From Cyclonatronum proteinivorum (GTDB lineage Bacteria; Bacteroidota; Rhodothermia; Balneolales; Cyclonatronaceae): a stretch of DNA of 64,000 bases. The translations under genes and the position numbers were made by a program. The stretch is taken from NCBI RefSeq assembly GCF_003353065.1, contig NZ_CP027806.1, positions 1,629,353 through 1,693,352 on the forward strand. Reading direction: 5' to 3'. The notes under the pieces are model-generated. The model worked only from the letters and a program-made list of their open reading frames with translations, had not been told where the DNA came from and searched no databases. Numbering within the stretch: the stretch's first letter is position 1; the number at the start of each line of letters is the position of its first letter. Below, piece by piece: positions 1 to 64,000 of this stretch.

Positions 1-66
1 GTTTACCTGTACAGGCTGCAGGCCGGAAATCAGGTCATTACCCGCAAAATGACCCTTTTAAAATAG
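1..66 (+). CDS. C-terminal end of a T9SS-exported protein (partial)
   Basis: The window opens inside an open frame that ends VYLYRLQAGNQ...TRKMTLLK and a TAG stop. This matches the last ~20 residues of the type-A sorting domain used by type IX secretion in Bacteroidota and relatives, and is nearly the same as the ends of the proteins at 790-2775 and 20018-24868. Only the last strand and the basic KMTLLK tail are visible, so the cargo domain and its function are unknown. The protein is probably secreted or surface-attached. Confidence 0.8.
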   Translation, partial: VYLYRLQAGNQVITRKMTLLK

Positions 67-156
67 CATGTATTCGGATTGCAGGCTGCAGACCTGCGCA
101 CATTGCTCTTACCGCTTTCACTCTCTTTGTCACTTTTAGTTTAGCATTGTAATCCT

Positions 157-420
157 ATGAAACGCATCATCCTTTCTTTTGTCACCCTGTTTTTAATTGC
201 CCTGCTTGCCGGACTAACCCACATGGCTGATGCACAAACACAGCACCGCGACCAGCAAATCTGGCAAGAAAGCGAACAAACACAGCCGATGCAAAATCCG
301 GGCCCGCCGCAACTTCCCGGAGCCCCGACCCAAACCCCGGTCGGTAGCGGACTTGGTATCTTGCTCATGGCCGGTGGAGCTTATGCCCTGCGCCGCCTGG
401 GTCAGCAGCGGGGGCCCTGA
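157..420 (+). CDS. Small secreted protein with PID-CTERM-like sorting tail
   Basis: This 87-residue protein has a signal peptide (residues 1-26: basic MKR, hydrophobic core, ADAQ cleavage region). A Gln/Pro-rich middle follows, then a C-terminal tripartite tail: PVGSG, a short hydrophobic stretch GLGILLMAGGAYAL, and basic RRLGQQRG. That tail resembles the PID-CTERM type of short C-terminal sorting signal known in Bacteroidota, in which a small proline/glycine motif precedes a transmembrane segment and a basic cluster. The mature part is only about 30 residues, so an enzymatic role is unlikely. It sits directly upstream of an Lnt remnant. No sorting enzyme of the exosortase type is visible in the window. 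The family assignment is moderate. Confidence 0.6.
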   Translation: MKRIILSFVTLFLIALLAGLTHMADAQTQHRDQQIWQESEQTQPMQNPGPPQLPGAPTQTPVGSGLGILLMAGGAYALRRLGQQRGP

Positions 421-430
421 TGCGTTATGT

Positions 431-793
431 ATGGCCGATCCGCTGCTTGACTATGATGGTTGTTGGTCAGCGTACAAGCTCAAAACCTCCATCATCGGCA
501 TGAAAAACTACACCCGCCTGCGCAGCGTGGAAGCGCGGAAATCGGTTGCCAAAAGTTCCACAACCGGCTTCAGCTTTTTCACCAATCCGTTTGGGGAGGT
601 TTTGGAAATCATAGATCCCTTTACCGTCGGCTATTCAGTTGGAACCGTTCCGCTTCGGCAGGGGCTGAGTTTTTATAGTCGTTACCCAACCCTATTCCCG
701 GTTATGTGCTTAATTATACTGGTAATAATCACTTTTAAAAAACCTAAACGAAATCCTAAAAAACAATCCAAATCAAAAAAAATAAAACGATGA
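431..793 (+). pseudogene. C-terminal remnant of apolipoprotein N-acyltransferase (Lnt-like)
   Basis: Frame 2 from an ATG at 431 encodes about 120 residues that match the C-terminal third of Lnt. There is a DGCW segment, then NYTRLRSVEARKSVAKS (compare the family's LRAIE.RR..AR pattern), TTGFSFFTNPFGEVLE, GTVPLRQGLSFYSRYP (the conserved VPL..G.T.Y segment), a last transmembrane helix, and a lysine-rich tail. The membrane domain and the nitrilase-fold core with its Glu-Lys-Cys triad are missing, so no enzyme can result. The stop TGA overlaps the ATG of the next gene (ATGA at 790-793), so the fragment may still be translated and coupled. A 45-bp piece (634-678) is nearly identical to 6595-6639 in the other Lnt remnant, with two mismatches. 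Confidence 0.7.
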
Positions 794-2775
794 AAACAAA
801 ACAAATACATTTCCTGAAAATGCTGTTTATGCTGCTTCTTTGGCAAGTTATTCCAATGTCAGCAGTACAAGCTAACCCGCCAAGCTGTTGGGGGGAGGGA
901 AATTGTGATATGAGTAGACCTTATTTTCAACTCAATATCGATAAATCAAACTATGTTTTACCGAATGGGATGGAATATAATCAGGTACTGAATATGCAGC
1001 ATTCCAATACAAAGTCACCCGATTTAACATTTCAGAGCGCCAGTACACTTGGCCTGACCGGTGCTACACAAATCGGTCAAATGGCCGTTGATGCCCAAGG
1101 CAACCGCTACGTTACCGGCGGATTCACCGGTACCATTTCGTATGATGGGGTCATAGTGGAAAGTACCGGCGGATATGATGTCTTCATCGCTAAATTCAGT
1201 CCTGAGGGCACTTTACTTTGGTATCAGTTAGCTCACGGGAGCGAGGAAGTGGAGGAGGAGTTTTCCCTCGATGGTGGGCTTACGTTAGCCGTTGATGATC
1301 ATGGGAATGTTTATGTCGGTGGCGCTTTTGTGAAAGAGCTTCATTTTACAGATAACAATGGTGAAATCCTGAGCAGCTTAAGTGATGGCAGAGATGATGA
1401 TTTAATCAACCTTGAATTGTTTGTCGCTAAATACGATACCAACGGAAACTTCCAGTGGGCCTTAGGGGGAGATAGTGGAAGTGAAGCTTCACCCAATAGT
1501 TTAGAATTGGGAATAAATTCTGTCAACTCTGTCATGATAGATACAGATGGTTATCCGTACGTTGCCGGTGGTTTTTCCGGGACAAACCTTTTTGGTGAAG
1601 AAGTAACGGTACAAGGCGAATCCGACTTTTTTATCGCCTCACTTGATAAAGATGGAAACTATCTGTATTGGGCAAATGTGTTCGGAACACCCGGGCGCGA
1701 CCTTGCATCATCTATTTCGGTTGACGCCCTCGGCTATTTGAATATTCTGGGAATTGTTGGCGAAGGCCGGATGTATTTACCCGATTCAGATATTTATTGG
1801 GATAATGACACAGGTAATGCGGATACCTTTGTGATCAGCTACGATGTAAACGGAGAATGGTACTTTGCCAGCTTTATGGGTGCCGGAGATGATATCGTAG
1901 GAAAGAGTGTGGTATCCGCTGCGGATGGCTCCTTCTATGTAGGAGGCTTTTTTAGCGGTACTGATGCATACTTTGAAGGCTATAATAAAACCTTTGATGC
2001 TATGGGTACCGAAGACGCTTTTCTTGTAAAGTATGATATAGACGGCGACGCCATCTGGGTTCGTCAGTTTGGTTTCGACCGTGCAACTGTTGATGTTGTG
2101 ACGTTGGATGAAAATGAAAATGTATTTGTATTAGGAAGGTATTCGGATTCCATTATTTTTGATATAGATTCAGATTCACCAGTAATTCTTACAACGGAAT
2201 CTATTAACAATATCTATATGGCAAAATTTGATGAATCAGGTAATTTTATTTGGGCCAAAAATATTGAAGGATCCGGTGCTGAAAGTCGGGAACTGGTCTT
2301 TGATCGCGAAACGCGTCCGTTTGGAACCAACCCGCTTGATATTATCACTTCTGCCTACAATGGTGGTGAAATTATCCTCGCCGGAGACTTCGACGGAACC
2401 CTCCAACTCGACGATATCACGCTGACTTCTGATGGCACCCGGAAAATCTTTATGGCTGTCATGCCAACCGGTGGTGCTGTTTCCGTGGGTGAAGACGACC
2501 ACAATATCCCAACAGGAATTCAGCTTTCACAAAACTACCCAAACCCGTTCAATCCTACTACCAATATATCGTTTAATCTTCCACAGGCTTCACAGGTATC
2601 GATTACGGTCTATACGGTAATGGGGCAAAGGGTCGGCACAATCAGCAACGATATGTTTGCTGCGGGTCAGCATACGGTAACATGGGATGCCGCAGGACTT
2701 TCTTCCGGCACCTACATGTACCGGCTAAGTGCGGACAATTTCTCTGCAACGAGAAAAATGACACTATTAAAATAG
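790..2775 (+). CDS. T9SS-exported SBBP/propeller-type protein
   Basis: This 661-residue protein has a signal peptide (MKTKQIHF... SAVQA). It then carries repeats of the SBBP/beta-propeller type, recognisable by recurring FIAKFSPEGTLLWYQ, FVAKYDTNGNFQWA and MAKFDESGNFIWA motifs at roughly 50-100 residue spacing, with intervening YVGGAF/YVAGGF strands. The last ~85 residues form a type-A T9SS sorting domain (LSQNYPNPFNPTT ... LSSGTYMYRL ... RKMTLLK). It is predicted to be secreted through the outer membrane. No catalytic motif is seen. The start ATG overlaps the stop of the upstream Lnt remnant and lacks a strong Shine-Dalgarno, as is usual in this group. A hairpin follows the stop. Confidence 0.9.
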   Translation: MKTKQIHFLKMLFMLLLWQVIPMSAVQANPPSCWGEGNCDMSRPYFQLNIDKSNYVLPNGMEYNQVLNMQHSNTKSPDLTFQSASTLGLTGATQIGQMAVDAQGNRYVTGGFTGTISYDGVIVESTGGYDVFIAKFSPEGTLLWYQLAHGSEEVEEEFSLDGGLTLAVDDHGNVYVGGAFVKELHFTDNNGEILSSLSDGRDDDLINLELFVAKYDTNGNFQWALGGDSGSEASPNSLELGINSVNSVMIDTDGYPYVAGGFSGTNLFGEEVTVQGESDFFIASLDKDGNYLYWANVFGTPGRDLASSISVDALGYLNILGIVGEGRMYLPDSDIYWDNDTGNADTFVISYDVNGEWYFASFMGAGDDIVGKSVVSAADGSFYVGGFFSGTDAYFEGYNKTFDAMGTEDAFLVKYDIDGDAIWVRQFGFDRATVDVVTLDENENVFVLGRYSDSIIFDIDSDSPVILTTESINNIYMAKFDESGNFIWAKNIEGSGAESRELVFDRETRPFGTNPLDIITSAYNGGEIILAGDFDGTLQLDDITLTSDGTRKIFMAVMPTGGAVSVGEDDHNIPTGIQLSQNYPNPFNPTTNISFNLPQASQVSITVYTVMGQRVGTISNDMFAAGQHTVTWDAAGLSSGTYMYRLSADNFSATRKMTLLK

Positions 2776-2798
2776 ATAATCCCTACTTTTTCTAAATA

Positions 2799-2836
2799 CA
2801 GGCATCTCAGGTGTTTATTCGATACCTGAGTGCCTG
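2799..2836 (+). terminator. Hairpin after the T9SS gene
   Basis: The arms CAGGCATCTCAGGT and ACCTGAGTGCCTG pair almost perfectly around a 12-nt loop, 23 bp after the stop at 2775. The downstream T-run is weak (ATGTTTAGG), so it may be an imperfect terminator or an mRNA 3' stabiliser. Confidence 0.6.
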
Positions 2837-2873
2837 ATGTTTAGGCAGAAACAAGTGACCTCAAAAAAACACT

Positions 2874-5717
2874 GTGAACGTTCTCAAAACCTGCAAAAGA
2901 AAAAAGCTGCACCGCTTCATCTTGTATATCAGGTGTTGTGTCATTTGTCTTTTGTTCGCTTCCGCATTTACTGACTTGTTTGCACAGCCGGTTTTAAGTG
3001 ATCAGTCACCCTTGATTAACACGGTTGGGACTATTCGTTTCTTTTTGGCAGAAGAGTGGCAGGTTTCAGCCCATGCACCTGAGCAAATAGCCGACGGTAT
3101 TAACCTTAAAGATGGTATTGCGGTACCGTCTCTGCACCTCGATTCACTCAGAACAATTACCGGGGATAAAAAGTATGGCTGGGCAGAGCTGTCGTTTATT
3201 GCAGACAGCACGCTTAGCGACAAGGCATGGTTTGTACGAAATTTTGGGTATGCGGCAGTACGGGTGTGGATAAACGGAAAGTTTGTCTTTCAGGACGGAA
3301 CACCCTCACCAATAAGATCCGGGGAAGTGGCAAGTCGTGTAAGCCCGACTGCCTATGCACCCGCAAACATTCGGGAAGGCGTAAATTACATCTTGGTCGA
3401 ATTCTCGTGGAACACGGCCCCGCAATGGCTGTACTCGGTGAGAACGTCACCCGAAGCATTTGTAAGGCCCATTTTCTCGGAACCTCAGCACTTTGTTGCT
3501 TATCAGCGGTTACAAGCGAACCGTTCGTTTATGCTGGGTGCGGTTATTTTTGTACTGCTCCTTTTATCTGTAGCTCATATTTACCTGTCAACGAAATCGG
3601 TTGATCGGTATCATTACTATGCATTTTGGGTCAATATAAGCCTAATGCTGCATGCTTGTACTCAAATGGGAGACGCTGCTTTTTATTGGTCGGTAACCAT
3701 GATTCCCGCACAGCAAATCGGGCATGTGGTTCTTTTCTTGTTTGTATTTTATAATATTATTTTTACGATCGGAACCTATTACAGGCTTTCCCTGCCGCAG
3801 AAAAGTTTACGCATATTTTTTGGGGTTTATTTGCTGCTATCCATGTATGCCGTTCTGTTTCAGTATGAACTTATCTATATTCTGCACCCAATTTTGGCCA
3901 TTTTAAATCTGGCTTTTGCAGTATATTTGCTTCAGCAAACACTAAAGAAACATGCTGGTATTCGAGCAAGCATCATGTTTGTAGGTTTTTTTATAATGCT
4001 GTTGGGTGCGTTTGCGTACGCTGTGCTGTATCAGATTTACTTTCCGACAAATACACTTTTGTATTATTTGACAGTCATTATGGTTTACATGGTTGTTCCT
4101 GTCTCGTTTACGATCACGATTACCCTTGATTTTGTAGAAGTGTTTGAACAAACGGAGCAGAAAGTAATAGAGCGCACCAAAGAACTCAGAGAAAAAGACG
4201 AATTCAAATCACGCTTTTTCCTGAACGTATCACACGAGCTCAGAACGCCCACTACCATTTTGGAAGGCTTGCTTCAAAAAGCAGCTGAGCAAAGTGGCCC
4301 AAACTCCGAAATCAGAATCCCGAAAGAAGATTCATCACTCGTTATGCGAAATGCCAAACGGCTTGTCGTGCTGGTGAATCAGATTCTGGACCTATCGAAA
4401 TCAGATAAAGGAAAATTATCCCTTCAAAAAAAACACTATCGGTTAGATGACCTGATTCAGAACGTTATCGATCTCAACACCTCATTCATAGCTTTACGGT
4501 TTCAAAAGGTTGAGTTTAACAGCAATACTTCATACACGATAGTAAATGCAGACGGGGAGAAGGTCAGCACAATCCTTTCAAATGTACTTATTAATGCGTC
4601 CAAATACGGACCCGAACACAGCCTGATACGCATTGAAACAAGGGTAAACAATGAATCGGGAGAAGTTGAGATTGATATAAAAGATGAAGGGGAAGGGGTT
4701 GGCTTAAACGATCGTGAAATTATTTTTGAACGCTTTCATCGTCTTAAAACGCCGGACAAACCCTACGTTGAGGGCCTTGGTATCGGCCTCGATTTAGGCC
4801 GGTCTCTGGCTCGTTTGCACGACGGGAATCTTGTGGTTGTGGAGGATGAAGATAAAGGCGCCCGGTTCAGGCTTACCCTGCCTTTTGACTACAGGCTTGC
4901 TTTGAATCCGGTAAACGGTTGGGAAAAACCTCAGGAAAACGGTACGCAAACCTCCGCTCCTGAGCCCGCCGGTATATCAGAAAGCGGGAAGGTGCGGCTG
5001 CTGCTTGTTGAGGATAATCCGGATATGAATGCCTATGTGAAAGGCCTGCTGCATGCTTTGGGATCTGTGCATTCCTGTAAAAACGGAGCCGAAGCCCTCG
5101 CATGGCTTCAGAAAAATGAGACCGACATTGTAGTTACGGATCTCATGATGCCGGTTATGACGGGTGAAGAGCTCATCCGGCACATGGCGTCAGATCCCAA
5201 ACTGCAAACGATTCCTATTGTGGTTTTATCTGCAAAAGACAATGCCGGCGACCGCCTGCACCTGCTCAGGGTCGGTATTATCGACTACATCACCAAACCG
5301 TTTAACGCCTCCGAGCTAAGGCTCAAAATCGAAAACCTGATGCGCTTTTATCAGCGCAGAAAAGCGTTCATGCTTGAAGTTTCGGAGGATGACATTCCGG
5401 GCGAGATCAGTTTACCGGAGAAGGTCAAAAATTATGTCCTTGACCATATAGATGATTCCCGGCTCTCCGCATCGGCCCTTGCGGATGCTTTTAGCATGAG
5501 CGAACGCAGCTTCTATCGGAAAATAGAAAAAGAGTCGGGCATGACCCCCGCCGCTTTTATCCGGGAAGTCCGCCTGCAGTATGCGGCCCGGATTGTGGAA
5601 AACAGCACCGACATCCGCCTCAATGAACTCGCCGGGAAAATCGGCTACAAATCAGCAGATACATTCAAGCGTAACTATGTGGAACGGTTCGGGGTTTCGC
5701 CGAACGAAATTTCATGA
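2874..5717 (+). CDS. Membrane hybrid histidine kinase / response regulator with AraC output
   Basis: This 947-residue one-protein two-component system reads from a GTG start. Order: signal peptide (~1-38); an extracytoplasmic jelly-roll-like sensor (to ~205, WINGKFVFQDG, NYILVEFSW); about seven transmembrane helices (~215-420), as in 7TMR-DISM receptors; a short coiled linker (TEQKVIERTKELREKDEFK); HisKA with phospho-acceptor His454 in FLNVSHELRTP; HATPase with N box (LSNVLINASKYGP) and G boxes (DEGEGVGL, GLGIGLDLG); a receiver domain with phospho-acceptor Asp756 in VVTDLMMPV; and a C-terminal AraC helix-turn-helix pair (~860-947, SMSERSFYRKIEKESG, IGYKSADTFKRNY). All key residues are present. 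The target is unknown; the adjacent surface-protein genes are candidates by position only. Confidence 0.93.
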   Translation: MNVLKTCKRKKLHRFILYIRCCVICLLFASAFTDLFAQPVLSDQSPLINTVGTIRFFLAEEWQVSAHAPEQIADGINLKDGIAVPSLHLDSLRTITGDKKYGWAELSFIADSTLSDKAWFVRNFGYAAVRVWINGKFVFQDGTPSPIRSGEVASRVSPTAYAPANIREGVNYILVEFSWNTAPQWLYSVRTSPEAFVRPIFSEPQHFVAYQRLQANRSFMLGAVIFVLLLLSVAHIYLSTKSVDRYHYYAFWVNISLMLHACTQMGDAAFYWSVTMIPAQQIGHVVLFLFVFYNIIFTIGTYYRLSLPQKSLRIFFGVYLLLSMYAVLFQYELIYILHPILAILNLAFAVYLLQQTLKKHAGIRASIMFVGFFIMLLGAFAYAVLYQIYFPTNTLLYYLTVIMVYMVVPVSFTITITLDFVEVFEQTEQKVIERTKELREKDEFKSRFFLNVSHELRTPTTILEGLLQKAAEQSGPNSEIRIPKEDSSLVMRNAKRLVVLVNQILDLSKSDKGKLSLQKKHYRLDDLIQNVIDLNTSFIALRFQKVEFNSNTSYTIVNADGEKVSTILSNVLINASKYGPEHSLIRIETRVNNESGEVEIDIKDEGEGVGLNDREIIFERFHRLKTPDKPYVEGLGIGLDLGRSLARLHDGNLVVVEDEDKGARFRLTLPFDYRLALNPVNGWEKPQENGTQTSAPEPAGISESGKVRLLLVEDNPDMNAYVKGLLHALGSVHSCKNGAEALAWLQKNETDIVVTDLMMPVMTGEELIRHMASDPKLQTIPIVVLSAKDNAGDRLHLLRVGIIDYITKPFNASELRLKIENLMRFYQRRKAFMLEVSEDDIPGEISLPEKVKNYVLDHIDDSRLSASALADAFSMSERSFYRKIEKESGMTPAAFIREVRLQYAARIVENSTDIRLNELAGKIGYKSADTFKRNYVERFGVSPNEIS

Positions 5718-5921
5718 TGGCGGGGCGGCAGAATGGTAGTTGAGCTTGCTAACACCGGAAGGCAGGGGTTCACAAACGTCTTCCTGCTGCATAGTAAGCT
5801 CTCGTACAGACATAAATTTAAACGGCTGATCAGGCCTGGCTTAGGGCTTTAAACCCGTTTCTGGCAGGAAAAGGAACATATTTGGCAGAAAACGACCGGT
5901 TCATTTGGATAGTTTTATGCC

Positions 5922-6639
5922 ATGAAACCAACCCAACTGATCCATAGCTTTTTGCCCAGCCTGCTGAGCGGCCTGCTCCTCGGGCTTTCCGTGAATCATA
6001 TCTCCGGAATCTCGTTTGCGTTTTTGCTGCCGGTTTGCCTTGTGGGACTCTTTACAGCTCTCGAAAAGCAAACTACCCGGAGGAGCTGGTTTTTGCACGG
6101 GTATGTTTTTTCATTTGTATCTCTTTTCCTCGCGCTGATTGGCTTTATCTGGGTTGAGCCCGTCGCGGGATGCATCATGGTGATTCTTGCTGCTGCCGTA
6201 TATGCTTTGCCTTTCGTGCTGCTTCATGGTATTCGCCGCAGGGTAAAGACAAACAGCGGATGGGGTTTTCTGGTACTGGCTCTTATCTGGCCGCCGTATG
6301 CCTGGTTTGTGAAGGAGCTTTGGCTGGGCTTCCCGATTACGCTGTATGCCAATGCACTCGCCAATTACCCGGTCTTCATTCAGTTTATTGATATTACAGG
6401 CTACACCGGAATTTCGGCCTGGGTGATTGCGCTGAACGCGGGTGTTTTCCTTCTATTCAAAGCTGTTTTGCAAAACGGGGTCTCAGACCTGCTTCACAAC
6501 AAGCTGTCTCAAAAACTGCTGGCCGGTACCCTTGTCTGGTTCGCGCTGCCGCTGCTTTATGCCTGGTACGCCTACGCCGTGCTGTCCGGCACATTTCAGT
6601 AGGAACCGTTCCGCTTCGGCAGGGGCTCAGTTTTTATAG
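5922..6639 (+). pseudogene. N-terminal remnant of apolipoprotein N-acyltransferase, deleted and IS-truncated
   Basis: The open frame encodes 226 residues with six to seven hydrophobic segments and the Lnt-type signature WPPYAWFVKELWLGFPITLYANALANYP...Q.IDITG.TGISAWVIALN, which is the membrane domain preceding the nitrilase fold. It stops at 6602. In another frame the next bases (6595-6639) encode VGTVPLRQGLSFY, a motif from the far C-terminus of Lnt, so the whole catalytic domain has been deleted. The left end of an IS5-family element begins at 6638. It cannot be a functional acyltransferase. It could instead have been one of two paralogues, the other being the remnant at 431-793. Confidence 0.75.
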
Positions 6640-7954
6640 AAAGCTTTGCAAAACCCCTACGGAATAAATTTTGGGTATAAATTCTTAATATTATTGCATA
6701 TAAGCTTGTTTTTTCGGATGGTTATTGGTACCTTAAAGTAGGCTATAATATTGATATTATTACAGATATGAACACAAATAATCAACTCGGATTTTCAGAT
6801 GAGCTGCTTGCCCGCAGGCGTAAATCATCTCAAATGGCTGCTAAGCTAACTAAAATTGATAAACTCATCGACTGGCAACCTATTTACCAAAAACTCTCGG
6901 TTATTGATCAAACCAGCAAAATCAAAGGCGGGCGTCCCCGAAAACCAATCAGTTGGATGGTTAAGGCGGTCTTTCTGCAATCATTATTCAACCTTAGCAA
7001 TCCCCAGTTGGAAGATCAGCTCATCGACCGCTTAAGCTTCCAACGGTTTGTAGGAATCAATCTCGACCATGATATTCCGGATTTTACTACCTTCTGGAGG
7101 TTTAAAGAAGCCATCATACAGCATGAACTGGGAGATATTATTTTTGATCAGATTACGGCTCAGCTTGAGCAAAGAGGCATGATGTTAAAACGAGGTACGG
7201 TTGTTGATGCAACCATCATCAACTCCGTGAACCGGCCTCTTAAAAAAGAGCGGCGCCAGGAGCTATCCGAACAACCCTCTTCACAAATTGACACTGACGC
7301 ACATTCCACCAAAAAGGGAAACCGCTATTATTTTGGGTATAAAGGGCATATTGGCGTTGATGTAGCTACTAAACTCATCAGAAAACAGCGATTCACGCCA
7401 GCAAACAGGAATGATCAGATTCCCCTTGACGAACTCATCAGTTATGACGAAATGAGTTTATGGGGCGATAAAGCCTACTATCTGGAGTCCTACAAAGAGG
7501 CGTCCCGCAAAGATGGATGGTTTTACGGCGTACTGAATAAACCGCAGAAAGGTCAAAAACTATCTAAAAAACAAAAAAGGAAGAATAAGCAGTACAGCAG
7601 CGTACGGGCTCAGGTGGAGCATCCGTTTGCATGGATGAAAACCAAAGCAGGATTAGTAGCCATGCAAGCCAAAAACATTGCCAGGAATGCTTTCACCTTT
7701 GCCAATAATTGTGCCTGCTGGAATGTAATCAGGGCCTTATGGATATTGAGCAAACCCAAACCTTTCGGGGGATTGGTATGTCGATGAACCGGCAAACAGG
7801 TCAAAGCAGCCATCAAAAAGGGTCAAATATGCTCAATATAGACCCGTTTGGCGATGGTACTTCCAAAATCTCCCAGTTTGCGAAAACACTATATTCAAAA
7901 ATCCCGGAGCAATTTGATTCTGGGGTGATTCCATGAACTTTTTCAAAGCCTTCT
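6638..7954 (+). mobile_element. IS5-family insertion sequence, copy 1 (1317 bp)
   Basis: The ends were set by the imperfect terminal inverted repeat: AGAAAGCTTTGCAAAA at the left and TTTTTCAAAGCCTTCT at the right, with 14 of 16 positions pairing. The second copy at 13329-14645 has the same length (1317 bp) and matching ends, which supports these limits. One transposase gene fills most of the element, leaving about 130 bp of leader and 167 bp of tail. A target duplication could not be read with confidence. The element abuts the Lnt remnant. Confidence 0.85.
6768..7787 (+). CDS. IS5-family DDE transposase (copy 1)
   Basis: This 339-residue transposase cuts and joins DNA at the ends of its IS. 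It has an N-terminal DUF772-type region (residues ~60-120, GGRPRKPISWMVKAVFLQSLFNLS, DIPDFTTFWRFKEAI) and the DDE catalytic triad at Asp147 (VVDATIINS), Asp234 (SLWGDKAYY) and Glu284 (RAQVEHPFAWMKTKAG). The length is normal for the family and no frameshift is seen, so it may be active. It differs from copy 2 at a modest number of residues (for example Q/K, N/K and A/G changes), so the two are not a very recent duplication. Confidence 0.95.
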   Translation: MNTNNQLGFSDELLARRRKSSQMAAKLTKIDKLIDWQPIYQKLSVIDQTSKIKGGRPRKPISWMVKAVFLQSLFNLSNPQLEDQLIDRLSFQRFVGINLDHDIPDFTTFWRFKEAIIQHELGDIIFDQITAQLEQRGMMLKRGTVVDATIINSVNRPLKKERRQELSEQPSSQIDTDAHSTKKGNRYYFGYKGHIGVDVATKLIRKQRFTPANRNDQIPLDELISYDEMSLWGDKAYYLESYKEASRKDGWFYGVLNKPQKGQKLSKKQKRKNKQYSSVRAQVEHPFAWMKTKAGLVAMQAKNIARNAFTFANNCACWNVIRALWILSKPKPFGGLVCR

Positions 7955-8391
7955 TGTAGCACGTATCGGAACAGCAGCAAGTTTGCAAACACATTTTACC
8001 GAAGTTGTATAAGTATTTCCATTCACGACGGGGCAAAACACGAAAACAGAACACGCTATTTTAATGCCATTTTGGGTACTTAAATAATTTCTTTTTAATC
8101 GATAAAGCAAGTAATGTTTAATTTTTACAACTTCGGGGAGTATATTGTTGATCGCTCAATAATATGTTAGTATGCTTATTGAAGTCTCAAAATAAATGTT
8201 TGAATCATACGGAATTGCGAGTCATGACTTTTGGATGAGTGCAAATGAGGCTTTCTTTATTCTCTAAAAACCTGGTAAACCCATTTATTGGTGTATGAAT
8301 AGAAAAAATATCAACAAATAATTCTAATTCACCAAGTAGTAACAATAAACGAATATTTATATATAAGTATTATTTAAGTAGGTAGGTTTAA
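7955..8391. other. Gene-free spacer
   Basis: This AT-rich spacer lies between IS copy 1 and the AT-rich gene. I see no convincing ORF, tRNA or terminator. The AT content rises towards the downstream gene, so the boundary of the foreign-looking DNA may lie here. Confidence 0.5.
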
Positions 8392-10386
8392 ATGGTTGGA
8401 AAAAAACTAAAAAAAGGATTATTCTACACAATGTTAGGCTTTGGGGCTTTAGGACTTAATTTTTGTGATAAATCACCAACAGATCCTGGTGAAGATCCAA
8501 ACACGCCATCGACAATAACTTGGACGCCGAATCAAGCAATAGATGGAAAAGAAACAACATTTAATCTAAGCGTGTCGGACCCAGATGGTTTGGAAAGAGT
8601 AATAGCTAGGGGACTAGACTCAGATTTCTTTAAAGAATATAATAATCTGTCAGGAAACTCACTAAATGAGCAAATAACAAAAAACTACGAACTAGGAAAT
8701 GATAGCCCAATCACAAAAAGATATGAGATAATAGCATTTGACAAACTAGGTGAAGAAGTATCAAAAATAAACAATGTAACAATACAACCTGCGGCAATAA
8801 CAAACCTTCCTCCAACAATAAATATTGAAGTAACATATGAAAGAAACTGGCAAGAAGACCCAATAGACTTTAAAATAACAGCAACAGACGACTTCGAAGA
8901 TATAGGGTCAATAAGATTAGACTTTGGAGACGGAAACATAAACGAGTTTAACGTCGGAAAACAAGCAATAGATACAGTGCTGACTCACCAATACTTAGCA
9001 GGAGGAGACTTTAACTGGCAAGCAACAGCAAAAGATGTATTAGGACTTCAAGATACAGACCAAGGAACACTAAACATAACACCTCTATATGATGTAAATG
9101 TATTATCAGAACTAGTAACATATGTAGGAAGCATAAACGGAGATATAGTAGAGCAAGACAACACTGCAAGCATGAAATTTACAAGCAGAGACGGCTCAAT
9201 AGTAAGAGAATTCAATTCAGAAAACGGACAAATAACAGGAAGAATACCAGCAGGAGAATTCGAAGTAGAATTCACATCAGACTACAGCAAATTAATAAGA
9301 ATGAAAGTAGACAGAAGCTTTTATCCAGACGAGTGGCAATACCTAAGCTTTATGAATGTCGATGATGGCGCTCCAGGAGAACATTCCTGGGTAGTAAGAA
9401 GCTATCCTGAAAATAATCCAAACTACAGATCAGGCGATCAAAACTGGTACTTTGACATCAACGGAGACATAGATAGTCGCGCTCAAATAGTAAAAGGAGC
9501 AATAGCAGACCAAGGATGGATAGGAGGAGAAAGATTCATACCAGCAGAAGAACTCTTAACAATGATGACTTATCAAATGAATGATATAGGCATTTTAAGA
9601 GTTCCAAGAACAAAAAACAACGTGGGCGTAGAACTAACTCAAAAATTTGTATATAATATGGGGAATCCTTACTTTGACTGTTCAGATTGGGATGGAGCAT
9701 CAGAAAGACCAGATGAATGCGTTGATCAAAAAAGCGTTGAAAGAGGAAATATAGATCCTTCAGACCTTCCAGACGGAGGAGTAAACCCTCCGGGAGTAAT
9801 ACCTAGAAACCCAATTCAAGCAGAACAAAGCTTTGATAACTATGTAGCCCTGATGAAAGATATTTTTAACAGTGATATCGTAGCGGGAAATCCTTATAAT
9901 ATAGAAGTCATAAAAGGATACTCACCAGAACTAACAGATTACTTAAGAGGATGGTATGTACCAACAAGCGCAGGAGGAGTTAATTTGGTTAGTCCTGAAG
10001 ATAATGTATTTTTCACATCTCACAACATGGGTGCAGGCACAGAATTTTACAATGGTGGCATAGCCGTTGGCGGAGCATTTAATTATACTAGGGCAAGCAG
10101 CATGTTTGTAGGAGGTTCTTTAGGGGGCTTTTTAAATGAAGCAACGCACTGGTTCTCATCAAGAGAAGGATTCCCGTGCGTTTACTCAATAAGAGATAGA
10201 ACAGGAGGAACATGTGGGGGTGTAGATTTTCCTTTGGAATTCACAGACTTAGATATAATATTTAATAAAATAGCAGTAAGCTTTGGAACATTCTCACAAA
10301 AACAAAAAATATACTTTGACAGACAAATGAGTGCTAATGGACTTGCAAATAGAGACGGATTTAACACAACATTACCTAGGGAATAA
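8392..10386 (+). CDS. Putative exported lipoprotein with PKD-like domain, atypical codon use
   Basis: This 664-residue protein has a basic-hydrophobic leader and a cysteine at residue 25 (GALGLNFCDKSPTDPG), which suggests a lipoprotein although the -1 residue is unusual. Two Ig/PKD-like segments follow (STITWTPNQAIDGKETTFNLSVSDPDG; LDFGDGNINEF...VLTHQYLAGGDFNWQATAKD). The C-terminal half is unrecognised and includes a Cys-bearing stretch (NPYFDCSDWDG...DECVDQ) and FLNEATHWFSS. That last motif superficially recalls a zinc-peptidase helix but lacks HExxH. Codon choice is striking: AGA, ATA, GGA, ACA, CCA, GTA and CTA dominate, unlike the CGC/GGC-rich neighbours. It lies between the two IS5 copies. 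Function is unknown and acquisition by transfer is likely. Confidence 0.85.
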   Translation: MVGKKLKKGLFYTMLGFGALGLNFCDKSPTDPGEDPNTPSTITWTPNQAIDGKETTFNLSVSDPDGLERVIARGLDSDFFKEYNNLSGNSLNEQITKNYELGNDSPITKRYEIIAFDKLGEEVSKINNVTIQPAAITNLPPTINIEVTYERNWQEDPIDFKITATDDFEDIGSIRLDFGDGNINEFNVGKQAIDTVLTHQYLAGGDFNWQATAKDVLGLQDTDQGTLNITPLYDVNVLSELVTYVGSINGDIVEQDNTASMKFTSRDGSIVREFNSENGQITGRIPAGEFEVEFTSDYSKLIRMKVDRSFYPDEWQYLSFMNVDDGAPGEHSWVVRSYPENNPNYRSGDQNWYFDINGDIDSRAQIVKGAIADQGWIGGERFIPAEELLTMMTYQMNDIGILRVPRTKNNVGVELTQKFVYNMGNPYFDCSDWDGASERPDECVDQKSVERGNIDPSDLPDGGVNPPGVIPRNPIQAEQSFDNYVALMKDIFNSDIVAGNPYNIEVIKGYSPELTDYLRGWYVPTSAGGVNLVSPEDNVFFTSHNMGAGTEFYNGGIAVGGAFNYTRASSMFVGGSLGGFLNEATHWFSSREGFPCVYSIRDRTGGTCGGVDFPLEFTDLDIIFNKIAVSFGTFSQKQKIYFDRQMSANGLANRDGFNTTLPRE

Positions 10387-10560
10387 TCTCATCTTTTGTT
10401 TTAGATTAACTGTAGTTCTACCATTGTTTTTTTGTTGTATTTATTGATAATAAAAACCTGCTAATTTCTCTGCTAAGTATCTGAGTGGCTTCAAAGTAAC
10501 ACACAGCCCACAGTCCTTACTGTTGCCTCCCCCTACTGTTTTTTTATTGGGACATCACCC

Positions 10561-10671
10561 TCACCCCACCTCATTCAACTTCCGAACCTTCTCGAACAAA
10601 TCTACTATTACCTTTTCCTTACCCCGGAAAACGCCTTCGATTCCGTCCTGATCGAGGAGTCGAACGGTGGT
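10561..10671 (-). pseudogene. Short C-terminal gene remnant, family unknown
   Basis: On the minus strand a 36-codon frame reads TTVRLLDQDGIEGVF then RGKEKVIVDLFEKVRKLNEVG and a TGA stop. Composition and helix-like periodicity look like the end of a real protein, but an in-frame stop precedes it and there is no start codon. I do not recognise the family. It may be a leftover of a gene deleted during rearrangement. Confidence 0.3.
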
Positions 10672-11135
10672 TCAAATAGTGTGGCTTGGTAGTACCCCAA
10701 AAAGTGTGTCCGGGCCCCTTGCTTGGGCTGGTAATTTAAGGGTTTTTAGATTTAGAGTTTTACGGTTTCGGATGCTTGGTCAGCCGCAGACATGTAATCC
10801 TGAGTGGAGCGCATGCGAAGCCGAAGCATCCCGTAAAGCTGGGTTTGGATCCTTCCCGTCGCGGGCTTTGTGCCTTCGCGTCCTCCCCCCCCCAAAAAAA
10901 GCACGGCGCCATGAGACCGATTTGGGATGCCAGGATTTGGCACCGCAGCCAGTGATGCTCTCGGAGTTCCCCCCAAAAAACAGCGCTTTGATACGGCATT
11001 GCAGCCGGAGTTCGGGCTTTGGGCTGTGGGTTGTGGTCATGTTTTTTGTTGGGGTCACCTTATGATGGTGTTTCGGGGAGACGGTATATCGTTGAATGGA
11101 GAGGTGCTTTTCATGTCGGTTATTTTTTGCGCCCA

Positions 11136-11158
11136 TTTACGGTAAATTTCACCGTAAA
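11136..11158. promoter_or_regulatory. Inverted repeat, probable operator of the HigA-like gene
   Basis: TTTACGGT (11136-11143) and ACCGTAAA (11151-11158) form a perfect 8-bp inverted repeat with a 7-bp spacer. It lies about 140 bp upstream of the proposed ATG of the XRE-family antitoxin. Antitoxins of this type usually repress their own operon by binding such palindromes, so autoregulation is inferred. Confidence 0.45.
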
Positions 11159-11298
11159 AAAAAATTCATGCAAATCAGGTATTCGGCAGGTTTTGGCGCT
11201 TGCAAAAAAAAACAGTTCGCAAACAAAGAACCATCGGTTTTATCTTGCTATTATTCTGTGGTAAATCGCAAGCATACACGTCAGGAAAACCTCAAGAT

Positions 11299-11682
11299 AT
11301 GGAAGCCCTCCGCTACACCGTCATCAAATCAAAAGCGCAGTACGACAGCTACTGCGCCCTTTTGGAAGAAATCCTTTTTTCAGATCGATCCGCAGAAAGA
11401 GAAGATGAAGTCGAGCTGCTTACCTTGCTGATTGGGCATTACGATGCGCAGCAGCGGGAATCGATCAGCGAGGATCCGGTTACCCTCATCAAGGCCCTGA
11501 TGCAGGGGCACGGCCTGAGCCAAAACGATCTTGCTGCCATCGTGAACCGCTCCAAGGGCTATGTTTCGGAAATCCTCAACCGCAAAAAAGCCCTGCCCAA
11601 GGATGTGATTCGGATACTTTCGGCGCATTTCAAAATTAGTCAGGAAGCGCTGAACAGGCCGTATGGGCTGACGATGGGGTAG
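11299..11682 (+). CDS. HigA-like XRE-family antitoxin (orphan)
   Basis: This 127-residue protein was started at ATG 11299 (MEALRYTVIKSKAQY). The N-terminal half is helical (ALLEEILF...EVELLTLLIGHYD), typical of the HigA2/HigA group. An XRE helix-turn-helix follows at ~68-120 (LIKALMQGHGLSQNDLAAIVNRSKGYVSEILNRKKALPKDVIRILSAHFKIS). Such proteins bind operator DNA and neutralise a HigB mRNA interferase, which in this gene order would lie just upstream. That stretch holds no intact toxin, so the gene is either orphaned or acts as a plain regulator. An operator-like inverted repeat lies at 11136-11158. An upstream in-frame ATG at 11200 would add an unlikely 33 residues. Confidence 0.8.
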   Translation: MEALRYTVIKSKAQYDSYCALLEEILFSDRSAEREDEVELLTLLIGHYDAQQRESISEDPVTLIKALMQGHGLSQNDLAAIVNRSKGYVSEILNRKKALPKDVIRILSAHFKISQEALNRPYGLTMG

Positions 11683-11829
11683 GCGAAAGGCGGGGTTGAG
11701 AGTATGTCAGCGGTGCGAACCCCCGGCAGCTGTCAGGCTTGTGACGCGGGAGGTGCTGCTTAAACCCTGTGGTAATGGTCAATTTCCCCGGCGGGGGATT
11801 AACGAGGCGGAAACAGGTCCTAAAAATAA

Positions 11830-11865
11830 AAGGCTTCCTCTCAACTGTAAATGAAAGGAAGCCTT
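11830..11865 (-). terminator. Hairpin, possible minus-strand terminator
   Basis: A perfect 10-bp stem, AAGGCTTCCT with AGGAAGCCTT, encloses a 16-nt loop. On the minus strand it is followed by TTTATTTTTA, consistent with intrinsic termination of minus-strand transcription. Confidence 0.45.
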
Positions 11866-12222
11866 GCCTGTAAAAAGCGAAAACCTGCCCGGGTGCGCTG
11901 ATCCGACGGGAAGCGTGGCAGGTGTTATTGATGCAAAAGTAGGGGTTCTGCCCAGAAAAAACAAGCGCTGCAAAATGCGCAGCGCAGCCTGAACCCTGCA
12001 TCATCCTCAAAAGACAAGGGAGGGTATCACGCCAAAAGCCTCTGAACCCGGCACCATAAACAGCGCAGCCCTTTGTTTTTTTGGGGGAAACCCCGTGCGC
12101 ATCACGGTCAGCAGTGTTGCTACCGCCGCCCCAAACCGGCGGAGAATCCCTTGCTTTTCGGATGCCGGCACTCCGGTGCGATACCCAACATCACAGCAGT
12201 GACCGCTCTGTGAGATTGCTGG

Positions 12223-12299
12223 CCCGTTAAAGACCCGTTAAGAGCCCATTAAGAGTCCGTTAATGGTTTGTTAACCGCCCGTTAACGAACCATTATGCA
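12223..12299. repeat. Seven degenerate 11-bp tandem repeats (core CCGTTAA)
   Basis: Seven consecutive units have an exact 11-bp period: CCCGTTAAAGA, CCCGTTAAGAG, CCCATTAAGAG, TCCGTTAATGG, TTTGTTAACCG, CCCGTTAACGA and ACCATTATGCA. The conserved core is YCCRTTAA. The spacing is close to one helical turn, as in protein-binding iterons. It lies about 160 bp from the tRNA fragment. Confidence 0.8.
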
Positions 12300-12410
12300 C
12301 GGCTCATCACGCATCCTAGCCGCAAAAAGCAACCGAATGCACCCGTGCGATGCGAGCTCGCTGCGGTGCGATGGTGCCTCTTCCCAATTCCCCCAACGCA
12401 TAAAAAACAA

Positions 12411-12446
12411 AAAAAAGCCCCGTCACCAAAGCGACGGGGCTTTTTT
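12411..12446. terminator. Strong bidirectional intrinsic terminator
   Basis: AAAAAAGCCCCGTC and GACGGGGCTTTTTT form a perfect stem with U-tracts on both strands. On the minus strand it lies just downstream of the tRNA-Ile2 fragment at 12457-12500, so it may be the original terminator of that tRNA gene. Confidence 0.85.
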
Positions 12447-12456
12447 AAATTTTACA

Positions 12457-12500
12457 GTGGGCCCAGAGGGATTTGAACCCCCGACCAATCGATTATGAGT
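12457..12500 (-). repeat. tRNA-Ile2(CAU) 3'-half fragment, att-like 44-bp repeat
   Basis: These 44 bp are identical to 53227-53270 and cover the tRNA-Ile2 gene from just past its 3' end to the CAT anticodon. The 5' half is missing; sequence diverges right after ATTATGAGT. The fragment has the same orientation as the intact gene. This is the usual signature of tyrosine-recombinase integration into a tRNA gene. Confidence 0.85.
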
Positions 12501-12549
12501 GCCCCAATAAACGTGTTTTTTGATACCAAAATGATTGATTACTGATTGT

Positions 12550-12569
12550 TTTGTACTATTTTTGTACTA
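12550..12569. repeat. Two direct TTTGTACTA repeats, 11-bp period
   Basis: TTTGTACTA occurs at 12550-12558 and 12561-12569, about 50 bp inside the tRNA fragment. Position and spacing resemble integrase arm-type sites. Confidence 0.6.
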
Positions 12570-12885
12570 GTAAGCGTGAATCGTAGTGAATCAGAGTGAG
12601 TGGTCTGATTAAGTTTGGATGCGCCGTTATATTTGATGCACGCAAGATTTGTTAGGGAATTAAGAATTTAAGGAAGTGTGATCTGTGTGATTAAACACTT
12701 GTAGCAGCACAATTCAACTAAAAAGTGGTTCGCCGTAATTATCGTTAGTTTAAGGATTGCATATGCGTAGGGAGCTAAAAAGTATGAAAAGTGATAATGG
12801 GTTGATTTTGCCGGTTTTTGATGAATTTAGTTTAAGCTCAACCGATGTCCCCATGTAAGTTTTAGGGAAGTGTGATAGCTCACAG

Positions 12886-12950
12886 GTATTTATGCAGGTG
12901 GATATAAGCGTATTTAGGTGGATATAAGTGTATTTAGGTTCATATTTGTT
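12886..12950. repeat. Three tandem ~20-24-bp units (GTATTTAGGTGGATATAAG)
   Basis: The motif GTATTTA...GGTGGATATAAG appears in a 24-bp and a 20-bp form, followed by a degenerate third unit (GTATTTAGGTTCATATTTG). Function unknown. Confidence 0.6.
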
Positions 12951-13328
12951 TATAGAAGGTCGTATTTGTTCACAAGAACACAAAATTAATGGGTATTGGC
13001 GATTTGAAAGCCCAAAAAATAGTTATTGATGCAAATTATGCCAAAAAACGCTTTGTATTGCAAATTTCGATAGAAACAAGCAATGCACCTTGCTACAGCA
13101 TAGCTGAATTTATGTGAAATTTAAGTTTTGATCTTACTCCGAAAAGTCCATTGTAAGATTTTTACCCCTCTTCATTGGTGATAGAAGCCATTTTTTGTTG
13201 AAGTGTACTTATAGAAGCTAGCTCTTATTTTGCATTTTACGAACCAATCACACCTTTCTGTTCAATTAACCCGCTCCAATTTCGCCCTAATTCATTAAAT
13301 TGAAACCAACTCATGAATTTAAACTATT

Positions 13329-14645
13329 AGAAACCTTTGCAAAACCTCTACGCGGCAAATATGGGACATAAATTATTAATATTATTACATATAGGCTTGT
13401 AAATTCACCTACTTATTAGTATTTTATATTAGGTTATAGTATTGATAATACTATAGATATGAAGACAACCAATCAACTCGGATTTTCTGATGAACTGCTT
13501 GCCCGCAGGCGTAAATCATCTCAAATGGCTGCCAAGCTAATTAAAATTGACAAGCTCATTGACTGGCAACCTATTTACCAAAAACTTTCGGTTATTGATC
13601 AAACCAGTAAAACCAAAGGCGGGCGTCCCCGAAAGCCAGTCAGTTGGATGGTTAAAGCGGTGTTTCTGCAATCATTATTCAACCTAAGCAATCCCCAGTT
13701 GGAAGATCAGCTCATCGATCGCTTAAGCTTCCAACGGTTTGTAGGAATCAATCTCGACCATGATATTCCCGATTTTACTACATTTTGGAGGTTTAAGGAA
13801 GCCATCATACAGCATGGACTTGGAGATATCATTTTTGATCAGATTACAGGGCAACTTGAGCAAAGAGGCATGATGCTAAAACGTGGTACCGTTGTGGATG
13901 CAACGATCATCAACTCCGTGAACCGGCCTCTTAAAAAAGAGCGGCGCCAGGAGCTGTCCGAAAAACCCTCATCACAAATTGACACCGACGCCCATTCTAC
14001 CAAAAAGGGGAAACGCTATTATTTCGGGTATAAAGGGCATATTGGCGTTGATGTAGGTACTAAACTCATCAGGAAACAGCGATTCACGCCTGCACACAGA
14101 AATGATCAAAAACCCCTTGACGAACTCATCAGTTATGATGAAATGAGCTTATGGGGTGATAAGGCCTACTATCTGGAGTCCTACAAAGAGGCGTCCCGCA
14201 AAGACGGATGGTTTTACGGTGTTCTGAATAAACCGAAGAAAGGTCAAAAGCTATCTAAAAAACAAAAAAGGAAGAATAAGCAGTACAGCAGCGTCCGGGC
14301 TCAGGTAGAGCATCCGTTTGCATGGATGAAAACGAAAGCTGGTTTAGTGGCTATGCAAGCCAAAAACATAGCCAGAAATGCTTTCACTTTTGCCAATAAC
14401 TGTGCCTGCTGGAATGTGACAAGGGCATTATGGATTTTGAGCAAACACAAACCTTTCGGGGGATTGGTATGTCGATGAACCATCAATTGGGGATAAATAA
14501 CCCACAAATTGGACGAAATAGGGCTTATTTGAGCCTGTGTAAGAGGTCATTTCAGGAAAAATGCCCAATTCCCATTGCTCTTTGTAGATGCAATCTGGTG
14601 CAAAAACACTGATGGAAGTGAACACTACCTTTTTCAAAGCGTTCT
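13329..14645 (+). mobile_element. IS5-family insertion sequence, copy 2 (1317 bp)
   Basis: Same family, orientation and exact length as 6638-7954. The left end is AGAAACCTTTGCAAAA and the right end TTTTTCAAAGCGTTCT (13 of 16 pair). The leader and tail differ clearly from copy 1, while the transposase genes are highly similar. With copy 1 it brackets about 5.4 kb of atypical DNA. Confidence 0.85.
13459..14478 (+). CDS. IS5-family DDE transposase (copy 2)
   Basis: This is a 339-residue transposase, full length and uninterrupted. The DDE motifs are VVDATIINS (Asp147), SLWGDKAYY (Asp234) and RAQVEHPFAWMK (Glu284), with the same N-terminal GGRPRKPVSWMVKAVFLQ and DIPDFTTFWRF blocks as copy 1. Amino-acid differences from copy 1 are scattered, which fits independent copies in the genome rather than a recent tandem event. 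It could mobilise both copies in trans. Confidence 0.95.
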   Translation: MKTTNQLGFSDELLARRRKSSQMAAKLIKIDKLIDWQPIYQKLSVIDQTSKTKGGRPRKPVSWMVKAVFLQSLFNLSNPQLEDQLIDRLSFQRFVGINLDHDIPDFTTFWRFKEAIIQHGLGDIIFDQITGQLEQRGMMLKRGTVVDATIINSVNRPLKKERRQELSEKPSSQIDTDAHSTKKGKRYYFGYKGHIGVDVGTKLIRKQRFTPAHRNDQKPLDELISYDEMSLWGDKAYYLESYKEASRKDGWFYGVLNKPKKGQKLSKKQKRKNKQYSSVRAQVEHPFAWMKTKAGLVAMQAKNIARNAFTFANNCACWNVTRALWILSKHKPFGGLVCR

Positions 14646-14874
14646 TGTACAGTACAAACGATGCGCAGGCAACCAAGGAGGTTTTGACGCAAAGCGTGCA
14701 ATCCACGCAAGCTCTGTCTCCATTGAAGAAGCAAAAAACGCCCCCCTGATCCCCCAAATCCGCGTTCTGATTTTCCGATCTTCGCATGCGTTCTATGGGA
14801 AAACCCCCGCAAGGTTTTCAACAGTCTTCGGTTACCCGTCTTCCGCCTTCCGTCTTCTGTTCGTCGCGTACCTG

Positions 14875-14939
14875 AAAAAAAGCAACGCATTCATCTTAGG
14901 TTTGGGAGCTTTCAGTCTGCCCCGGACCACCTGATGTTC
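14875..14939 (+). repeat. 65-bp dispersed repeat, copy 1
   Basis: It begins with an A-run, then GCAACGCATTCATCTTAGG, and ends GACCACCTGATGTTC. It matches the reverse complement of 37624-37689 over its whole length with a diverged centre. The minus-strand copy lies next to another gene-poor stretch. Confidence 0.75.
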
Positions 14940-15018
14940 ACGGAGTTTTACCTAAAAAAACAAAGGCTTGATATGCCCGTCATGCATGTGGTGGGGCTTT
15001 TGGGGTGTGGCAGGCATA

Positions 15019-15060
15019 AAAAAAAGGCGTGTCCCGTTTTTGGGTTGGGACAGGCCTTTT
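15019..15060 (-). terminator. Terminator of the pepA/ATP-grasp genes
   Basis: Read on the minus strand, AAGGCCTGTCCC pairs with GGGACACGCCTT and is followed by a run of eight T. It lies about 50 bp after the stop of the ATP-grasp gene. Confidence 0.8.
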
Positions 15061-15107
15061 GGTTGTTGCAGGTGATTTGTGTGCCCGTTTGGGCGTGTGG
15101 TTGTTTA

Positions 15108-16328
15108 CTACTCGGTGGCTTTGTCAGGCAAGGGGGCGCTTGCGTGGAAGTCGCGCTGTACGACGCCGGCGTATTCATCGAGCAGTTCGCGGACGCGGTC
15201 GGCGCTTTCGGAGACGACGATGGTGCCAACGTGCCATTTTTTGACGATAGTCCACTGCACTTCCGGAGCATTAAAACAGGACTGATCGGGGTGCTCGTAG
15301 CGGGCGAGCGATACGAGGATGCCGCCGTTTAGCTTGCGCTGCTCGGGCAATTTGTAGTCCATTTTCAGGGCCGAGGCGTGCTCTACCCGGGCCCACTCGC
15401 GCCACAGGTTGATGCCGGTTGCGAACTCGACCATCTCGGCAAGGTGCGCCCCGCCGACGCGGCTCGAGGTTTCGAGAAAGTAGAATTTGCCGTCTTCGTG
15501 GCAGTGGATGAATTCGGTGTGTGAGGCGCTGTAGCGCATGCCGAAACCTTTCATGACGAGTTTGTTGAGCTTGACGAGCGCTTTGGTTTCCTTGCTTTTG
15601 GGGTCGCAGGTCATGGAGCGGAAGATGCCGGCGCCGTGCGCGACTTCAAAAGGGGTGCTGAGGTAGCGGCTGACTGAACAGAACAGCACTTTGCTGTCGA
15701 AGGTGAGGGAGTCGGCGTGGTACACATCGCCGGGTTTGAACTGTTCGGCGAGAAAACGGTAGCGCTCTTCGCCCAGGCTGTGGACCGCTTCCCAAAGCTC
15801 TTCCTTGCTGTGGACTTTTTTAATGCCCATGGCGGATGCTTCAGAGCGGGGCTTCACGACGTAAGGCGGCTTCACGGTGTCGGCGAAGTGATTGATGTGG
15901 GCGTCCTTGAACAGGTCGGTGAAAGGGGGCACGGGGATGCCTTCTTCCTGTGCTTTGAGGCGCATGGCGAGTTTATCGCGAAAGTAGCGCGCGGTCGTCT
16001 GTCCCATGCCCGGAATCCGGAACTCCTCGCGAATGGCCGCGGCTTTTTCCACATCGAAGTCATCAAGCGCCACGACCCGGTCAATATTTTTTTCTTTGAT
16101 CAGCCACGCAAAGCCTTTGAGGATGCGGTCGATGTTCTCGGCGGAGTTGTCCTCGTCTTCCAGATAGAAAAACTCCTGAACAGCATGACGCGGCCAGGGA
16201 TCGTTTTCCAGCTTCTTGGCAGTGAGCAGGTAAACCGTGTTGCCCTCAGCATGACAGGACTCCAGAAAGGCGCCACCTTTGAAATAGGTGGAGATGCACA
16301 GATAGGTGAGGCTTTGTTTGTCGGACAT
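15108..16328 (-). CDS. ATP-grasp domain carboxylate-amine/thiol ligase-like protein
   Basis: This 406-residue protein has an ATP-grasp fold. The N-terminal part is Rossmann-like (LTYLCISTYFKGG...NTVYLLTAKK; RVVALDDFDVEKAAAIREEF). The ATP-binding lobes follow: PPYVVKPRSEASAMGIKKVHS (~155-175, nucleotide-binding Lys) and later FYFLETSSRVGGAHLAEMVEFATGINL (~275-300), which carries the metal-binding Glu and the R-x-GG-x-H signature common to this branch. Such enzymes activate a carboxylate as acyl-phosphate and couple it to an amine or thiol; the substrate cannot be read. It lies 66 bp downstream of the leucyl aminopeptidase gene on the same strand, so co-transcription is likely. Confidence 0.85.
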   Translation of the reverse strand: MSDKQSLTYLCISTYFKGGAFLESCHAEGNTVYLLTAKKLENDPWPRHAVQEFFYLEDEDNSAENIDRILKGFAWLIKEKNIDRVVALDDFDVEKAAAIREEFRIPGMGQTTARYFRDKLAMRLKAQEEGIPVPPFTDLFKDAHINHFADTVKPPYVVKPRSEASAMGIKKVHSKEELWEAVHSLGEERYRFLAEQFKPGDVYHADSLTFDSKVLFCSVSRYLSTPFEVAHGAGIFRSMTCDPKSKETKALVKLNKLVMKGFGMRYSASHTEFIHCHEDGKFYFLETSSRVGGAHLAEMVEFATGINLWREWARVEHASALKMDYKLPEQRKLNGGILVSLARYEHPDQSCFNAPEVQWTIVKKWHVGTIVVSESADRVRELLDEYAGVVQRDFHASAPLPDKATE

Positions 16329-16394
16329 GATGATTGGGTTTGGTTTGGTGAAGTTGCGTTAGATCGTGGGATGTTTTGTGAACTGCACTCCGGC

Positions 16395-17957
16395 TTATGC
16401 CGTGGGTTTTCTGAGCTGCGGGACGAGCTCGGTGAGGAGGCGGATGCCCCAGCCGGTTCCGTTTTTGTGCTTGCCGAACTCGCTTTCGCTGAAGGCTACG
16501 CCCGCGATGTCGAAGTGCGCCCAGCGCGGATGTTCACGGGTGAAGACTTCCAGGAATTTGGCAGCGGAGATGCCGCCCGCGACCGGTTTGCCGCTCAGGT
16601 TGCGGACATCGGCCACATCGCTGTGCAGGTCGTCGGCGTATTCGTCCCAGAGGGGGAAGCGCCAGATGCGCTCACCAGCAAGGTCACCGGCTTCGGCGCA
16701 GGCACGGGCAAGATCGTCATCGGGGGTGAAGAATCCGGCGGCAGCGTAGCCTATCGCGCGGACGGTCGCGCCGGTGAGCGTGGCAAAGTCGAAGAGGTAA
16801 TCCGGCTTGTGATGCTCGGTAATCCAGGACAGGCCGTCGGCAAGGATGAGGCGGCCTTCGGCGTCGGTATCCATGATTTCGATGGTCTTGCCGCTGTAGG
16901 AATTGATGATATCCGAGGGCTTGAAAGATTTGGCGTCAATCAGATTGTCGGTGACCGGCACGACGGCGACGAGCTTCACCGGCAGTTGCAGCGAGGCCGC
17001 GGCTTCCATAAAGCCCAGCACGACCGCGGCGCCGCCCATGTCGCATTTCATGAAATACATGCCCGCAGAGGTCTTGATGGAAAGGCCGCCGGTGTCGAAC
17101 GTGATGCCCTTGCCGACGAGTCCGACGGTTGGGGTTTGATCGGTAGCCGATTCTGGCGTGTATTCCATCACGATAAACTGCGCGGGGTGTTCGCTGCCGC
17201 GGTTCACGGCGGCGAGGGCGTGGAGGTTATTTTCTGCGATTTCATCCCCCGAAAAGACCGTCACTTTCTGATCGTGCTGAGTGCCCCATTCCCGGGCGAC
17301 TTCTGCGAGGAAAGCCGGGATTTGCAGGTTGGAAGGCATGTTGACCAAATGCATGGTCTGTTTCTGAGCCAGACCGATGAGGTGACCGCGGCGGGCGGCT
17401 GCGGTGAGACCTTCTGAATCTTTTGCTGCACGGGCGCTGAGGAGGGTGACTTCGCTGTCGTCCTGATCGAGAGGATGCGGGGTTTTTCCGGCGTCTTCTT
17501 TCCAGCTGCCGAGCTGATAGGTGCCGGTTGCGAGTCCGTTGATGAAGGCGTCGGTGAGGCGGGTTTCAGCTTCGGTGTCATCGGCAAGGTGGGAAAGCGA
17601 TACGCAGAGCTGCCCGGAAAGCTGTTTGCTGAGCTGAACGGCGGCGGCACGGGCGGCGCGGTAGGGTCCGCTGAGGCGCTTGGGATTCGGCTTGCCCATG
17701 CCAATAAGAAAAATGCGGTGACCCGCGCTGTGGTAGTACACGGCCGTTTTGCCGGATTCGGCGGGGAAGTCATCAAGGGCCCGCTTCAGGCCGGTTTCAT
17801 TAAGAACCGGGTAGGCGGAGGTAAGCTGATCAAAAGTTGTTTCCGTGTAGAGGGGAAGTAACAGATCTGCCGGGCTGTCGGACAGGGTTGAGGCAATCGA
17901 AATCTTCAAGGCGCTAAGAGATAATAAATGAGATAGGGTGTGATTTACGCATAGCAA
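16395..17957 (-). CDS. pepA: Leucyl aminopeptidase (M17 family)
   Basis: M17 cytosolic aminopeptidase, 520 codons, which releases N-terminal residues from peptides with a two-metal centre. The diagnostic segments are present: VGKGITFDTGGLSIKT (~279-292, metal Asp and catalytic Lys), the KCDMGGAA segment, and MDTDAEGRLILADGL (~362-374, metal-binding Asp/Glu and catalytic Arg). The N-terminal macrodomain-like region (~20-170) is typical. The reading frame starts at an ATG at 17957. A TTG near 17911 (LKISIAST) would give a start closer to the usual N-terminus, so the first ~16 residues are doubtful. It is upstream of the ATP-grasp gene. Confidence 0.93.
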   Translation of the reverse strand: MLCVNHTLSHLLSLSALKISIASTLSDSPADLLLPLYTETTFDQLTSAYPVLNETGLKRALDDFPAESGKTAVYYHSAGHRIFLIGMGKPNPKRLSGPYRAARAAAVQLSKQLSGQLCVSLSHLADDTEAETRLTDAFINGLATGTYQLGSWKEDAGKTPHPLDQDDSEVTLLSARAAKDSEGLTAAARRGHLIGLAQKQTMHLVNMPSNLQIPAFLAEVAREWGTQHDQKVTVFSGDEIAENNLHALAAVNRGSEHPAQFIVMEYTPESATDQTPTVGLVGKGITFDTGGLSIKTSAGMYFMKCDMGGAAVVLGFMEAAASLQLPVKLVAVVPVTDNLIDAKSFKPSDIINSYSGKTIEIMDTDAEGRLILADGLSWITEHHKPDYLFDFATLTGATVRAIGYAAAGFFTPDDDLARACAEAGDLAGERIWRFPLWDEYADDLHSDVADVRNLSGKPVAGGISAAKFLEVFTREHPRWAHFDIAGVAFSESEFGKHKNGTGWGIRLLTELVPQLRKPTA

Positions 17958-18039
17958 TGAGGGAGTGCTATTTTAAGGAAAAATAGGCTCATTCGCACAG
18001 AGATTTAGGCTTAAACAGGTGTTCCTGAGAGGGGTGCTG

Positions 18040-19008
18040 TCAGCGGCGTTGTTCAGCGAAGTGCAGGGCGCGCTGTTCGCTCCAAAGCTGTGGCGCGCGC
18101 AGTTTTTGGGTGAAGCCGGTGTGTCCGCCCCGCGCCGGCATTTCGAGGGTAAAGTGCGGGTTTTGGCGGGCAGCTTGTTCGGGATAGCACTCAGGCGTGA
18201 GAAACGGATCGTTACGGGCGCTCACAAGCAAAGCGGGACGGCGGATGTCCGGCAGAAAGCGGAGGCAGGAGGCTTGGGTCCAGTAGTCGTTGGCGTCCCG
18301 GAAGCCGTGCAGGGGCGCGGTAAAGGTGTCGTCAAATTCCCGGAAGCGGTGCATGTCGCTCAGGCAATGGAGGTCAAAGGTGCCCGGCATGTCGGCTTCT
18401 TTCTGCCGGATTTTGGTTTTGAGCATGCGCATAAACCGCCGCTGATACAGCCCGAAGGCCGATTGTTCCAGCTTTTTGGCCGAAGCCGCGAGATCGCAGG
18501 GCACGGAAAAAGCGATGAGCCGGCTCACTTGCTGCGGCAGCGCGTCGCCCTGTTCCCCGGCAAGTTTGAGCGTCATGTTGCCGCCCATGCTGAAGCCTAC
18601 GAGTACAACTTCATCATACCCGCATGCGTCGGCGGCAAAGTGCACTACAGCCAGCAAATCCGTGGTATCGCCGCTATGGTAAAAGCGCGGCAGCCGGTTC
18701 ATCACCCCGCTGCAACCGCGGAAATTCCATGCGAGTACGTCCCATCCTGAACCGGCAAAAGCGGTCGCCATGCCGGTCACGTAGGCCCGGTGACTGTTGC
18801 CTTCGAGTCCGTGCGAAATAATCACCGCCCGCTTTGCGCCCTGTTTGATACGGTCGATATCCACAAAATCGCCGTCGGGCAGTTCGAGCCGCTCCCGCTC
18901 GTAACGCGACAGCACGCCCGGCACTTTCCGGAACAGCGAGGGGTAGATGGTCTCGAGGTGTCCGTTCCAAAGCGGCTTTGCGGGATGAAATGGAGAGGGA
19001 AGATTCAA
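18040..19008 (-). CDS. YheT-type alpha/beta hydrolase
   Basis: This 322-residue hydrolase of the YheT/ABHD1-3 group has the family N-terminus PLWNGHLETIYPSLFRK, the oxyanion segment SHGLEGNSHRAYVTGMA, the WNFRGCSG motif, nucleophile Ser140 in GFSMGGN, Asp267 in SARNDPFLTP, and His296 in GGHTGF. The triad is complete. Members hydrolyse short esters or lipids and act in the cytosol or at the membrane; no signal peptide is seen. It is a single gene on the minus strand, about 80 bp from the start of the aminopeptidase gene, and could be transcribed ahead of it. Confidence 0.9.
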   Translation of the reverse strand: MNLPSPFHPAKPLWNGHLETIYPSLFRKVPGVLSRYERERLELPDGDFVDIDRIKQGAKRAVIISHGLEGNSHRAYVTGMATAFAGSGWDVLAWNFRGCSGVMNRLPRFYHSGDTTDLLAVVHFAADACGYDEVVLVGFSMGGNMTLKLAGEQGDALPQQVSRLIAFSVPCDLAASAKKLEQSAFGLYQRRFMRMLKTKIRQKEADMPGTFDLHCLSDMHRFREFDDTFTAPLHGFRDANDYWTQASCLRFLPDIRRPALLVSARNDPFLTPECYPEQAARQNPHFTLEMPARGGHTGFTQKLRAPQLWSEQRALHFAEQRR

Positions 19009-20017
19009 AATAGAAGTGTCGGTTTGGTGAAAGACTGGAGGATTGCCGGGTGTAAGGCGCTTCAGAAGATACGGGCCTAAAGGGTTGGACTAAAGCCGAA
19101 GGCAGCCGGAGTTGATGCAGTGCGGGCTTATTGTCCATAAAGCCTTGCAAACAGGCTTTGAAGTGATTTCCTGATGGCGCCGGAGCCGGATTACAAAGCC
19201 CGAGGCACTTAGATAGTTGCCGTTTATAGCCTGCCCGCAGTGCGGTTTAGTAAACTTTATGATAAAATATGCGGGCTAAATACAGCATAAACATAGCTCA
19301 ATACTGCATAGGTATGCGGTGCAAGTGCGCTTCATTTACCCTACATTCATGTAAGCAATGGCTGAGCTAAGCTGCATGATTAACAGCATGATACAGGCTG
19401 TTCTGTATGCGTCGGAGTTTCAGCAGGGCTTATTGGCCATAAAATGCTGCGGTAAGTCCGGAGAACTGCAATGCGGATTTCCTAATTGCCAAACAGTTGT
19501 TCGGGGCTAAATATCAAAAACGAAAAAATGTTTTTTATGAAAAGATTTTTATACGTACACTTTGAACAAGTGCCTATTAGTCAGGCTTTTGTGGTTAAAA
19601 CCGGATGAAAGGGGTTTTTGCTCTGATTGAGTTTCGGATTGAAGCCAAACATTTGCTTTTGAGATGTATTTCTGGCATTGGTTTCAGCTTCACTTGGTCT
19701 GACTGTAATGCAAACCGTTTTGGCCTTGTGCTGATTGATAAAATTTATAGATGACTTGTGATTACTTCTTTGATGGGGGGGGTACAAATCCCGATCTGTT
19801 CTGTTTCCGCAGGGTATGAATTTGGAACAGAAGCATCCGGCTTTCTATCGGGCGGAAGTTCGTTTATCCGAATGCCGGGGCATAGTCCAATAAAAGCTTA
19901 TAGCGCTACTATGATCTTAACCTGTGCTCATACTAACCCAAAACGATTTTTTAACGCTAACCAACCCGAGACCTTAGGCTCCGGGCCGTGGGTCTCTTCA
20001 CCTAACTAACTAAAACT
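19009..20017. other. Gene-free spacer upstream of the large T9SS gene
   Basis: About 1 kb without a convincing gene. It contains ATGCGGGCTAAAT near 19268, similar to the end of the repeat at 33161-33179. There is also a hairpin GAGACC...GGTCTC at 19968-19996, 20 bp before the 20018 start, which may be a leader or attenuator structure. Confidence 0.5.
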
Positions 20018-23000
20018 ATGAAACTACCTGATACGAAAGGTGGACGTTTTCGGCTGTGGCAGGATCTGCCGAAAGATCAGTTCATCAGCCCGAAACACCG
20101 GGCATATTTTCCTGTGCGTATGGTGCTGTTTTGCTTTTGCATGATGTCCTTGGTGCTGACGGACGCTGTATTAGCACAAAATACCTTAACTACATACAGT
20201 GATGATCAGGATGTTCCCATCACATCATTTGAGGCCCGTATTGATGCCGGATCCTACGATAACTGGGCTATTCTTAACAGCTCACCGGGGGTAAACGGTG
20301 AGATTCGTGCGCTGCTCCGCGCAGAGGATTACTTATATGTTGGGGGAAGCTTTTCTGTGCCCGGCACGGATATCAGCGGTTTTGGCCGTATCGATGTTGC
20401 TACCGGTGAATGGGAAGACCTTGCCTTTGTTTGTGAAGACGACTGCGAGGTAAACGCCCTTGCTGCGCTCGGTAACTTTGTTTACGTCGGAGGAAGCTGT
20501 GTCTGGCATGATGATGACACAAGCTGCGGCGCCATTCAGCGGATAAATGTTAATACGGGCGCCTGGGGCGGTATTGACACCAACCTGACGCGGGACGAAG
20601 GCACAGCCGTTGTTTCAGCCCTTGCGGTAAGTGAAGGGCAGCTTATTGCCGGTGGACACTTCGACCGCGCGGGCGATACGGTAGTCCGGAACATCGCGCG
20701 TTTCCGTACTTCAAATCGTAGCTGGAACCGTCTGGGTGATGGCATCTCAGAACCGGTCAGGGCACTTGCCATCAACGGGGAGCGCGCATACGTTGGCATC
20801 GAACTCACGGATGGTGCAACAGCCGGTACGACAGACATAAAAGGTATCGCGGTGTACGATTATTCCGGCAACCGAACCAACAATGGCGGCTGGTCAAACA
20901 TTGGTGAAATTACGATTCCGTTTCGTCCGGGCAATGCCGTTGTAAATGCCTTAGCTGTAAGTGGCGGAAACCTCTACGCCGGCGGCTACTTCGACATCGT
21001 TGCAAACGGAAATTCAACCCTGCTCGCCTACGCGCTCACGGCCTACAATTTCACGGATGAAAGCTGGCGGATTTTTCCCGACGGCCGATTTGATGATGTC
21101 AATGCGATGACCGTTGCGCAGGGAGAACTGATTGTTACGGTACCTGATATTATTGATACCCCTTCTCAGACGCCATCCGCGCTGAGCCTAAACATTGGCG
21201 AAGAAGAGCTTTCATGGAACGGCTTTGGGGTGCAGGCTTTCAACAGTCCGGCTGGGGCCTTAGCCGCTGACGATGACGCCCTGTATTTTGGCGGCGCGTT
21301 TACCCGCGCGGGAAGTCAGACCAATACCGGCGGACTTGCGGGGTACACGACTGCGACCGGAAGCTGGTTTATTTTTGGCGCACCCTGGGGTGAAACCGAA
21401 GCTGTAGTAGCAGGCGGCGATATCCTCTCCTTTGCGGTAAGCGACCGGGACATAATTGCGGGAGGCAGCTTCACAAGTGCAGGCGGTGATGATACCGTTA
21501 CCCGGCTTGGGGCTTTTTCAACCGAAACACGCAGCTGGACCGGACTGGGCGGCGGTTTTGGAGACGGCAGCGTGAAGGCGGTCGCCGTATCGGGCGACCT
21601 TGTTTTTGCAGGCGGAGACTTTTCCGTATTTGCAGACGGAACCGACGCGCCGGTGCTGGCGCAGTTCGACCGCAGCACCCAAAACTGGACTGTTCTGGGG
21701 GATGCACTCAGCACACCTGATGAAGAAGATGCGGCCGTGGTACATGCCCTTGCGGCTGATCACAACCGCCTTATTGTAGGCGGAAGCTTTTCGGAAGCCG
21801 CAGGCATTACCGCCAACAATATTGCCATCTACACTGCGGATTCCGGCTGGAACAGCCTCAACGCGCCGTTCGACGCGCCGGTTTATGCGCTTGCCCTCCG
21901 CGGCAGCACTTTATTTGCCGCCGGTGCTTTCACTCAGCCCGCAACGGGCCTGGCCATGTACGATTTCGAAACCGGCGTATGGACCGGTATTGGAGGCATA
22001 GCAGATGTGGAAGCGGATGATGAAGCTGTTGTTTACGCACTCCATAATAAAGCAGGCCTTCAGCTTTATGTGGGCGGGAATTTCGCTCTTGGTGACGGCC
22101 TACAGCACTTTGGGGTGCTCAATCTGGAAGATATGAGCTGGCAGCAGCACGCGGGCAGTCCTTCAGGTCCTGTGTTTGATTTGGCCGTGTATGGCGATAA
22201 TGTGTATCTCTCGGGCGACTTCTCCGGCGCAGGCAGTGCCGAAGGCTCAGCCCATATCGTGCGCCGCAACTGGGTCGATCAGCAGTGGCTAAATATTGCG
22301 AGCGGTACGGACGGACCCGTTTTTGCCGTACAGCCGTACGCTGATGAGTTGTTTTTAGGGGGAAGCTTCAGCAGCCCCGCGGCAGGCTTTACAAGCTGGA
22401 CGGGTGTTTCCGGATTCGTGGCTGGTGCGGGTACCGCAACGCATCCTTTTGAAGTTGCAACCCTGTTTGAAGTTGACCGGGTGAGATGGTTCTTTGAATC
22501 GCATTTCGCGCAAACACAAGACCTGCTTTTTTCGCCAAGCGTTCGCCTTAATCCTCTCGGTACAAATGAGTACCCGTTTATGGGGGTGTGGCAGGGCAAC
22601 GACTTTGCGGTGCATGGTTTCACATATGTGTGCATTACAACGGTTAGCTGCGGCAACAGGCCAAGAGCGCAGGTTGGGTTTTTCGGCAAAACCGATGGTG
22701 CGCTGATCGAAAATACGCACCTTGTTGATGCCCGGATAATTGCCATTTTGGGTGAAGGTCTGAATGTGGGAGGACTTGTTGGCCATTCCCATGACACAAT
22801 CATCCGCAACAGCAGTGTAACGGCGGAAGTCTCCGGTCGCGTAAATGTGGGCGGATTCGTTGGCCAAACAAGCGGCAACACCCTGATTGAAAACAGTTTT
22901 GCGGCTCACCGGATAGGCCGGGGTTCATCGTCCGGAACTGCCGGACTAAGCGGTATCGAAAACGTTGGTGGTTTTGTTGGTCTTCATGCCGGGCTACTGA

Positions 23001-24868
23001 TTCAGGATGCATTTGCACACGGAAGTATTCAGAATGCAACAGCTGAGCATGCCGGTGGATTTGCAGGACTTGCGGATTTGGATGCTGAAATTCTGCGGGC
23101 CTATGCCGCCGTCCATTTCCCGCAGGGCGCATCCGGAAGCAGTACCATCGGAGGGTTTATCGGCACTTCCCTGGGCGCTTCTGTACAAGACGCCTACTGG
23201 GATACCGAGCTCAGTACCCTGGATACAGACATTCTGGCAAGCCCTCTCACGACGGCAGAAATGCAGTCGGCTGCTTCTTTTGAAAACTTTGGCTTTGGGA
23301 CTAATTGGGAAATTATCGAAGGCAGAACCTTCCCCTGGCTGAAACAAACAGGAGAAAACACCGATGTAGGTTCCGGAACCTACGGCACGGTAATCGCAGC
23401 GGGACCCCGCATTGAAGGAGATGAAGGCTGGCGCTATTTCGGGATGTCCTTCCCCGGAAACCAAAGCTACGCAGAGTTTACCCGTTTCCTGCAAACGCAG
23501 GGATTTCCGGGCTCGAACGTGCCGCCGGGTATTTCCAACATGTACTACTATGCCACCAACAACCGCTGGCGCCCGCTTAGTAACATCAGTCCGTCAGGAG
23601 CAGGTACACCGCAGGACTTCGCCTTCGCGATGTATGTGTTTGCGCCGCCGCTGAGCTCAGAAATTGATGTACATGCCATCGTTTCGCAGTACCGGAAGCC
23701 GGCTCAGGAACAGCTTACGCCGGTAAAAGGCTTTACGGTCAATCAGCTGCCTGATGATGGTGCACCCGAGGGCGGTGTATGGACGCTCATGGCCAACAAC
23801 AACCTCTGGCCCATGGATACCGACGCCCTCAACCGAAGCGGACTCAGTGAAGCCGTGTACGTGTATGATAACACCATTCCGGGTTACCGCAGCTGGAATG
23901 GTCTTGCCGGGGAACTTGAAAATGGTGTTATTGAACCGTTTACCGCCTTTTTTGTGGAGACGCTTGAAACGGATGCTTCCCTGGAGATTCCGGCTGATGC
24001 CCTGATCCTGGATCCCGATGCTGAACGGAACAGCAGCGACAAACCTGCGCTGCGCCTGATCGCAGAAAGTGACGGTCTCAACCTGAGTGAGGGGACCGCC
24101 TGGCTAACCTTCAGTGGCAGGGCGCAGCCGCAGAGTGCGCGTCAGCTGCAGCCGATGGATGTTCGTGCTCATCTCGAAGTTTCGCTCGAATCAGACGGAC
24201 GTCTGTGGGATATTCTGGATGTTGGGGCCGTGCCGGCAACGCAGGAGGAAGTCCGCGTGCCGCTCAGCGTGATCCGCTATGAAGTGACCGAAGCCGGCGA
24301 CAGCTGGCAGGCCGTTGCCGCGGAAGTAAGCTTACGCTGGGAAGGCCTCGACCGCTTCCCCGCCGACTGGGGAATAGGCCTTGTGGATACCCAAACCGGA
24401 GAAGTTACTAACCTCAGGGAAAAATCAGCCATCACCCTGCAAACGGCTGTATCACAGCAGGCCCGTACAGCACCGCGCACCCTTGCAGAAGCAACTGCAA
24501 TCGCAAGCGTGCCCGCAGAACGGGATGCCCCTATGGCCGCGCGCTATGAGCTGCTTGTACGCCCCGGCAGCGGACTGGATCCGAATGAGCAAACCGAACT
24601 GCCCGAAGCAGTGGCGCTGGAACAGAATTATCCCAACCCTTTCAACCCGGCTACGACCATCCGCTACAGCCTGCCCGAAGCAGCTGATGTGCGTCTCGAA
24701 GTGTACAACCTGTTGGGGCAGCGCGTCGCAACACTGGTCAGCGGTACAGTTGATGCCGGGGTGCACACCGTAAGCTTTGACGCCTCCGCGCTTTCAAGCG
24801 GGGTGTATCTGTACCGGCTTCAGACGTCAGGGATGGTCCTAAGCCGCAAAATGCTACTTGTAAAATAA
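20018..24868 (+). CDS. Very large T9SS-exported propeller/GLUG protein
   Basis: This 1616-residue protein has a signal peptide near residues 25-50. About fifteen propeller-like repeats (~60-820) follow, each with a strand such as YVGGSF, LIAGGHFDRAG, VFAGGDFSV or LFLGGSFS, alternating with W..LG/W.GIGG strands, similar to delta-60/kelch-type blades. Four or more GLUG-type motifs lie at ~905-1060 (VGGLVGHS, VGGFVGQTSG, VGGFVGLHAG, IGGFIGTS). A region of unknown fold (~1125-1500) follows, then a T9SS type-A sorting domain (LEQNYPNPFNPATT ... LSSGVYLYRL ... RKMLLVK). It is secreted or surface-anchored. GLUG motifs occur in adhesin-like and protease-associated proteins, so adhesion is a guess. 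The two following genes are close and co-directional. Confidence 0.92.
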   Translation: MKLPDTKGGRFRLWQDLPKDQFISPKHRAYFPVRMVLFCFCMMSLVLTDAVLAQNTLTTYSDDQDVPITSFEARIDAGSYDNWAILNSSPGVNGEIRALLRAEDYLYVGGSFSVPGTDISGFGRIDVATGEWEDLAFVCEDDCEVNALAALGNFVYVGGSCVWHDDDTSCGAIQRINVNTGAWGGIDTNLTRDEGTAVVSALAVSEGQLIAGGHFDRAGDTVVRNIARFRTSNRSWNRLGDGISEPVRALAINGERAYVGIELTDGATAGTTDIKGIAVYDYSGNRTNNGGWSNIGEITIPFRPGNAVVNALAVSGGNLYAGGYFDIVANGNSTLLAYALTAYNFTDESWRIFPDGRFDDVNAMTVAQGELIVTVPDIIDTPSQTPSALSLNIGEEELSWNGFGVQAFNSPAGALAADDDALYFGGAFTRAGSQTNTGGLAGYTTATGSWFIFGAPWGETEAVVAGGDILSFAVSDRDIIAGGSFTSAGGDDTVTRLGAFSTETRSWTGLGGGFGDGSVKAVAVSGDLVFAGGDFSVFADGTDAPVLAQFDRSTQNWTVLGDALSTPDEEDAAVVHALAADHNRLIVGGSFSEAAGITANNIAIYTADSGWNSLNAPFDAPVYALALRGSTLFAAGAFTQPATGLAMYDFETGVWTGIGGIADVEADDEAVVYALHNKAGLQLYVGGNFALGDGLQHFGVLNLEDMSWQQHAGSPSGPVFDLAVYGDNVYLSGDFSGAGSAEGSAHIVRRNWVDQQWLNIASGTDGPVFAVQPYADELFLGGSFSSPAAGFTSWTGVSGFVAGAGTATHPFEVATLFEVDRVRWFFESHFAQTQDLLFSPSVRLNPLGTNEYPFMGVWQGNDFAVHGFTYVCITTVSCGNRPRAQVGFFGKTDGALIENTHLVDARIIAILGEGLNVGGLVGHSHDTIIRNSSVTAEVSGRVNVGGFVGQTSGNTLIENSFAAHRIGRGSSSGTAGLSGIENVGGFVGLHAGLLIQDAFAHGSIQNATAEHAGGFAGLADLDAEILRAYAAVHFPQGASGSSTIGGFIGTSLGASVQDAYWDTELSTLDTDILASPLTTAEMQSAASFENFGFGTNWEIIEGRTFPWLKQTGENTDVGSGTYGTVIAAGPRIEGDEGWRYFGMSFPGNQSYAEFTRFLQTQGFPGSNVPPGISNMYYYATNNRWRPLSNISPSGAGTPQDFAFAMYVFAPPLSSEIDVHAIVSQYRKPAQEQLTPVKGFTVNQLPDDGAPEGGVWTLMANNNLWPMDTDALNRSGLSEAVYVYDNTIPGYRSWNGLAGELENGVIEPFTAFFVETLETDASLEIPADALILDPDAERNSSDKPALRLIAESDGLNLSEGTAWLTFSGRAQPQSARQLQPMDVRAHLEVSLESDGRLWDILDVGAVPATQEEVRVPLSVIRYEVTEAGDSWQAVAAEVSLRWEGLDRFPADWGIGLVDTQTGEVTNLREKSAITLQTAVSQQARTAPRTLAEATAIASVPAERDAPMAARYELLVRPGSGLDPNEQTELPEAVALEQNYPNPFNPATTIRYSLPEAADVRLEVYNLLGQRVATLVSGTVDAGVHTVSFDASALSSGVYLYRLQTSGMVLSRKMLLVK

Positions 24869-24932
24869 TCCGGCTTCAGTCAGCCGCCATCGTGCAGGGG
24901 CACTGCGGCACTGAACCACAATTTCAAAACTG

Positions 24933-25610
24933 GTGATTTATATGAAAAACCGAATGCTGATAATTCCCACCGTACTGACGGTGCTCATGTTTATGCTGCT
25001 GCTGTGTGGTACCGGGCACGCTGTGGCACAGTCTTTTGCTGTGAAGGCCAATGCCGGCACCAAAGGCATTGGCGGAGAACTTGCGGTATCTCTCCATGAA
25101 AAGATTAATGTGAGGGCTGGTGCCAACTTCTTTTCATTCTCTTACTTCTACGAGACCGAGCCCGACGACGACTTCGATCTGGATGCAGGCCTCAGCCTGT
25201 CAAACTACTCGGCTATGGTTGACTGGCATCCGTTTGGAAATCGTTTCCGGCTATCCGGTGGCATTATTTACAACGGAAATACGGTAACGGCTGAAATGCA
25301 GCCCAAGCAGTCCTATGAAATTGGCGGGGATATTTACGCGCCCGAAGAACTTGGAAATCTCGAAGCGGAGGTAACGTTCAGCCCTATTACCCCATATTTG
25401 GGTTTGGGATTCGGCAACGCTTTTCGCGGAAGTTCATTTGGAATGAATGTTGAACTCGGTGCCATGTTTCAGGGCTCGCCGCGTGTGAACATGTCCGCTG
25501 ACGGGCTGCTTGCGCCCTCCGCAAGTCAGGGACCACAGTTTGAAGAAAACCTGTCGTGGTTTACGGCCTATCCGGTGCTGACCCTCTCGCTTTACTACCG
25601 CATCAACTGA
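24933..25610 (+). CDS. Outer-membrane beta-barrel protein
   Basis: This 225-residue protein has a signal peptide (ATG 24942 gives MKNRMLIIPTVLTVLMFMLLL...AVAQ). The mature part has alternating short strands with aromatic ends (LAVSLHEKINVRAGANFFSFSYFY; YSAMVDWHPFGNRFRLSGGIIY; ITPYLGLGFGNAF) and ends YPVLTLSLYYRIN, the aromatic C-terminus typical of outer-membrane barrels. About eight strands are expected, as in OmpA-like barrels. It starts 64 bp after the T9SS protein and ends 21 bp before the lipoprotein gene, so the three probably form an operon. Confidence 0.85.
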   Translation: MIYMKNRMLIIPTVLTVLMFMLLLCGTGHAVAQSFAVKANAGTKGIGGELAVSLHEKINVRAGANFFSFSYFYETEPDDDFDLDAGLSLSNYSAMVDWHPFGNRFRLSGGIIYNGNTVTAEMQPKQSYEIGGDIYAPEELGNLEAEVTFSPITPYLGLGFGNAFRGSSFGMNVELGAMFQGSPRVNMSADGLLAPSASQGPQFEENLSWFTAYPVLTLSLYYRIN

Positions 25611-25631
25611 CCCTTAATACACAAAAATCTC

Positions 25632-27302
25632 ATGAATTTGCATAAAATATTCAAAAGAGTGCTGGTCGCGATGCTGGTCCTAACGCCGGCTTTTATGTTC
25701 ACGGCCTGCGACATTACCAACCCGGTGGAGGGCATCAAGCTCATGCTGAACCTCAAAGAACGCAACACAACGGTATCCGTAGTTGTACGCGATGCTGAAA
25801 CCGGCGACCTGATTGGTTTCGAGGATGAAAGCGTTACGCTCGACGTTACCTTTTCGGGGGACGACGGGCTTGTAATTATCAACATGATCAATGAGGAAGT
25901 AACCCGCCTTGCTGGTCTTGAAAACGGCCTGTTTAATTTTGCCATTCGGGATGAAATTGAACCGGGTCCGCAGGCCCCGATTGTATTCCGGATGAACATT
26001 GAAGCGACCGGCTACCTTACGGAATCGCAGCTCGTAGTAATTGACGGAAGCGGTGAAAACGTCGTGGATGTAGAGATGATCCGCGTAGCGTCCCCGCCGG
26101 AAGGTGTTGTTATTCGGGAGAATGTGCCTATCGGTGCAACGGATCCGCAGGGTCTTACCACAGAGCCCATTGTTTTTAGTTCCGGCGATGATGATGACTT
26201 AGATCGCTTCTTTCGGGGCAGTGCCGGCGCCGGAACTGCAAGCGATAACCTGCCGCCTGATCCGCCCATCTCTATCTTATCACCCAGTGTCCGCTTTTTC
26301 ATTGCTGCTGGCACGGAAATAAAAGACGAAAACGGGAACCCGCTTCAGGGAAACCTAAACGCGACCTTTGTATACTACGGACCCAATAGCCTCTTTTTCC
26401 CGCGTTTCGGAAAGGCAAACCGAGGCGGAGACACCGATGATTCTCTGTTCGAATACCGTGGGGTCGTGCAGGCTACCATACAGGATGAAAACGGACGTAT
26501 CGCCCTGCTTTTTAATCCTGCCATCGAAGTAACCATGACCTATCCTTCAAGCCCTTTCGATCCGGATCAGTTTGAGAGCTGGACAGGTTTGCAGCCCCGG
26601 CCCGATACCTGGAATTTCAGCCAAATGGTAGAGATTACAGAGCTCGAAGATTCCTTTGGCAGAAACTTCAATCAGTCTACAATGACGTTGACGGAACTGC
26701 CGCTTATGACCATGATTGGTAACGGCATCCCAGCCTGTTTGTCCGGAAAAACCATACGCTTTGACGGTACCAAACTCCGGCTCGAAGGCGGGCTTTTCAG
26801 AAGCGACAATGATCGCTTTGTTGGGTACTATAACGCTGTAAGGCGCACAGTAGGGGATGAAAAGGTAACAGAAACGCGTTTCAGAACCGTACCGCGTAAT
26901 GTACCGGTTAGGGTTGAGGTCCGTAACATGAACTTTACGCTAATTGACTCCTTTGAAGTTTCTGATTTGTGTGCGCAGACTGAGCTTACTGTGCCGGTAA
27001 ACAGTCCGGAGTTTGATCTCGAATTCATTGCCGAAGGGCGCTGTGAAGGCCGGGATGAGCTTGTATACGCAAGTATTCCCGCTCAGATCAGATCAAGCCG
27101 CAGCTTCTGGCGACCTGCCGGAAATATCACCAATGGTGTTCTCAATATTACGCTTCCTGAACCTGATACCTACACGATAGGCACAACCTATGACGGGCGT
27201 TTTTATCAGTACGATATTGACCTTACCGGCGCACAGCCGGGTTCAACAACAACCGTAGAAGAAATCTTTGATATACCCGAAAACATCTGTGATGATGTTT
27301 AG
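25632..27302 (+). CDS. Large surface lipoprotein, function unknown
   Basis: This 556-residue protein has a lipoprotein signal peptide with a clear lipobox (TPAFMFTACDITNP, lipidated Cys at residue 26 or nearby). A carboxypeptidase-regulatory/Ig-like segment follows (VSVVVRDAETGDLIGFEDESVTLDV), then a second beta-rich module (VRFFIAAGTEIKDENGNPLQGNLNATFVYYGP) and a C-terminal beta-rich region. No enzyme motif is seen. It is third in the row with the T9SS propeller protein and the beta-barrel, and is followed by a strong terminator. A role with those two at the cell surface is inferred from position only. Confidence 0.87.
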   Translation: MNLHKIFKRVLVAMLVLTPAFMFTACDITNPVEGIKLMLNLKERNTTVSVVVRDAETGDLIGFEDESVTLDVTFSGDDGLVIINMINEEVTRLAGLENGLFNFAIRDEIEPGPQAPIVFRMNIEATGYLTESQLVVIDGSGENVVDVEMIRVASPPEGVVIRENVPIGATDPQGLTTEPIVFSSGDDDDLDRFFRGSAGAGTASDNLPPDPPISILSPSVRFFIAAGTEIKDENGNPLQGNLNATFVYYGPNSLFFPRFGKANRGGDTDDSLFEYRGVVQATIQDENGRIALLFNPAIEVTMTYPSSPFDPDQFESWTGLQPRPDTWNFSQMVEITELEDSFGRNFNQSTMTLTELPLMTMIGNGIPACLSGKTIRFDGTKLRLEGGLFRSDNDRFVGYYNAVRRTVGDEKVTETRFRTVPRNVPVRVEVRNMNFTLIDSFEVSDLCAQTELTVPVNSPEFDLEFIAEGRCEGRDELVYASIPAQIRSSRSFWRPAGNITNGVLNITLPEPDTYTIGTTYDGRFYQYDIDLTGAQPGSTTTVEEIFDIPENICDDV

Positions 27303-27332
27303 AAGGTGAACTTCAAAAAATGCAACGTACCA

Positions 27333-27362
27333 AAGCCGGTTCCGCAAGGAGCCGGCTTTTTT
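27333..27362 (+). terminator. Intrinsic terminator of the 20-27 kb gene row
   Basis: AAGCCGGTTCC pairs with GGAGCCGGCTT around a GCAA tetraloop, followed by a T-run. It lies 30 bp after the lipoprotein stop. Confidence 0.9.
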
Positions 27363-27420
27363 AATGATGATCAGGGCGGGCTAATGCCTGATCGCGGATT
27401 CAATAAACTCAGATGCTGTC

Positions 27421-27624
27421 TTTAGCCCGCATTATTCACAATTCAACAGGATTTATTTGCTCAATGTAAGTTTAAATTAGGCTTAGTGAAAAAACATCGG
27501 TAGACCAAGTTTGAGTGTGATGTAAAAACTGCGCACCGAGCGAAGCGATTCCCGCAAAGCGAAATTTCCCCGCTGGCTTCGCCTTGTCATCAAGAAAATT
27601 TCTTGGTGAATAATGCGGGTTAGT
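27421..27624 (-). repeat. ~204-bp MITE-like repeat, copy A
   Basis: Near-perfect terminal inverted repeats, TTTAGCCCGCATTATTCAC at the left and GTGAATAATGCGGGTTAG at the right, enclose about 165 bp without coding sequence. Most of the interior matches, in reverse, the sequence at 33004-33179 (including AGCGGGGAAATTTC, GGGAATCGCT and CTCGGTGCGCAG). Size and structure resemble a non-autonomous miniature element. Confidence 0.7.
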
Positions 27625-27710
27625 TTGTGAATCCGGTATCTTTGGCATTATATGATTCGTATGCTGCGGGTTTGTACCACCCGCTAAAGCCCAACCTTTA
27701 TCTCTTTCTG

Positions 27711-28931
27711 ATGCAACGTATGCGCTCCGTATCCTTTATTCTTCTCGCTATTCTGTTCGTCTGCTTTTCCCCTGTAGTGGTGAAATCTCCAGCCCATGCG
27801 CAAGTACAAGCGCAACAAGGCCCGCTTGCAGCGGACACCCCCCCCGATTCGCTGCAGTCCTCAAACGCAGTTCTCAGCGATCCCTTTTTGGAGAATGCTT
27901 CTGATGAAGACGAAGCCTATCGCAACAGTCTTGTGCCGGTGCCTGCCATTGCCTACACCCCGGAAACCAGCCTGATGCTCGGTATCGTAGCCTTCCGGCA
28001 GTTTAAGCCAGCGGCTGCAGGACCCGAAACACGGGCCTCGCAGTTTTTCGGAACCGGTATTTACACCCTCAACCGGCAGCTCATACTGGAAGCCGGCACG
28101 ACATTTATCCTGCCCGGCGAACGCTGGATTCACGATGTGTACGGGGGCTATAATTTTTTCCCGGCACAGTACTTCCCGCCCGGTTTCGATGCCCCTGAGG
28201 CGGATGAGCGGACGGTAGAATACCGTCGCCTCTTTTTCAGAGGCGACTTTGTGCGGAATATCGGAAACGGCTGGTTTACCGGTCCCGCGGTCAATTTTGA
28301 ACGGCTGCAGTCGGTGCGCGTCACGGAAACCGACGAGGGCGAACCTCAGCCGCTGTGGTCACGCGGCAATCCCGAAAACAACACCGTAGCCGGACTCGGC
28401 TGGGCCCTCCGCAAGGACACCCGGAACAGCATCATGACTCCGCTGCAGGGACATTACCTTGAACTGACGGCAGTGCTGCATCCCGCCATTGCGGGCAGTA
28501 AGGGCTTTGGCTCGCTTTATCTCGACGCCCGGCGCTACTGGAAGCCCGCGGCTCTGCCCGGTACCCTCGTTGCTGCGCAGTTCTCCGGCATGTTCACGGC
28601 AGGTGACGTGCCTTTTCAGGCAATGCCGCCATTTGGCGGGGAGAGCATCAACCGGGGCTACTATCTCGGTCGCTTCAACGATCACAATGTGGCACAGCTG
28701 CAGCTCGAGCTGCGGCAGCCGATTTGGTGGCGCTTCGGCGCCGTAGCATTTGCCTCAACAGGAGAAGTCTGGAACCGTTTCACAGACTTCTCCCTCAGCA
28801 ATCCCAAATATGCCGGCGGGGCGGGCTTCCGTTTCGATCTCAATCCCCGGGATTCCCTCAATGTCCGCATCGATTACGGCTTTGGGCCGCATGGCAGCGG
28901 ACTCTACATCACCCTCGGCGAAGCTTTCTGA
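27711..28931 (+). CDS. BamA/TamA-family outer-membrane barrel (surface antigen D15-like)
   Basis: This 406-residue protein is read from ATG 27711, which gives a proper signal peptide (MQRMRSVSFILLAILFV...AHAQ); a GTG at 27627 would add 28 implausible residues. After a short linker the sequence resembles the membrane barrel of the Bac_surface_Ag family: YTPETSLMLGIVAFRQF, GLGWALRKDTRNSIMTPLQGHYLELTA, the FGGESINRGYYLGRF segment resembling the conserved loop-6 RGY region, and a final strand GSGLYITLGEAF ending in Phe. POTRA domains are absent, so it is a short barrel-only member rather than BamA itself. The MITE-like repeat ends about 85 bp upstream. Confidence 0.85.
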   Translation: MQRMRSVSFILLAILFVCFSPVVVKSPAHAQVQAQQGPLAADTPPDSLQSSNAVLSDPFLENASDEDEAYRNSLVPVPAIAYTPETSLMLGIVAFRQFKPAAAGPETRASQFFGTGIYTLNRQLILEAGTTFILPGERWIHDVYGGYNFFPAQYFPPGFDAPEADERTVEYRRLFFRGDFVRNIGNGWFTGPAVNFERLQSVRVTETDEGEPQPLWSRGNPENNTVAGLGWALRKDTRNSIMTPLQGHYLELTAVLHPAIAGSKGFGSLYLDARRYWKPAALPGTLVAAQFSGMFTAGDVPFQAMPPFGGESINRGYYLGRFNDHNVAQLQLELRQPIWWRFGAVAFASTGEVWNRFTDFSLSNPKYAGGAGFRFDLNPRDSLNVRIDYGFGPHGSGLYITLGEAF

Positions 28932-29094
28932 AGCAGGAGACGGTCTTCCTGTTGTCAGCAGGTAAATTATTAGCTGAACAAAGCGGGGGATAAACACAAA
29001 TTATTTTAACCTGAGCGTAGTATTTTAGGCGGTTTACCGCAGGTTGTACCTTGCGGATCATTTTCCAAAGCTCATCCTGAACCCAACCTGAATC

Positions 29095-30174
29095 ATGCAC
29101 TGGCTGCTCAAGTTTTTCGGAATTCTTATTGCAATCATCTTCATCAGCGGAAGCTTGTTTCTGCTCATCTTCACCCGCGGAAGTTTCTTCCCGCATACGG
29201 ACGCGATTGAACCGGAGGAGGGCCGGCAGCCAGTCGCGGAACTGACAACGGTGACCCTCGGTGGCTTTGAACAGCATTTGCTGCTGCGCGGTCATGACGA
29301 TACAAAGCCCGTGCTCCTCTGGCTGCACGGCGGTCCCGGAACCCCGCAAATGCCATTCGCACACGCCTTTGGCCGAGAACTCGAAGAACATTTCATCGTC
29401 GTGCACTGGGATCAGCGCGGAGCCGGAAAGTCCAACACCGCCGATTTTGATGAAGCCTCCCTCACCTTTGAACAGCAAACTGCTGACGCGCTCGAACTGG
29501 TACACTGGCTGCGCGAGCGTTTTGGTCAGGACCGCATATTCCTGCTCGGTCATTCCTGGGGTACCCGCGTCGGCATCGCGCTCGCGGCCGAACATCCCGA
29601 GCTGTTTTATGCCTGGATAGGCGTGTCGCAGGTCGTAGATCACGGACGCGCAACCGTGATGGCGCGCGATTGGCTGGAGCGGCGCATCAGCCTCGAAGAA
29701 CGCTGGACCCTGGGAGAAATCAAAATCCCGGCCATGCAGCACGACGACTACCGGCGCCTCGCCAAAATTGTAGAGCGGCGCGGCGGGGGCACCGATCTGC
29801 CGGTTTCCGAACTGATCCGGATTGCCCTACGCGCTCCCGAGTACAGCATGCGCGACAACCTGCAGCTGCTCACCGGTATGAACCGCGGCGGCAAGCCCAT
29901 GCACGCACAGGGCATCATCAAGCCGTACAACCTCACCGAACAGATCGCTTCGCTCGACATTCCGGCATGGTTTCTGAACGGGCGCAATGACTTCAACACC
30001 CCGGCGGCGCTCGTCCGTGAATTCTATGAACAGCTTGAAGCACCCCTCAAACGCTACATAATATTCCCGCAGGCGCATACGCCTTTCTTCGCAAGCCCGG
30101 AGCTCTTTGTAACCACCCTCATCGAAATGCAGGCTGAAGTCTTGGCATATCACGCGGAGGAGGGGGAACCTTAG
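29095..30174 (+). CDS. Membrane-anchored alpha/beta hydrolase, proline-iminopeptidase-like
   Basis: This 359-residue protein starts with one transmembrane/signal-anchor helix (residues 5-27), placing the enzyme outside the cytoplasm. The hydrolase core has LWLHGGPGTPQMPF (oxyanion HGGPG, the hallmark of the S33 prolyl aminopeptidase group), HWDQRGAGKSN, nucleophile Ser154 in LGHSWGTR, Asp299 in NGRNDFNTP and His328 in PQAHTPFF. The triad is complete. The likely substrate is a peptide or ester, but this cannot be fixed from sequence. Neighbouring genes have independent spacing (160 bp upstream, over 400 bp downstream). Confidence 0.88.
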   Translation: MHWLLKFFGILIAIIFISGSLFLLIFTRGSFFPHTDAIEPEEGRQPVAELTTVTLGGFEQHLLLRGHDDTKPVLLWLHGGPGTPQMPFAHAFGRELEEHFIVVHWDQRGAGKSNTADFDEASLTFEQQTADALELVHWLRERFGQDRIFLLGHSWGTRVGIALAAEHPELFYAWIGVSQVVDHGRATVMARDWLERRISLEERWTLGEIKIPAMQHDDYRRLAKIVERRGGGTDLPVSELIRIALRAPEYSMRDNLQLLTGMNRGGKPMHAQGIIKPYNLTEQIASLDIPAWFLNGRNDFNTPAALVREFYEQLEAPLKRYIIFPQAHTPFFASPELFVTTLIEMQAEVLAYHAEEGEP

Positions 30175-30606
30175 CAGCCTGCGGCGGACCGATAGCAGCT
30201 TTACTGCGCGTGCTACACAGAAAAAGCGGATTGTGCGGTGTAAATAAACATTTAATTTTTTGTTTGGGAAAAATAGTCCAGGCTCAAAATGAGGGGTGCA
30301 AATGGCATGTCAAAGGTTGCCGGGCAATGCTGTTTTTATAGTTTGCTGTCGAATAAATATTGTGCTGTATCACACTGATTAATAGTGTCATAGGGTCTAT
30401 ACTTCCACTTATCTAATCCGGTCTGGTTTGAGTACAGGTGTAGCTTGCATTTACGGATGCGGTCTCGTAGTTTAGCCCTGTTAATTTATTGTGTTATTAA
30501 GTTAAATTTTTGCGGTCTGGTGTTGTTGTTGATGCGCCTTCGGGTGCGTGTGGTTCGTTTTTTTTGTGGTACCGTCTGCCGTCAGGCTGCTCATAACCCA
30601 ATCATT
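30175..30606. other. Gene-free spacer
   Basis: This holds AT-rich DNA with promoter-like composition upstream of 30607. An open frame runs into the next gene from 30445, but its N-terminal part has no signal-peptide logic, so I treat it as leader. Nothing else is supported. Confidence 0.45.
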
Positions 30607-32868
30607 ATGCGTTTTTCTTGTCCTGCCTTTGTTCGCTCCTTTAACCATCTGTTTCGCTTTCGACTGCTACCTGCCGCGGTGCTGATTGGGGCTGCGGCCC
30701 TTCTCACAGCTGTGCTGCAGCTTTCGGAGCGGGAGTATGTGATTTCCGGCAATGTAACCTTCAGCGGTGATGAGGCGCCCGCCGCGTTTCAGCCCGTCAT
30801 TCTGCGTTCGGCTGAGGAAGATTCGCTGGCATCTGCAACCACAGATGCCTCCGGTTTTTTTCAGATTTCGCAAACAACAGTTAGTGCCGGTGATCAGGAT
30901 GAGGTCGATCTGCCTCAAGCCGTGGAACTGAGCGCGGTCTGGCCGAATCCGGCACAGGGCGACGTAAATGTAGCTTTTGAAACGCCCGCCAATGCCCGCT
31001 ACACCATGGAGGTGTATAATCTTCTCGGGCAGCGGGTACAGCGCCGGCAATTTACCTTACAGCCGGGCAGCGGGGTTTTTCGCATTACGCGGCCGGCTTC
31101 GGACGGGGTGTACTTGCTGCGTCTGAGTGGTCCTGACGGACAGGACACCCGCAAGGTCACCTTTGTAGGCGGTCAGGCCCTCAGCGGAGGCGGCGATATC
31201 CGCCTGTCGGCTTTTCAGGCGAAAACAAGCGTGAACGAGCAGGGCGAGGTGGCCGGCGGTGCAAGGGGCGGGGACGTGCTTTTCCGTATCGAAGTGCCCG
31301 AATCAGCGCTGCATGAGGGTTTCGAGGGCGTCATCACCCATCCGGAAAACGGCGATGGGCCGATTATGATCCCCTATGACATCACCCTGAACGATAAGAT
31401 GCTGATTACTTCGCTGGAGGGCCGGCTTCAGGACACGCAGGGGCAGCCGCTGGGCGGCACGCTGGAACTGTGGGATCAGGCGCCCGAATCGGCTGGCGGA
31501 ATGCAGCAGGTTACAGAACCCAACGAAGCCGGAGAAGAACCGCTTTTGACGCTCGATGTCAATGGTGACTTTACCGCCGAACTCGCGCAGGCCGTGCGGC
31601 TGGCTCCGGATGTGTACACCGCGCGCTTGTGGTACAAGCCGGATGGCACCGAGATCCGCGAACTCGTGCTGGAAGAGGAGATCGCGGCCGGACAGGCGCA
31701 TGATTTAGGTGTTACGGAAGTTGAACTGGGCCTGAGACTGCTGGTTACGCTGGATTTTTTCTATGATGATGCCGTCGATGCCGCTACGCCACAAGCTGCA
31801 CCCGATGTGGCGGTTACGCTGCGTGATCCGCAGGATGATACGATGCTGGCCGAGGGATTTACGGACGGCGAGGGTCAGTTCAGCGCGCTGCTGACCCTGC
31901 CGCCCGGCCTGGAGAGCGTGCGGCTGCAGGCCAGTCTGACGCATGTTATGCCGGTGGATGAACTGCTATCCGGCTTCAGCATGAATGAGGCCGATGCATC
32001 CCTTAGTGAAACCATTGAACTGACGTCCGAGATGACCGAGCTGAGCGCTGTATTGCAGGCCAATACCAACCCTTTGCAGCCGGCTGGGGGTGTTTTTGCC
32101 AGGGTAGTCAGACAAACGGGTGGTCCGGCTTTTGCGGAGGGGGTGAGTACGGGAACCGGAGCACTGTCGCTGACCTACACCCTTGCCGGTAGCGGCTTAC
32201 CTGAGACGCAGATGCTGCGGCTGCAAACCGAGCAAACCACACAGGTGCAGTCCGGCAACTTCGGCTTCTCCCATTCGGCTGGCGCGCTGGATCTTGGCAC
32301 ACTGCTGCTAACCCCAAAGACGGTCAGCCTTCAGTTTCAGGTAAGCGGGATCAACGGACTTCCGGTTGCAGACGCCTTGTTTCAGGTATTCAATTCGGAG
32401 GGCGGGATCCTGCTCGGGGAAGGCAGTAGCGATGAAAACGGAGTGGTCTTCCTGGTGCTGGAAGGTCAGGACGCCGAGGCGCTGCAGACGGTGTTTGTTA
32501 CCGTTAACGGGCTTCATTATACGGAGCTGGGTTTCACTGTATCTGTTGACCCGTTCATGCCCATTATGCTCGAACTGGAACCGGAGGTGGCTACCATAGC
32601 GCTCAACTTGCAGAACAGTGAGGGCGTGCCGGTGGGAGGAGTGCAGGGACTGTTGCAATGGGAAGATGTGCTGCTGGTACAAAACAGCACCAATGCCACC
32701 GGGCAGGCACTTCTAACCTATACTTTGGCTGGTACGGATGCACCCGAAACGCCTGAGCTGACCATTTTTGTGCCGGAGACCATGTTGTACGAAGCTGCGG
32801 AAGCAAGCGTGATCCACAACCCGGAAGAGCAGGTTTCTGTACTCCTCACCTTAGAAGATAGAAGGTAG
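30607..32868 (+). CDS. Surface repeat protein with an N-terminally placed sorting-like domain
   Basis: Read from ATG 30607 this is 753 residues with an N-terminal hydrophobic anchor (LLPAAVLIGAAALLTAVLQ). A CNA-B/carboxypeptidase-regulatory-like segment (YVISGNVTFSGDEAPAAFQPVIL) comes first. Next, at ~107-190, is a domain that looks like a T9SS type-A sorting module (LSAVWPNPAQGDVNVAF ... MEVYNLLGQRVQ ... SDGVYLLRL...RKVTF). This module normally sits at the extreme C-terminus. At least four beta-sandwich repeats follow (e.g. LITSLEGRLQDTQGQPLGG; VSLQFQVSGINGLPVADALFQVF; IALNLQNSEGVPVGG), each introducing a GxPV/GQPL turn. The protein ends in LTLEDRR without a sorting tail. It may be a tethered extracellular stalk; function unknown. 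Confidence 0.8.
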   Translation: MRFSCPAFVRSFNHLFRFRLLPAAVLIGAAALLTAVLQLSEREYVISGNVTFSGDEAPAAFQPVILRSAEEDSLASATTDASGFFQISQTTVSAGDQDEVDLPQAVELSAVWPNPAQGDVNVAFETPANARYTMEVYNLLGQRVQRRQFTLQPGSGVFRITRPASDGVYLLRLSGPDGQDTRKVTFVGGQALSGGGDIRLSAFQAKTSVNEQGEVAGGARGGDVLFRIEVPESALHEGFEGVITHPENGDGPIMIPYDITLNDKMLITSLEGRLQDTQGQPLGGTLELWDQAPESAGGMQQVTEPNEAGEEPLLTLDVNGDFTAELAQAVRLAPDVYTARLWYKPDGTEIRELVLEEEIAAGQAHDLGVTEVELGLRLLVTLDFFYDDAVDAATPQAAPDVAVTLRDPQDDTMLAEGFTDGEGQFSALLTLPPGLESVRLQASLTHVMPVDELLSGFSMNEADASLSETIELTSEMTELSAVLQANTNPLQPAGGVFARVVRQTGGPAFAEGVSTGTGALSLTYTLAGSGLPETQMLRLQTEQTTQVQSGNFGFSHSAGALDLGTLLLTPKTVSLQFQVSGINGLPVADALFQVFNSEGGILLGEGSSDENGVVFLVLEGQDAEALQTVFVTVNGLHYTELGFTVSVDPFMPIMLELEPEVATIALNLQNSEGVPVGGVQGLLQWEDVLLVQNSTNATGQALLTYTLAGTDAPETPELTIFVPETMLYEAAEASVIHNPEEQVSVLLTLEDRR

Positions 32869-33333
32869 CTAACACTTACTGAAGGCGATTTTTGACCACC
32901 TTGGGACAGCGCTCCATGGCACTGTCGGGCTGTGCAAGCAAGATCAGGTACTGGGCTGTGAAGAGCAGGACGCACAGGGTGGCTGTAGTCTGCCCTGAGC
33001 AGGAGTTTTCATCTTCAACGTACCCAGCGGGGAAATTTCATTTCGTGGGAATCGCTACGCTCGGTGCGCAGCATTTGTATCGCACCCAAATTTGAGTAAC
33101 CGCAGCTCATAACTAAGCTAAATTTAAACTATACTTTAGGTGATCAAGCTCTTTTCAATGTGAATAATGCGGGCTAAATCATCAGCTACTGCCTTATTGA
33201 TGCGCCGCAGCACGTCAGTACGACAAATCGTGAAAACTCCTTCACAAGGCTATCACCCGTTTTGCCCGTGCAGCCCGAATTTGCTACCTTGGGGGGATAC
33301 ATCCAACAAATACGCTCAAAGATTCGGCTATCT
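32869..33333. other. Gene-free spacer with repeat
   Basis: Holds copy B of the MITE-like repeat (33004-33179). No gene is supported. The remainder is promoter-side DNA of the TPR gene. Confidence 0.5.
33004..33179 (+). repeat. MITE-like repeat, copy B (one end lost)
   Basis: It matches the reverse complement of 27421-27624: CAGCGGGGAAATTTC, GGGAATCGCT, CTCGGTGCGCAG, an AT-rich middle, and the terminal GTGAATAATGCGGGCTAAA at 33161-33179. The opposite terminal repeat is not recognisable, so this copy is truncated or diverged. Confidence 0.65.
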
Positions 33334-34188
33334 ATGTTTAAACTTCACCTGACCCAACGCTGCGCAGCTGCAGCCGCAGCCGCAGCCGCAGCACGACATG
33401 CATCACAATTATTTGCGGGAATACTGACTCTGACCTTCCTCACAGTCATCCTTCTTGTTGCGCCGGTAGTTCAGGCACAGTCAGCTGAGGCTGAAGCTGA
33501 AGCAGACGAAAAAATTGCCCGCGCTACAGCACTTTTCGATGAGGGGGAAGAAGCTGAAGCGCTCGCATTATACCTTCAGGTGCTGGATACAGACCCGGAA
33601 AATTTCACGGCCCTCTGGAATGCATCTATCATAGCTTTACGCGAGGGACGCAGGTCCGATGATAAAGACGAAAAAGAGCGGCTGTATGAGAAGGGACTTT
33701 CGCTTGCCGCTAACGCACTCGAACTTCGCCCTGATGACGGCTTCGCGCACTATGCCAAAGCCGTTGCCCTGGGCCGCAGCACCGACCTGATGGGAACCCG
33801 AAGCCGTATTGAAACCGCGCACGAAATCCGTGAGCACGGCGAGCGGGCGGTCCAAAAACTACCCGACGAAGCGGGTCCGTTTTTCCTGATGGGCGTTTGG
33901 CATTCTGAAGTCTCAAACGTAGGCCGGGCCGAACGCTTCGCAGCCCGCGTCATATCCCGCGGACTTCCGGAGGCCGACAACGAAACGGCCGAAACCTACA
34001 TCCGTCGCGCGATGGAACTCTCCCCCCAAAAAGTGCAGTATCACCTCGGGCTGTGTGAGCACTTCATCCGCAAAGGCGAAACCCGCACTGCCCGCAGCTG
34101 CCTGAATGAAGTCCTCGGCATGCAAGCCCGCAACCCCATGGAAGAAGAAGAGCTTTCCGAAGCACAATCGCTTCTTGATAATTTGTGA
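33334..34188 (+). CDS. Secreted TPR-repeat protein
   Basis: From ATG 33334 the protein has 284 residues. The signal peptide is long, with an Ala-rich run coded by a GCAGCC hexanucleotide repeat, a hydrophobic core (FLTVILLVAPVV) and a cleavage region QAQSAEAEAEADEK. The mature part is helical with TPR-like pairs: ARATALFDEGEEAEALALYLQVLDTDPENFTALW, then NALELRPDDGFAHYAKAVALG and GPFFLMGVWH..., ending with YHLGLCEHF..GETRTARSCLNEVL. TPR proteins act as scaffolds in complexes. Location is periplasmic or surface; partner unknown. An earlier ATG at 33262 would add 24 residues without signal-peptide character. Confidence 0.85.
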   Translation: MFKLHLTQRCAAAAAAAAAARHASQLFAGILTLTFLTVILLVAPVVQAQSAEAEAEADEKIARATALFDEGEEAEALALYLQVLDTDPENFTALWNASIIALREGRRSDDKDEKERLYEKGLSLAANALELRPDDGFAHYAKAVALGRSTDLMGTRSRIETAHEIREHGERAVQKLPDEAGPFFLMGVWHSEVSNVGRAERFAARVISRGLPEADNETAETYIRRAMELSPQKVQYHLGLCEHFIRKGETRTARSCLNEVLGMQARNPMEEEELSEAQSLLDNL

Positions 34189-34320
34189 AAAAAGCAGGTT
34201 GCGCAGGGCTTCCCGCATTGAGGCTGTCATCCTAAGACGGCAGACCGCGGACCGCAGACCGCGGGTTTGGACGGAGGACGGAGGGAAGGGGCAAAATAAA
34301 TTAGGATGACGAAGAACGCG

Positions 34321-34440
34321 CAAAATTCCCCTCTCGAGAGGGGTGCCCGGGTGAGCGCAGCGAACGGGCGGGGTGTGACGGGCACGAACCCCCGGCATGC
34401 CCCGAAAGGCCATGGCTCGCGGTGTTGGGTAGGTACGCGA
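34321..34440 (+). repeat. Dispersed repeat module, CTCGAGAGGGG type
   Basis: It starts with AAATTCCCCTCTCGAGAGG (a self-complementary CCCCTCTCGAGAGGGG core), followed by CGGGGTGTGACGGGCACG. The same order occurs at 45434-45600 and, inverted, at 54340-54475. Confidence 0.75.
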
Positions 34441-34533
34441 GGAATGGGACCGCAGACCGCGGACCGTGGTTTGTATGTCGGAAAGTGGGAGACAAGATTT
34501 ACACAGATTGCCTTTCCCCGCCTCTTCGCGTTT

Positions 34534-34570
34534 TGAACAGGATTTTTAGGATTACAGGATAAACAGGATT
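34534..34570 (+). repeat. Dispersed repeat, AACAGGATTTTTAGGATTACAGGAT type
   Basis: A run of 6-8-bp variants of CAGGATT. Near-identical copies lie at 45641-45679 and, inverted, at 53593-53623, 53900-53939, 54217-54257 and 54517-54559. Confidence 0.8.
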
Positions 34571-34659
34571 TTGCGAAATGAACTAACCAAGCTGACCCTG
34601 ACCCTTTATATGCACCCAATCCCCGAAAGGTTATCCCGTACGTGGGGCGCGGGTGTTGC

Positions 34660-35935
34660 AGAAACGCGATGAATCGCCTCTCCGCGATGTATTGTAATCC
34701 AAAATAAAAAAGCATCATCCAGAACACCGGGGCATAGCAATACCGCAATCAAAGCCCCACCTATACCTTCTGCCTCCAAAGCCCATTGAAGCCTTACGGC
34801 GTCATCCCGGAAACGCCCACTCAGGTACTTGATAACTATAAACATAGTCCATCAGCGTTATCCGGGATCTACCAGCTTTGACCTATGTCATTGCTTGTAG
34901 CAGGCATCCAAATGTTGTCCAAGACATTTTAGCACAGGCATCCCAAACCTGCTATCACATCGCGATAGCTCCCGCTTGGTAGATCCCGGATAATGCTGCA
35001 CGTCTTTTCGAGAAGGTAAAAATAACGCCGATTTGCAGCATTTCCGGGATGACGCCGTTATGGCATATTTTTACAAAAACACATCTTAGAGACGCAAAGC
35101 CTTGCGTCTTTGCGATGTATTATAACCCAGAAAAAAAAGCGTGATCCCAACACCGGAGCATAGCCACACCGCAATCAAAGCCCCAACTATACGCTCTGCC
35201 CCCAAAGCCCATCAAAGCCTTACAGCGTCATCCCGGAAACGCCCACTCAGGTACTTGATAACTATAAACATAGTCCACCGGCGTTATCCGGGATCTACCA
35301 GCTTTGACCTATGTCATTGCTTGTAGCAGGCATCCAAATGTTGTCCAAGACATTTTAGCACAGGCACCCCAAACCTGCTATCACATCGCGATAGCTCCCG
35401 CTTGGTAGATCCCGGATAATGCTGCACGTCTTTTCGAGAAGGTAAAAATAACGCCGATTTGCAGCATTTCCGGGATGACGCCGTTATGGCATATTTTTAC
35501 AAAAATACATCTTAGAGACTCAAAACCTTGCGTCTTTGCGATGTTTTATAACCCAGAATAAAAACGCGTGATCCCAACACCGGAGCATAGCCACACCGCA
35601 ATCAAAGCCCCAACTATACGCTCTGCCCCCAAAGCCCATCAAAGCCTTACAGCGTCATCCCGGAAACGCCCACTCAGGTACTTGATAACTATAAACATAG
35701 TCCAGTGGCGTTATCCGGGATCTACCAGCTTTCATTTGTGTCACTGCCAGTAGCGGGCATCGAAATATTGTCCAAGACATTTTAGCACAGGCATCCCAAG
35801 CCCGCTATTACATAGCGATAGCTCCCGCTTGGTAGATCCCGGATAATGCTGCACGTCTTTTCGAGAAGGTAAAAATAACACCGATTTGCAGCATTTCCGG
35901 GATGACGCCGTTATTTCATCTCTCACCCTAAAAAT
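34660..35935. repeat. Three tandem copies of a 427-bp non-coding unit
   Basis: Copies run roughly 34660-35095, 35096-35522 and 35523-35935; landmarks such as GATCCCAACACCGGAGCATAG recur exactly 427 bp apart (35143 and 35570). Copies 2 and 3 are very similar and copy 1 is more diverged at its start. Each unit contains outward-facing near-palindromic pieces, TTATCCGGGATCTACCAGC and GATCCCGGATAATGCTGC. A partial fourth relative lies at 53430-53560. Confidence 0.9.
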
Positions 35936-36088
35936 GGTTCAGAGACGCAAAACCTTGCGTCTCTACCGGCATCGCTTTGCCTCCCTGCCCATCCCCAAAA
36001 TACGCCCCAATCCACTCCCGCATCCTCCGTATCTTGGGGCGCACATACAAACCGTTCATTAAGACACATTCATCAGGAATTTCCCGTT

Positions 36089-36856
36089 TTGATCGATACG
36101 CACGCGCACATCTACCTGCCGCATTTCAAAGACGACCTCACCGAAACCCTCGACCGTGCCGCTGAAGCCGGACTTACCGACATCCTCATGCCGGCCATTG
36201 ACTTCGATTCGCTTCCGCAGATGGACCGGCTCTCGCATGCGCGCATCAGGCTTCACAAAATGATGGGCGTTCACCCCTGCGAAATCAACAACAGCCGCTG
36301 CAACCTCGAAGCCTCCTTACTCGCCGCCTGCGCCGCGAACGACATCGTCGCGGTGGGCGAAACCGGTCTCGATTACTACTGGAGCACCGAATTTGTCGAA
36401 GAGCAAAAAATCAGCCTGCGCCGGCACTGCAAAGTCGCCAAGACCCTGCAAAAGCCCATCGTACTGCACAACCGCGAAGCAACAGCCGACCTCCTCGACC
36501 TCATCGAAGAACAGCAAGACGGCCGTCTCACCGGCGTATGGCACTGTTTTACCGGCACCATCGAAGAAGGCCGGCGCGCCATCGACCTCGGGCTGTACCT
36601 CGGCATAGGCGGGGTCGCAACCTTCAAAAACGGCGGACTCGACAAGATCCTGCCGGAGCTGCCGTCCGAACGCTTCATCCTCGAAACGGATTCTCCCTAT
36701 CTCGCGCCCGCGCCCTACCGCGGCAAACGCAACGAACCTGCCTACACCGCACTCGTCGCAACTCGTCTCGCCGCGCTCCTCGACCGCAGCGAAGCCGATA
36801 TCATCCGCATCACCACCGAAAACGCCCGCAGGCTGTTTCCTCGCATCATACGGTAG
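36089..36856 (+). CDS. TatD-family metal-dependent hydrolase
   Basis: This 255-residue TIM-barrel hydrolase reads from TTG 36089 (MIDTHAHIYLPHF), which places the metal-binding HxH at residues 5-7 as usual in the family. Other ligands are visible: VGETGLDYYW (Glu of the second shell), PIVLHNREA, GVWHCFTGT and ILETDSPYLAP (catalytic Asp). TatD proteins are cytosolic 3'-5' exonucleases or D-aminoacyl-type hydrolases involved in DNA quality control. Length is typical. No operon partner is obvious. The TTG start is preferred because upstream sequence lacks an in-frame ATG. Confidence 0.92.
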   Translation: MIDTHAHIYLPHFKDDLTETLDRAAEAGLTDILMPAIDFDSLPQMDRLSHARIRLHKMMGVHPCEINNSRCNLEASLLAACAANDIVAVGETGLDYYWSTEFVEEQKISLRRHCKVAKTLQKPIVLHNREATADLLDLIEEQQDGRLTGVWHCFTGTIEEGRRAIDLGLYLGIGGVATFKNGGLDKILPELPSERFILETDSPYLAPAPYRGKRNEPAYTALVATRLAALLDRSEADIIRITTENARRLFPRIIR

Positions 36857-37054
36857 CAAGCGGGGCTACAGCCTGAAAATGTTAGGGTATTTTTCCAATA
36901 AGCCTAAAATTTGCTTAGAACCGCTTTTCTGAAGCCAAGGCTTTAAGGCAGCCAATATAGCTTGTTACCCGCAGTTTCAAATTGTAAATCAGCGCTTGAC
37001 AAAACAGACTTATCCTTATTATTGCAGGCCATTTCAAAACAAATCAACACATCC

Positions 37055-37570
37055 ATGTCATCTGCTTCATCAAGACTATTCATCCTCTCAGCGATCCTCA
37101 TGCTGACGATAGTTGCCCTGTCTGCATGCTCAGCCACAAATGCATCGCGGGTTGATCTCAGCGAAGTCAACAATGCAACCTTCGAAAGCGACACCTACGA
37201 CGTATTTCAGGCCACCCTCAGTGCCCTCAACCAAAACGGTTTCGTCGTACGCCGCTCCAACTCCGCCGATGGCCTCATTCAGGCCGACTTCATTAATCCC
37301 GGCTCAACCGGCAGCGAAGAACGCTTTTTCGGATACAGCTCCAGCCTCTCCGAGCACGTCCGTGCCGAGCTCACCCTAAACCCAACTGTTGACGGCGGCA
37401 CCCGCGTCATCCTCAACCTCGTGGAAATCTTCCCGCCTTCGCCCGCGCAGTACGGCAGCATCAACACCGCCAACACACAGCGCCGCATGCGGGACGCCCG
37501 CTTCTACGAAGGCCTCCTCCGCCAAATCGAAGAACGTCTCGAAGAACGCGGTGTCAGCACGGGTGTCTGA
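37055..37570 (+). CDS. Small lipoprotein, family unknown
   Basis: From ATG 37055 this is a 171-residue protein with a lipoprotein signal peptide (lipobox LSAC, Cys about 24 residues in: MLTIVALSACSATNAS). The mature part is an alpha-beta module: SDTYDVFQATLSALNQNGFVV.RSNSADGLIQADF..., then VRAELTLNPTVDGGTRVILNLVEIF, and a C-terminal helix FYEGLLRQIEERLEERG. This arrangement resembles periplasmic lipoproteins in which a short ferredoxin-like domain senses or scaffolds, but I cannot name a family. An upstream ATG at 36962 adds 31 residues without signal logic. Confidence 0.8.
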   Translation: MSSASSRLFILSAILMLTIVALSACSATNASRVDLSEVNNATFESDTYDVFQATLSALNQNGFVVRRSNSADGLIQADFINPGSTGSEERFFGYSSSLSEHVRAELTLNPTVDGGTRVILNLVEIFPPSPAQYGSINTANTQRRMRDARFYEGLLRQIEERLEERGVSTGV

Positions 37571-37623
37571 ACCCCCGCTGCCGGGGTAGCGCCCTCATTT
37601 TTTTATTTTTGGGGGAAACTTCC

Positions 37624-37689
37624 AGAACATCAGGGGGTCCGTGATAGATTGCGAAACCCCAAACCTAAGATGAATGCGTTGCTTTTTTT
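37624..37689 (-). repeat. 65-bp dispersed repeat, copy 2 (inverted)
   Basis: Its reverse complement starts with an A-run plus GCAACGCATTCATCTTAGG and ends GACCCCCTGATGTTC, as in 14875-14939. The outer blocks are nearly identical and the centre has diverged. Confidence 0.75.
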
Positions 37690-37743
37690 GGGAAGTTGGT
37701 CCCTGAAACAAGGCATCAACCCCTGCCATAAACGACTGTAACA

Positions 37744-37767
37744 CAAGGCTCTCCGGAGCCTTTTTTT
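37744..37767 (+). terminator. Intrinsic terminator
   Basis: AAGGCTC, loop TCCG, GAGCCTT and a T-run. It lies about 170 bp downstream of the lipoprotein gene and 220 bp before asd. Confidence 0.8.
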
Positions 37768-37990
37768 GTGAACACCGTTTTTCAGGAAGACCTGCAGCAC
37801 ACCCATGCACATTACCCCGCGGCATTCGCACGCCCCTCTCGGAAGCCCGGTTTGGGTGTGCCGCTGATTCCGTATATTTGGCGCGACATAAGATTCCCCC
37901 CTTTTCACGCATAAACCTAAACAGATGACCTTCACAGCCCTTCAACAGCGGCACAAGGTCATCCCCTGAATGCTCAGAAAAACCAAAGCT

Positions 37991-39061
37991 ATGAACAGAT
38001 TAAAAGTTGGGGTACTGGGTGCTACCGGTGCCGTTGGTCAGAAATTTATCCGCTTGCTTGCGGATCATCCCTGGTTTGAAATTGCTGCGGTTGCAGCCTC
38101 CTCCCGCTCAGCCGGCAAGCCCTATGCCGAAGCCGCACACTGGATCGAGCCCATCCCCGTACCCGAAGCCGTCGCTGGCATGACCGTGCGCGCCTGCGAG
38201 CCCGAAGCCCTGCCCGAAGTCGATTTCGTCTTCTCTGGCATGGACGCTGCCGTTGCCGGTGACATTGAGCGCCGCTTTGCGGAAGCCGGTATCCCCGTCG
38301 TTACCAACGCCCGCAACTACCGCCGCGAAGCACACGTGCCCCTGCTCGTGCCGGAAGTCAACCCCGATCATATCGCGCAGATCGCGCATCAGACCTTCGA
38401 CCCGAGCGGGCGCGGATTTATCGTCACCAATCCAAACTGCGTGTGCGTGCCCCTCGTACTCAGCCTCAAACCCCTCGCGGACGCCTTCGGCATTGATTCC
38501 GTTGTAGTTACGAGCATGCAGGCCGTCTCAGGTGCAGGCTATCCCGGCGTGCCGAGTCTCGATATTTTAGGCAACGTTGTGCCCTATATCGGCGGGGAAG
38601 AAGAAAAAATCATGTGGGAGCCCCTCAAACTGATGGGCGAACTGCAGGCCGACGGCACCGTGCAGAACAGCACCATCGGCATACACGCCTCGGCCTACCG
38701 CGTGCCGGTCGTGGAAGGGCACCTGCTTTCCGTGCTTGTAAAACTCGCGACCCCGGGCGTGTCCGAACAGGACGCACAACAAGCCTACGCCGACTGGCAG
38801 AGTCCGCTGGCAGGGCTTGACCTTCCTTCGGCACCCGAACAGCCGGTGCTGCTTTACGACGAACCCCGCTTCCCGCAGCCCAAGCTACACGCCCCCAACG
38901 AAAACGGCATGCAGGTCACCATGGGCCGCCTACGCAAAGCCGGACTCTTCGATTTTGCCTACACTGCCCTGGGGCACAACACCATTCGCGGGGCTGCCGG
39001 CGGAGCGGTGCTCAACGCCGAAATGCTGGTTGCCAAAAAACGCATCCGCAGCCGGAACTAA
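37991..39061 (+). CDS. asd: Aspartate-semialdehyde dehydrogenase
   Basis: From ATG 37991 this is a 356-residue enzyme. It reduces aspartyl phosphate to aspartate semialdehyde with NADPH, the branch point to lysine/diaminopimelate, threonine and methionine. The Rossmann motif GVLGATGAVGQ is at the N-terminus, the catalytic Cys150 lies in VTNPNCVCVPLV, and SMQAVSGAGYPGVPSLDILGNVVPYI plus GGEEEKI mark the branch common in archaea, fungi and some bacteria. RVPVVEGH and GAAGGAVLNAE are the C-terminal substrate segments. The next gene, dapD, is 66 bp downstream on the same strand and is the following pathway block. An ATG at 37970 is a less likely start. Confidence 0.95.
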   Translation: MNRLKVGVLGATGAVGQKFIRLLADHPWFEIAAVAASSRSAGKPYAEAAHWIEPIPVPEAVAGMTVRACEPEALPEVDFVFSGMDAAVAGDIERRFAEAGIPVVTNARNYRREAHVPLLVPEVNPDHIAQIAHQTFDPSGRGFIVTNPNCVCVPLVLSLKPLADAFGIDSVVVTSMQAVSGAGYPGVPSLDILGNVVPYIGGEEEKIMWEPLKLMGELQADGTVQNSTIGIHASAYRVPVVEGHLLSVLVKLATPGVSEQDAQQAYADWQSPLAGLDLPSAPEQPVLLYDEPRFPQPKLHAPNENGMQVTMGRLRKAGLFDFAYTALGHNTIRGAAGGAVLNAEMLVAKKRIRSRN

Positions 39062-39127
39062 GGCAGGCCGGTTCAGGCTTCCGGACCCATCACCCTACAA
39101 AAAAAGACACCAAAACCACGCAATTCC

Positions 39128-39976
39128 ATGACTGTTACACAACTCGAAGCATTTGTTACTAAAACCGCTGAAGCCGCCGCTTCAACTGCTCCCGAAGGCT
39201 TTTTTGAAAGCTTTGAAAGCTTCCTTCAGGCACTTGAATCCGGTGAAATCCGCGCTGCAAGTCCGCAGGCGGATGGCAGCTGGGCCGTAAACGGCTGGGT
39301 GAAGCAAGGCATACTACTGGGCTTCAAATACGGAAAAGTCGTGCCCATGGGCACGGACTCAAGCTTCAAATTTTTCGACAAAGACACCTATCCGACGCAG
39401 TATGTTGACGGACCCGCGCGGACCATCCGCGTTGTGCCGGGCGGCTCGACCATACGCCGGGGCTCCTTTATCGGCAACAAGGTCACCATGATGCCGCCCA
39501 TGTACGTCAACTGCGGCGCCTATGTAGATGAAGGGACCATGGTTGATAGTCACGCCCTCGTTGGCAGCTGTGCGCAGATCGGCAAGCGCGTGCACCTGAG
39601 CGCAGCCGCACAGATTGGCGGGGTGCTTGAGCCCATCGGGGCCGTACCCGTCATTGTGGAAGACGACTGTATGATTGGCGGCAACACCGGCATTTACGAA
39701 GGCACCATCGTGCGCAAAGGCGCGGTGATCGGTGCGGGCGTTGTCCTCACCCGCTCGACCCCTGTGTACGACCTCGTGCAAAAGCGTATCATCCGTGCGG
39801 AAGCCGGCAAAACCCTCGAGATTCCCGAAGACGCGGTTGTGATTCCCGGCACACGCGCCATCAGCGGCAACAGCTGGGCCGCCGAAAACGGACTTGCCGT
39901 GCAATGCCCCATCATCATCAAATACCGCGATGATAAAACCGATGCCGCAACAACCCTCGAAAGCCTGCTCAGGTAA
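39128..39976 (+). CDS. dapD: Tetrahydrodipicolinate N-succinyltransferase
   Basis: This 282-residue acyltransferase moves succinyl from succinyl-CoA to tetrahydrodipicolinate in the succinylase route to diaminopimelate and lysine. It has the N-terminal helical domain and then the left-handed parallel beta-helix with hexapeptide repeats ([60 protein letters not shown]). The family signatures GGSTIRRG and [19 protein letters not shown] are present. Length is standard. It is immediately downstream of asd, so co-transcription is expected. Confidence 0.95.
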
Positions 39977-39994
39977 ACCGGGCCCCGCAGTACC

Positions 39995-40363
39995 CTACTG
40001 TTGCGTGTAGGGATTTTCTGAAAGGCCGCGGACAATGGTTTCAGCAAGGCGCAGCTTCACGAAGCGAATGAAAGATTTCGCTTCGGAAGCATGCGCCTTT
40101 TTTATGTTCAGGGTAAACGAAACGTCCTCGCCATCGGTAAACGGAGCCGCAAGCTCACGGCTCAGCGTATGAAGGGTCACTTTGCCCCCGGTCAGCTGCA
40201 TGTCAAGGCTGATGTACTTGATTTGCGGCAGGGGGATGTGCCAGGGCGATGGAAGGTTTTCATCCGAAAACCGAAAAACAAGGTCATCGCCGTGCAGGCT
40301 CAACGTGCCGCCCGATTCGCGGCTGATCAGCGTTTTTTTTTCGATGGAAAAGGGAATTTTCAT
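39995..40363 (-). CDS. Conserved hypothetical protein, beta-rich
   Basis: From ATG 40363 this is a 122-residue protein (MKIPFSIEKKTLISRESGG). The first part is beta-rich (TLSLHGDDLVFRF, WHIPLPQIKYISLDMQLTGGKVTLHTLS) and resembles a small PH-like or split-barrel fold. A C-terminal helix (EAKSFIRFVKLRLAETIVRGL) follows. No signal peptide or catalytic motif. It is convergent with dapD, ending 18 bp from it. An upstream in-frame ATG at 40444 would add 27 residues rich in Asn/Phe with no matching start signal. Family not recognised. Confidence 0.7.
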   Translation of the reverse strand: MKIPFSIEKKTLISRESGGTLSLHGDDLVFRFSDENLPSPWHIPLPQIKYISLDMQLTGGKVTLHTLSRELAAPFTDGEDVSFTLNIKKAHASEAKSFIRFVKLRLAETIVRGLSENPYTQQ

Positions 40364-40514
40364 GAATGTGTTTCGTAAGTCGCTGTTATTATTGCGTGAG
40401 AAAAAATAAAAAAAGTTGAGATAGTACTGTAAGGTTTCCCGCATTTAGGGCTCTATAAGGTGTGTAAGTCAGTGCTCACGTAGCAATGCTGTTTACACAC
40501 CTATTCTACAGTCC

Positions 40515-40553
40515 AAAAAAGCCGGCACCTTGAGTGGGCCGGCTTTTTTTTTT
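40515..40553. terminator. Bidirectional intrinsic terminator
   Basis: AAAAAAGCCGGC pairs with GCCGGCTTTTTT, with a short loop and T-runs on both strands. It separates the small minus-strand gene from htpG. Confidence 0.85.
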
Positions 40554-40648
40554 GCGCCTGCTAATAGCTGACGGAAAGACTGAGAAATGTGCGGCATTTT
40601 TAAAATCAGGAAAGGGGAATTGTCGGAATTGGACTGTTAAAAGGGCTT

Positions 40649-40664
40649 TGGCACTGACTTTGCT
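40649..40664 (+). promoter_or_regulatory. Sigma-54-like (-24/-12) promoter upstream of htpG
   Basis: TGGCAC, 5 bp, TTGCT matches the -24/-12 consensus TGGCAC-N5-TTGCW exactly. The expected start of transcription would be near 40675, giving a leader of about 50 nt before the htpG ATG. Sigma-54 control needs an enhancer-binding activator, which is not seen here. Confidence 0.55.
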
Positions 40665-40726
40665 TAGATGGGTGCAGGTAAAAATATAACACACATCTTC
40701 ACCCAAAGACCAACAGATACAACATT

Positions 40727-42628
40727 ATGTCAGAACAAACCCGTCAGCAGTTTGAATTTAAGGCAGAGATGAAGCAATTGCTTCACCTTATCATAAATTC
40801 GCTCTATACCAATCCGGAAGTATTCTTACGCGAGCTCATTTCCAACTCCTCTGACGCCCTGAACAAGGTGCGTTTCATGCAGCTCACCAACGAAACGGTA
40901 CAAAGTGCCGATGATCCGCTGCAGATCAAAATTACGCTCGACGAAAAAGAACAAACCTTCTCCATCGAAGACACCGGCGTCGGCATGACGGAACAAGAGC
41001 TCGTAGAACGGCTCGGTACCATTGCAAGTTCCGGCACCCTGGAGTTCATCAAGCAAATGCAGGAAAACAAGGGCAAGCTCGATGGCAATATGATCGGGCA
41101 GTTTGGCGTCGGCTTTTATTCCGCTTTCATGGTGACTGATGAAATCACCGTAGAAACCAAGCACGCCAATCCCGAAATGCCGGCCATGAAATGGGTTTCA
41201 GACGGCAAGGGTACCTTCACCATTGAAGAATCCGACAGGACGCAGCGCGGAACCAAAATTTCCTTCAAGCTGAAAGAAGAGCACAAAGAATTCGCCGAAA
41301 ACTGGCGCGTGAAAAGCATCATCAAAAAGTACTCCAACTTCGTGGACTACCCGATTGTGGTAGGGGAAGAAGAAGTCAACAAAAAAGGAGCGCTTTGGCA
41401 GAAAAGCAAAAACGACATCACCGATGAAGAGCTCAACGAGTTCTACAAATTCGTGTCCAACGATTTCAATGAGCCGCTTGATCACCTGCATCTCGCCATG
41501 GAAGGCCGGATGAACTTCAAGGCGCTGCTGTTTGTGCCCAAAAAGCGCAAGCCCAACTTCTTTCAGAACGAAGAGCTCAAATCCATTCAGCTGTACTCCA
41601 ACCGCGTATTTGTGCAGGAAGACTGCGAGCCCCTGCTGCCTGAATACCTCCGCTTCATGGAAGGCCTTGTGGACAGCGAAGACCTGCCGCTGAACGTGAG
41701 CCGCGAAGTGACGCAGTATTCGCCCATCATGAATAAAATTAAGGATGTGCTCGTGGGCAAAATCCTCGGCATGATCGAATACTGGGCGGAAAGCGAAACT
41801 GACAAATTCAAGACCTTCCTCACCGAGTTTGGTCCGCTGTTCAAAAGCGGCATCAACAGCGACTTCACCAACCGCGAGCGGCTGATCAACCTGCTCCGTT
41901 TTCAGACCACTAAATCCGGCGACGACGAGCTCGTTTCGCTCAAGCAGTATGTGGAGCATATGCCTGATTTTCAGAAGCAGATTTACTACCTCAGCGGTCA
42001 GAGCCTGAAAGAGCTTCGCAACGACCCGCGCCTCGAGTACTTCAAAAAGAAGGATGTAGAAGTGCTGCTGCTGCACGATCCTGCGGATACCTTTGTAGTG
42101 CCCGGCCTGATGAACTTCATGGAAAAAGAGTTCGCAAGCATCGAAAAATCCGACATCGACCTCGGCAAAGACGATGAATCCGCGCAGGACGCCCTCAGCG
42201 GCGAACCGCTTGACAAGCTGATTGCCGTCATCAAAGAAGCCATCGGCGACAAGGTCGAAGATGTAACCGCCTCGAAGCGTCTTGTTGAATCCGCAGCCAC
42301 ACTCACGGTCGGCAAAGAAGGCATGGACACACAGATGGAATACATGATGAAAATGATGAATCAGGAAATGCCGCCTTCCAAGCGGATTTTCGAGATCAAC
42401 CCCTCGCATCAGCTCATCAAAAACATGTCAGCCCTTACCGAAAAAGGGCAGTCCGAGCGGGTGAAACTCTTCGCCGAACAACTCTACGAAGGCGCCCTGC
42501 TCCTGCAGGGACAACTCGACTCCCCAACCGAATTCATCAACCGCATGACCCGCTTCCTCTCCCTCGCAAGTGAAGGCGAAACAGAAAGCGAAAGCGGAAA
42601 CAAAAGTGAGAATCAAAGCGAAAAATAA
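40727..42628 (+). CDS. htpG: Chaperone HtpG (Hsp90)
   Basis: This 633-residue ATP-dependent chaperone of the Hsp90 family acts in the cytosol as a homodimer on late folding intermediates. The N-terminal GHKL ATPase is complete: LRELISNSSDALNKVR (metal-binding Asn), IEDTGVGMTEQEL, GTIASSGT and GQFGVGFYSAFMV. The middle domain includes LPLNVSREVTQ (the conserved Arg that contacts the gamma phosphate) and the C-terminal dimerisation region follows to the Glu/Ser-rich tail (SEGETESESGNKSENQSEK). It is a single-gene unit with a sigma-54-like promoter upstream and a terminator downstream. Confidence 0.97.
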   Translation: MSEQTRQQFEFKAEMKQLLHLIINSLYTNPEVFLRELISNSSDALNKVRFMQLTNETVQSADDPLQIKITLDEKEQTFSIEDTGVGMTEQELVERLGTIASSGTLEFIKQMQENKGKLDGNMIGQFGVGFYSAFMVTDEITVETKHANPEMPAMKWVSDGKGTFTIEESDRTQRGTKISFKLKEEHKEFAENWRVKSIIKKYSNFVDYPIVVGEEEVNKKGALWQKSKNDITDEELNEFYKFVSNDFNEPLDHLHLAMEGRMNFKALLFVPKKRKPNFFQNEELKSIQLYSNRVFVQEDCEPLLPEYLRFMEGLVDSEDLPLNVSREVTQYSPIMNKIKDVLVGKILGMIEYWAESETDKFKTFLTEFGPLFKSGINSDFTNRERLINLLRFQTTKSGDDELVSLKQYVEHMPDFQKQIYYLSGQSLKELRNDPRLEYFKKKDVEVLLLHDPADTFVVPGLMNFMEKEFASIEKSDIDLGKDDESAQDALSGEPLDKLIAVIKEAIGDKVEDVTASKRLVESAATLTVGKEGMDTQMEYMMKMMNQEMPPSKRIFEINPSHQLIKNMSALTEKGQSERVKLFAEQLYEGALLLQGQLDSPTEFINRMTRFLSLASEGETESESGNKSENQSEK

Positions 42629-42661
42629 CCGCTAACTGATTCAGCCCTAAGATGTATAAAG

Positions 42662-42699
42662 AAGGCAGTCATACCGAAAAAGGTGTGGCTGCCTTTTTT
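42662..42699 (+). terminator. Intrinsic terminator of htpG
   Basis: AAGGCAGTCATACC and GGTGTGGCTGCCTT pair around a GAAAAA loop, followed by TTTTT. It lies 34 bp after the htpG stop. Confidence 0.88.
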
Positions 42700-43089
42700 G
42701 CATTTGGGGTGGACGGTACAGCTGAATGCAGCGCATGTGGGGACGCTATATGGCACCTTACACGTGAGATGGTGCCGTTAAAAATCCCCTTAAGGTCTGC
42801 TCGCTTCCAAAGGGTAGGGTACGAGAAAGGTTTTGCGCGCAGCACCTTCGACCAATTTTAGAGCCCGTTGAGACGTAATTGTAAAATGCAGGGATATCTT
42901 CCGGACTATTCCGGGAGCAATGCCGGAGCATTCCCGGAGCAATCATTGTAAACAAGATAGCATACAAGCGCCCTGAACGCGCCAAAAACGGGGTGTTTTT
43001 GGCTTTTATAAGCGTACTGATTTACTTATATACAAAAATTAACAACATCAGATTCATCGCAGCTACTGCTATTGTATATCCCGATTGAA

Positions 43090-43260
43090 CGCACAGACCG
43101 GCGGGGGAAGGACGATGTTGTGAAACCAGCCACCAAAAACAACCCAATCCCGCCGTTGTCATCCCGAACAGTTATCGTTTGGCAGGAGGTAAATCGAAGC
43201 CGCCGTAAGTTGTTAAATCGCGGTATTCGAAAAGGATTTATGTGAGGGATCTCCTTTGCT
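43090..43260 (-). repeat. Dispersed repeat module (CATCCCGAACAGTTATCG type)
   Basis: It contains CATCCCGAACAGTTATCG, GGCAGGAGGTAAATCGAAGC and GTGAGGGATCTCC. Related copies lie at 45680-45815 (same orientation) and at 53760-53880 and 54075-54180 (opposite orientation). It encodes nothing convincing. Confidence 0.8.
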
Positions 43261-43289
43261 GGAATAGGCCTTGATGGATAAACCGGTGT

Positions 43290-43480
43290 ATTCGTGTACC
43301 TCGGGGCAGGTCTGACGCAGGAGATCTCTCACATGATACTTTGATCGGCAGCACATGCAGATCAGATAGTTAAGACTTCGAATGCAGCCCTGCCATATTC
43401 CACTGTTCGAGATGACTCGTTTATATTTTTTGATATCGAAACAACCTCGGCAGCAGCGACATCTTGGTAGCACGATGGTT
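43290..43480 (-). repeat. Dispersed repeat module (CTCACATGATGCTTCGAT type), diverged copy
   Basis: It shares an ordered set of blocks (GATCTCTCACATGATACTTTGAT..., a CTGTTCGAGATGACTCGTTT block, and GGTAGCA...) with 46003-46164 and 46308-46471. Confidence 0.6.
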
Positions 43481-43507
43481 ATTTTTTTAGATAGTAAGCG
43501 TATCTTC

Positions 43508-43846
43508 ATGCAAGACCTTTTTTATGAATCAAATCATCCTAATCACCCGCTGATGAATCACGCTTGTCCGAATCTCCCGATCAACATTCTCATTTCAAAA
43601 GGCAGCTCATATTTCGGTCCTGATACGGGCTGGGTGCTTGAAATTTTCCGGGAAGCTACGGAAGATGATCTCGAAGAGAACGAATACCTCGATGATGTGG
43701 GAGATCTTATATGGACTACCGTTGCAGAAATTTCCCACTGCCCTTATTGCGGCGAGCATCTTCAGCCGTTGAGCCGCAATCCGGCAGACGGGTCCGTGCA
43801 GGTTGCTTGTTACGATTATAGTGGGTGGACCACGCGGAAATTGTAG
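43508..43846 (+). CDS. Small protein with a CxxC zinc-ribbon-like motif
   Basis: From ATG 43508 this gives 112 residues. The N-terminal part (ILISKGSSYFGPDTGWVLEIFREATEDDLEENEYLDDVGDLIW) looks like a compact alpha-beta domain. HCPYCGEHLQPL follows, a CPxCG half-ribbon, and then QVACYDYSGW, where one more Cys could complete a site. The start is uncertain (43382, 43508 or 43550), because the upstream stretch lies inside a dispersed repeat. No signal peptide. The family is not recognised. It overlaps the frame of the next gene only in its unused upstream part. Confidence 0.6.
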   Translation: MQDLFYESNHPNHPLMNHACPNLPINILISKGSSYFGPDTGWVLEIFREATEDDLEENEYLDDVGDLIWTTVAEISHCPYCGEHLQPLSRNPADGSVQVACYDYSGWTTRKL

Positions 43847-43926
43847 CTGAGGTATATTTTGTATTCAGTAAAGTAGCCTTAAAATACTCGTACGTCAGCT
43901 TTACTAAAATTCATCAATATTATCCT

Positions 43927-44487
43927 ATGAAACGCCAAATCTCTGTCAGAACGCTGATTAGCGATCTTGAACCCGAAGCCCTTCGGGAAGTCATCATAGC
44001 GCTGAGTAATTATTCAAAGAAAAATGAACAGTTCATCAAATTATTTGTGCAGCGCTCCGATGAAGCTTATTCTAAAACGGTTGTTGATGAGGCTAAGAAT
44101 AAAATCCGGTTGCATTTTTACGGAAAATCCGAATTTGATCTTAAGCTTGATCTTAAAAGTGCACGAAAGGAAGTCAGCGATTACAGCAAGATGCTCAAAA
44201 AATACCCAAGGTACATTGCAGATCTGAAGCTTTACTATGTGGAAGTTGGGAATGAAGTCACCAAAGAGTTTGGGGACATTGATGAACGTTTTTATGATTC
44301 CGTTGAGTCCATGTTCATTGCATTTTGTAAATATATTCGGGAACATCCGCAGCTTTATGCGGTATTTAGGGACCGGTTAAAGAAGCTATACATAGAATCT
44401 CAGAACATAGGGTGGGGATATTCAGACTTTATGTCTGACACTATTCGTGAGCTTCAGAGACTTTTCGAAATCGACGGTGATATGTAG
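43927..44487 (+). CDS. DUF6155-like protein
   Basis: From ATG 43927 this is a 186-residue all-helical protein (MKRQISVRTLISDLEPEALREVIIALSNYSKKNEQFIKLFV). It has the DUF6155 pattern: an N-terminal helix with LEPEAL.E.II.L, a long middle with HFYGKSEFDLKLDLKSARKEVSDYSKMLK and a YYVEVGNEVTKEFGDIDERFYDSVESMF segment, and a C-terminal helical ending. No catalytic motif is apparent. Its function is not known in the family. It is 80 bp downstream of the zinc-ribbon gene and 278 bp upstream of the antitoxin, inside the repeat-rich accessory region. Confidence 0.75.
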   Translation: MKRQISVRTLISDLEPEALREVIIALSNYSKKNEQFIKLFVQRSDEAYSKTVVDEAKNKIRLHFYGKSEFDLKLDLKSARKEVSDYSKMLKKYPRYIADLKLYYVEVGNEVTKEFGDIDERFYDSVESMFIAFCKYIREHPQLYAVFRDRLKKLYIESQNIGWGYSDFMSDTIRELQRLFEIDGDM

Positions 44488-44765
44488 CCCAAACCCATCA
44501 TGAGGGACAATTGTAAATGCGGCCCTGATGACAATTGGATATACTTTTCGCATGTTTTATGTTTAAACCATAGCGGCTAATTATGATTTAGTTTTGCTTC
44601 TTTGGCAAGGTCAGCTATATTCCTTCAATCTTAGCCTCTTGCAGGTAAGCTAAACCTAACCCTTGCACTCCTGAAACTTTTCTTATTGCTCCCTCAACAA
44701 TCGGGTTCAACAATCTTGTGAGGCGCAGTGAATACTATTAACACTCTTGAAAATAAGTAGTTAGC

Positions 44766-45041
44766 ATGATGACCGTATCTGAACTGAAACTCAAAATTTT
44801 CCGGCAGGTTGACGCGCTGGATAAGAATCAATTGGAAAAGCTGCATGACATGCTTCAGGCTTATGAACGTGAGCATGCGCATGTGCATGCGCAGAATGAT
44901 GTTGATACGGAGCATTGGGAAGCGCTGACCGATGCACAAAGGAAAGGCATCTTAGATGCGATAGCAGAAATAGAGGCGGGAGCTGGGATTCCCGGCGAAA
45001 AAGTTATGGCAAATATTCGAGAGAAATACCTGAATGTCTAA
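44766..45041 (+). CDS. ParD/RelB-like antitoxin of a ParDE-type pair
   Basis: This 91-residue protein opens with helices (MMTVSELKLKIFRQVDALDKNQLEKLHDMLQAY), then a charged linker rich in His/Asp. The C-terminal part EHWEALTDAQRKGILDAIAEIEAGAGIPGEKVMANIREKY is the toxin-wrapping segment typical of short antitoxins in Bacteroidota, with the W..L...Q...I..A..EI..G pattern. Its stop overlaps the toxin start (45034-45041), as in a tightly coupled operon. The antitoxin should neutralise the ParE-family toxin and repress the operon. The start may be the second ATG (44769). Confidence 0.8.
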   Translation: MMTVSELKLKIFRQVDALDKNQLEKLHDMLQAYEREHAHVHAQNDVDTEHWEALTDAQRKGILDAIAEIEAGAGIPGEKVMANIREKYLNV

Positions 45042-45329
45042 ACCAGTCATTTGGTCACCCTCAGCGGAGCTGGACTTTTCAGCCATCCTCGATTACCTTA
45101 TGGAAAACTGGGACTTCAAGGTCGTAGAGCACTTTATTGAAATCACATCCTCGGCTTTATCACAGATAACCAATAGCCCCGGCCAATACCCGCTCATACA
45201 TAAGGAAAAAAAGTAAGAAAGTGTGTGTTGACCAAACACAATACCTTGTACTATCGCGAAGACAAGAATTCGATTGATCTCCTTAGAATTTACGATAACA
45301 GGCAAGATCCTGATAAGCTAAAATTTTAA
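45034..45329 (+). pseudogene. ParE/RelE-like toxin, frame broken at a slippery heptamer
   Basis: The 0 frame codes 60 residues (MSKPVIWSPSAELDFSAILDYLMENWDFK...) and stops at 45214-45216. The missing half continues in the -1 frame from 45213 and ends at 45329: VRKCVLTKHNTLYYREDKN then SIDLLRIYDNRQDPDKLKF, the expected end of the RelE/ParE fold (LYYR...I.LLRI.D.RQDP). The join is exactly A_AAA_AAG (45207-45213), and a 6-bp stem TGTGTT/AACACA follows at 45224-45240. A -1 slip there would give one 98-residue toxin. A plain one-base frameshift in an A7 tract explains it equally well, hence the pseudogene label. The catalytic role of ParE/RelE is gyrase or ribosome poisoning. Confidence 0.75.
45207..45240 (+). 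promoter_or_regulatory. Possible -1 frameshift site (A_AAA_AAG plus stem)
   Basis: The heptamer A AAA AAG sits at 45207-45213 in the phase required for a -1 slip (codons gaA AAA AAG). It is followed after 10 nt by a small hairpin TGTGTT-GACCA-AACACA. The 0-frame stop is immediately after the heptamer. The stem is short, so efficiency may be low. Confidence 0.45.
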
Positions 45330-45433
45330 CGGTCAAACTTTAGTTCGCTTTTTTTGAACAGGAATTATAGGACTGTGGGATAACTTGGTGGGGTTTAAAT
45401 AAAGCTTATCAAGCTGTTATTATTTGGGGTATA

Positions 45434-45600
45434 AAATTCCCCTCTCGAGAGGGGTGGCCCCGGGAAAGACTTCCTCAGCGGCAAGAAGCTACAAAAAGGG
45501 CCCCCGAAGTGGCAAACGCCCCGAAGCCGGCGGGACGGGGTGTGACGGGCACGGAGGTTATAGTGCCACGAAAGACAGATTGCTCGCGATGTCATTCGTG
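45434..45600 (+). repeat. Dispersed repeat module, CTCGAGAGGGG type
   Basis: AAATTCCCCTCTCGAGAGG followed by GGGGTGTGACGGGCACGGAGG, as in 34321-34440; the inverted copy is at 54340-54475. Confidence 0.75.
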
Positions 45601-45640
45601 CTGTTTGGGCGCAGACCGGAGTTTTCGCCCCGTAGTTTTT

Positions 45641-45679
45641 TGAACAGGATTTTAGGATTACAGGATGGACAGGATGATG
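45641..45679 (+). repeat. Dispersed repeat, AACAGGAT type
   Basis: GAACAGGATTTTAGGATTAC followed by AGGATGGACAGGATGATG, nearly the same as 34534-34570 and the four inverted copies at 53.6-54.6 kb. Confidence 0.8.
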
Positions 45680-45815
45680 TGAAAACAGCCACCAAAAACA
45701 ACCCAAGCCCGGCGGGTCATCCCGAACAGTTATCGTTTGGCAGGAGGTAAATCGAAGCCGCTGATAGTTGTTAAGTCGCGGTGTTGATGAAGAATTCATG
45801 TGAGGGATCTCCTTC
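45680..45815 (-). repeat. Dispersed repeat module (CATCCCGAACAGTTATCG type)
   Basis: GTCATCCCGAACAGTTATCG with GGCAGGAGGTAAATCGAAGC and GTGAGGGATCTCC. It closely matches 43090-43260. Confidence 0.8.
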
Positions 45816-46002
45816 CGTTTGGATAGAACACGGAATCATTTCGGTCATAGCAGCCCTTATTACGAGATCCTTCGACTCCACCTCCGCTGCGCTCCGGCTC
45901 CGCTCAGGATGACAGGGGCATTTACTAAAACCCCGGCGCGGTGTGTCGCGCCGTTTGACGCGTGGGGGGTGTCATCCTGGGCGAAGCGCAGCGGAGTCGA
46001 AT

Positions 46003-46471
46003 GATCTGGTGGTGAAGGGCACGGTAGCGTTGATCTATATCGGGGCCCAACAACCGCAGGACTTCTCTCACGTGATGCTTCGATGGGGTGCTGGTGCAGG
46101 CCGTATTGTTGCGGCTTTGAGTGCTGCGTTGCCATGTTCTGTTGTTCGATATAACCCGTTTTTTGTTTCTGATTTCGAACCAGCTCCGGTGGGAGCGACA
46201 GCTTAGTAGCATGGTAGCACCTGCCTCTCCACCACCCCGGCCCGGCATGCCGGGCCGTTTGACGCGAGGCGGCACCTTTCATCCTATGCGGAGCGTAGCG
46301 GAGTCGAAGGATCTCTTGGTGGAGGGCACGGTAGCGTTGATCCATATCGGGGCCGAACAGCCGCTGGCGATCTCTCACATGATGCTTCGATGTGATGCCG
46401 GTGCAGGTTGTATTGCGTGGGCTTTGATTGCAGTGTTGCCATGGCCTGCTGTTCGAGATGAACCGTTTTTT
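46003..46471 (+). repeat. Direct repeats of a ~160-bp unit (46003-46164, 46308-46471)
   Basis: Both copies run from GGGCACGGTAGCGTTGAT.. through TATCGGGGCC.AACA.CCGC.GG, TCTCACRTGATGCTTCGATG and GCCATG.YCTGYTGTTCGAGAT-like blocks, about 306 bp apart. A diverged third copy is at 43290-43480. Between the copies lies the TCGAAGGATCT module. Confidence 0.75.
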
Positions 46472-46940
46472 TGATTTTTTGGATGATTGATCCGCAAATG
46501 ATGAAATGCGGATTAATCTGATAGGGCGGGGTATGAGCAGAGTTTCATCAGTCTTGAAATCAATGGGATACGTCTGAATCTAAAATCGTTTTCGAAGTCT
46601 GAAGATATATCAACAGCTTCCACAGATAAGCGTAAAAAGTACTTAGCTTATCACAGCGCCAATTTTTTAAAGCAGGAAACTAATAACCCATTTCGTGCGG
46701 TCGGGTAAGCTTTTGTTGCTTATTTTTATATGGCCGCTCTGCCGAATAATCGTCAATCTGCTATTTTATCGCACAACTTGACGCTTGCATTCAAAAATCC
46801 TATCCCATCACTTTAAGCTTACCAAAACGGTATTTTGAATACGCAGCCAATTTTAGCATCGTATTCAAAATTATCATGAAAAAGGTAATGCCAATGTACC
46901 TGTTTTAGAGAAGCTACAGGTAAATAAATCAATCAAAAAA

Positions 46941-47930
46941 ATGTCTAAAATTCATTACTTCCAGCGGTACTCTACGCTTGAAAACACCGTAACGAACAAC
47001 ACCCTTCAGCTGCTTGCCCGTATTTATAGCTATTCCCCGGTGCTGGCTTCAAAGCTTTTGTCCGATATTACCGATGAATCTGTTGATATCGGCTTAGAAA
47101 TTACGCAGCAAAGGCAGGCGAATAAGTCTGTGCCGGATGGCACCATTATGCAGCGCAGCTTTAAAATTATCCTTGAATCGAAGGTGACTGCTCCTGCCGA
47201 TGTACATCAGCTGCTCCGGCATGCCGAGGGCTTTGGCAATGAAGAACAAAAAATACTGCTGCTGCTCACCGTGCAGGAACTTGGCAAAAGCACCATGGAT
47301 GAAATCGCTAACAGTATCAAAAATAAGGCCAAGGATGTGATCTTCAGGAATGTTACCTACGAGAAGATCTGCAATGCTGTACAAGACCTGTTTCAGCCGC
47401 ACGAGAATGAAATGAATGATTTGGTTGATGACTACGTGGAATACTGCAACGATACCGGCCTTTTCGATCAGTCATCTTATCTGATGCGGATTGTGCCCTG
47501 TGGCAACAGTCTTGATCTGAATAAAAAGTATGGGATTTACTTCCAGCCGGCTGACCGTGGATACACCAAGCACTCCTATATCGGGATTTACGCGCAGAAG
47601 ACAGTACAGTGTCTTTGGGAAATTGATGCTGTTTTTGATATTACGTATGACGGCACAACGATTGAAAAGACGCATGTGCAGGGAACAGTAACCGATGCTT
47701 ATGACGATAAAATCATTGAAGTGATTGCAGAGGCCAAAAAAATGTGCGGCTATGATGTGCAGCGCGGGTATCGCTTTTTCTGTGGAAAGGAAGCTGTCCC
47801 CACAAATTACGTGAAGGTATCCTCAGGGGGCATTCAGGGCGCACGTTTAACAAACCTCAAAAATATTGTGGGTGCCTTTGATACTGCTAACGAGCTTGCC
47901 CGAAAGCTTAGCGAAAAGACATGGGAATAG
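46941..47930 (+). CDS. PD-(D/E)XK nuclease-like protein
   Basis: This 329-residue protein starts with a helical region (MSKIHYFQRYSTLENTVTNNTLQLLARIYSYSP) and contains a restriction-endonuclease-like core. Asp66 lies in SVPDGTI and Glu79-Ser-Lys81 in FKIILESK, at the PD-(D/E)XK spacing (D-x12-ExK). Further strands follow (KILLLLTVQEL; FRNVTYEKICNAVQDLF). The C-terminal half (VPCGNSLDLNKKYGIYFQPADRGYTKHSYIGIYAQKTVQCLW) is an additional alpha-beta domain of unknown role. It is probably a DNA-cleaving enzyme; related proteins are often found in defence islands. It lies upstream of the IS-truncated gene at 48466, on the same strand, with a 535-bp gap. Confidence 0.8.
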   Translation: MSKIHYFQRYSTLENTVTNNTLQLLARIYSYSPVLASKLLSDITDESVDIGLEITQQRQANKSVPDGTIMQRSFKIILESKVTAPADVHQLLRHAEGFGNEEQKILLLLTVQELGKSTMDEIANSIKNKAKDVIFRNVTYEKICNAVQDLFQPHENEMNDLVDDYVEYCNDTGLFDQSSYLMRIVPCGNSLDLNKKYGIYFQPADRGYTKHSYIGIYAQKTVQCLWEIDAVFDITYDGTTIEKTHVQGTVTDAYDDKIIEVIAEAKKMCGYDVQRGYRFFCGKEAVPTNYVKVSSGGIQGARLTNLKNIVGAFDTANELARKLSEKTWE

Positions 47931-48465
47931 TATCTTGCATTGGGTAAAGCTCTTCTTGCCTGCACATAAACTGCTTAAGGATAACGATTTGTATGCTACA
48001 ATCCACGAGCTGTTCAACATGATATTCTAACACAGCGCTAAAACACAACAATGAAACCCATCCGTCACTTTGCTTAAGTTATAGATGATACATGGCCTTA
48101 GATAAGCAGAACGCTTCGCCTCATACAATTTGGACCATGAGGGTGAATCTTTGAAATGTGATTAAGTTAATTGCCGAAGAATAGGCCTACCTATGGGTAT
48201 GACTGACTGAACTACTCTATTTAAAGACACCTAAAGGCTACAGTAAACTCGTGAATATCTAACTACCCAACACTCTAATGTCTTGCCGCTATTTGTGTAA
48301 AAAATATTCTGTTAATGCTGTATTGAAATAAATGTTGGCAGATTTTGAAGTAATTAGGTTTGATTAAGAAATTGTTAATATATTAAAGTATAAAACCTTT
48401 TATTTCTAAATTATTTCAGCTTAGGAAGCAAAATTGTATTGTATGTGCAAGTAATCATTTAACCT
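47931..48465. other. AT-rich spacer
   Basis: About 535 bp with no convincing gene, tRNA or repeat. AT content rises towards the next start codon, consistent with a promoter region. Confidence 0.5.
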
Positions 48466-49566
48466 ATGGATAAACTAATAAGCTGGCATCAGGAATTTTA
48501 TCAGCAAAGAGATTTTAAACCTGACGAATGTGTTCCTCTATACAAGCTTAGGCCAACCAAGAAAGAATTTGAAGCTTTAACATCTGTTCTGAGGGCGTTT
48601 GTTGCAGAAAGAACGCCCTTTATGTCTGTCAATACAATCATCGATACCTGTCCGCTATTCAATAAACTGTTTGTTTTATATGCTGCTGAATGGTGGAAGA
48701 GAAAATATTCCGGAGGTCACTGGACCTGGAAGCATATTATTGATGATTTGGGTATTGAAGAAGATGAAATTACACCCCAAAAGCGCAGCGTGTGTGTAAG
48801 CAGGGGGTTGAGCAGATGGAACCTAAAAATAGCAGACACTTCCGGAAAGAGGTTTTTGGGCGCAATTGCAATACAGGGTGGCTTACCCATTCATTTTTTG
48901 ACCTCACAGGAAGGAAATATCTACCGGGTGCTGGAAAGGCTGGTTAAACATGCAGAGGGTGCGGAGGTTTCGTCGTCAAGACTTGAAACTTGGGCGGAAG
49001 AGCTTCAATATTTTCTGCCACATACTTATCGAAAAAAGGAAATTTATGCATTGCTTGCACAGGTCGTTGAGGTACTTTTCAACATTAAGCGAAAAGCTTC
49101 CGATCAAACCACTAAGGCAATTTTAGCTGAATGGCGGTCGAATCACAGCAAGTGGTTGACCGAGCTGCCGATAACGGCGCCGTACGAAGAAATTGACAGA
49201 CTTATTTCAAAGCTGTTGGGTGTAGTTGCGGCTACGAACGAAAAGCGTACGATATCTGACGATTTTCTAACCATCCACAGAAATCTCATTATCAATGATA
49301 AGGGTAGGCTGACATGCAAGGGGATCATTGAGATTGCAGGCACTATTTCGGCAGAGCAATTGCTAAACAAGTTTAATTACAAAGTGCCGGAAAACAACCC
49401 TTTTGTGTTAAATGTGCAGCTAAGCATAGGTAGCTATGATGAGCACCTGACGTTGCATTCCGTTATTGGCAACAGTAAATACAGCTCATCCGTAAAATCA
49501 ATACAGATCAGAGAGGAAGCTTTTTTCGATCAGATTATTTTCTCAACTTTCGCACTTCAAATTTAG
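48466..49566 (+). pseudogene. IS-truncated large protein, STY4851/ECs_5259-like N-terminus
   Basis: The remaining 366 residues include LYAAEWWKRKYSGGHWTWKHIIDDLG, then KRSVCVSRGLSRWNLKIADTSGKRFLGAIAIQGGLPIHFL. These blocks resemble the N-terminal part of the STY4851/ECs_5259 (YjiT-type) family of proteins, which are usually more than 1000 residues and often lie in defence loci. The reading frame ends inside the left terminal repeat of the IS4-family element (IS at 49542), so the last few residues are IS-encoded. No continuation is found beyond the IS. The assignment is by memory of motif patterns and is tentative. Confidence 0.6.
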
Positions 49567-51058
49567 CTTAAAAATCGGTTCAAATTGGGCCATAATCTCG
49601 GATTTGAAGTTTTCAAACATCTGAAGAAACTCAACCAGTACATTGCTTACAAGCTGGGCCTGTTTAGATTCGGCGAACTCTTTAAATTTCACTCGCAGTA
49701 TTTCGATACAGGCTTCTATGGTTGCTGCCTGCAGCTGCTGAACACAGGCATAAAACATCCCTGGTAACGTCCTGTCATCGATGCAGCCGCGATGATAATA
49801 GGCCAGCATAAGATATCTGATGATAACAACGCTGCAGCAACCGATCAGACCGCTATAGTCGCGCATCTGCATGCAGTACAGTCCCAAGTGCTGTTTAATG
49901 GCTTTAAAGCACACCTCGATGTCCCATCTGCGGGCGTAAATGCAGCAGATTTCATCGGCGCTTAGCTGCGTATCAGTGGAAATAAAGACAATCTTCTTGT
50001 CGGGGTCATGTCTGTTGGTAACCACTACCACACGGACTTTCAGATTCGTATTTAGCAACTCAACGACTGCACTGCCGATAATGTCAGGATTTTTGAAGGT
50101 CTGTCCGCCTTTCTTGAATATTAAAGGCAGGCTTTCAACACTGTATATTTTTTGCTGGTGCTTGAATTTCAATGCCGCTGTGTTCTTGCCCCGGCAGATT
50201 ACAGGTGTATGTTTGGCCACTTCCTTGATCACTTGGGGAAATGCGAACCAACTGTCAAAAAGCACATAATCCATCTTAAACTTATGATTATATGCGCTTT
50301 GGGCCATGGTGATGGTCAGATCGGTGGCCTTTTGCGTGGCCGCGATCACGCGTTTGCCGCCATTGGTGCGCTTGTCAACTTTAGGATCCGGACCGATACG
50401 TTTGTCGGCGTCCTCATTGGTAAGCAGTTCGAAACCCAAGGGCAGGCAGCTATGTCCGTCGCTCCAGACCGCGGTGAGCATCCTAAAGCCGCGGAAATAC
50501 CTGCCATGGCTGTGATCATGTTGACGACCCAGATATTCAACACATTTACTGCGATCGCGCTTGTAGCCGGTATCGTCGAAAATAAGATAGCGGGGCTGAT
50601 CATCATCAGTGAGGGTATCAAAATGACGGGTCATCTTCAGGGCAATAGATAACAATAGCATGCGCCAGTCATAGCTGGTGTTGCTTAACAAGCGGTAGAA
50701 CGCATCACGACCGGCCACGGGCAGGGAGTCACCACTGAAAGTATAAACCTTTAGGTGGGTCATGGGTAGTACGACCAAAAGGTGGAGCAACTGAGCAATC
50801 CCCATGCCGGCACGCTTGTAGAACCCTGCTTGCTTGAGTTGTTTGCTGTCACAAAACTTTTTGAACCACGCAAGAACCCAAGGGGTGTTTATTACCGAAG
50901 AAAGTGTTAACTTATCAAGCATAGGACAGGTCTTTTAGATTGATTTTAATTGGTTTAGCGAAAAACACAATATAAGAAAAATCGAAGGCTTGTCCTATTT
51001 TTATGTGTATAATTAATAGCTACTTAGGCGCCGTTTTTGTCGAAGTGCGAAAGTTGAG
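49542..51058 (-). mobile_element. IS4-family insertion sequence (1517 bp)
   Basis: A perfect 17-bp terminal inverted repeat CTCAACTTTCGCACTTC / GAAGTGCGAAAGTTGAG defines the ends. One intact transposase gene on the minus strand fills it. The insertion truncates the gene at 48466. A clear target-site duplication was not seen, so a deletion may have accompanied insertion. Confidence 0.9.
49543..50922 (-). CDS. IS4-family DDE transposase
   Basis: This 459-residue transposase is uninterrupted. The DDE triad is at Asp116 (YLIFDDTGYKRD), Asp223 (YVLFDSWFAF) and Glu336 in YARRWDIEVCFKAIKQHLGL, the Y-(2)-R-(3)-E-(6)-K signature of IS4 transposases. The N-terminal part (~1-100) carries the DNA-binding helices. 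The C-terminal tail extends into the terminal repeat. It may be active; the sequence shows no stop or frameshift. Confidence 0.95.
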   Translation of the reverse strand: MLDKLTLSSVINTPWVLAWFKKFCDSKQLKQAGFYKRAGMGIAQLLHLLVVLPMTHLKVYTFSGDSLPVAGRDAFYRLLSNTSYDWRMLLLSIALKMTRHFDTLTDDDQPRYLIFDDTGYKRDRSKCVEYLGRQHDHSHGRYFRGFRMLTAVWSDGHSCLPLGFELLTNEDADKRIGPDPKVDKRTNGGKRVIAATQKATDLTITMAQSAYNHKFKMDYVLFDSWFAFPQVIKEVAKHTPVICRGKNTAALKFKHQQKIYSVESLPLIFKKGGQTFKNPDIIGSAVVELLNTNLKVRVVVVTNRHDPDKKIVFISTDTQLSADEICCIYARRWDIEVCFKAIKQHLGLYCMQMRDYSGLIGCCSVVIIRYLMLAYYHRGCIDDRTLPGMFYACVQQLQAATIEACIEILRVKFKEFAESKQAQLVSNVLVEFLQMFENFKSEIMAQFEPIFKLNLKCES

Positions 51059-51333
51059 TTATATAATACTGAGTGGCTGAATTGTACAAAGGTTAGCGGG
51101 GGCTTCTCGTACTTACGTTCGGCATTATCAGCGTATTCAAGGAGAATTCCATGATGTCGTTGAGCCCGCTTTCTTTGTTCGCTACGTGATTATGAATCAG
51201 GTCTTCGATCTCTAATTTGATGATTGCCATAGTGTTTCTGGCTTTGTGGTAATTACCAAAACTTTGCTTACCCATTTCACTAGTTAGGATACTGTCTCAC
51301 TTTATACATTGACATTCAAACCATCCCGGATAA
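51059..51333. other. Short stretch with an IS256-like remnant
   Basis: Between the IS4-family element and the small membrane protein gene the only coding-like trace is the minus-strand fragment at 51093-51230. Confidence 0.5.
51093..51230 (-). pseudogene. N-terminal fragment of an IS256-family (mutator) transposase
   Basis: 45 codons from ATG 51230: MAIIKLEIEDLIHNHVANKE followed by SGLNDIMEFSLNTLIM. The GLNDIMEF.LN..M pattern is what starts many IS256-family transposases in this phylum. The frame then loses similarity and stops, so only a relic remains. It indicates that this spot has been hit by more than one IS. Confidence 0.5.
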
Positions 51334-51585
51334 ATGGATTTAATTGCTGTTTTACTTGCCATAGCTGCGGTCTTTTTACTTTGGGAAACTGATCTAACCC
51401 TTCTGAGATGGCTAATTATTATTTCTGCTATACTCGCGTGGTATTTTCGCCGGGTCGTGAGTTCATTGCAAAGAAGAGATGGGCTAATTGATCCGGATGT
51501 CGCAAAGTTCTGGGCTAACCTTTGCGTAATCACTGTTTGGACCAGCATATTCCTGTCATTAATCGGAATCATGAAATCGCTTTAA
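51334..51585 (+). CDS. Small membrane protein
   Basis: This 83-residue protein has three hydrophobic segments (LIAVLLAIAAVFLLW; LLRWLIIISAILAWYF; FWANLCVITVWTSIFLSLIGI) separated by short basic loops (RRVVSSLQRRD). No family is recognised. It sits 36 bp upstream of the J-like gene on the same strand, so the two may be co-transcribed. Confidence 0.6.
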   Translation: MDLIAVLLAIAAVFLLWETDLTLLRWLIIISAILAWYFRRVVSSLQRRDGLIDPDVAKFWANLCVITVWTSIFLSLIGIMKSL

Positions 51586-51621
51586 TTTAATAGCTGAAAT
51601 TTAGTATCAGGTACAGTTGAT

Positions 51622-52638
51622 ATGAAAAGGTACTCACATGGAGAGCTTTTTGAAAGCTTCAGAATTCTTGAGCTCGAGCCTTTCGCGCCAATTGGGCAAG
51701 TTGAAGATGCCCGAAGGGAACTGTCTTTGGTTTGGCAATCGGACCGTTTTCAGGATAATGAAAGCCCGAAAGTTAAAGCCGAAAAGAAAAGGAAAGAGAT
51801 AGATACAGCTTACGAAATCATCCTAAGCTGCTACAATCATAACACTGAGAGGTACCTGAAAGAGCAGATAAAAGCTGAATCCAGAAAACGAACAGCTCAA
51901 TATAAATCGGTCTATGGTGCGGGGGCTGATAAAAAACCTGATGCAGCCTTACATTATTTCTCTTTTAAGAATATAGTTATTGCATTGTTTTTGGCATTTG
52001 GTATGGCTTTCCTCGTAATACCTTCGGATGAAGATCCGGAACTAAGCATTTCAGATGACATCGCTGAAGTTGAAATACCGATTGATGAAGCAGACCCGGA
52101 AGTTATTCAGCTAAGTGAGTTTATTGAAGCGTTTATGCTGGAACCGAACGGGCTTAGATCGTGGATTATGGGGGCAGGTGAAGATACGCCTCAAATTAAA
52201 TGGACATCCTATGGGGTTGTAAGCAGACCTGATTGCGGCAGTAAGGAATCATGCAGACGCGGAACAGTGCGCGTAGCACTGGGCGATACAGAGCTACAGA
52301 ATCTGAGAAACAGACTTGAACCTGTAGAGTGGAGTATTTTTATGAGTTCAGCCAATCTTTCAAAGTTCGGTCCGGAAATAGTTTCAATAAGGCCTCATTG
52401 TGATACGGTTAGCTGTGAATTTGAGTTTGCGGGGCTAATGAGGAGAAACGGCTTTACCCTTAATCAGCTTTGTAGATACAATGCTTACTATGGCAGCAGA
52501 ACGGGATATAGGGTCACAAAAAGCGGAAAAAAAGTTTATGTTCTGTACGAAGAGCACCTTGGCAGCGGTGGTAGGAGTAATAACTTAGAGCTACACCATA
52601 CTCCCCCTGCCAACAACAACGGGCTGTGTGCCTATTAA
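51622..52638 (+). CDS. Membrane protein with J-domain-like N-terminus
   Basis: This 338-residue protein opens with a region that resembles a degenerate J-domain (FESFRILELEPFAPIGQVEDARRELSLVWQSDRFQDNESPKVKAEKKRKEIDTAYEIIL). The canonical HPD is replaced by QSDRF, so stimulation of DnaK is doubtful. A transmembrane helix follows at ~116-132 (NIVIALFLAFGMAFLVIP), then an acidic linker. An extracytoplasmic or cytosolic domain (~155-320) contains cysteine pairs (RPDCGSKESCRR; RPHCDTVSCEFEF) and ends in a flexible Gly/Asn tail. The function is unknown. It lies downstream of the small membrane protein gene. Confidence 0.7.
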   Translation: MKRYSHGELFESFRILELEPFAPIGQVEDARRELSLVWQSDRFQDNESPKVKAEKKRKEIDTAYEIILSCYNHNTERYLKEQIKAESRKRTAQYKSVYGAGADKKPDAALHYFSFKNIVIALFLAFGMAFLVIPSDEDPELSISDDIAEVEIPIDEADPEVIQLSEFIEAFMLEPNGLRSWIMGAGEDTPQIKWTSYGVVSRPDCGSKESCRRGTVRVALGDTELQNLRNRLEPVEWSIFMSSANLSKFGPEIVSIRPHCDTVSCEFEFAGLMRRNGFTLNQLCRYNAYYGSRTGYRVTKSGKKVYVLYEEHLGSGGRSNNLELHHTPPANNNGLCAY

Positions 52639-52804
52639 ACCTTTTAATGGGCCTATAATTCTGCCAGGTGCTGCTATTGCTGTCTGACTGAACATACAGA
52701 GCCGTTTTTGTGATATGTGATACTCACACTAACATCAGAAGAAAAAAAACAAGAACTTCTGCCAGGTAATTAATCTTAACCAAGATTGGTATTGGGCCCG
52801 AATG

Positions 52805-52833
52805 TGTGACGATGTGACGATGTGACGATGTGA
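52805..52833. repeat. 8-bp tandem repeat TGTGACGA x3.6
   Basis: TGTGACGA repeats three times plus TGTGA. A short simple-sequence tract with no clear role. Confidence 0.8.
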
Positions 52834-53149
52834 ATATGTCTTATAAACAATTTTTTAATGTAGTCCTGCTATAGGGTTCCATTCAGATGCTCGAATCAGG
52901 ATTGAGAGGCTGGTTGTTGTGTTAGTTGCTCCCTCTCGCGGATCTTAGTCAGCTAAGTTTTGCTATGCCAAACAAAAGTAAGTTGTACTCTTAATAAAGC
53001 ATCAAAAGGCAGCACAAAGCGCCGTAACATGCCGTCCTTTTGGAAAAGTTTTTTGAGAAAGCACGAATAAGAACGGCTGCAGAATCATTTCCGAGGGCTA
53101 TTTTCGCTGAAACCTGCTCCCTAATCCTCCAAAAGAAAAGCGACAAAAT

Positions 53150-53171
53150 GTTGGTAACACAGTTGGTAACA
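53150..53171. repeat. Two direct GTTGGTAACA repeats, 12-bp period
   Basis: GTTGGTAACA at 53150-53159 and 53162-53171, about 55 bp from the 3' end of tRNA-Ile2. Their position mirrors the TTTGTACTA pair next to the tRNA fragment, but the sequence differs. Confidence 0.65.
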
Positions 53172-53177
53172 GGTATA

Positions 53178-53213
53178 AAAAAAGCCTTGCAAGTTTAATA
53201 CTTACAAGGCTTT
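53178..53213 (-). terminator. Terminator-like hairpin downstream of tRNA-Ile2
   Basis: AAAGCCTTGCAAGT and ACTTACAAGGCTTT pair around TTAAT. On the minus strand it is followed by a T-run, 15 bp after the tRNA 3' end. Confidence 0.75.
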
Positions 53214-53227
53214 AGAAATGAGGCTTG

Positions 53228-53300
53228 TGGGCCCAGAGGGATTTGAACCCCCGACCAATCGATTATGAGTCGACTGCTCTAACCACTGAGCTATGGGCCC
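53228..53300 (-). tRNA. tRNA-Ile2 (anticodon CAU, lysidine-type)
   Basis: A 73-nt cloverleaf on the minus strand: acceptor GGGCCCA / TGGGCCC, D-arm GCTCAGTGGTTAGAGC, anticodon stem GTCGA and TCGAT around loop CTCATAA with CAT, variable TGGTC, T-arm GGGGG TTCAAAT CCCTC. CAT could mean Met or Ile2. The anticodon arm (GACTCATAATCG) matches that of known Ile2 tRNAs such as E. coli ileX, whose C34 is modified to lysidine to read AUA. CCA is not encoded. Confidence 0.9.
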
Positions 53301-53429
53301 GGGAAATTGAACATTGTGTTTTCTAAGTAATTAGCTTCCAAAAATAAGGCAGGATGGGCGTCAATGCAAGCTAAAGGTTTGGGAGTTTGAGATTTCCGGT
53401 TTTTGATTTGTTTCTGTCAAATTTGACCT

Positions 53430-53560
53430 TTGTCAGTGTCATTAGCAGGTTTCAAAGCCCTGCTATCACATTGCGACAGTTCCGGCTTGGCAGATCCCGG
53501 ATAATGCTGCATGTCATTTCGGGAAGGCAAATAAATGCCGAAACGCAGCATTTCCGGGAA
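53430..53560 (+). repeat. Partial relative of the 427-bp unit
   Basis: Shares CTGCTATCACATTGCGACAG, GGCAGATCCCGGATAATGC, TGCATGTC.TTTCG.GAAGG and GCAGCATTTCCGGGA with the three tandem copies at 34660-35935, in the same order. Confidence 0.75.
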
Positions 53561-53592
53561 GACGGGGTTGGGATTTGGGGTGATGAATTGGC

Positions 53593-53720
53593 ATCATCCT
53601 GTAATCATAAAAATCCTGTTCAAACGGCGCGGCATGCCGCGCCGGGGTTTGGGGAAAATGTCCCTGTCATCCTGAGCGGAGACGGAGCGTAGCGGAGGCG
53701 GAGTCGAAGGATCTGGTGAT
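53593..53720 (-). repeat. AACAGGAT and TCGAAGGATCT modules, set 1
   Basis: The inverted AACAGGAT module at 53593-53623 is followed by CGGCGCGGCATGCCGCGCCG (a perfect palindrome-like core) and GTCATCCTGAGCGGAGACGG, ending GTCGAAGGATCTGGTG at ~53720. Confidence 0.75.
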
Positions 53721-53759
53721 GAGGGCTGCTGCGGACCAGTATTAACGAGGCCTATTCCA

Positions 53760-53880
53760 GCAAAGGAGATCCCTCACATGAATCCTTTTCGAATACCGCG
53801 GCTTAACAACTGTCAGCGACTTCGATTTACTTCCTACCAAATAATAACTGTTCGGGATGACCGGTTCGGGCTTGGGTTGT
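53760..53880 (+). repeat. CATCCCGAACAG-type module (inverted), set 1
   Basis: GGAGATCCCTCACATGAATCC ... CGCGGCTTAACAACTGTCAG ... ATAATAACTGTTCGGGATG. This is the reverse complement of the modules at 43090-43260 and 45680-45815. Confidence 0.8.
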
Positions 53881-53899
53881 TTTAGATGGGTGTTTTCTC

Positions 53900-54257
53900 A
53901 TCATCCTGTTCATCCTGTAATCCTAAAAATCCTGTTCAAACGGCGCGGCAAGCCGCGCCGGGGTTTGGGGAAAATGTCCCTGTCATCCTGAGCGGAGCCG
54001 GACCGCAGCGTAGGCGGGGTCGAAGGACCTGGTGATGAGGGCTGATGGGACTGACATGATGCCGTGTCCTGTCCCAGCGAAGGAGATCCCTCACATGAAT
54101 CCTTCATTAATACCGCGGCTAAGCAATTATCGGCGGCTTCGATTTTCCTCCTGCCAAATGATAACTGTTCGGGATGACTGGTTCGGGTTTGGGTTGTTTT
54201 AGATGGGTGTTTTCTCATCATCTTGTTCATCCTGTAATCCTAAAAATCCTGTTCAAA
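53900..54257 (-). repeat. Second set of AACAGGAT, TCGAAGGACCT and CATCCCGAACAG modules
   Basis: Repeats the whole order of set 1 (CATCCTGTAATCCTAAAAAT, CGGCGCGGCAAGCCGCGCCG, GTCATCCTGAGCGGAGCCGG, GGAGATCCCTCACATGAATCC, ATAACTGTTCGGGATGAC) about 315 bp further on. A composite unit has therefore been duplicated in tandem. Confidence 0.8.
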
Positions 54258-54339
54258 ACGCAGTGAAGTAAAAATTTTAATGAGCAGCAAAAACTGTGCG
54301 GCCAATATCGGGAGCAATCAGTCTTTCGTGGCAGGATAG

Positions 54340-54475
54340 ACTACGTGCCCGTCACACCCCGTCCCGCCTGCATCGGGGCTTTTACTACTGCAGGGGGAGT
54401 TTGTGTCTGCTTGCCGCTGGTGAATGCTTTCCAGGGGCCACCCCTCTCAAGAGGGGAATTTGCACATCCTAAATA
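54340..54475 (-). repeat. CTCGAGAGGGG-type module (inverted)
   Basis: GTGCCCGTCACACCCCGTCC at the start and CCACCCCTCTCAAGAGGGG at the end, the reverse order of 34321-34440 and 45434-45600. Confidence 0.75.
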
Positions 54476-54516
54476 ATAACAGCTTCATAAGCTTTAAAAA
54501 ACTTGGCAATTTATTC

Positions 54517-54559
54517 TCATCATCCTGTTCATCCTGTAATCCTAAAAATCCTGTTCAAA
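54517..54559 (-). repeat. AACAGGAT-type module (inverted)
   Basis: CATCATCCTGTTCATCCTG followed by TAATCCTAAAAATCCTGTTC, as at 53900 and 54217. Confidence 0.8.
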
Positions 54560-54869
54560 CGCAGCGGGGCGGTGTAGGCTTCTCCTTGAAAATCTATCCA
54601 AATCCTAAATAACCGCGTTTCCCACATGCCTAAGCCGGGCGCAATTAATCCGGTTCATCTTCCTGCGGTTCACCTTTAATTCCGTATTTTCAGGGCGTGA
54701 ATTTCGGGGCATGCTACCGGGTTTATCGCGATAACCCCTTTTGTCCCCGCTCAATATTTGATTCAACACCCTTTTTTTAATGCTGAGGAAGGTCACCCGC
54801 GCCAAGCGTCCACGGTTTGCCGTCCTTACGCACACAACTTACTTAAATCTATTTCGAGGTATTCTTTTT

Positions 54870-55982
54870 ATGTCAGATCCCCAAAAAACGCCATTTTACG
54901 ACATTCACGAGCAGGCTGGTGCGAAGCTGATTGATTTCGGCGGTTTTATGATGCCGGTGCAGTATTCGGGTATAAAGAAGGAGCACGAGGCCGTGCGCAG
55001 CAGTTGTGGGATGTTCGATGTGTCGCACATGGGTGAGATTTTTTTCACCGGACCCAACGCGCTCGCGGCAGTACAGCATATTACCGTGAATGATGCTTCC
55101 AAGCTTGTGCCGGGCAAGGCGCAGTATTCAGCCATGTGTTACGAGAACGGCGGTATCGTTGATGATCTGCTCGTTTATATGCTCGATACCGACCGCTATA
55201 TGCTGGTTGTGAATGCCTCCAACAAAGACAAAGACCTCGCATGGATGCTTGCCAATAATCCGCACGGGGCGGAGATCGCGGATGCTTCCGACGATACCTG
55301 TCTGCTTGCAGTGCAGGGACCGAAGTCAGTTGAGGCGCTGCAGTCGCTCACAGATGTGGATTTGAGCGCAATCAAATTCTACACCTTCACGCAGGGGCGT
55401 TTTGCCGGTTTTGAGGACATCATTCTTTCCGCAACGGGCTACACGGGCGAAAAGGGCTTTGAAATTTACTTCGACCGGAAGAAAGCCGATCCTGCGCAGG
55501 TTTGGCACGCGATTCTGAAATCCGCGGAAGCTGCCGGGGTTGAACTGCTGCCTGCCGGACTCGGCGCGCGCGATACGCTCCGTCTCGAGATGGGCTATGC
55601 CCTCTACGGCAACGACATCACGCAGGACACCCATCCGCTTGAAGCAGGTTTGGGCTGGATTACCAAATTTGCGAAGGGGGATTTTGTCGGGAAGGCTGCC
55701 CTGCTTGATGCCAAAGAAGCAGGCATTAGCCGTCGTTTGGTGGGCTTCATCACCGAAAACAAGCGGGACATCCCGCGTAACGGCTACCGGATCCTGGATG
55801 CAGAAGGCGCGGAAATCGGCTTTGTGACGAGCGGCACGCAGTCCGTTACCGAAGTAAAAGGTATCGGCATGGGCTATGTGAAGACAGATTTTGCGGCCAA
55901 CGATACGCCCATCTTTATTGAAATCAGGGGGAAAGCTGTTCCGGCTACCGTCTCCAAGTCGCCTTTCGTGAAGAAAGCCTGA
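54870..55982 (+). CDS. gcvT: Glycine cleavage T protein (aminomethyltransferase)
   Basis: From ATG 54870 this is a 370-residue enzyme that transfers the aminomethyl carbon from lipoyl-H protein to tetrahydrofolate in glycine cleavage. Family markers: YDIHEQAGAKLIDFGGFMMPVQYSGIKKEHEAVRSSCGMFDVSHMGEI at the N-terminus, the folate-site segment DDLLVYML...YMLVVNASNKDKDL, SATGYTGEKGFEIYF, and GLGARDTLRLEMGYALYG (with the active Asp). The C-terminal barrel has GFVTSGTQSVTEVKGIGMGYV. Length is normal. An in-frame ATG at 54780 would add 30 atypical residues. A 10-bp-stem inverted repeat follows at 55996-56027. Confidence 0.96.
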   Translation: MSDPQKTPFYDIHEQAGAKLIDFGGFMMPVQYSGIKKEHEAVRSSCGMFDVSHMGEIFFTGPNALAAVQHITVNDASKLVPGKAQYSAMCYENGGIVDDLLVYMLDTDRYMLVVNASNKDKDLAWMLANNPHGAEIADASDDTCLLAVQGPKSVEALQSLTDVDLSAIKFYTFTQGRFAGFEDIILSATGYTGEKGFEIYFDRKKADPAQVWHAILKSAEAAGVELLPAGLGARDTLRLEMGYALYGNDITQDTHPLEAGLGWITKFAKGDFVGKAALLDAKEAGISRRLVGFITENKRDIPRNGYRILDAEGAEIGFVTSGTQSVTEVKGIGMGYVKTDFAANDTPIFIEIRGKAVPATVSKSPFVKKA

Positions 55983-55995
55983 TTTTTTTGCCGGA

Positions 55996-56027
55996 GCGGG
56001 GCGGATAATTCGTAAATTCCGCCCCGC
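55996..56027. other. Perfect inverted repeat after gcvT
   Basis: GCGGGGCGGA and TCCGCCCCGC pair perfectly around a 12-nt loop. There is no T-run on either side, so it is a hairpin rather than a standard terminator. Confidence 0.7.
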
Positions 56028-56120
56028 AAATGTTGCGGTACTTTCATGCTGTGAAAAAGGTCAGCCTGACTTTTTTCGGGTCATCCCCATGAACTAAAGA
56101 TTTATCAGACTATCTCATTA

Positions 56121-56849
56121 ATGCGAAATACCCCCGATGTTTTTGCAACCGGGCGTGCCTTTAGCGAAGATGAAGTGAAAGGCAAAACCGTAGTTGTGAT
56201 TGATGTGCTCCGCGCAAGCTCGACCATTGTAACGGCCCTTCATAATGGCGCAAGAGGCGTTATTGCTGTTGAAGATATGGGTGATGCAACCCGTATTGCC
56301 CAAAACCTGGATTCAAGCAGCTATTTGCTGTGCGGCGAACAGGGCGGTGTAAAAATTGAGGGCTTCCATCTCGGCAATTCCCCCTTTGAGTATGAAGCGG
56401 ATGTGGTAAAGGGGCGCACGCTTATTTTTAATTCTACCAACGGCACCCCTACGCTTGTGCGCTGCAGTGGGGCGAAGGAAGTGATCATCGGGTCTTTTCT
56501 GAATGCCGGCGCCGTAGTTGAGCGCCTGCGGGAGACGACACGGGAAATCCTGATTGTCTGTTCCGGCTGGAAATCGCGGCTCTCTTTTGAAGATATGCTC
56601 TGCGCCGGCTATCTGCTGCATACCTTCATTGGTGCAGATTTGCCGGATGACGCTCCCGACGGCGCGCAGCTTGCGGATGCCTTGTACAAACAGTACGGCG
56701 GCAACCTTGTGGCTTCGGTTGAGCGGAGCAATCACGGTAAGCGTCTCGCGGGACTGGGTTTTGAAGCCGATATCCCGTACTGCTGCACCATTGACAAGTC
56801 CAATGTTGTGCCTGTCCTGATGGACGGGCTTTTTGTCCCGGCCTCTTAA
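56121..56849 (+). CDS. comB: 2-phosphosulfolactate phosphatase family (ComB-like)
   Basis: This 242-residue protein of the ComB family, named for the second step of coenzyme M synthesis in methanogens, hydrolyses 2-phosphosulfolactate. In bacteria it is part of sulfolactate-related metabolism of uncertain role. Family motifs are VVVIDVLRASSTIVTALHNGARGVIAVE at the N-terminus, CGEQGGVKIEGFHLGNSPFEY, LIFNSTNGTPTLVRCSGA, and the C-terminal ...CSGWKSRLSFEDMLCAGYLL. The start is ATG 56121, with 138 bp after gcvT. A terminator follows. Identification is by family motifs. Confidence 0.9.
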   Translation: MRNTPDVFATGRAFSEDEVKGKTVVVIDVLRASSTIVTALHNGARGVIAVEDMGDATRIAQNLDSSSYLLCGEQGGVKIEGFHLGNSPFEYEADVVKGRTLIFNSTNGTPTLVRCSGAKEVIIGSFLNAGAVVERLRETTREILIVCSGWKSRLSFEDMLCAGYLLHTFIGADLPDDAPDGAQLADALYKQYGGNLVASVERSNHGKRLAGLGFEADIPYCCTIDKSNVVPVLMDGLFVPAS

Positions 56850-56879
56850 GGCTGAATCTGCCGCTTTTTTTACCTGAAG

Positions 56880-56919
56880 TGCCGGTCGTCTGCCAAAAGC
56901 GGACGGCCGGCATTTTTTT
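56880..56919 (+). terminator. Intrinsic terminator of comB
   Basis: TGCCGGTCGTCTGCC pairs with GGCGGACGGCCGGCA-like arm (loop AAAA), followed by a run of T. It lies 30 bp after the comB stop. Confidence 0.85.
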
Positions 56920-57058
56920 CTTTTGTAGGGGGATGTGCTTCCGGTTCGGACATGCTTCAGTTTTTGGCACTGATCATTCGTATATTTGAAGCTGTGCAGA
57001 AAAAGAGGGTGAGCCGCCCGGGAAAACACAAAGCTGATCTAATAAAATCAAAGAGTTA

Positions 57059-59731
57059 ATGGCAAGCAAACGTGCAACCAACGGAAGGAAGTCATCGCCG
57101 TCGAAATCGCCGGGGAAGAACGGGGCCGGTGTGAAGCGAAAAAAAGAAATCCTGGGTGTACTGATGATGTCCGTAGCCCTGCTGCTGGGCCTGAGCATTT
57201 TCAGCTACAACATGGCTGATGACAGCGTGCTGCAAAATTACAGTTTTACCGAGCTGCTGAACCTCAGCCAAACGCCGGCTACGCAAATCACCAACTGGCT
57301 GGGCCCGGTTGGCGCGGTCATTTCAAATTTCCTGGTGTATTCTCTCTTCGGCTATACGACCATCGTGCTGCCCGGCCTGCTGCTCAAGTACGGCTGGCTG
57401 ATTTTCCGGCAGCAGCCGCTGGCCCAATTTCATAAGCGCGCGTTTTATCTTTTTCTGGTGATGCTTACCATATCGGCCCTTTTTGGGTGGTTTAATGAGC
57501 TCACGGGTACCCCTTCCCATGCGTTCGCCGGCGTACTTGGTATTAATTTTTCTGGTTTTCTGATCGCCCTCACTGCAAACTGGGGCTCAGGTATCATTTT
57601 GTTTACAGCGCTGATTGCCGTACTGCTGCTCATTCTGGATGGTGACATACAGGTTACCATCGACCGGATGCGTCAGGCGGGGGAGCGTCTAAGGCACCGT
57701 TTGGCGGATTGGAAGGCGGCACGGGCGGAAGCGGCGGCTGCACGCAAAGCTGCGAAAGCCGAAGCGGAAGCTGAAGCAGAAGAGGAATACGAGGAAGATG
57801 ATTTCGAAACCGAAGCTGAGGAGCTGTCCGGAAGCCCATCCCCCGAAAAAAAACATGGTGCTGCTGAAAATGCGAACCGTAATAACGGGGCAACCGGCAG
57901 GGCAGGAAGTGAAACCCAATGGCCGACCTTTAAGGATGAGGATGAACTTGCGCGTGAAGGTGAGCATGAGTCGCTTTCCGGTGAGCAGGACGAATGGTTC
58001 GATTCGGCCGAAACAGGTGAGACGCCCGAGCAACGCCGTCGTCGTATAGCGGAAGAGGAGCGTCAGGAGCTGATCAGCCGACCACCGCGAGCCATTATTG
58101 AAAAAGACCCGCAGCACGGAAAGGAAGGGAAAGTGTCGGCTGCCGGGGATCAGGACGAGGCCGAGTTCACCATCATTCGCGGGGCAGAAGAGGAAAAAGC
58201 TTCAGATCACGAGCTGCGCAAGGCACGGGAAGAAGCGTCGCGGCCGCGCATACGGTACCGCTATCCGGATCATAGCCTGCTCGACGACGCCCCGCCCCGC
58301 AACATGCAGGTGACTGATGAGGAGGTCAATCAGAACAAGCAGATCATCACAGAAAAGCTGCAGCTGCACGGCATCAGCATTCTCAAAATTGAAGCCATCA
58401 TCGGTCCGACGGTTACGCTGTATGAGCTTTATCCCGCCCCGGATGTCAAAATCAGCAAGATTGAAAGCTACGCCAACGACCTCAAAATGGCGATGGCAAC
58501 ACACGGGCTGCGCATCATTGCGCCCATTCCGGGCAAAAGCGCGGTCGGCATTGAGGTGCCCAACCGCAACCGCGAAACCGTGCACATCAAGGATCTGATC
58601 TACACCAAAAAGTTCAGCGAAACCAAGATGACGCTGCCGGTGGCCTTCGGGAAAACCATCGAAAACGAAGTGTTTATGCTCGATCTCACCAAGCTGCCGC
58701 ATCTGCTGATGGCCGGTGCTACAGGCTCAGGGAAATCGGTCGGGATCAACACCATCATCACCTGTCTGCTGTTCAAGGTGCATCCGGAGAATCTGAAATT
58801 CGTGCTCATTGATCCCAAGAAAATCGAGCTTGCGCTTTACCGCAACATTCAGAATCACTACCTCGCAACCCTGCCTGATGCCGATGAGCCCATCATCACC
58901 GACACCTCGCAGGTACAGCTGGTACTCAACAGCGTGTGCAAAGAGATGGATGAGCGCTACGAGCTGCTGAAGATGGCCATTGTGCGCGATATCAAGGCCT
59001 ACAATCAGAAGTTCGCGGACGGGGCGCTCGAAGAAGATCTGGGTCACCGGCATTTGCCCTACATCGTAGTCGTGATTGATGAGCTGGCAGACCTGATGAT
59101 TACGGCCGGAAAAGGCATTGAAGAGCCGATTGCGCGTCTTGCACAGCTGGCCCGGGCGGTCGGGATTCATTTGGTTGTGGCAACGCAGCGGCCCTCGGTG
59201 AATGTCATTACGGGAACCATCAAGGCGAATTTCCCGTCCCGCATTGCCTATCGGGTGGCTTCGAAGGTAGATTCGCGCACCATTCTGGATACCATGGGCG
59301 CGGATCAGCTCGTTGGCAAGGGCGATATGCTCTACACCGGTGGTGCCGGCATGGTGCGGGTTCAGAACGCATTTGTGGCTACGGAGGAGGTGGAGCGTAT
59401 CAATGCGTTCATCGGTGCGCAGCAGGGATTCGGCGGTCCGTTTTTCCTGCCGCGCATGGATGACGATGAGGATAACGGCGGCGGCCTGCCCGAGAAAAGC
59501 GAGCGGGATGAGCTGTTTGAGGACGCAGCCCGTGTGGTTGTGATGCATCAGCAGGGTTCGGTTTCTCTGCTGCAGCGGCGCCTCAAACTCGGCTACAACC
59601 GCGCCGGACGCCTGATCGATCAGCTGTATGCTGCTGGCATTGTGGGGCCTTATCAGGGCAGCACGGCCCGGGACGTACTCATCCCCGACGAGGTCACCCT
59701 CGAGCAGCACCTGCAGGATCTCGACAGTTAG
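57059..59731 (+). CDS. ftsK: DNA translocase FtsK
   Basis: This 890-residue protein couples chromosome segregation with cell division by pumping DNA at the septum. Order: basic N-terminus (KRATNGRKSSPSKSPGKNG), four transmembrane helices (~30-200), an acidic and Gln/Glu-rich linker (~200-400), then the hexameric AAA+ motor with the alpha/beta core and Walker A GATGSGKS (residues 553-560), Walker B (YIVVVIDELADLMI), and the RecA-like THLVVATQRPSVNVITG block. The C-terminal winged-helix gamma domain, which reads KOPS, is DELFEDAARVVVMHQQGSVSLLQRRLKLGYNRAGRLIDQLYAAGIVG. Complete and in the typical order. lolA follows at 48 bp, so it may share the transcript. Confidence 0.97.
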   Translation: MASKRATNGRKSSPSKSPGKNGAGVKRKKEILGVLMMSVALLLGLSIFSYNMADDSVLQNYSFTELLNLSQTPATQITNWLGPVGAVISNFLVYSLFGYTTIVLPGLLLKYGWLIFRQQPLAQFHKRAFYLFLVMLTISALFGWFNELTGTPSHAFAGVLGINFSGFLIALTANWGSGIILFTALIAVLLLILDGDIQVTIDRMRQAGERLRHRLADWKAARAEAAAARKAAKAEAEAEAEEEYEEDDFETEAEELSGSPSPEKKHGAAENANRNNGATGRAGSETQWPTFKDEDELAREGEHESLSGEQDEWFDSAETGETPEQRRRRIAEEERQELISRPPRAIIEKDPQHGKEGKVSAAGDQDEAEFTIIRGAEEEKASDHELRKAREEASRPRIRYRYPDHSLLDDAPPRNMQVTDEEVNQNKQIITEKLQLHGISILKIEAIIGPTVTLYELYPAPDVKISKIESYANDLKMAMATHGLRIIAPIPGKSAVGIEVPNRNRETVHIKDLIYTKKFSETKMTLPVAFGKTIENEVFMLDLTKLPHLLMAGATGSGKSVGINTIITCLLFKVHPENLKFVLIDPKKIELALYRNIQNHYLATLPDADEPIITDTSQVQLVLNSVCKEMDERYELLKMAIVRDIKAYNQKFADGALEEDLGHRHLPYIVVVIDELADLMITAGKGIEEPIARLAQLARAVGIHLVVATQRPSVNVITGTIKANFPSRIAYRVASKVDSRTILDTMGADQLVGKGDMLYTGGAGMVRVQNAFVATEEVERINAFIGAQQGFGGPFFLPRMDDDEDNGGGLPEKSERDELFEDAARVVVMHQQGSVSLLQRRLKLGYNRAGRLIDQLYAAGIVGPYQGSTARDVLIPDEVTLEQHLQDLDS

Positions 59732-59779
59732 CCTCAAGCACCCGAGCTACCCGGAAACCCATCACCCTGGAGAAAAAAA

Positions 59780-60475
59780 ATGCACATATTTACCGCCTTT
59801 ATTTGGATGATCTGGCCCCTGTTCTGGTACGGGGAAACCTATCTGCCCGCGCTGTTCGGGCCTGCTGCGCCGTTTGCGACGGAGGCGACAGCGGTCGTCA
59901 TTCCTGCGTCCGAAGCCGCCGATACCCCTATGGTCCTTGCCCGTCTGGGCGAACGGATTCAGGCGGGTGAGGTCTTCACGGCGCGCATGCAGCACCGCTT
60001 CCTCGACGGCTTCACGCAGGAGGAAGTAAGCAGTGAAGGGCAGGTGTGGGTCGGGGCGGACAGCTACAAAATTGCAACCGACACGCAGCTGATCAGCGTG
60101 GAAGGGCGGGTCTCAACCGTGCTCAATATTCAGCCAAATCAGCTCATCATCAGTCAGTACACTCCCGAAGAGGACGACTTTGCCCCCTCCCGTTTTTTGG
60201 GTTCCTATCAGGATCGCTTCACGGTCAGCCGGGTAGAGGAGGAGGGCCGGTTTACCGTTGTTACCCTGGTGGCAACGGATCCCTTTGAGCTGATCACCCT
60301 GGCGCGTATCACCCTGGATACCAACAGCCTGCTGCCGCACGAAATGTATGCCGAAGACCTGAATGAAAATCAGTTCTTTATCACTTTTGAAGACGGCGCG
60401 CTGACCGAAGCAGCGGAGGATACCTTCCGCTTTACCTGGCCTGAGGCGGCTGAAATTATTGATCTCAGGGAGTAA
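59780..60475 (+). CDS. lolA: LolA-family outer-membrane lipoprotein carrier
   Basis: This 231-residue protein has a hydrophobic N-terminal segment (signal peptide-like, MHIFTAFIWMIWPLFWY...). The mature part is a LolA-like beta-sheet: FTARMQHRFLDGFTQEEVSSEGQVWVGADSYKIATDTQLISVEGRVSTVLNIQPNQLIISQYTPEEDDFAPSRFL. The family pattern is an F..R....D......G..WV....Y... block and a LDTNSLLPHEMYAEDLNENQFFITFED segment. LolA chaperones lipoproteins across the periplasm to LolB/outer membrane. The spacing from ftsK is 48 bp and to the flippase-like gene 9 bp, so the three may be transcribed together. Confidence 0.85.
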   Translation: MHIFTAFIWMIWPLFWYGETYLPALFGPAAPFATEATAVVIPASEAADTPMVLARLGERIQAGEVFTARMQHRFLDGFTQEEVSSEGQVWVGADSYKIATDTQLISVEGRVSTVLNIQPNQLIISQYTPEEDDFAPSRFLGSYQDRFTVSRVEEEGRFTVVTLVATDPFELITLARITLDTNSLLPHEMYAEDLNENQFFITFEDGALTEAAEDTFRFTWPEAAEIIDLRE

Positions 60476-60484
60476 AGCAGCGGC

Positions 60485-61513
60485 TTGAAGCGGAACATTC
60501 TTAATATGGTTCTAAGCGTGCTGGTCGGAGGCCTCTTCCTCTGGCTGGCGCTTCGCAATCTCGATATTAATGAAGTTTGGGCGTATATCCGGCAAATGAA
60601 CTATGGCTGGATTGCGCCCTATTTTTTAGTCGCGGTGCTCAGCTTCTGGTTCCGTTCGGAGCGCTGGAAGCTGCTGATGGAAGCCGACCGGCCCGGCCTT
60701 CGTAAGGCCAATCTGTTTACGGGCGTACTGCTGGGCTATGCGGTGAACTATGCCATCCCCCGTGCCGGTGAGCTTAGCCGCACCATTTTTCTGGCCAAAA
60801 AAGAAAACATGAGCAGCTCGGCCGTCTTGGGTACGGTCGTGCTGGAGCGCATCATCGACCTGCTCGCTATGCTGCTTATGCTGATCCTCATCATCTTTTT
60901 TGTGGTGAGTGACCGCGCAACGATGGACGCGCTCTTTGGTCCGCAGCTGTACCTGTTATTGGATGAACTGCGGAGTCCGCTCATATTCACCGGCATCCTG
61001 CTTGCCGGGCTTGCGTCCCTCTTTTTACTGTGGCAGGCTGTCCGCTACATCCTCGACAAACGCAGGCGTGATCTCGATGCCGGTCTCGAAAGTGCGGGGC
61101 TGCGCAAAATTGTGTACACCTTTACGGACGGCATCACATCGGTTCGCAAACTGCGGCGCTGGCCCCTTTTTCTGGCTTACACAGCAGGCATCTGGATCAG
61201 CTACGGACTGCTGACCTACATCCCTTTTTACGCTTTTGGCATGGCCGAACAGTTCGGGCTTGGCCTGCGTGAGGCGTTTAGTGTGATGGTGATTTCGACC
61301 ATTGGCGTAGTGCTGCCCTCGCCGGGGGGGATTGGTACCTATCACTGGTTTGTGAGTCAGAGCCTATATGTGCTCTACGCAGTGCCGGCGGTTACGGGCG
61401 TCGCATTTGCTTTTATTACGCATATCGGAATGTTTGCGGTTGTAATGCTCGTAACGCCCGCGGCCTGGTTTTTTACCCTGCTGCGAAAATCGGATTCAAA
61501 TAACACCGCTTGA
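60485..61513 (+). CDS. Lysylphosphatidylglycerol-synthase-TM / UPF0104 flippase-like protein
   Basis: This 342-residue integral membrane protein begins at TTG 60485. It has eight or more hydrophobic helices; the conserved core is SFWFRSERWKLLMEA, GVLLGYAVNYAIPRAGELSRTIFLAKKENMSSSAVLGTVVLERIIDLLAMLLMLI (the family signature P..GE..R.......S...GTV..ER..D), and a C-terminal GVVLPSPGGIGTYHWFVSQSLY. Proteins of this family flip or transport lipid-linked molecules or are the membrane part of lysyl-PG synthases. The soluble synthase domain is absent. It starts 9 bp after lolA. Confidence 0.88.
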   Translation: MKRNILNMVLSVLVGGLFLWLALRNLDINEVWAYIRQMNYGWIAPYFLVAVLSFWFRSERWKLLMEADRPGLRKANLFTGVLLGYAVNYAIPRAGELSRTIFLAKKENMSSSAVLGTVVLERIIDLLAMLLMLILIIFFVVSDRATMDALFGPQLYLLLDELRSPLIFTGILLAGLASLFLLWQAVRYILDKRRRDLDAGLESAGLRKIVYTFTDGITSVRKLRRWPLFLAYTAGIWISYGLLTYIPFYAFGMAEQFGLGLREAFSVMVISTIGVVLPSPGGIGTYHWFVSQSLYVLYAVPAVTGVAFAFITHIGMFAVVMLVTPAAWFFTLLRKSDSNNTA

Positions 61514-61568
61514 AAAAGCTTTTCAAAAACCGGCAAAACCGCACGCAAGCCCGAATTATTCTGTATTT

Positions 61569-61652
<84 letters not shown>

Positions 61653-61696
61653 ACTCAAATCCCTTTTCCGTTCTATCAGACTTTTTTTTGATTTTT

Positions 61697-63520
61697 ATGA
61701 GACTCCATTTCCCGCTTCTGCTGCTGTTTGTTTGCACGCTTTTCTTTGCCCCTGAGGTTTTTGGGCAAACACAGGATACCCGTGACGATCGCGCGGCTTT
61801 GCTGCCCGACATTGACGCACAGGATATCGAAATTCGCGGGGATTTCCGGGCGCGTTTTCCGGGCATTTCGCGTCAGCCTATTTTGGGGTTCAGCCCTACG
61901 CCGCGGGTGTTTCGGATTGATCCCAACCGGCTGCCGTTTATGGAGACGCCGGAAGAAGTGATGGCATCTTTCCCGCTTTCGCAGCTGGAACCCAATCTTG
62001 GACCGGAGCGCCAACTTACGGAAATACCGCAGCAATCCTTGCTGTATGCTACGGCTGGCTTCGGAAATTATGTGAGTCCTGAAGCAAAAGCGTACTTCAG
62101 CCTGCCGCTTAGCGATCGCATGCGCCTGAGCGGCAATTTGGACTGGCTGTCCTCCGAAGGGCATTTAGAGGAAGGAAGCGTTGCCGGTGCCTTTCGCCGG
62201 GCGCAGGGGGAAGCAACATTAAGCACCCGCCTCACGACCAACGGAAACCTGCTGGCATCGGTCCGCGGCAGGTCTGATTTTGCTGATCTGCAGGACCGCC
62301 TGTTTAATACGGTGCCCATCGATTTGTATGTAATTGACGGGAGAAGTTCATTCGATAAGCTGGGCGCGAGTCTGGGTTGGGTGAGTCAGCGGAGTGTTCA
62401 CGACCGGTTTGAGGCCTTCGTTCACTACGACCGAAGTACATTCGAAAGTTCCGCAGAACGCGAGCGTTTCAGGCCGCGAACGGGCTACAGGGCCGAAGCG
62501 GACGAACACCGCTTTGGGGCACAAAGCGCCTTTTCATGGGCGGGCAGACAAATTGGTCATGTGTTCCTTGTTGAAGCCGAATTCGACGCTGCTTTATATG
62601 AAACAAAGGCGGGTTGGTTCACCGACGTCCCGCTTGCCGATAAACTGGAGCGGGACTGGTTTGTTGCCGGTGCTGCCGCCTACTGGCAAAACGAGCTCTT
62701 CACCGGCGACCGCCTGAAAGCCGGGGTTCGCTTTTTCTCAGGGCATGATCCGGTGCAGGAAGCGACCTTCATGGTGTATCCCTATGTGAACTGGCAGTAC
62801 CGGCGAACCGGGTCACTTGAGATGGAAGCGGAGGTGTCCGGATACATGCGGAATAGTGGTCTTGAGCCGCTTGTAAAAGGTAACCGGACGCTTGCGGTGC
62901 CTAACAGCCTGCAAAACGAGCGCACCTTTTATGGGAATTTTCAGGCAAGCTACCGTTTTGATGCCCTAATAACCGCTACGGCCGGTTTGCACGCGGCCTA
63001 CACCCTGCGTCCGGTTATGTACGCCCCTAATGCGCAGTTTGACGGAAGCACGAGCTGGGTTCAGCCGGAAGACTTATTCCTGATACGTCCCTCCGTCGGG
63101 GCCGCTTTAAACCTGAGGCCGCGCCTGCTCACGCTTTATGCCGACGCGCACTACAACATCACGGAAATGAGCAAAGCGGCAATCCCAACGGCAGCTGATA
63201 CCGATACATTTGCCGGACTTGAAAACTACAGAATCACCGCCGGGGTACGCTCAACACCTTTTGAGCATGCAAACATCAGTCTTTGGGCCGATCTGATTGG
63301 CACGCGAAAAGCCCTTGTTGCTGAAACCGCTGGTGACGGTTTCTTTTACCGAAATACCGGCAGTGTATTTCTGCTCAATGCACGGGCTGAATACCGCATA
63401 GACGGAAGGATTGGCTTTTACCTGAAAACCCTTAACATGCTGAATCAAAGTTACGAGATATGGGATGGTTATCAGGAGCGGGGGATTCAGGTATTTGGCG
63501 GACTGTCGGTCAGGCTTTAG
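61697..63520 (+). CDS. Outer-membrane beta-barrel protein (receptor-like, no plug)
   Basis: From ATG 61697 the 607-residue protein has a signal peptide (MRLHFPLLLLFVCTLFFAPEVFGQT), a short linker with several charged residues, then about 20 amphipathic strands typical of a large barrel: LSGNLDWLSSEGHLEEGSV, LGASLGWVSQRSVHDRFEAFVHYDRST, GVRSTPFEHANISLWADLIG, and a C-terminal strand IGFYLKTLNMLNQSYEIWDGYQERGIQVFGGLSVRL. It resembles the barrel region of TonB-dependent receptors but I see no plug domain or TonB box. Function unknown. A heptanucleotide tandem tract lies just upstream. Confidence 0.85.
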   Translation: MRLHFPLLLLFVCTLFFAPEVFGQTQDTRDDRAALLPDIDAQDIEIRGDFRARFPGISRQPILGFSPTPRVFRIDPNRLPFMETPEEVMASFPLSQLEPNLGPERQLTEIPQQSLLYATAGFGNYVSPEAKAYFSLPLSDRMRLSGNLDWLSSEGHLEEGSVAGAFRRAQGEATLSTRLTTNGNLLASVRGRSDFADLQDRLFNTVPIDLYVIDGRSSFDKLGASLGWVSQRSVHDRFEAFVHYDRSTFESSAERERFRPRTGYRAEADEHRFGAQSAFSWAGRQIGHVFLVEAEFDAALYETKAGWFTDVPLADKLERDWFVAGAAAYWQNELFTGDRLKAGVRFFSGHDPVQEATFMVYPYVNWQYRRTGSLEMEAEVSGYMRNSGLEPLVKGNRTLAVPNSLQNERTFYGNFQASYRFDALITATAGLHAAYTLRPVMYAPNAQFDGSTSWVQPEDLFLIRPSVGAALNLRPRLLTLYADAHYNITEMSKAAIPTAADTDTFAGLENYRITAGVRSTPFEHANISLWADLIGTRKALVAETAGDGFFYRNTGSVFLLNARAEYRIDGRIGFYLKTLNMLNQSYEIWDGYQERGIQVFGGLSVRL

Positions 63521-63825
63521 TGCCTACGATTCGTCAGGAAACTTATTTATTGACAAAGCGATCATTTAAACCGACTTAGCCCTTTGCTTAACGCACGGGG
63601 CTGTAGATGCGGCGCCTAACGGCCTCCAAATAATATAATAGGCCCCCGCTTAAATTGAAATCAGCTGTCCGGAAAATCAGCTGTGTGCCGGCAGATAAGT
63701 TAAAGCAAATTTACTCATTAAATTTTGAAAATAGTGCCGTCAAAGGTTTATCTTCATTAACTTAGCGTGCTATCAAAATATGTCCGTTTGCATCAAGCTT
63801 AATTACAGCTTACGCCTTACCATTT
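63521..63825. other. Spacer upstream of the HU-like gene
   Basis: About 305 bp. AT-rich with no gene; probably the promoter region of the gene at 63826. Confidence 0.5.
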
Positions 63826-64000
63826 ATGCTAAAAGAAAGAATATACAGATCCTTAGCTGCTGAGATCAGAAACAAAGTCTTAAGAGAAAACAGGGCTTCG
63901 GTTGCCGGGCTGGGGCTGTTCGAACTGGAACGTAAGCAGGCAAAGGAAGAGGTTAAAGACGGGGAGGTTGTCATTCTGCCCCCTGTAAACCGGCTTAAGT
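63826..64000 (+). CDS. HU-family DNA-binding protein, N-terminal part (runs off the window)
   Basis: The 58 visible codons from ATG 63826 (MLKERIYRSLAAEIRNKVLR... then ENRASVAGLGLFELER) fit the HU/IHF-like pattern: an N-terminal helix pair followed by V.G.G.F and the loop with PPVNRL. The remainder lies beyond the window end. Such proteins bend DNA; in Bacteroidota-like genomes they occur as free proteins or fused to other domains, so the total length is unknown. Confidence 0.65.
   Translation, partial: MLKERIYRSLAAEIRNKVLRENRASVAGLGLFELERKQAKEEVKDGEVVILPPVNRLK

Follow-up and report, generated by a model that had tools for sequence, protein, structure and literature searches.

The gene at 8392–10386 (forward strand) of the window, that is, the whole 64,000-nucleotide stretch of the Cyclonatronum proteinivorum genome analyzed here, is on balance a horizontally acquired accessory surface-lipoprotein gene, one that would have been exchanged among Balneolales-like bacteria rather than imported from a distant phylum. 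Sequence comparisons support its foreign origin: the gene is an outlier in codon usage, has no counterpart in five same-genus genomes, and has its closest homologue in another genus. The first-pass annotation had singled it out as the clearest case of recently transferred DNA in the window. A foreign origin remains supported, and the gene is the strongest outlier sampled, but neither a distant donor nor the IS5 copies as its vehicle found support. The features referred to below, all on the forward strand, are as follows.

6637–7945, +: IS5-like copy 1 (transposase 6768–7787); right end approximate, judged by eye
7965–8166, +: attI-like integron attachment element, ~200 bp; E = 1.5e-42 in its own genome, as one of the six source sequences of the search model
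8167–8391, +: AT-rich leader between the attI-like site and the gene
8392–10386, +: putative outer-membrane lipoprotein gene with extreme use of A-ending codons; from the ORF, codon statistics and homologues
8392–8466, +: predicted signal peptide and lipobox-like L-N-F-C (Cys25); from the sequence, Cys25 being invariant in the alignment of relatives
8809–9069, +: PKD-like Ig-fold domain, aa 140–226; PF18911, E = 1.8e-5, below the gathering score
9091–10383, +: undescribed C-terminal domain, aa 234–664; from alignments, with no family match
11290–11682, +: HTH gene (HTH_3/XRE-type) lying between the gene and IS5-like copy 2; codon usage like that of the host
13328–14635, +: IS5-like copy 2 (transposase 13459–14478); right end approximate, judged by eye

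Codon usage and product of the gene

The gene is a single intact ORF running from the ATG at 8392 to the TAA at 10386 and encoding 664 amino acids. Its codon usage was compared with that of 764 ORFs of at least 150 amino acids, a sample of 1.26 Mb or 29% of the 4,294,247-bp single-contig genome. The frequency of A at third positions (A3) is 0.506, against 0.171 ± 0.053 for the genome, and the gene is first among the 764 on two measures, A3 and the distance of its codon usage from the genome mean. Its third positions are composed of A (0.51), C (0.17), G (0.08) and T (0.24). The heavy use of AGA, ATA, GGA, ACA, CCA and GTA described in the first-pass annotation is confirmed by the shares of these codons within their amino acids: AGA provides 85% of Arg and ATA 85% of Ile, followed by ACA (79%), GGA (66%), GTA (66%) and CCA (53%), while CAA and AAA are used to 100%. 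When ranked by A-over-T skew alone the gene is only fourth among the sampled ORFs, so the anomaly is one of A abundance and not of skew as such. The bias extends along the entire ORF (A3 of 0.35–0.63 per 60 codons) and ends with it, as the 300 bp upstream have A 0.36 and T 0.36, the 100 bp on the 3' side are T-rich, and the flanking non-coding DNA has no skew. The next most atypical codon usage in the window, far weaker than that of this gene, is found at 48466–49566 and 51622–52638.

The product is likely a surface lipoprotein consisting of a PKD-like stalk and an undescribed C-terminal domain. Lipoboxes were judged by the pattern [LVI][ASTVI][GAS]C after a hydrophobic signal; the protein has a hydrophobic N-terminus and LNFC, with an atypical F at −1, and its relatives have LTGC or LAGC at the same place. 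The PKD-like part reported earlier is only partly upheld, since the match to PF18911 scores 25.2 bits, short of the 27-bit gathering score (the in-genome paralogue, L002, reaches 28.8 bits). The protein thus resembles PKD-domain proteins (PF18911/PF00801) in having an Ig-like domain within a putatively exported protein, but differs from them in this sub-gathering score and in that most of its length is a separate, undescribed domain. That the C-terminal half is unrecognized agrees with our searches of Pfam, NCBIfam, PHROGs and PDB sequences, none of which returned a match to it. Alignments reveal the motifs NPYxIE, N-E (aa 582–583), S-I-R-D and GFN; of the conserved Cys residues and NEATHW motif that had been proposed, N-E alone is largely conserved, the rest of NEATHW is not, and the Cys residues are conserved in part. 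AlphaFold2, run from a two-row alignment, gave a pLDDT of 30, and with this value and the imperfect lipobox the role proposed for the protein is a reading of its architecture. From that architecture we infer lipid anchoring, surface display and a binding or hydrolytic role for the C-terminal domain: the protein would be exported and lipid-anchored at Cys25, and the Ig/PKD stalk would present the Cys-containing C-terminal domain.

Relatives and exchange of the C-terminal domain

The closest homologue belongs to another genus of the same family (genome G008) and is 85% identical in amino acids and 90% identical in nucleotides over 246 bp, being a 99-codon C-terminal fragment at a contig end. Its A3 is 0.50, as opposed to 0.25–0.34 in three neighboring G008 genes. 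Within the genome itself there is a paralogue that is 42% identical to the 664-residue protein, and the five genomes from its genus contain no homologue of the gene. Searching with a profile of the C-terminal half showed a patchy distribution: 8 of the 129 genomes of the order have relatives, as does one further genome of the class, and sampling 394 genomes across the phylum revealed none beyond the class. The only match in a genome-collection scan with two short patterns was the Balneolales MAG CSSed162cmB_534. No homologue of the family was present in the collections of viral contigs, plasmids and phages, and a viral, phage or plasmid carrier was rejected on these grounds. All relatives found are close (same family, order or class), and by the refuting condition set out in the first-pass annotation a distant donor is not supported; the nearest of them shares the odd composition, although its host does not. 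Some family members look broken, namely that of G342 (L079:1549–1800), with stop codons inside the match, and a G353 copy (L077:790–2748), whose N-terminal part is interrupted by an in-frame stop.

Two further relatives bear on the history of the C-terminal domain. The C-terminal 1674 nt of gene G012a are 98.3% identical to the gene of G037, a member of another genus, and the differences between the two are clustered, most of them changing the first or second base of a codon. Directly 3' of the G012a stop codon (G012:C5 ~369 kb, L059/L060) lies a remnant, SVYPGVYYRGANLMLNKEE, that is like the end of the G012b protein. These data support the replacement of the C-terminal module in G012, and the C-terminal domain may be the part of the protein that is exchanged and diversifies. 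A displaced C-terminus was looked for after the window gene and not found. Exchange of C-terminal modules is a feature of polymorphic secreted proteins, to which the replaced module and displaced remnant of G012 are alike; the differences are that the exchanged C-termini come from one homologous family, that such exchange is not seen at the window gene, and that no immunity-like neighbor gene was noticed in an unsystematic look. The G012 and G037 relatives also contain the domain of T9SS-type secreted proteins (Por_Secre_tail, PF18962/TIGR04183), but near the N-terminus, and the window protein does not have it.

attI-like sites in the genome

The attI-like element ends 226 bp upstream of the gene, on the same strand, and lies between IS5-like copy 1 and the gene. 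A search model built from six copies, the window copy among them, finds 12 dispersed copies in the genome (G000) at E ≤ 1.5e-10; to our knowledge a dozen attI-like copies in a single genome is unusual. The copies, for example those at 7965–8166 of the window, L119:8811–9011, L084:18000–18215 and L143:2562–2736, lose their likeness at one common point, usually G|TT (G8166|TT in the window copy), and most are followed by AT-rich accessory genes such as toxin-antitoxin-like pairs and restriction-modification-like genes. Three copies lead into cassettes that were verified by pairing the cassette start with the attC R'' box, the two being complementary at 11/11, 11/11 and 10/11 positions. The start/R'' pairs GTTATAGGGTG/CACCCTATAAC and GTTATAAACCA/TGGTTTATAAC are at the junction of the element itself, and the third cassette (10/11) starts 130 bp beyond it. 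Two more copies have a start/R'' match with one mismatch. One copy has beside it a truncated IntI (L143:2002–2535, G000 753005–753517), a remnant that scores 176 bits and covers the first 170 of 315 positions, with more integrase fragments within 5 kb. The common junction, the verified cassettes and the adjoining truncated integrase together identify the element as attI-like. Above-cut-off matches to an intact IntI come from five related genomes, and the gene family is present in four of these; among the family-lacking genomes, a sample made up of the five from the same genus, IntI is present in one. The dispersed sites and verified cassettes document gene capture of the integron type, of which we found little description in lineages like the Balneolales-like one studied here. 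Elsewhere in the genome, L105:13926–15260 holds a two-gene cassette that ends in a long attC-like hairpin, the second gene of which is the second-strongest codon outlier.

Whether the gene is itself a cassette, inserted at 8166|8167 and with its own attC since decayed or deleted, is rather doubtful. In its favor are the attI-like site that directly precedes the gene in the same orientation, the equivalent sites that lead into verified cassettes, and the AT-rich leader. With integron platforms (IntI/attI/attC) and their first-position cassettes the locus has in common the attI-like site, an IntI remnant elsewhere in the genome and the verified cassettes at sister sites. The difference is at the other end: the sister cassettes have an attC with R'', but a complement search over the 9 kb downstream of the gene gave no attC with the expected R'', the sole match to the complement AGCATACTAAC having two mismatches and lying inside the ORF. 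A structural attC scan of the 3' flank remained at shuffle level; as the scanner is weak and ranks even the verified attC sites barely above shuffles, this negative counts for little. A regular-expression search for attC sites returned none, and in an Rfam search no family passed its gathering score. Further evidence comes from the junction, where the 20 nt from G8166 are, apart from three mismatches, those found after a cassette attC at L084:13157, at another attI copy. This resemblance suggests that the site is empty, although a cassette start may instead be shared. The gene, lacking an attC of its own, is thus a candidate cassette only, and its capture by an integron is not demonstrated. 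Within the favored history of exchange among Balneolales-like bacteria, the attI-like sites would be the places at which AT-rich accessory genes entered the host genome, and the arrival of this gene could have been integron-assisted.

Third-base preference, donors and carriers

A gene whose codon usage deviates from that of its genome is usually taken to come from a distant donor. Nearly all members of this family within the order depart from the codon style of their hosts, and most of them prefer T and not A. T is preferred in the gene or its C-terminal part in G012, G037, G017, G006 and G353b (T of 0.53–0.79 at four-fold sites), and is not in the sampled host genes; A is preferred in the window gene and the G008 fragment. 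The preference may also begin part-way: G037 and G012b are host-like over their first 900 nt and T-rich thereafter, the paralogue in the same genome has an A3 of 0.04–0.15 in its first 300 codons and 0.30–0.35 in the next 300, and G353a is A-rich and then T-rich. A distant member from G450 has host-like codon usage. With close relatives that depart from their hosts toward different bases, the distant-donor reading would mislead here. The family bias could reflect either recent imports from donors with such usage or its upkeep in place, and the odd codon usage was probably a property of the gene lineage already before its arrival.

Were the bias made in place, by a strand-asymmetric or hypermutating process or by selection on synonymous sites, it would say little about transfer. 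We consider this unlikely as an account of the window gene, although several observations argue for it. The bias is family-wide, linked to the module and directed to A (window, G008) or T (G006, G012, G017, G037, G353b) against the hosts. It is bounded by the ORF and has been kept through differences at 29–43% of four-fold sites: 12 of 28 such sites differ between the window and G008 copies, both nonetheless A-rich, and 35 of 119 between the C-terminal parts of G012b and G037, both nonetheless T-rich. Against it, two-fold sites in the gene have ~44% C at C/T positions and 94% A at A/G positions, unlike the product of simple one-strand deamination, and the adjacent non-coding DNA is unskewed. 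Nor were constraints from overlapping frames or mRNA folding seen. Compared with synonymous shuffles, the other five frames have no depletion of stops in one consistent frame, on which basis an overlapping gene was rejected, and the mean folding energy equals that of the shuffles, so that selection on mRNA folding was likewise rejected. A diversity-generating retroelement was also rejected: G000 has no RVT_1 match, hence no reverse transcriptase and no retroelement-based diversifier.

A broader, speculative proposal, to which we attach low confidence, is that the undescribed C-terminal domain defines a family written in an extreme non-host third-base style in nearly every host of the order, with some members favoring A and others T, and with several taking up the style only part-way along the gene, near the C-terminal module. 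If true, a gene-specific process would set and keep codon style independently of the genome, candidates being targeted mutation, synonymous-site selection and the asymmetric replication of a mobile carrier that has escaped notice. A codon pattern that is maintained and not inherited would point to a process at work on individual genes.

That the gene came recently from a distant phylum, whether from an archaeon or from a low-GC bacterium with A-ending codons, is very unlikely in the light of the 42% identical paralogue in the same genome and the 85% identical homologue in the same family. Some low-GC lineages have codon usage of a similar A-ending shape, which that of the gene resembles, and the leader and trailer are AT-rich, as such an import would have it, but the collections searched, including the two-pattern scan, yielded no homologue outside the class. 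No donor genome with the codon usage of the gene was found. Exchange among Balneolales-like bacteria is the reading we retain.

A composite transposon of IS5 is scarcely credible as the vehicle of the gene, since the two same-orientation copies around the region are 9.4% diverged (90.6% identical over 1154 bp) and copy 2 starts 2.9 kb downstream, separated from the gene by host-like sequence that includes the HTH gene. The end of copy 1 is ~450 bp upstream of the gene. The IS5 flanking noted in the first-pass annotation holds insofar as two copies enclose the region, but not as a mobile unit, and their arrival would have been independent of the gene. The CGC/GGC-rich neighbors that it placed on both sides are found at most downstream, where GC is 44–50% to 13 kb and 57–60% from 15 kb; upstream it is only 43–50%. 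A 198-bp piece of an apolipoprotein N-acyltransferase-like gene occurs twice, at 6402–6600 of the window and at L015:14917–15114, the two being 96.5% identical.

Follow-up and report, generated by a model that had tools for sequence, protein, structure and literature searches.

A putative sigma-54 promoter upstream of htpG and its likely relatives at other chaperone genes of the Balneolales

Sigma-54 and chaperone genes in described systems

Sigma-54 promoters at chaperone genes are not new in kind, and what is added here is their appearance in the Balneolales, a reciprocal pattern of CIRCE and sigma-54 elements, and a candidate activator site. The closest described case is Flavobacterium psychrophilum, where predicted sigma-54 sites (motif SM4) lie at the mapped starts of htpG, groES-groEL, dnaK, grpE-dnaJ, clpB and lon, the mutagenesis test in the accessible text being confined to the remFG-spr operon (PMC9723704). 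Like the genome discussed here, that of Cyclonatronum proteinivorum, F. psychrophilum shows a -24/-12 motif ahead of htpG, groES-groEL and dnaK and encodes a single sigma-54 together with three PF00158 proteins; unlike it, F. psychrophilum belongs to a different order and has mapped starts where our sites are predicted from sequence, and, as far as the accessible text of that paper extends, the contrast with CIRCE is new here (PMC9723704). The first-pass annotation of our locus called control of htpG by RpoN notable; such control is indeed supported, but it is less notable than supposed, since the chaperone sites of F. psychrophilum were already published, at least as predictions in the accessible part of the paper (PMC9723704). 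More broadly, a comparative study of the sigma-54 regulon reports an enrichment of chaperone genes among the predicted targets in Bacteroidota and Planctomycetota, and of the HSP90 group in Bacteroidia, and the Balneolales sites resemble this regulon in that respect; in its accessible portion, the main text does not name Balneolales, and neither an HrcA/CIRCE exchange nor activator sites are treated (PMC12316311). In Chlamydia a tandem promoter likewise brings a chaperone operon within reach of sigma-54, but there, according to the accessible text, HrcA is kept, unlike in our genome, and rpoN falls on heat shock (PMC8762339).

Our literature search, which was partial in coverage, found no paper that joins sigma-54, HrcA and Bacteroidota, and none that brings rpoN and an enhancer-binding protein together with dnaK and a heat-shock regulon; with such coverage, this does not make the exchange described below an unpublished one. 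In Escherichia coli, ibpB has both a sigma-32 and a sigma-54 promoter; the hsp20 gene of our genome is similarly a small heat-shock gene with a putative sigma-54 promoter.

The probable promoter element of htpG

The window, by which we mean the whole stretch of 64,000 nucleotides of C. proteinivorum DNA that was analysed, carries TGGCACTGACTTTGCT at 40649-40664 on the plus strand, with a T just before it and 62 nt between its end and the htpG ATG at 40727 (Table 1). The GG and GC of its two boxes are ten bases apart. The consensus for sigma-54 promoters is TGGCACG-N4-TTGCW, so that the TGGCAC-N5-TTGCT first picked out as an exact match is truly present before htpG and agrees with this longer form at 11 of 12 specified positions, the mismatch being T for G at position 7.

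Table 1. Features in and around the htpG promoter region (window coordinates)
Feature	Position	Strand	Basis
Sigma-54 -24/-12 element TTGGCAC-TGAC-TTTGCT (putative)	40648..40664	+	sequence; kept in 5/5 same-genus genomes with an htpG start
-24 box TGGCAC	40649..40654	+	sequence
-12 box TTGCT	40660..40664	+	sequence
Predicted transcription start	40675	+	inference: C of the -12 GC counted as -12; 52-nt leader
htpG (Hsp90), 633 aa	40727..42628	+	ORF; PF00183, E 5.1e-120
G+C-rich hairpin then T run, terminator-like, upstream edge of promoter region	40515..40553	+	sequence and fold

With the hairpin as its upstream edge, the promoter region of htpG is about 170 nt long; a terminator scan did not have this hairpin among its calls. 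The same ground may hold a small structured RNA (40428-40553, plus strand), lying between the upstream gene and htpG: 117 nt at 40440-40556 fold at -49.8 kcal/mol (z -6.7), and the ends, TGTAAGG and TACAGTCC plus hairpin plus T run, are common to our genome (G000), G005, G004 and G008. No Rfam family reaches its cut-off at 40428-40553, and a Thr_leader candidate near 40455-40552 was rejected because it scores 31.4 bits where the cut-off is 55. In the whole window a single Rfam match passes its cut-off, a tRNA at 53228-53300 on the minus strand.

It would be tempting to argue from the number of such sites, and this we have dropped as proof of sigma-54 promoters, because the observed numbers are about those of reversed controls. 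With at most one mismatch, TGGCAC-N5-TTGCW is found once in the 64-kb window (the htpG site) against 3.18 expected; genome-wide, the exact pattern occurs 4 times and its reversed control 3 times, and TTGGCAYNNNNTTTGCT with one mismatch gives 14 against 13; over 59 related genomes the exact pattern gives 28 against 25 and, within the genus, 9 against 2. This parity, in our genome and the 59 relatives, is what speaks for a chance match, with a housekeeping promoter of the ordinary sigma-A type driving htpG, a reading that we nonetheless consider very improbable, given that the element is kept in all five congeners while its flanks have diverged. Nor did an ordinary promoter for htpG survive scrutiny as a candidate: no sigma-70-type site was found at 40360-40760, TAnnTTTG is absent from the plus strand of 40445-40726, and among the five congeners only G001 has a copy of it up to 250 nt from htpG, a single one that lies within the sigma-54-like element.

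It is place and conservation, then, that favour a sigma-54 promoter. When the 282 nt upstream of htpG were shuffled with dinucleotides preserved, the exact TGGCAC-N5-TTGCW appeared in 15 of 20,000 shuffles. Every one of the five same-genus htpG upstream regions contains TTGGCAYNNNNTTTGCT, with its first base 79 to 123 nt ahead of the ATG, and matches TTGGCAYNNNNTTTGCW at 13/13 specified positions; when the five are aligned, 14 of the 19 invariant columns fall inside the 17-nt element, and the alignment is lost in the flanking DNA. In the same family, G008 has TTGGCATAGTTTTTGAA upstream of htpG (12/13). Beyond this the record is less favourable, and we count against the sigma-54 reading that none of the 16 htpG upstream regions examined from the family we label f3 (15 plus G034) has the element, in a family where rpoN does occur. 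These figures derive from 22 upstream regions, htpG having been matched in 25 of the 59 related genomes (G006, G051 and G053 had no start and were left out; G002 had no htpG match); the gene is present in families f1 and f3 and was matched in 0 of 23 genomes of f4. By eye, several f3 htpG genes (at L025 and at others such as L021, L034 and L035) come after a very short hydrophobic ORF (MSQYKQVLIL-like), in a neighbourhood that differs from that of the window.

RpoN, its activators and further sites

Sigma-54 requires an AAA+ activator. The genome has a single, complete rpoN, with activator-interacting, core-binding and DNA-binding domains, its absence having been named at the outset as a finding that would tell against RpoN control, and it also has the enhancer-binding activators that such control implies: three proteins match PF00158 at more than 220 bits, as strong sigma-54 activators do, each combining an AAA+ core and lid with a Fis-type HTH. 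Receiver domains are present in two of them and missing from the one that sits between miaB-like and lptE-like genes (neighbours named by eye). Four further PF00158 matches, at 22-32 bits, were taken for other AAA proteins. Among relatives rpoN was matched in 55 of 59, and the four without a match (G008, G025, G047, G049) are 60-87% complete. As a first guess at the activator of htpG we would name the miaB-linked protein without receiver domain, at about an even chance. Its orthologue is found in 50 of the 59 genomes, among them every one of the 31 that make up the genus, G006, G009 and f4, and was unmatched in nine (G007 and eight f3 genomes, from assemblies 51-94% complete); since it is the only one of the three activators profiled, this distribution does not single it out.

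The genome holds four exact matches, each 56-78 nt from the gene that it precedes: htpG; hsp20, which has dnaK behind it; an HslV-like gene with an AAA gene next in line; and a zinc-ribbon gene. The last three of these products have the Pfam labels Proteasome, AAA and Zn_ribbon_8; we take the Proteasome and AAA pair to be HslV/HslU and the Zn_ribbon_8 gene to be FmdB. Upstream of groES-groEL there is a site with one mismatch. A search for the same motif at groES and dnaK had been proposed at the outset, and similar elements do precede groES and hsp20-dnaK, here as well as in relatives. In the relatives, with genes named by eye, the exact pattern stands also before hsp20-dnaK and before an hsp20-like gene (G025), as well as before the zinc-ribbon and ABC-transporter genes described below, the remaining exact matches being within genes or before unrelated genes. 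We rejected clpB as a target: the nearby site points away from the gene, and its upstream sequence has no good site by eye, which we count against the sigma-54 reading.

Two side observations belong here. A sigma-54-like site precedes the FmdB-like zinc-ribbon gene not only in G000 but also in G001, at about 300 nt, and in G055, at 70 nt, the latter being a genome of another family (the loci are L057, L092 and L074). In addition, in five f4 genomes (L069, L071, L072, L073 and L076) an exact sigma-54-like site precedes an ABC-transporter gene, in the gap between it and divergent slipin/NfeD-like genes (genes named by eye).

Taking together conservation, rpoN, the activators and the sites at other chaperone genes, the reading of the htpG motif as a sigma-54 promoter is well supported, and on sequence grounds it is very probably a genuine one, among several at chaperone genes in this order. 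We think that a protein-quality regulon dependent on RpoN has htpG among its targets, the start, signal and activator of htpG being those that we infer. It is highly likely, in our judgement, that the -24/-12 element drives htpG through RpoN and a stress-responding AAA+ activator shared with other chaperone and protease genes. RNA polymerase with RpoN would wait at the element as a closed complex, which an AAA+ enhancer-binding activator answering protein-folding stress would open with ATP, and htpG would be transcribed from this promoter; the same RpoN would also serve hsp20-dnaK, groES-groEL and probably the hslV-hslU-like pair and the zinc-ribbon gene.

Probable control of groES and hsp20-dnaK across the order

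In the Balneolales, the sigma-54 element alternates with HrcA/CIRCE. HrcA is matched in 24 of the 59 genomes and groES in 51, of which 50 were examined (G054 left out), with CIRCE scored upstream of groES and dnaK. All 19 groES-bearing genomes with an HrcA match have CIRCE at groES and, at the threshold used, 0/19 have the sigma-54 element; among the 31 without an HrcA match, 26 combine presence of the element with absence of CIRCE, three have CIRCE and two have neither, and these 19/19 and 26/31 are non-independent counts from related genomes. The three with CIRCE (G040, G042 and G047) are 67-80% complete, so HrcA may have been missed; the two with neither are G009, which has TTGGCACGGTATTTGTC, and G022. 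Our own genome gave no hrcA match in a PF01628 search, and its best CIRCE score at groES is 10/18, against 15-18 in CIRCE-scored genomes. The f4 groES regions have TTGGTAYRGNNNTTGCW in 22/22 examined; within the genus, TTGGCACGGTTTTTTCT is found in 4/4 (G001 and G005 having no groES match), and we count against the sigma-54 reading that it has TTTTCT and hence no -12 GC. Repeated TGACA-like words were also seen before the genus groES.

A DnaK tree of 29 of the 30 genomes (G003 left out, its translated piece falling under the length filter) is weakly supported at its deepest forks and asks for two changes of the HrcA label, one of them being G008. Two exchanges of groES control are not supported, that second change being in a genome where groES was not found, and the sequences suggest at least one exchange between HrcA/CIRCE and the sigma-54 element. 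A wider set of 80 public groES loci, including Balneolales, which are also its closest loci, gave 79 with enough upstream DNA (L268 left out). Of these, 55 lack CIRCE and 24 have it; YTGGYAY-N6-TGNW, at 9/10 or better, is present in 48 of the former (null mean 4.4) and in 6 of the latter (null mean 1.4), many of the wider matches having a relaxed -12 box.

At dnaK, TTGGCAY-N5-TTG precedes the gene in 28 of 30 upstream regions among the matches listed, 20 of the 30 with TTGC; in G012 and G018 no hsp20 intervenes, and the site stands 89 and 133 nt before dnaK, respectively. These boxes bear on whether the conserved block might be merely sigma-54-like, being the operator of another chaperone regulator or an ECF-type sigma promoter. 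The non-canonical -12 boxes lend themselves to this (TTTTCT at the genus groES; TTGA, TTGT and TTGG at several dnaK loci), as do the relaxed forms in wider groES loci, yet two boxes at standard sigma-54 spacing, TTGC in 22/22 f4 groES examined and in 20/30 dnaK loci listed, and the same motif type at mapped starts in F. psychrophilum (in the accessible text of PMC9723704) make this reading very improbable.

Within 80 nt upstream, 27 of 29 dnaK regions listed (G051 left out, its region being too short) have the palindrome TGNC-N5-GNCA (null mean 0.43, maximum 3), counts that are not independent, several f4 regions being near-copies. From its start to the element it is 34-36 nt in 23 of the 30 regions listed, and we regard it as a possible activator site for hsp20-dnaK. 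HrcA-bearing genomes have it as well, which suggests that the hsp20-dnaK promoter may predate the exchange at groES. Among the groES regions of the wider set 12/38 have the palindrome (null mean 0.91, maximum 5), but it is found in 0/22 f4 groES, 0/5 groES from G009 and the genus taken together and 0/5 same-genus htpG regions, and we rejected the idea of one activator palindrome for all targets. We recognised no activator site in the five htpG upstream regions, and this too is counted against the sigma-54 reading.

What the signal might be is a separate matter. A sigma-54 promoter could answer to envelope, osmotic or host/environment stress, with chaperones following, and the miaB-linked activator does adjoin an lptE-like gene; we hold this unlikely, if far from negligible, because the genes found are mainly cytoplasmic chaperones and a protease and because the element stands in place of CIRCE at groES. 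It shares its promoter claim with the RpoN-driven htpG that we prefer, and the two likelihoods are not to be added. Our boldest reading, to which we would give somewhat less than an even chance, is that in the Balneolales HrcA/CIRCE repression and sigma-54 activation of groES are mutually exclusive and were exchanged at least once, and that sigma-54 here serves a genuine heat-shock response under the command of its own enhancer-binding protein, which lacks a receiver domain and reads TGNC-N5-GNCA at hsp20-dnaK: an AAA+-based switch in place of sigma-32 or a repressor.

If this is true, htpG, groES and hsp20-dnaK of the Balneolales would form one activator-dependent regulon, to which the HrcA-bearing sister lineages would offer a natural contrast, and heat sensing in this order would be directly testable, with its promoters, a candidate activator site and a few candidate activators now named.
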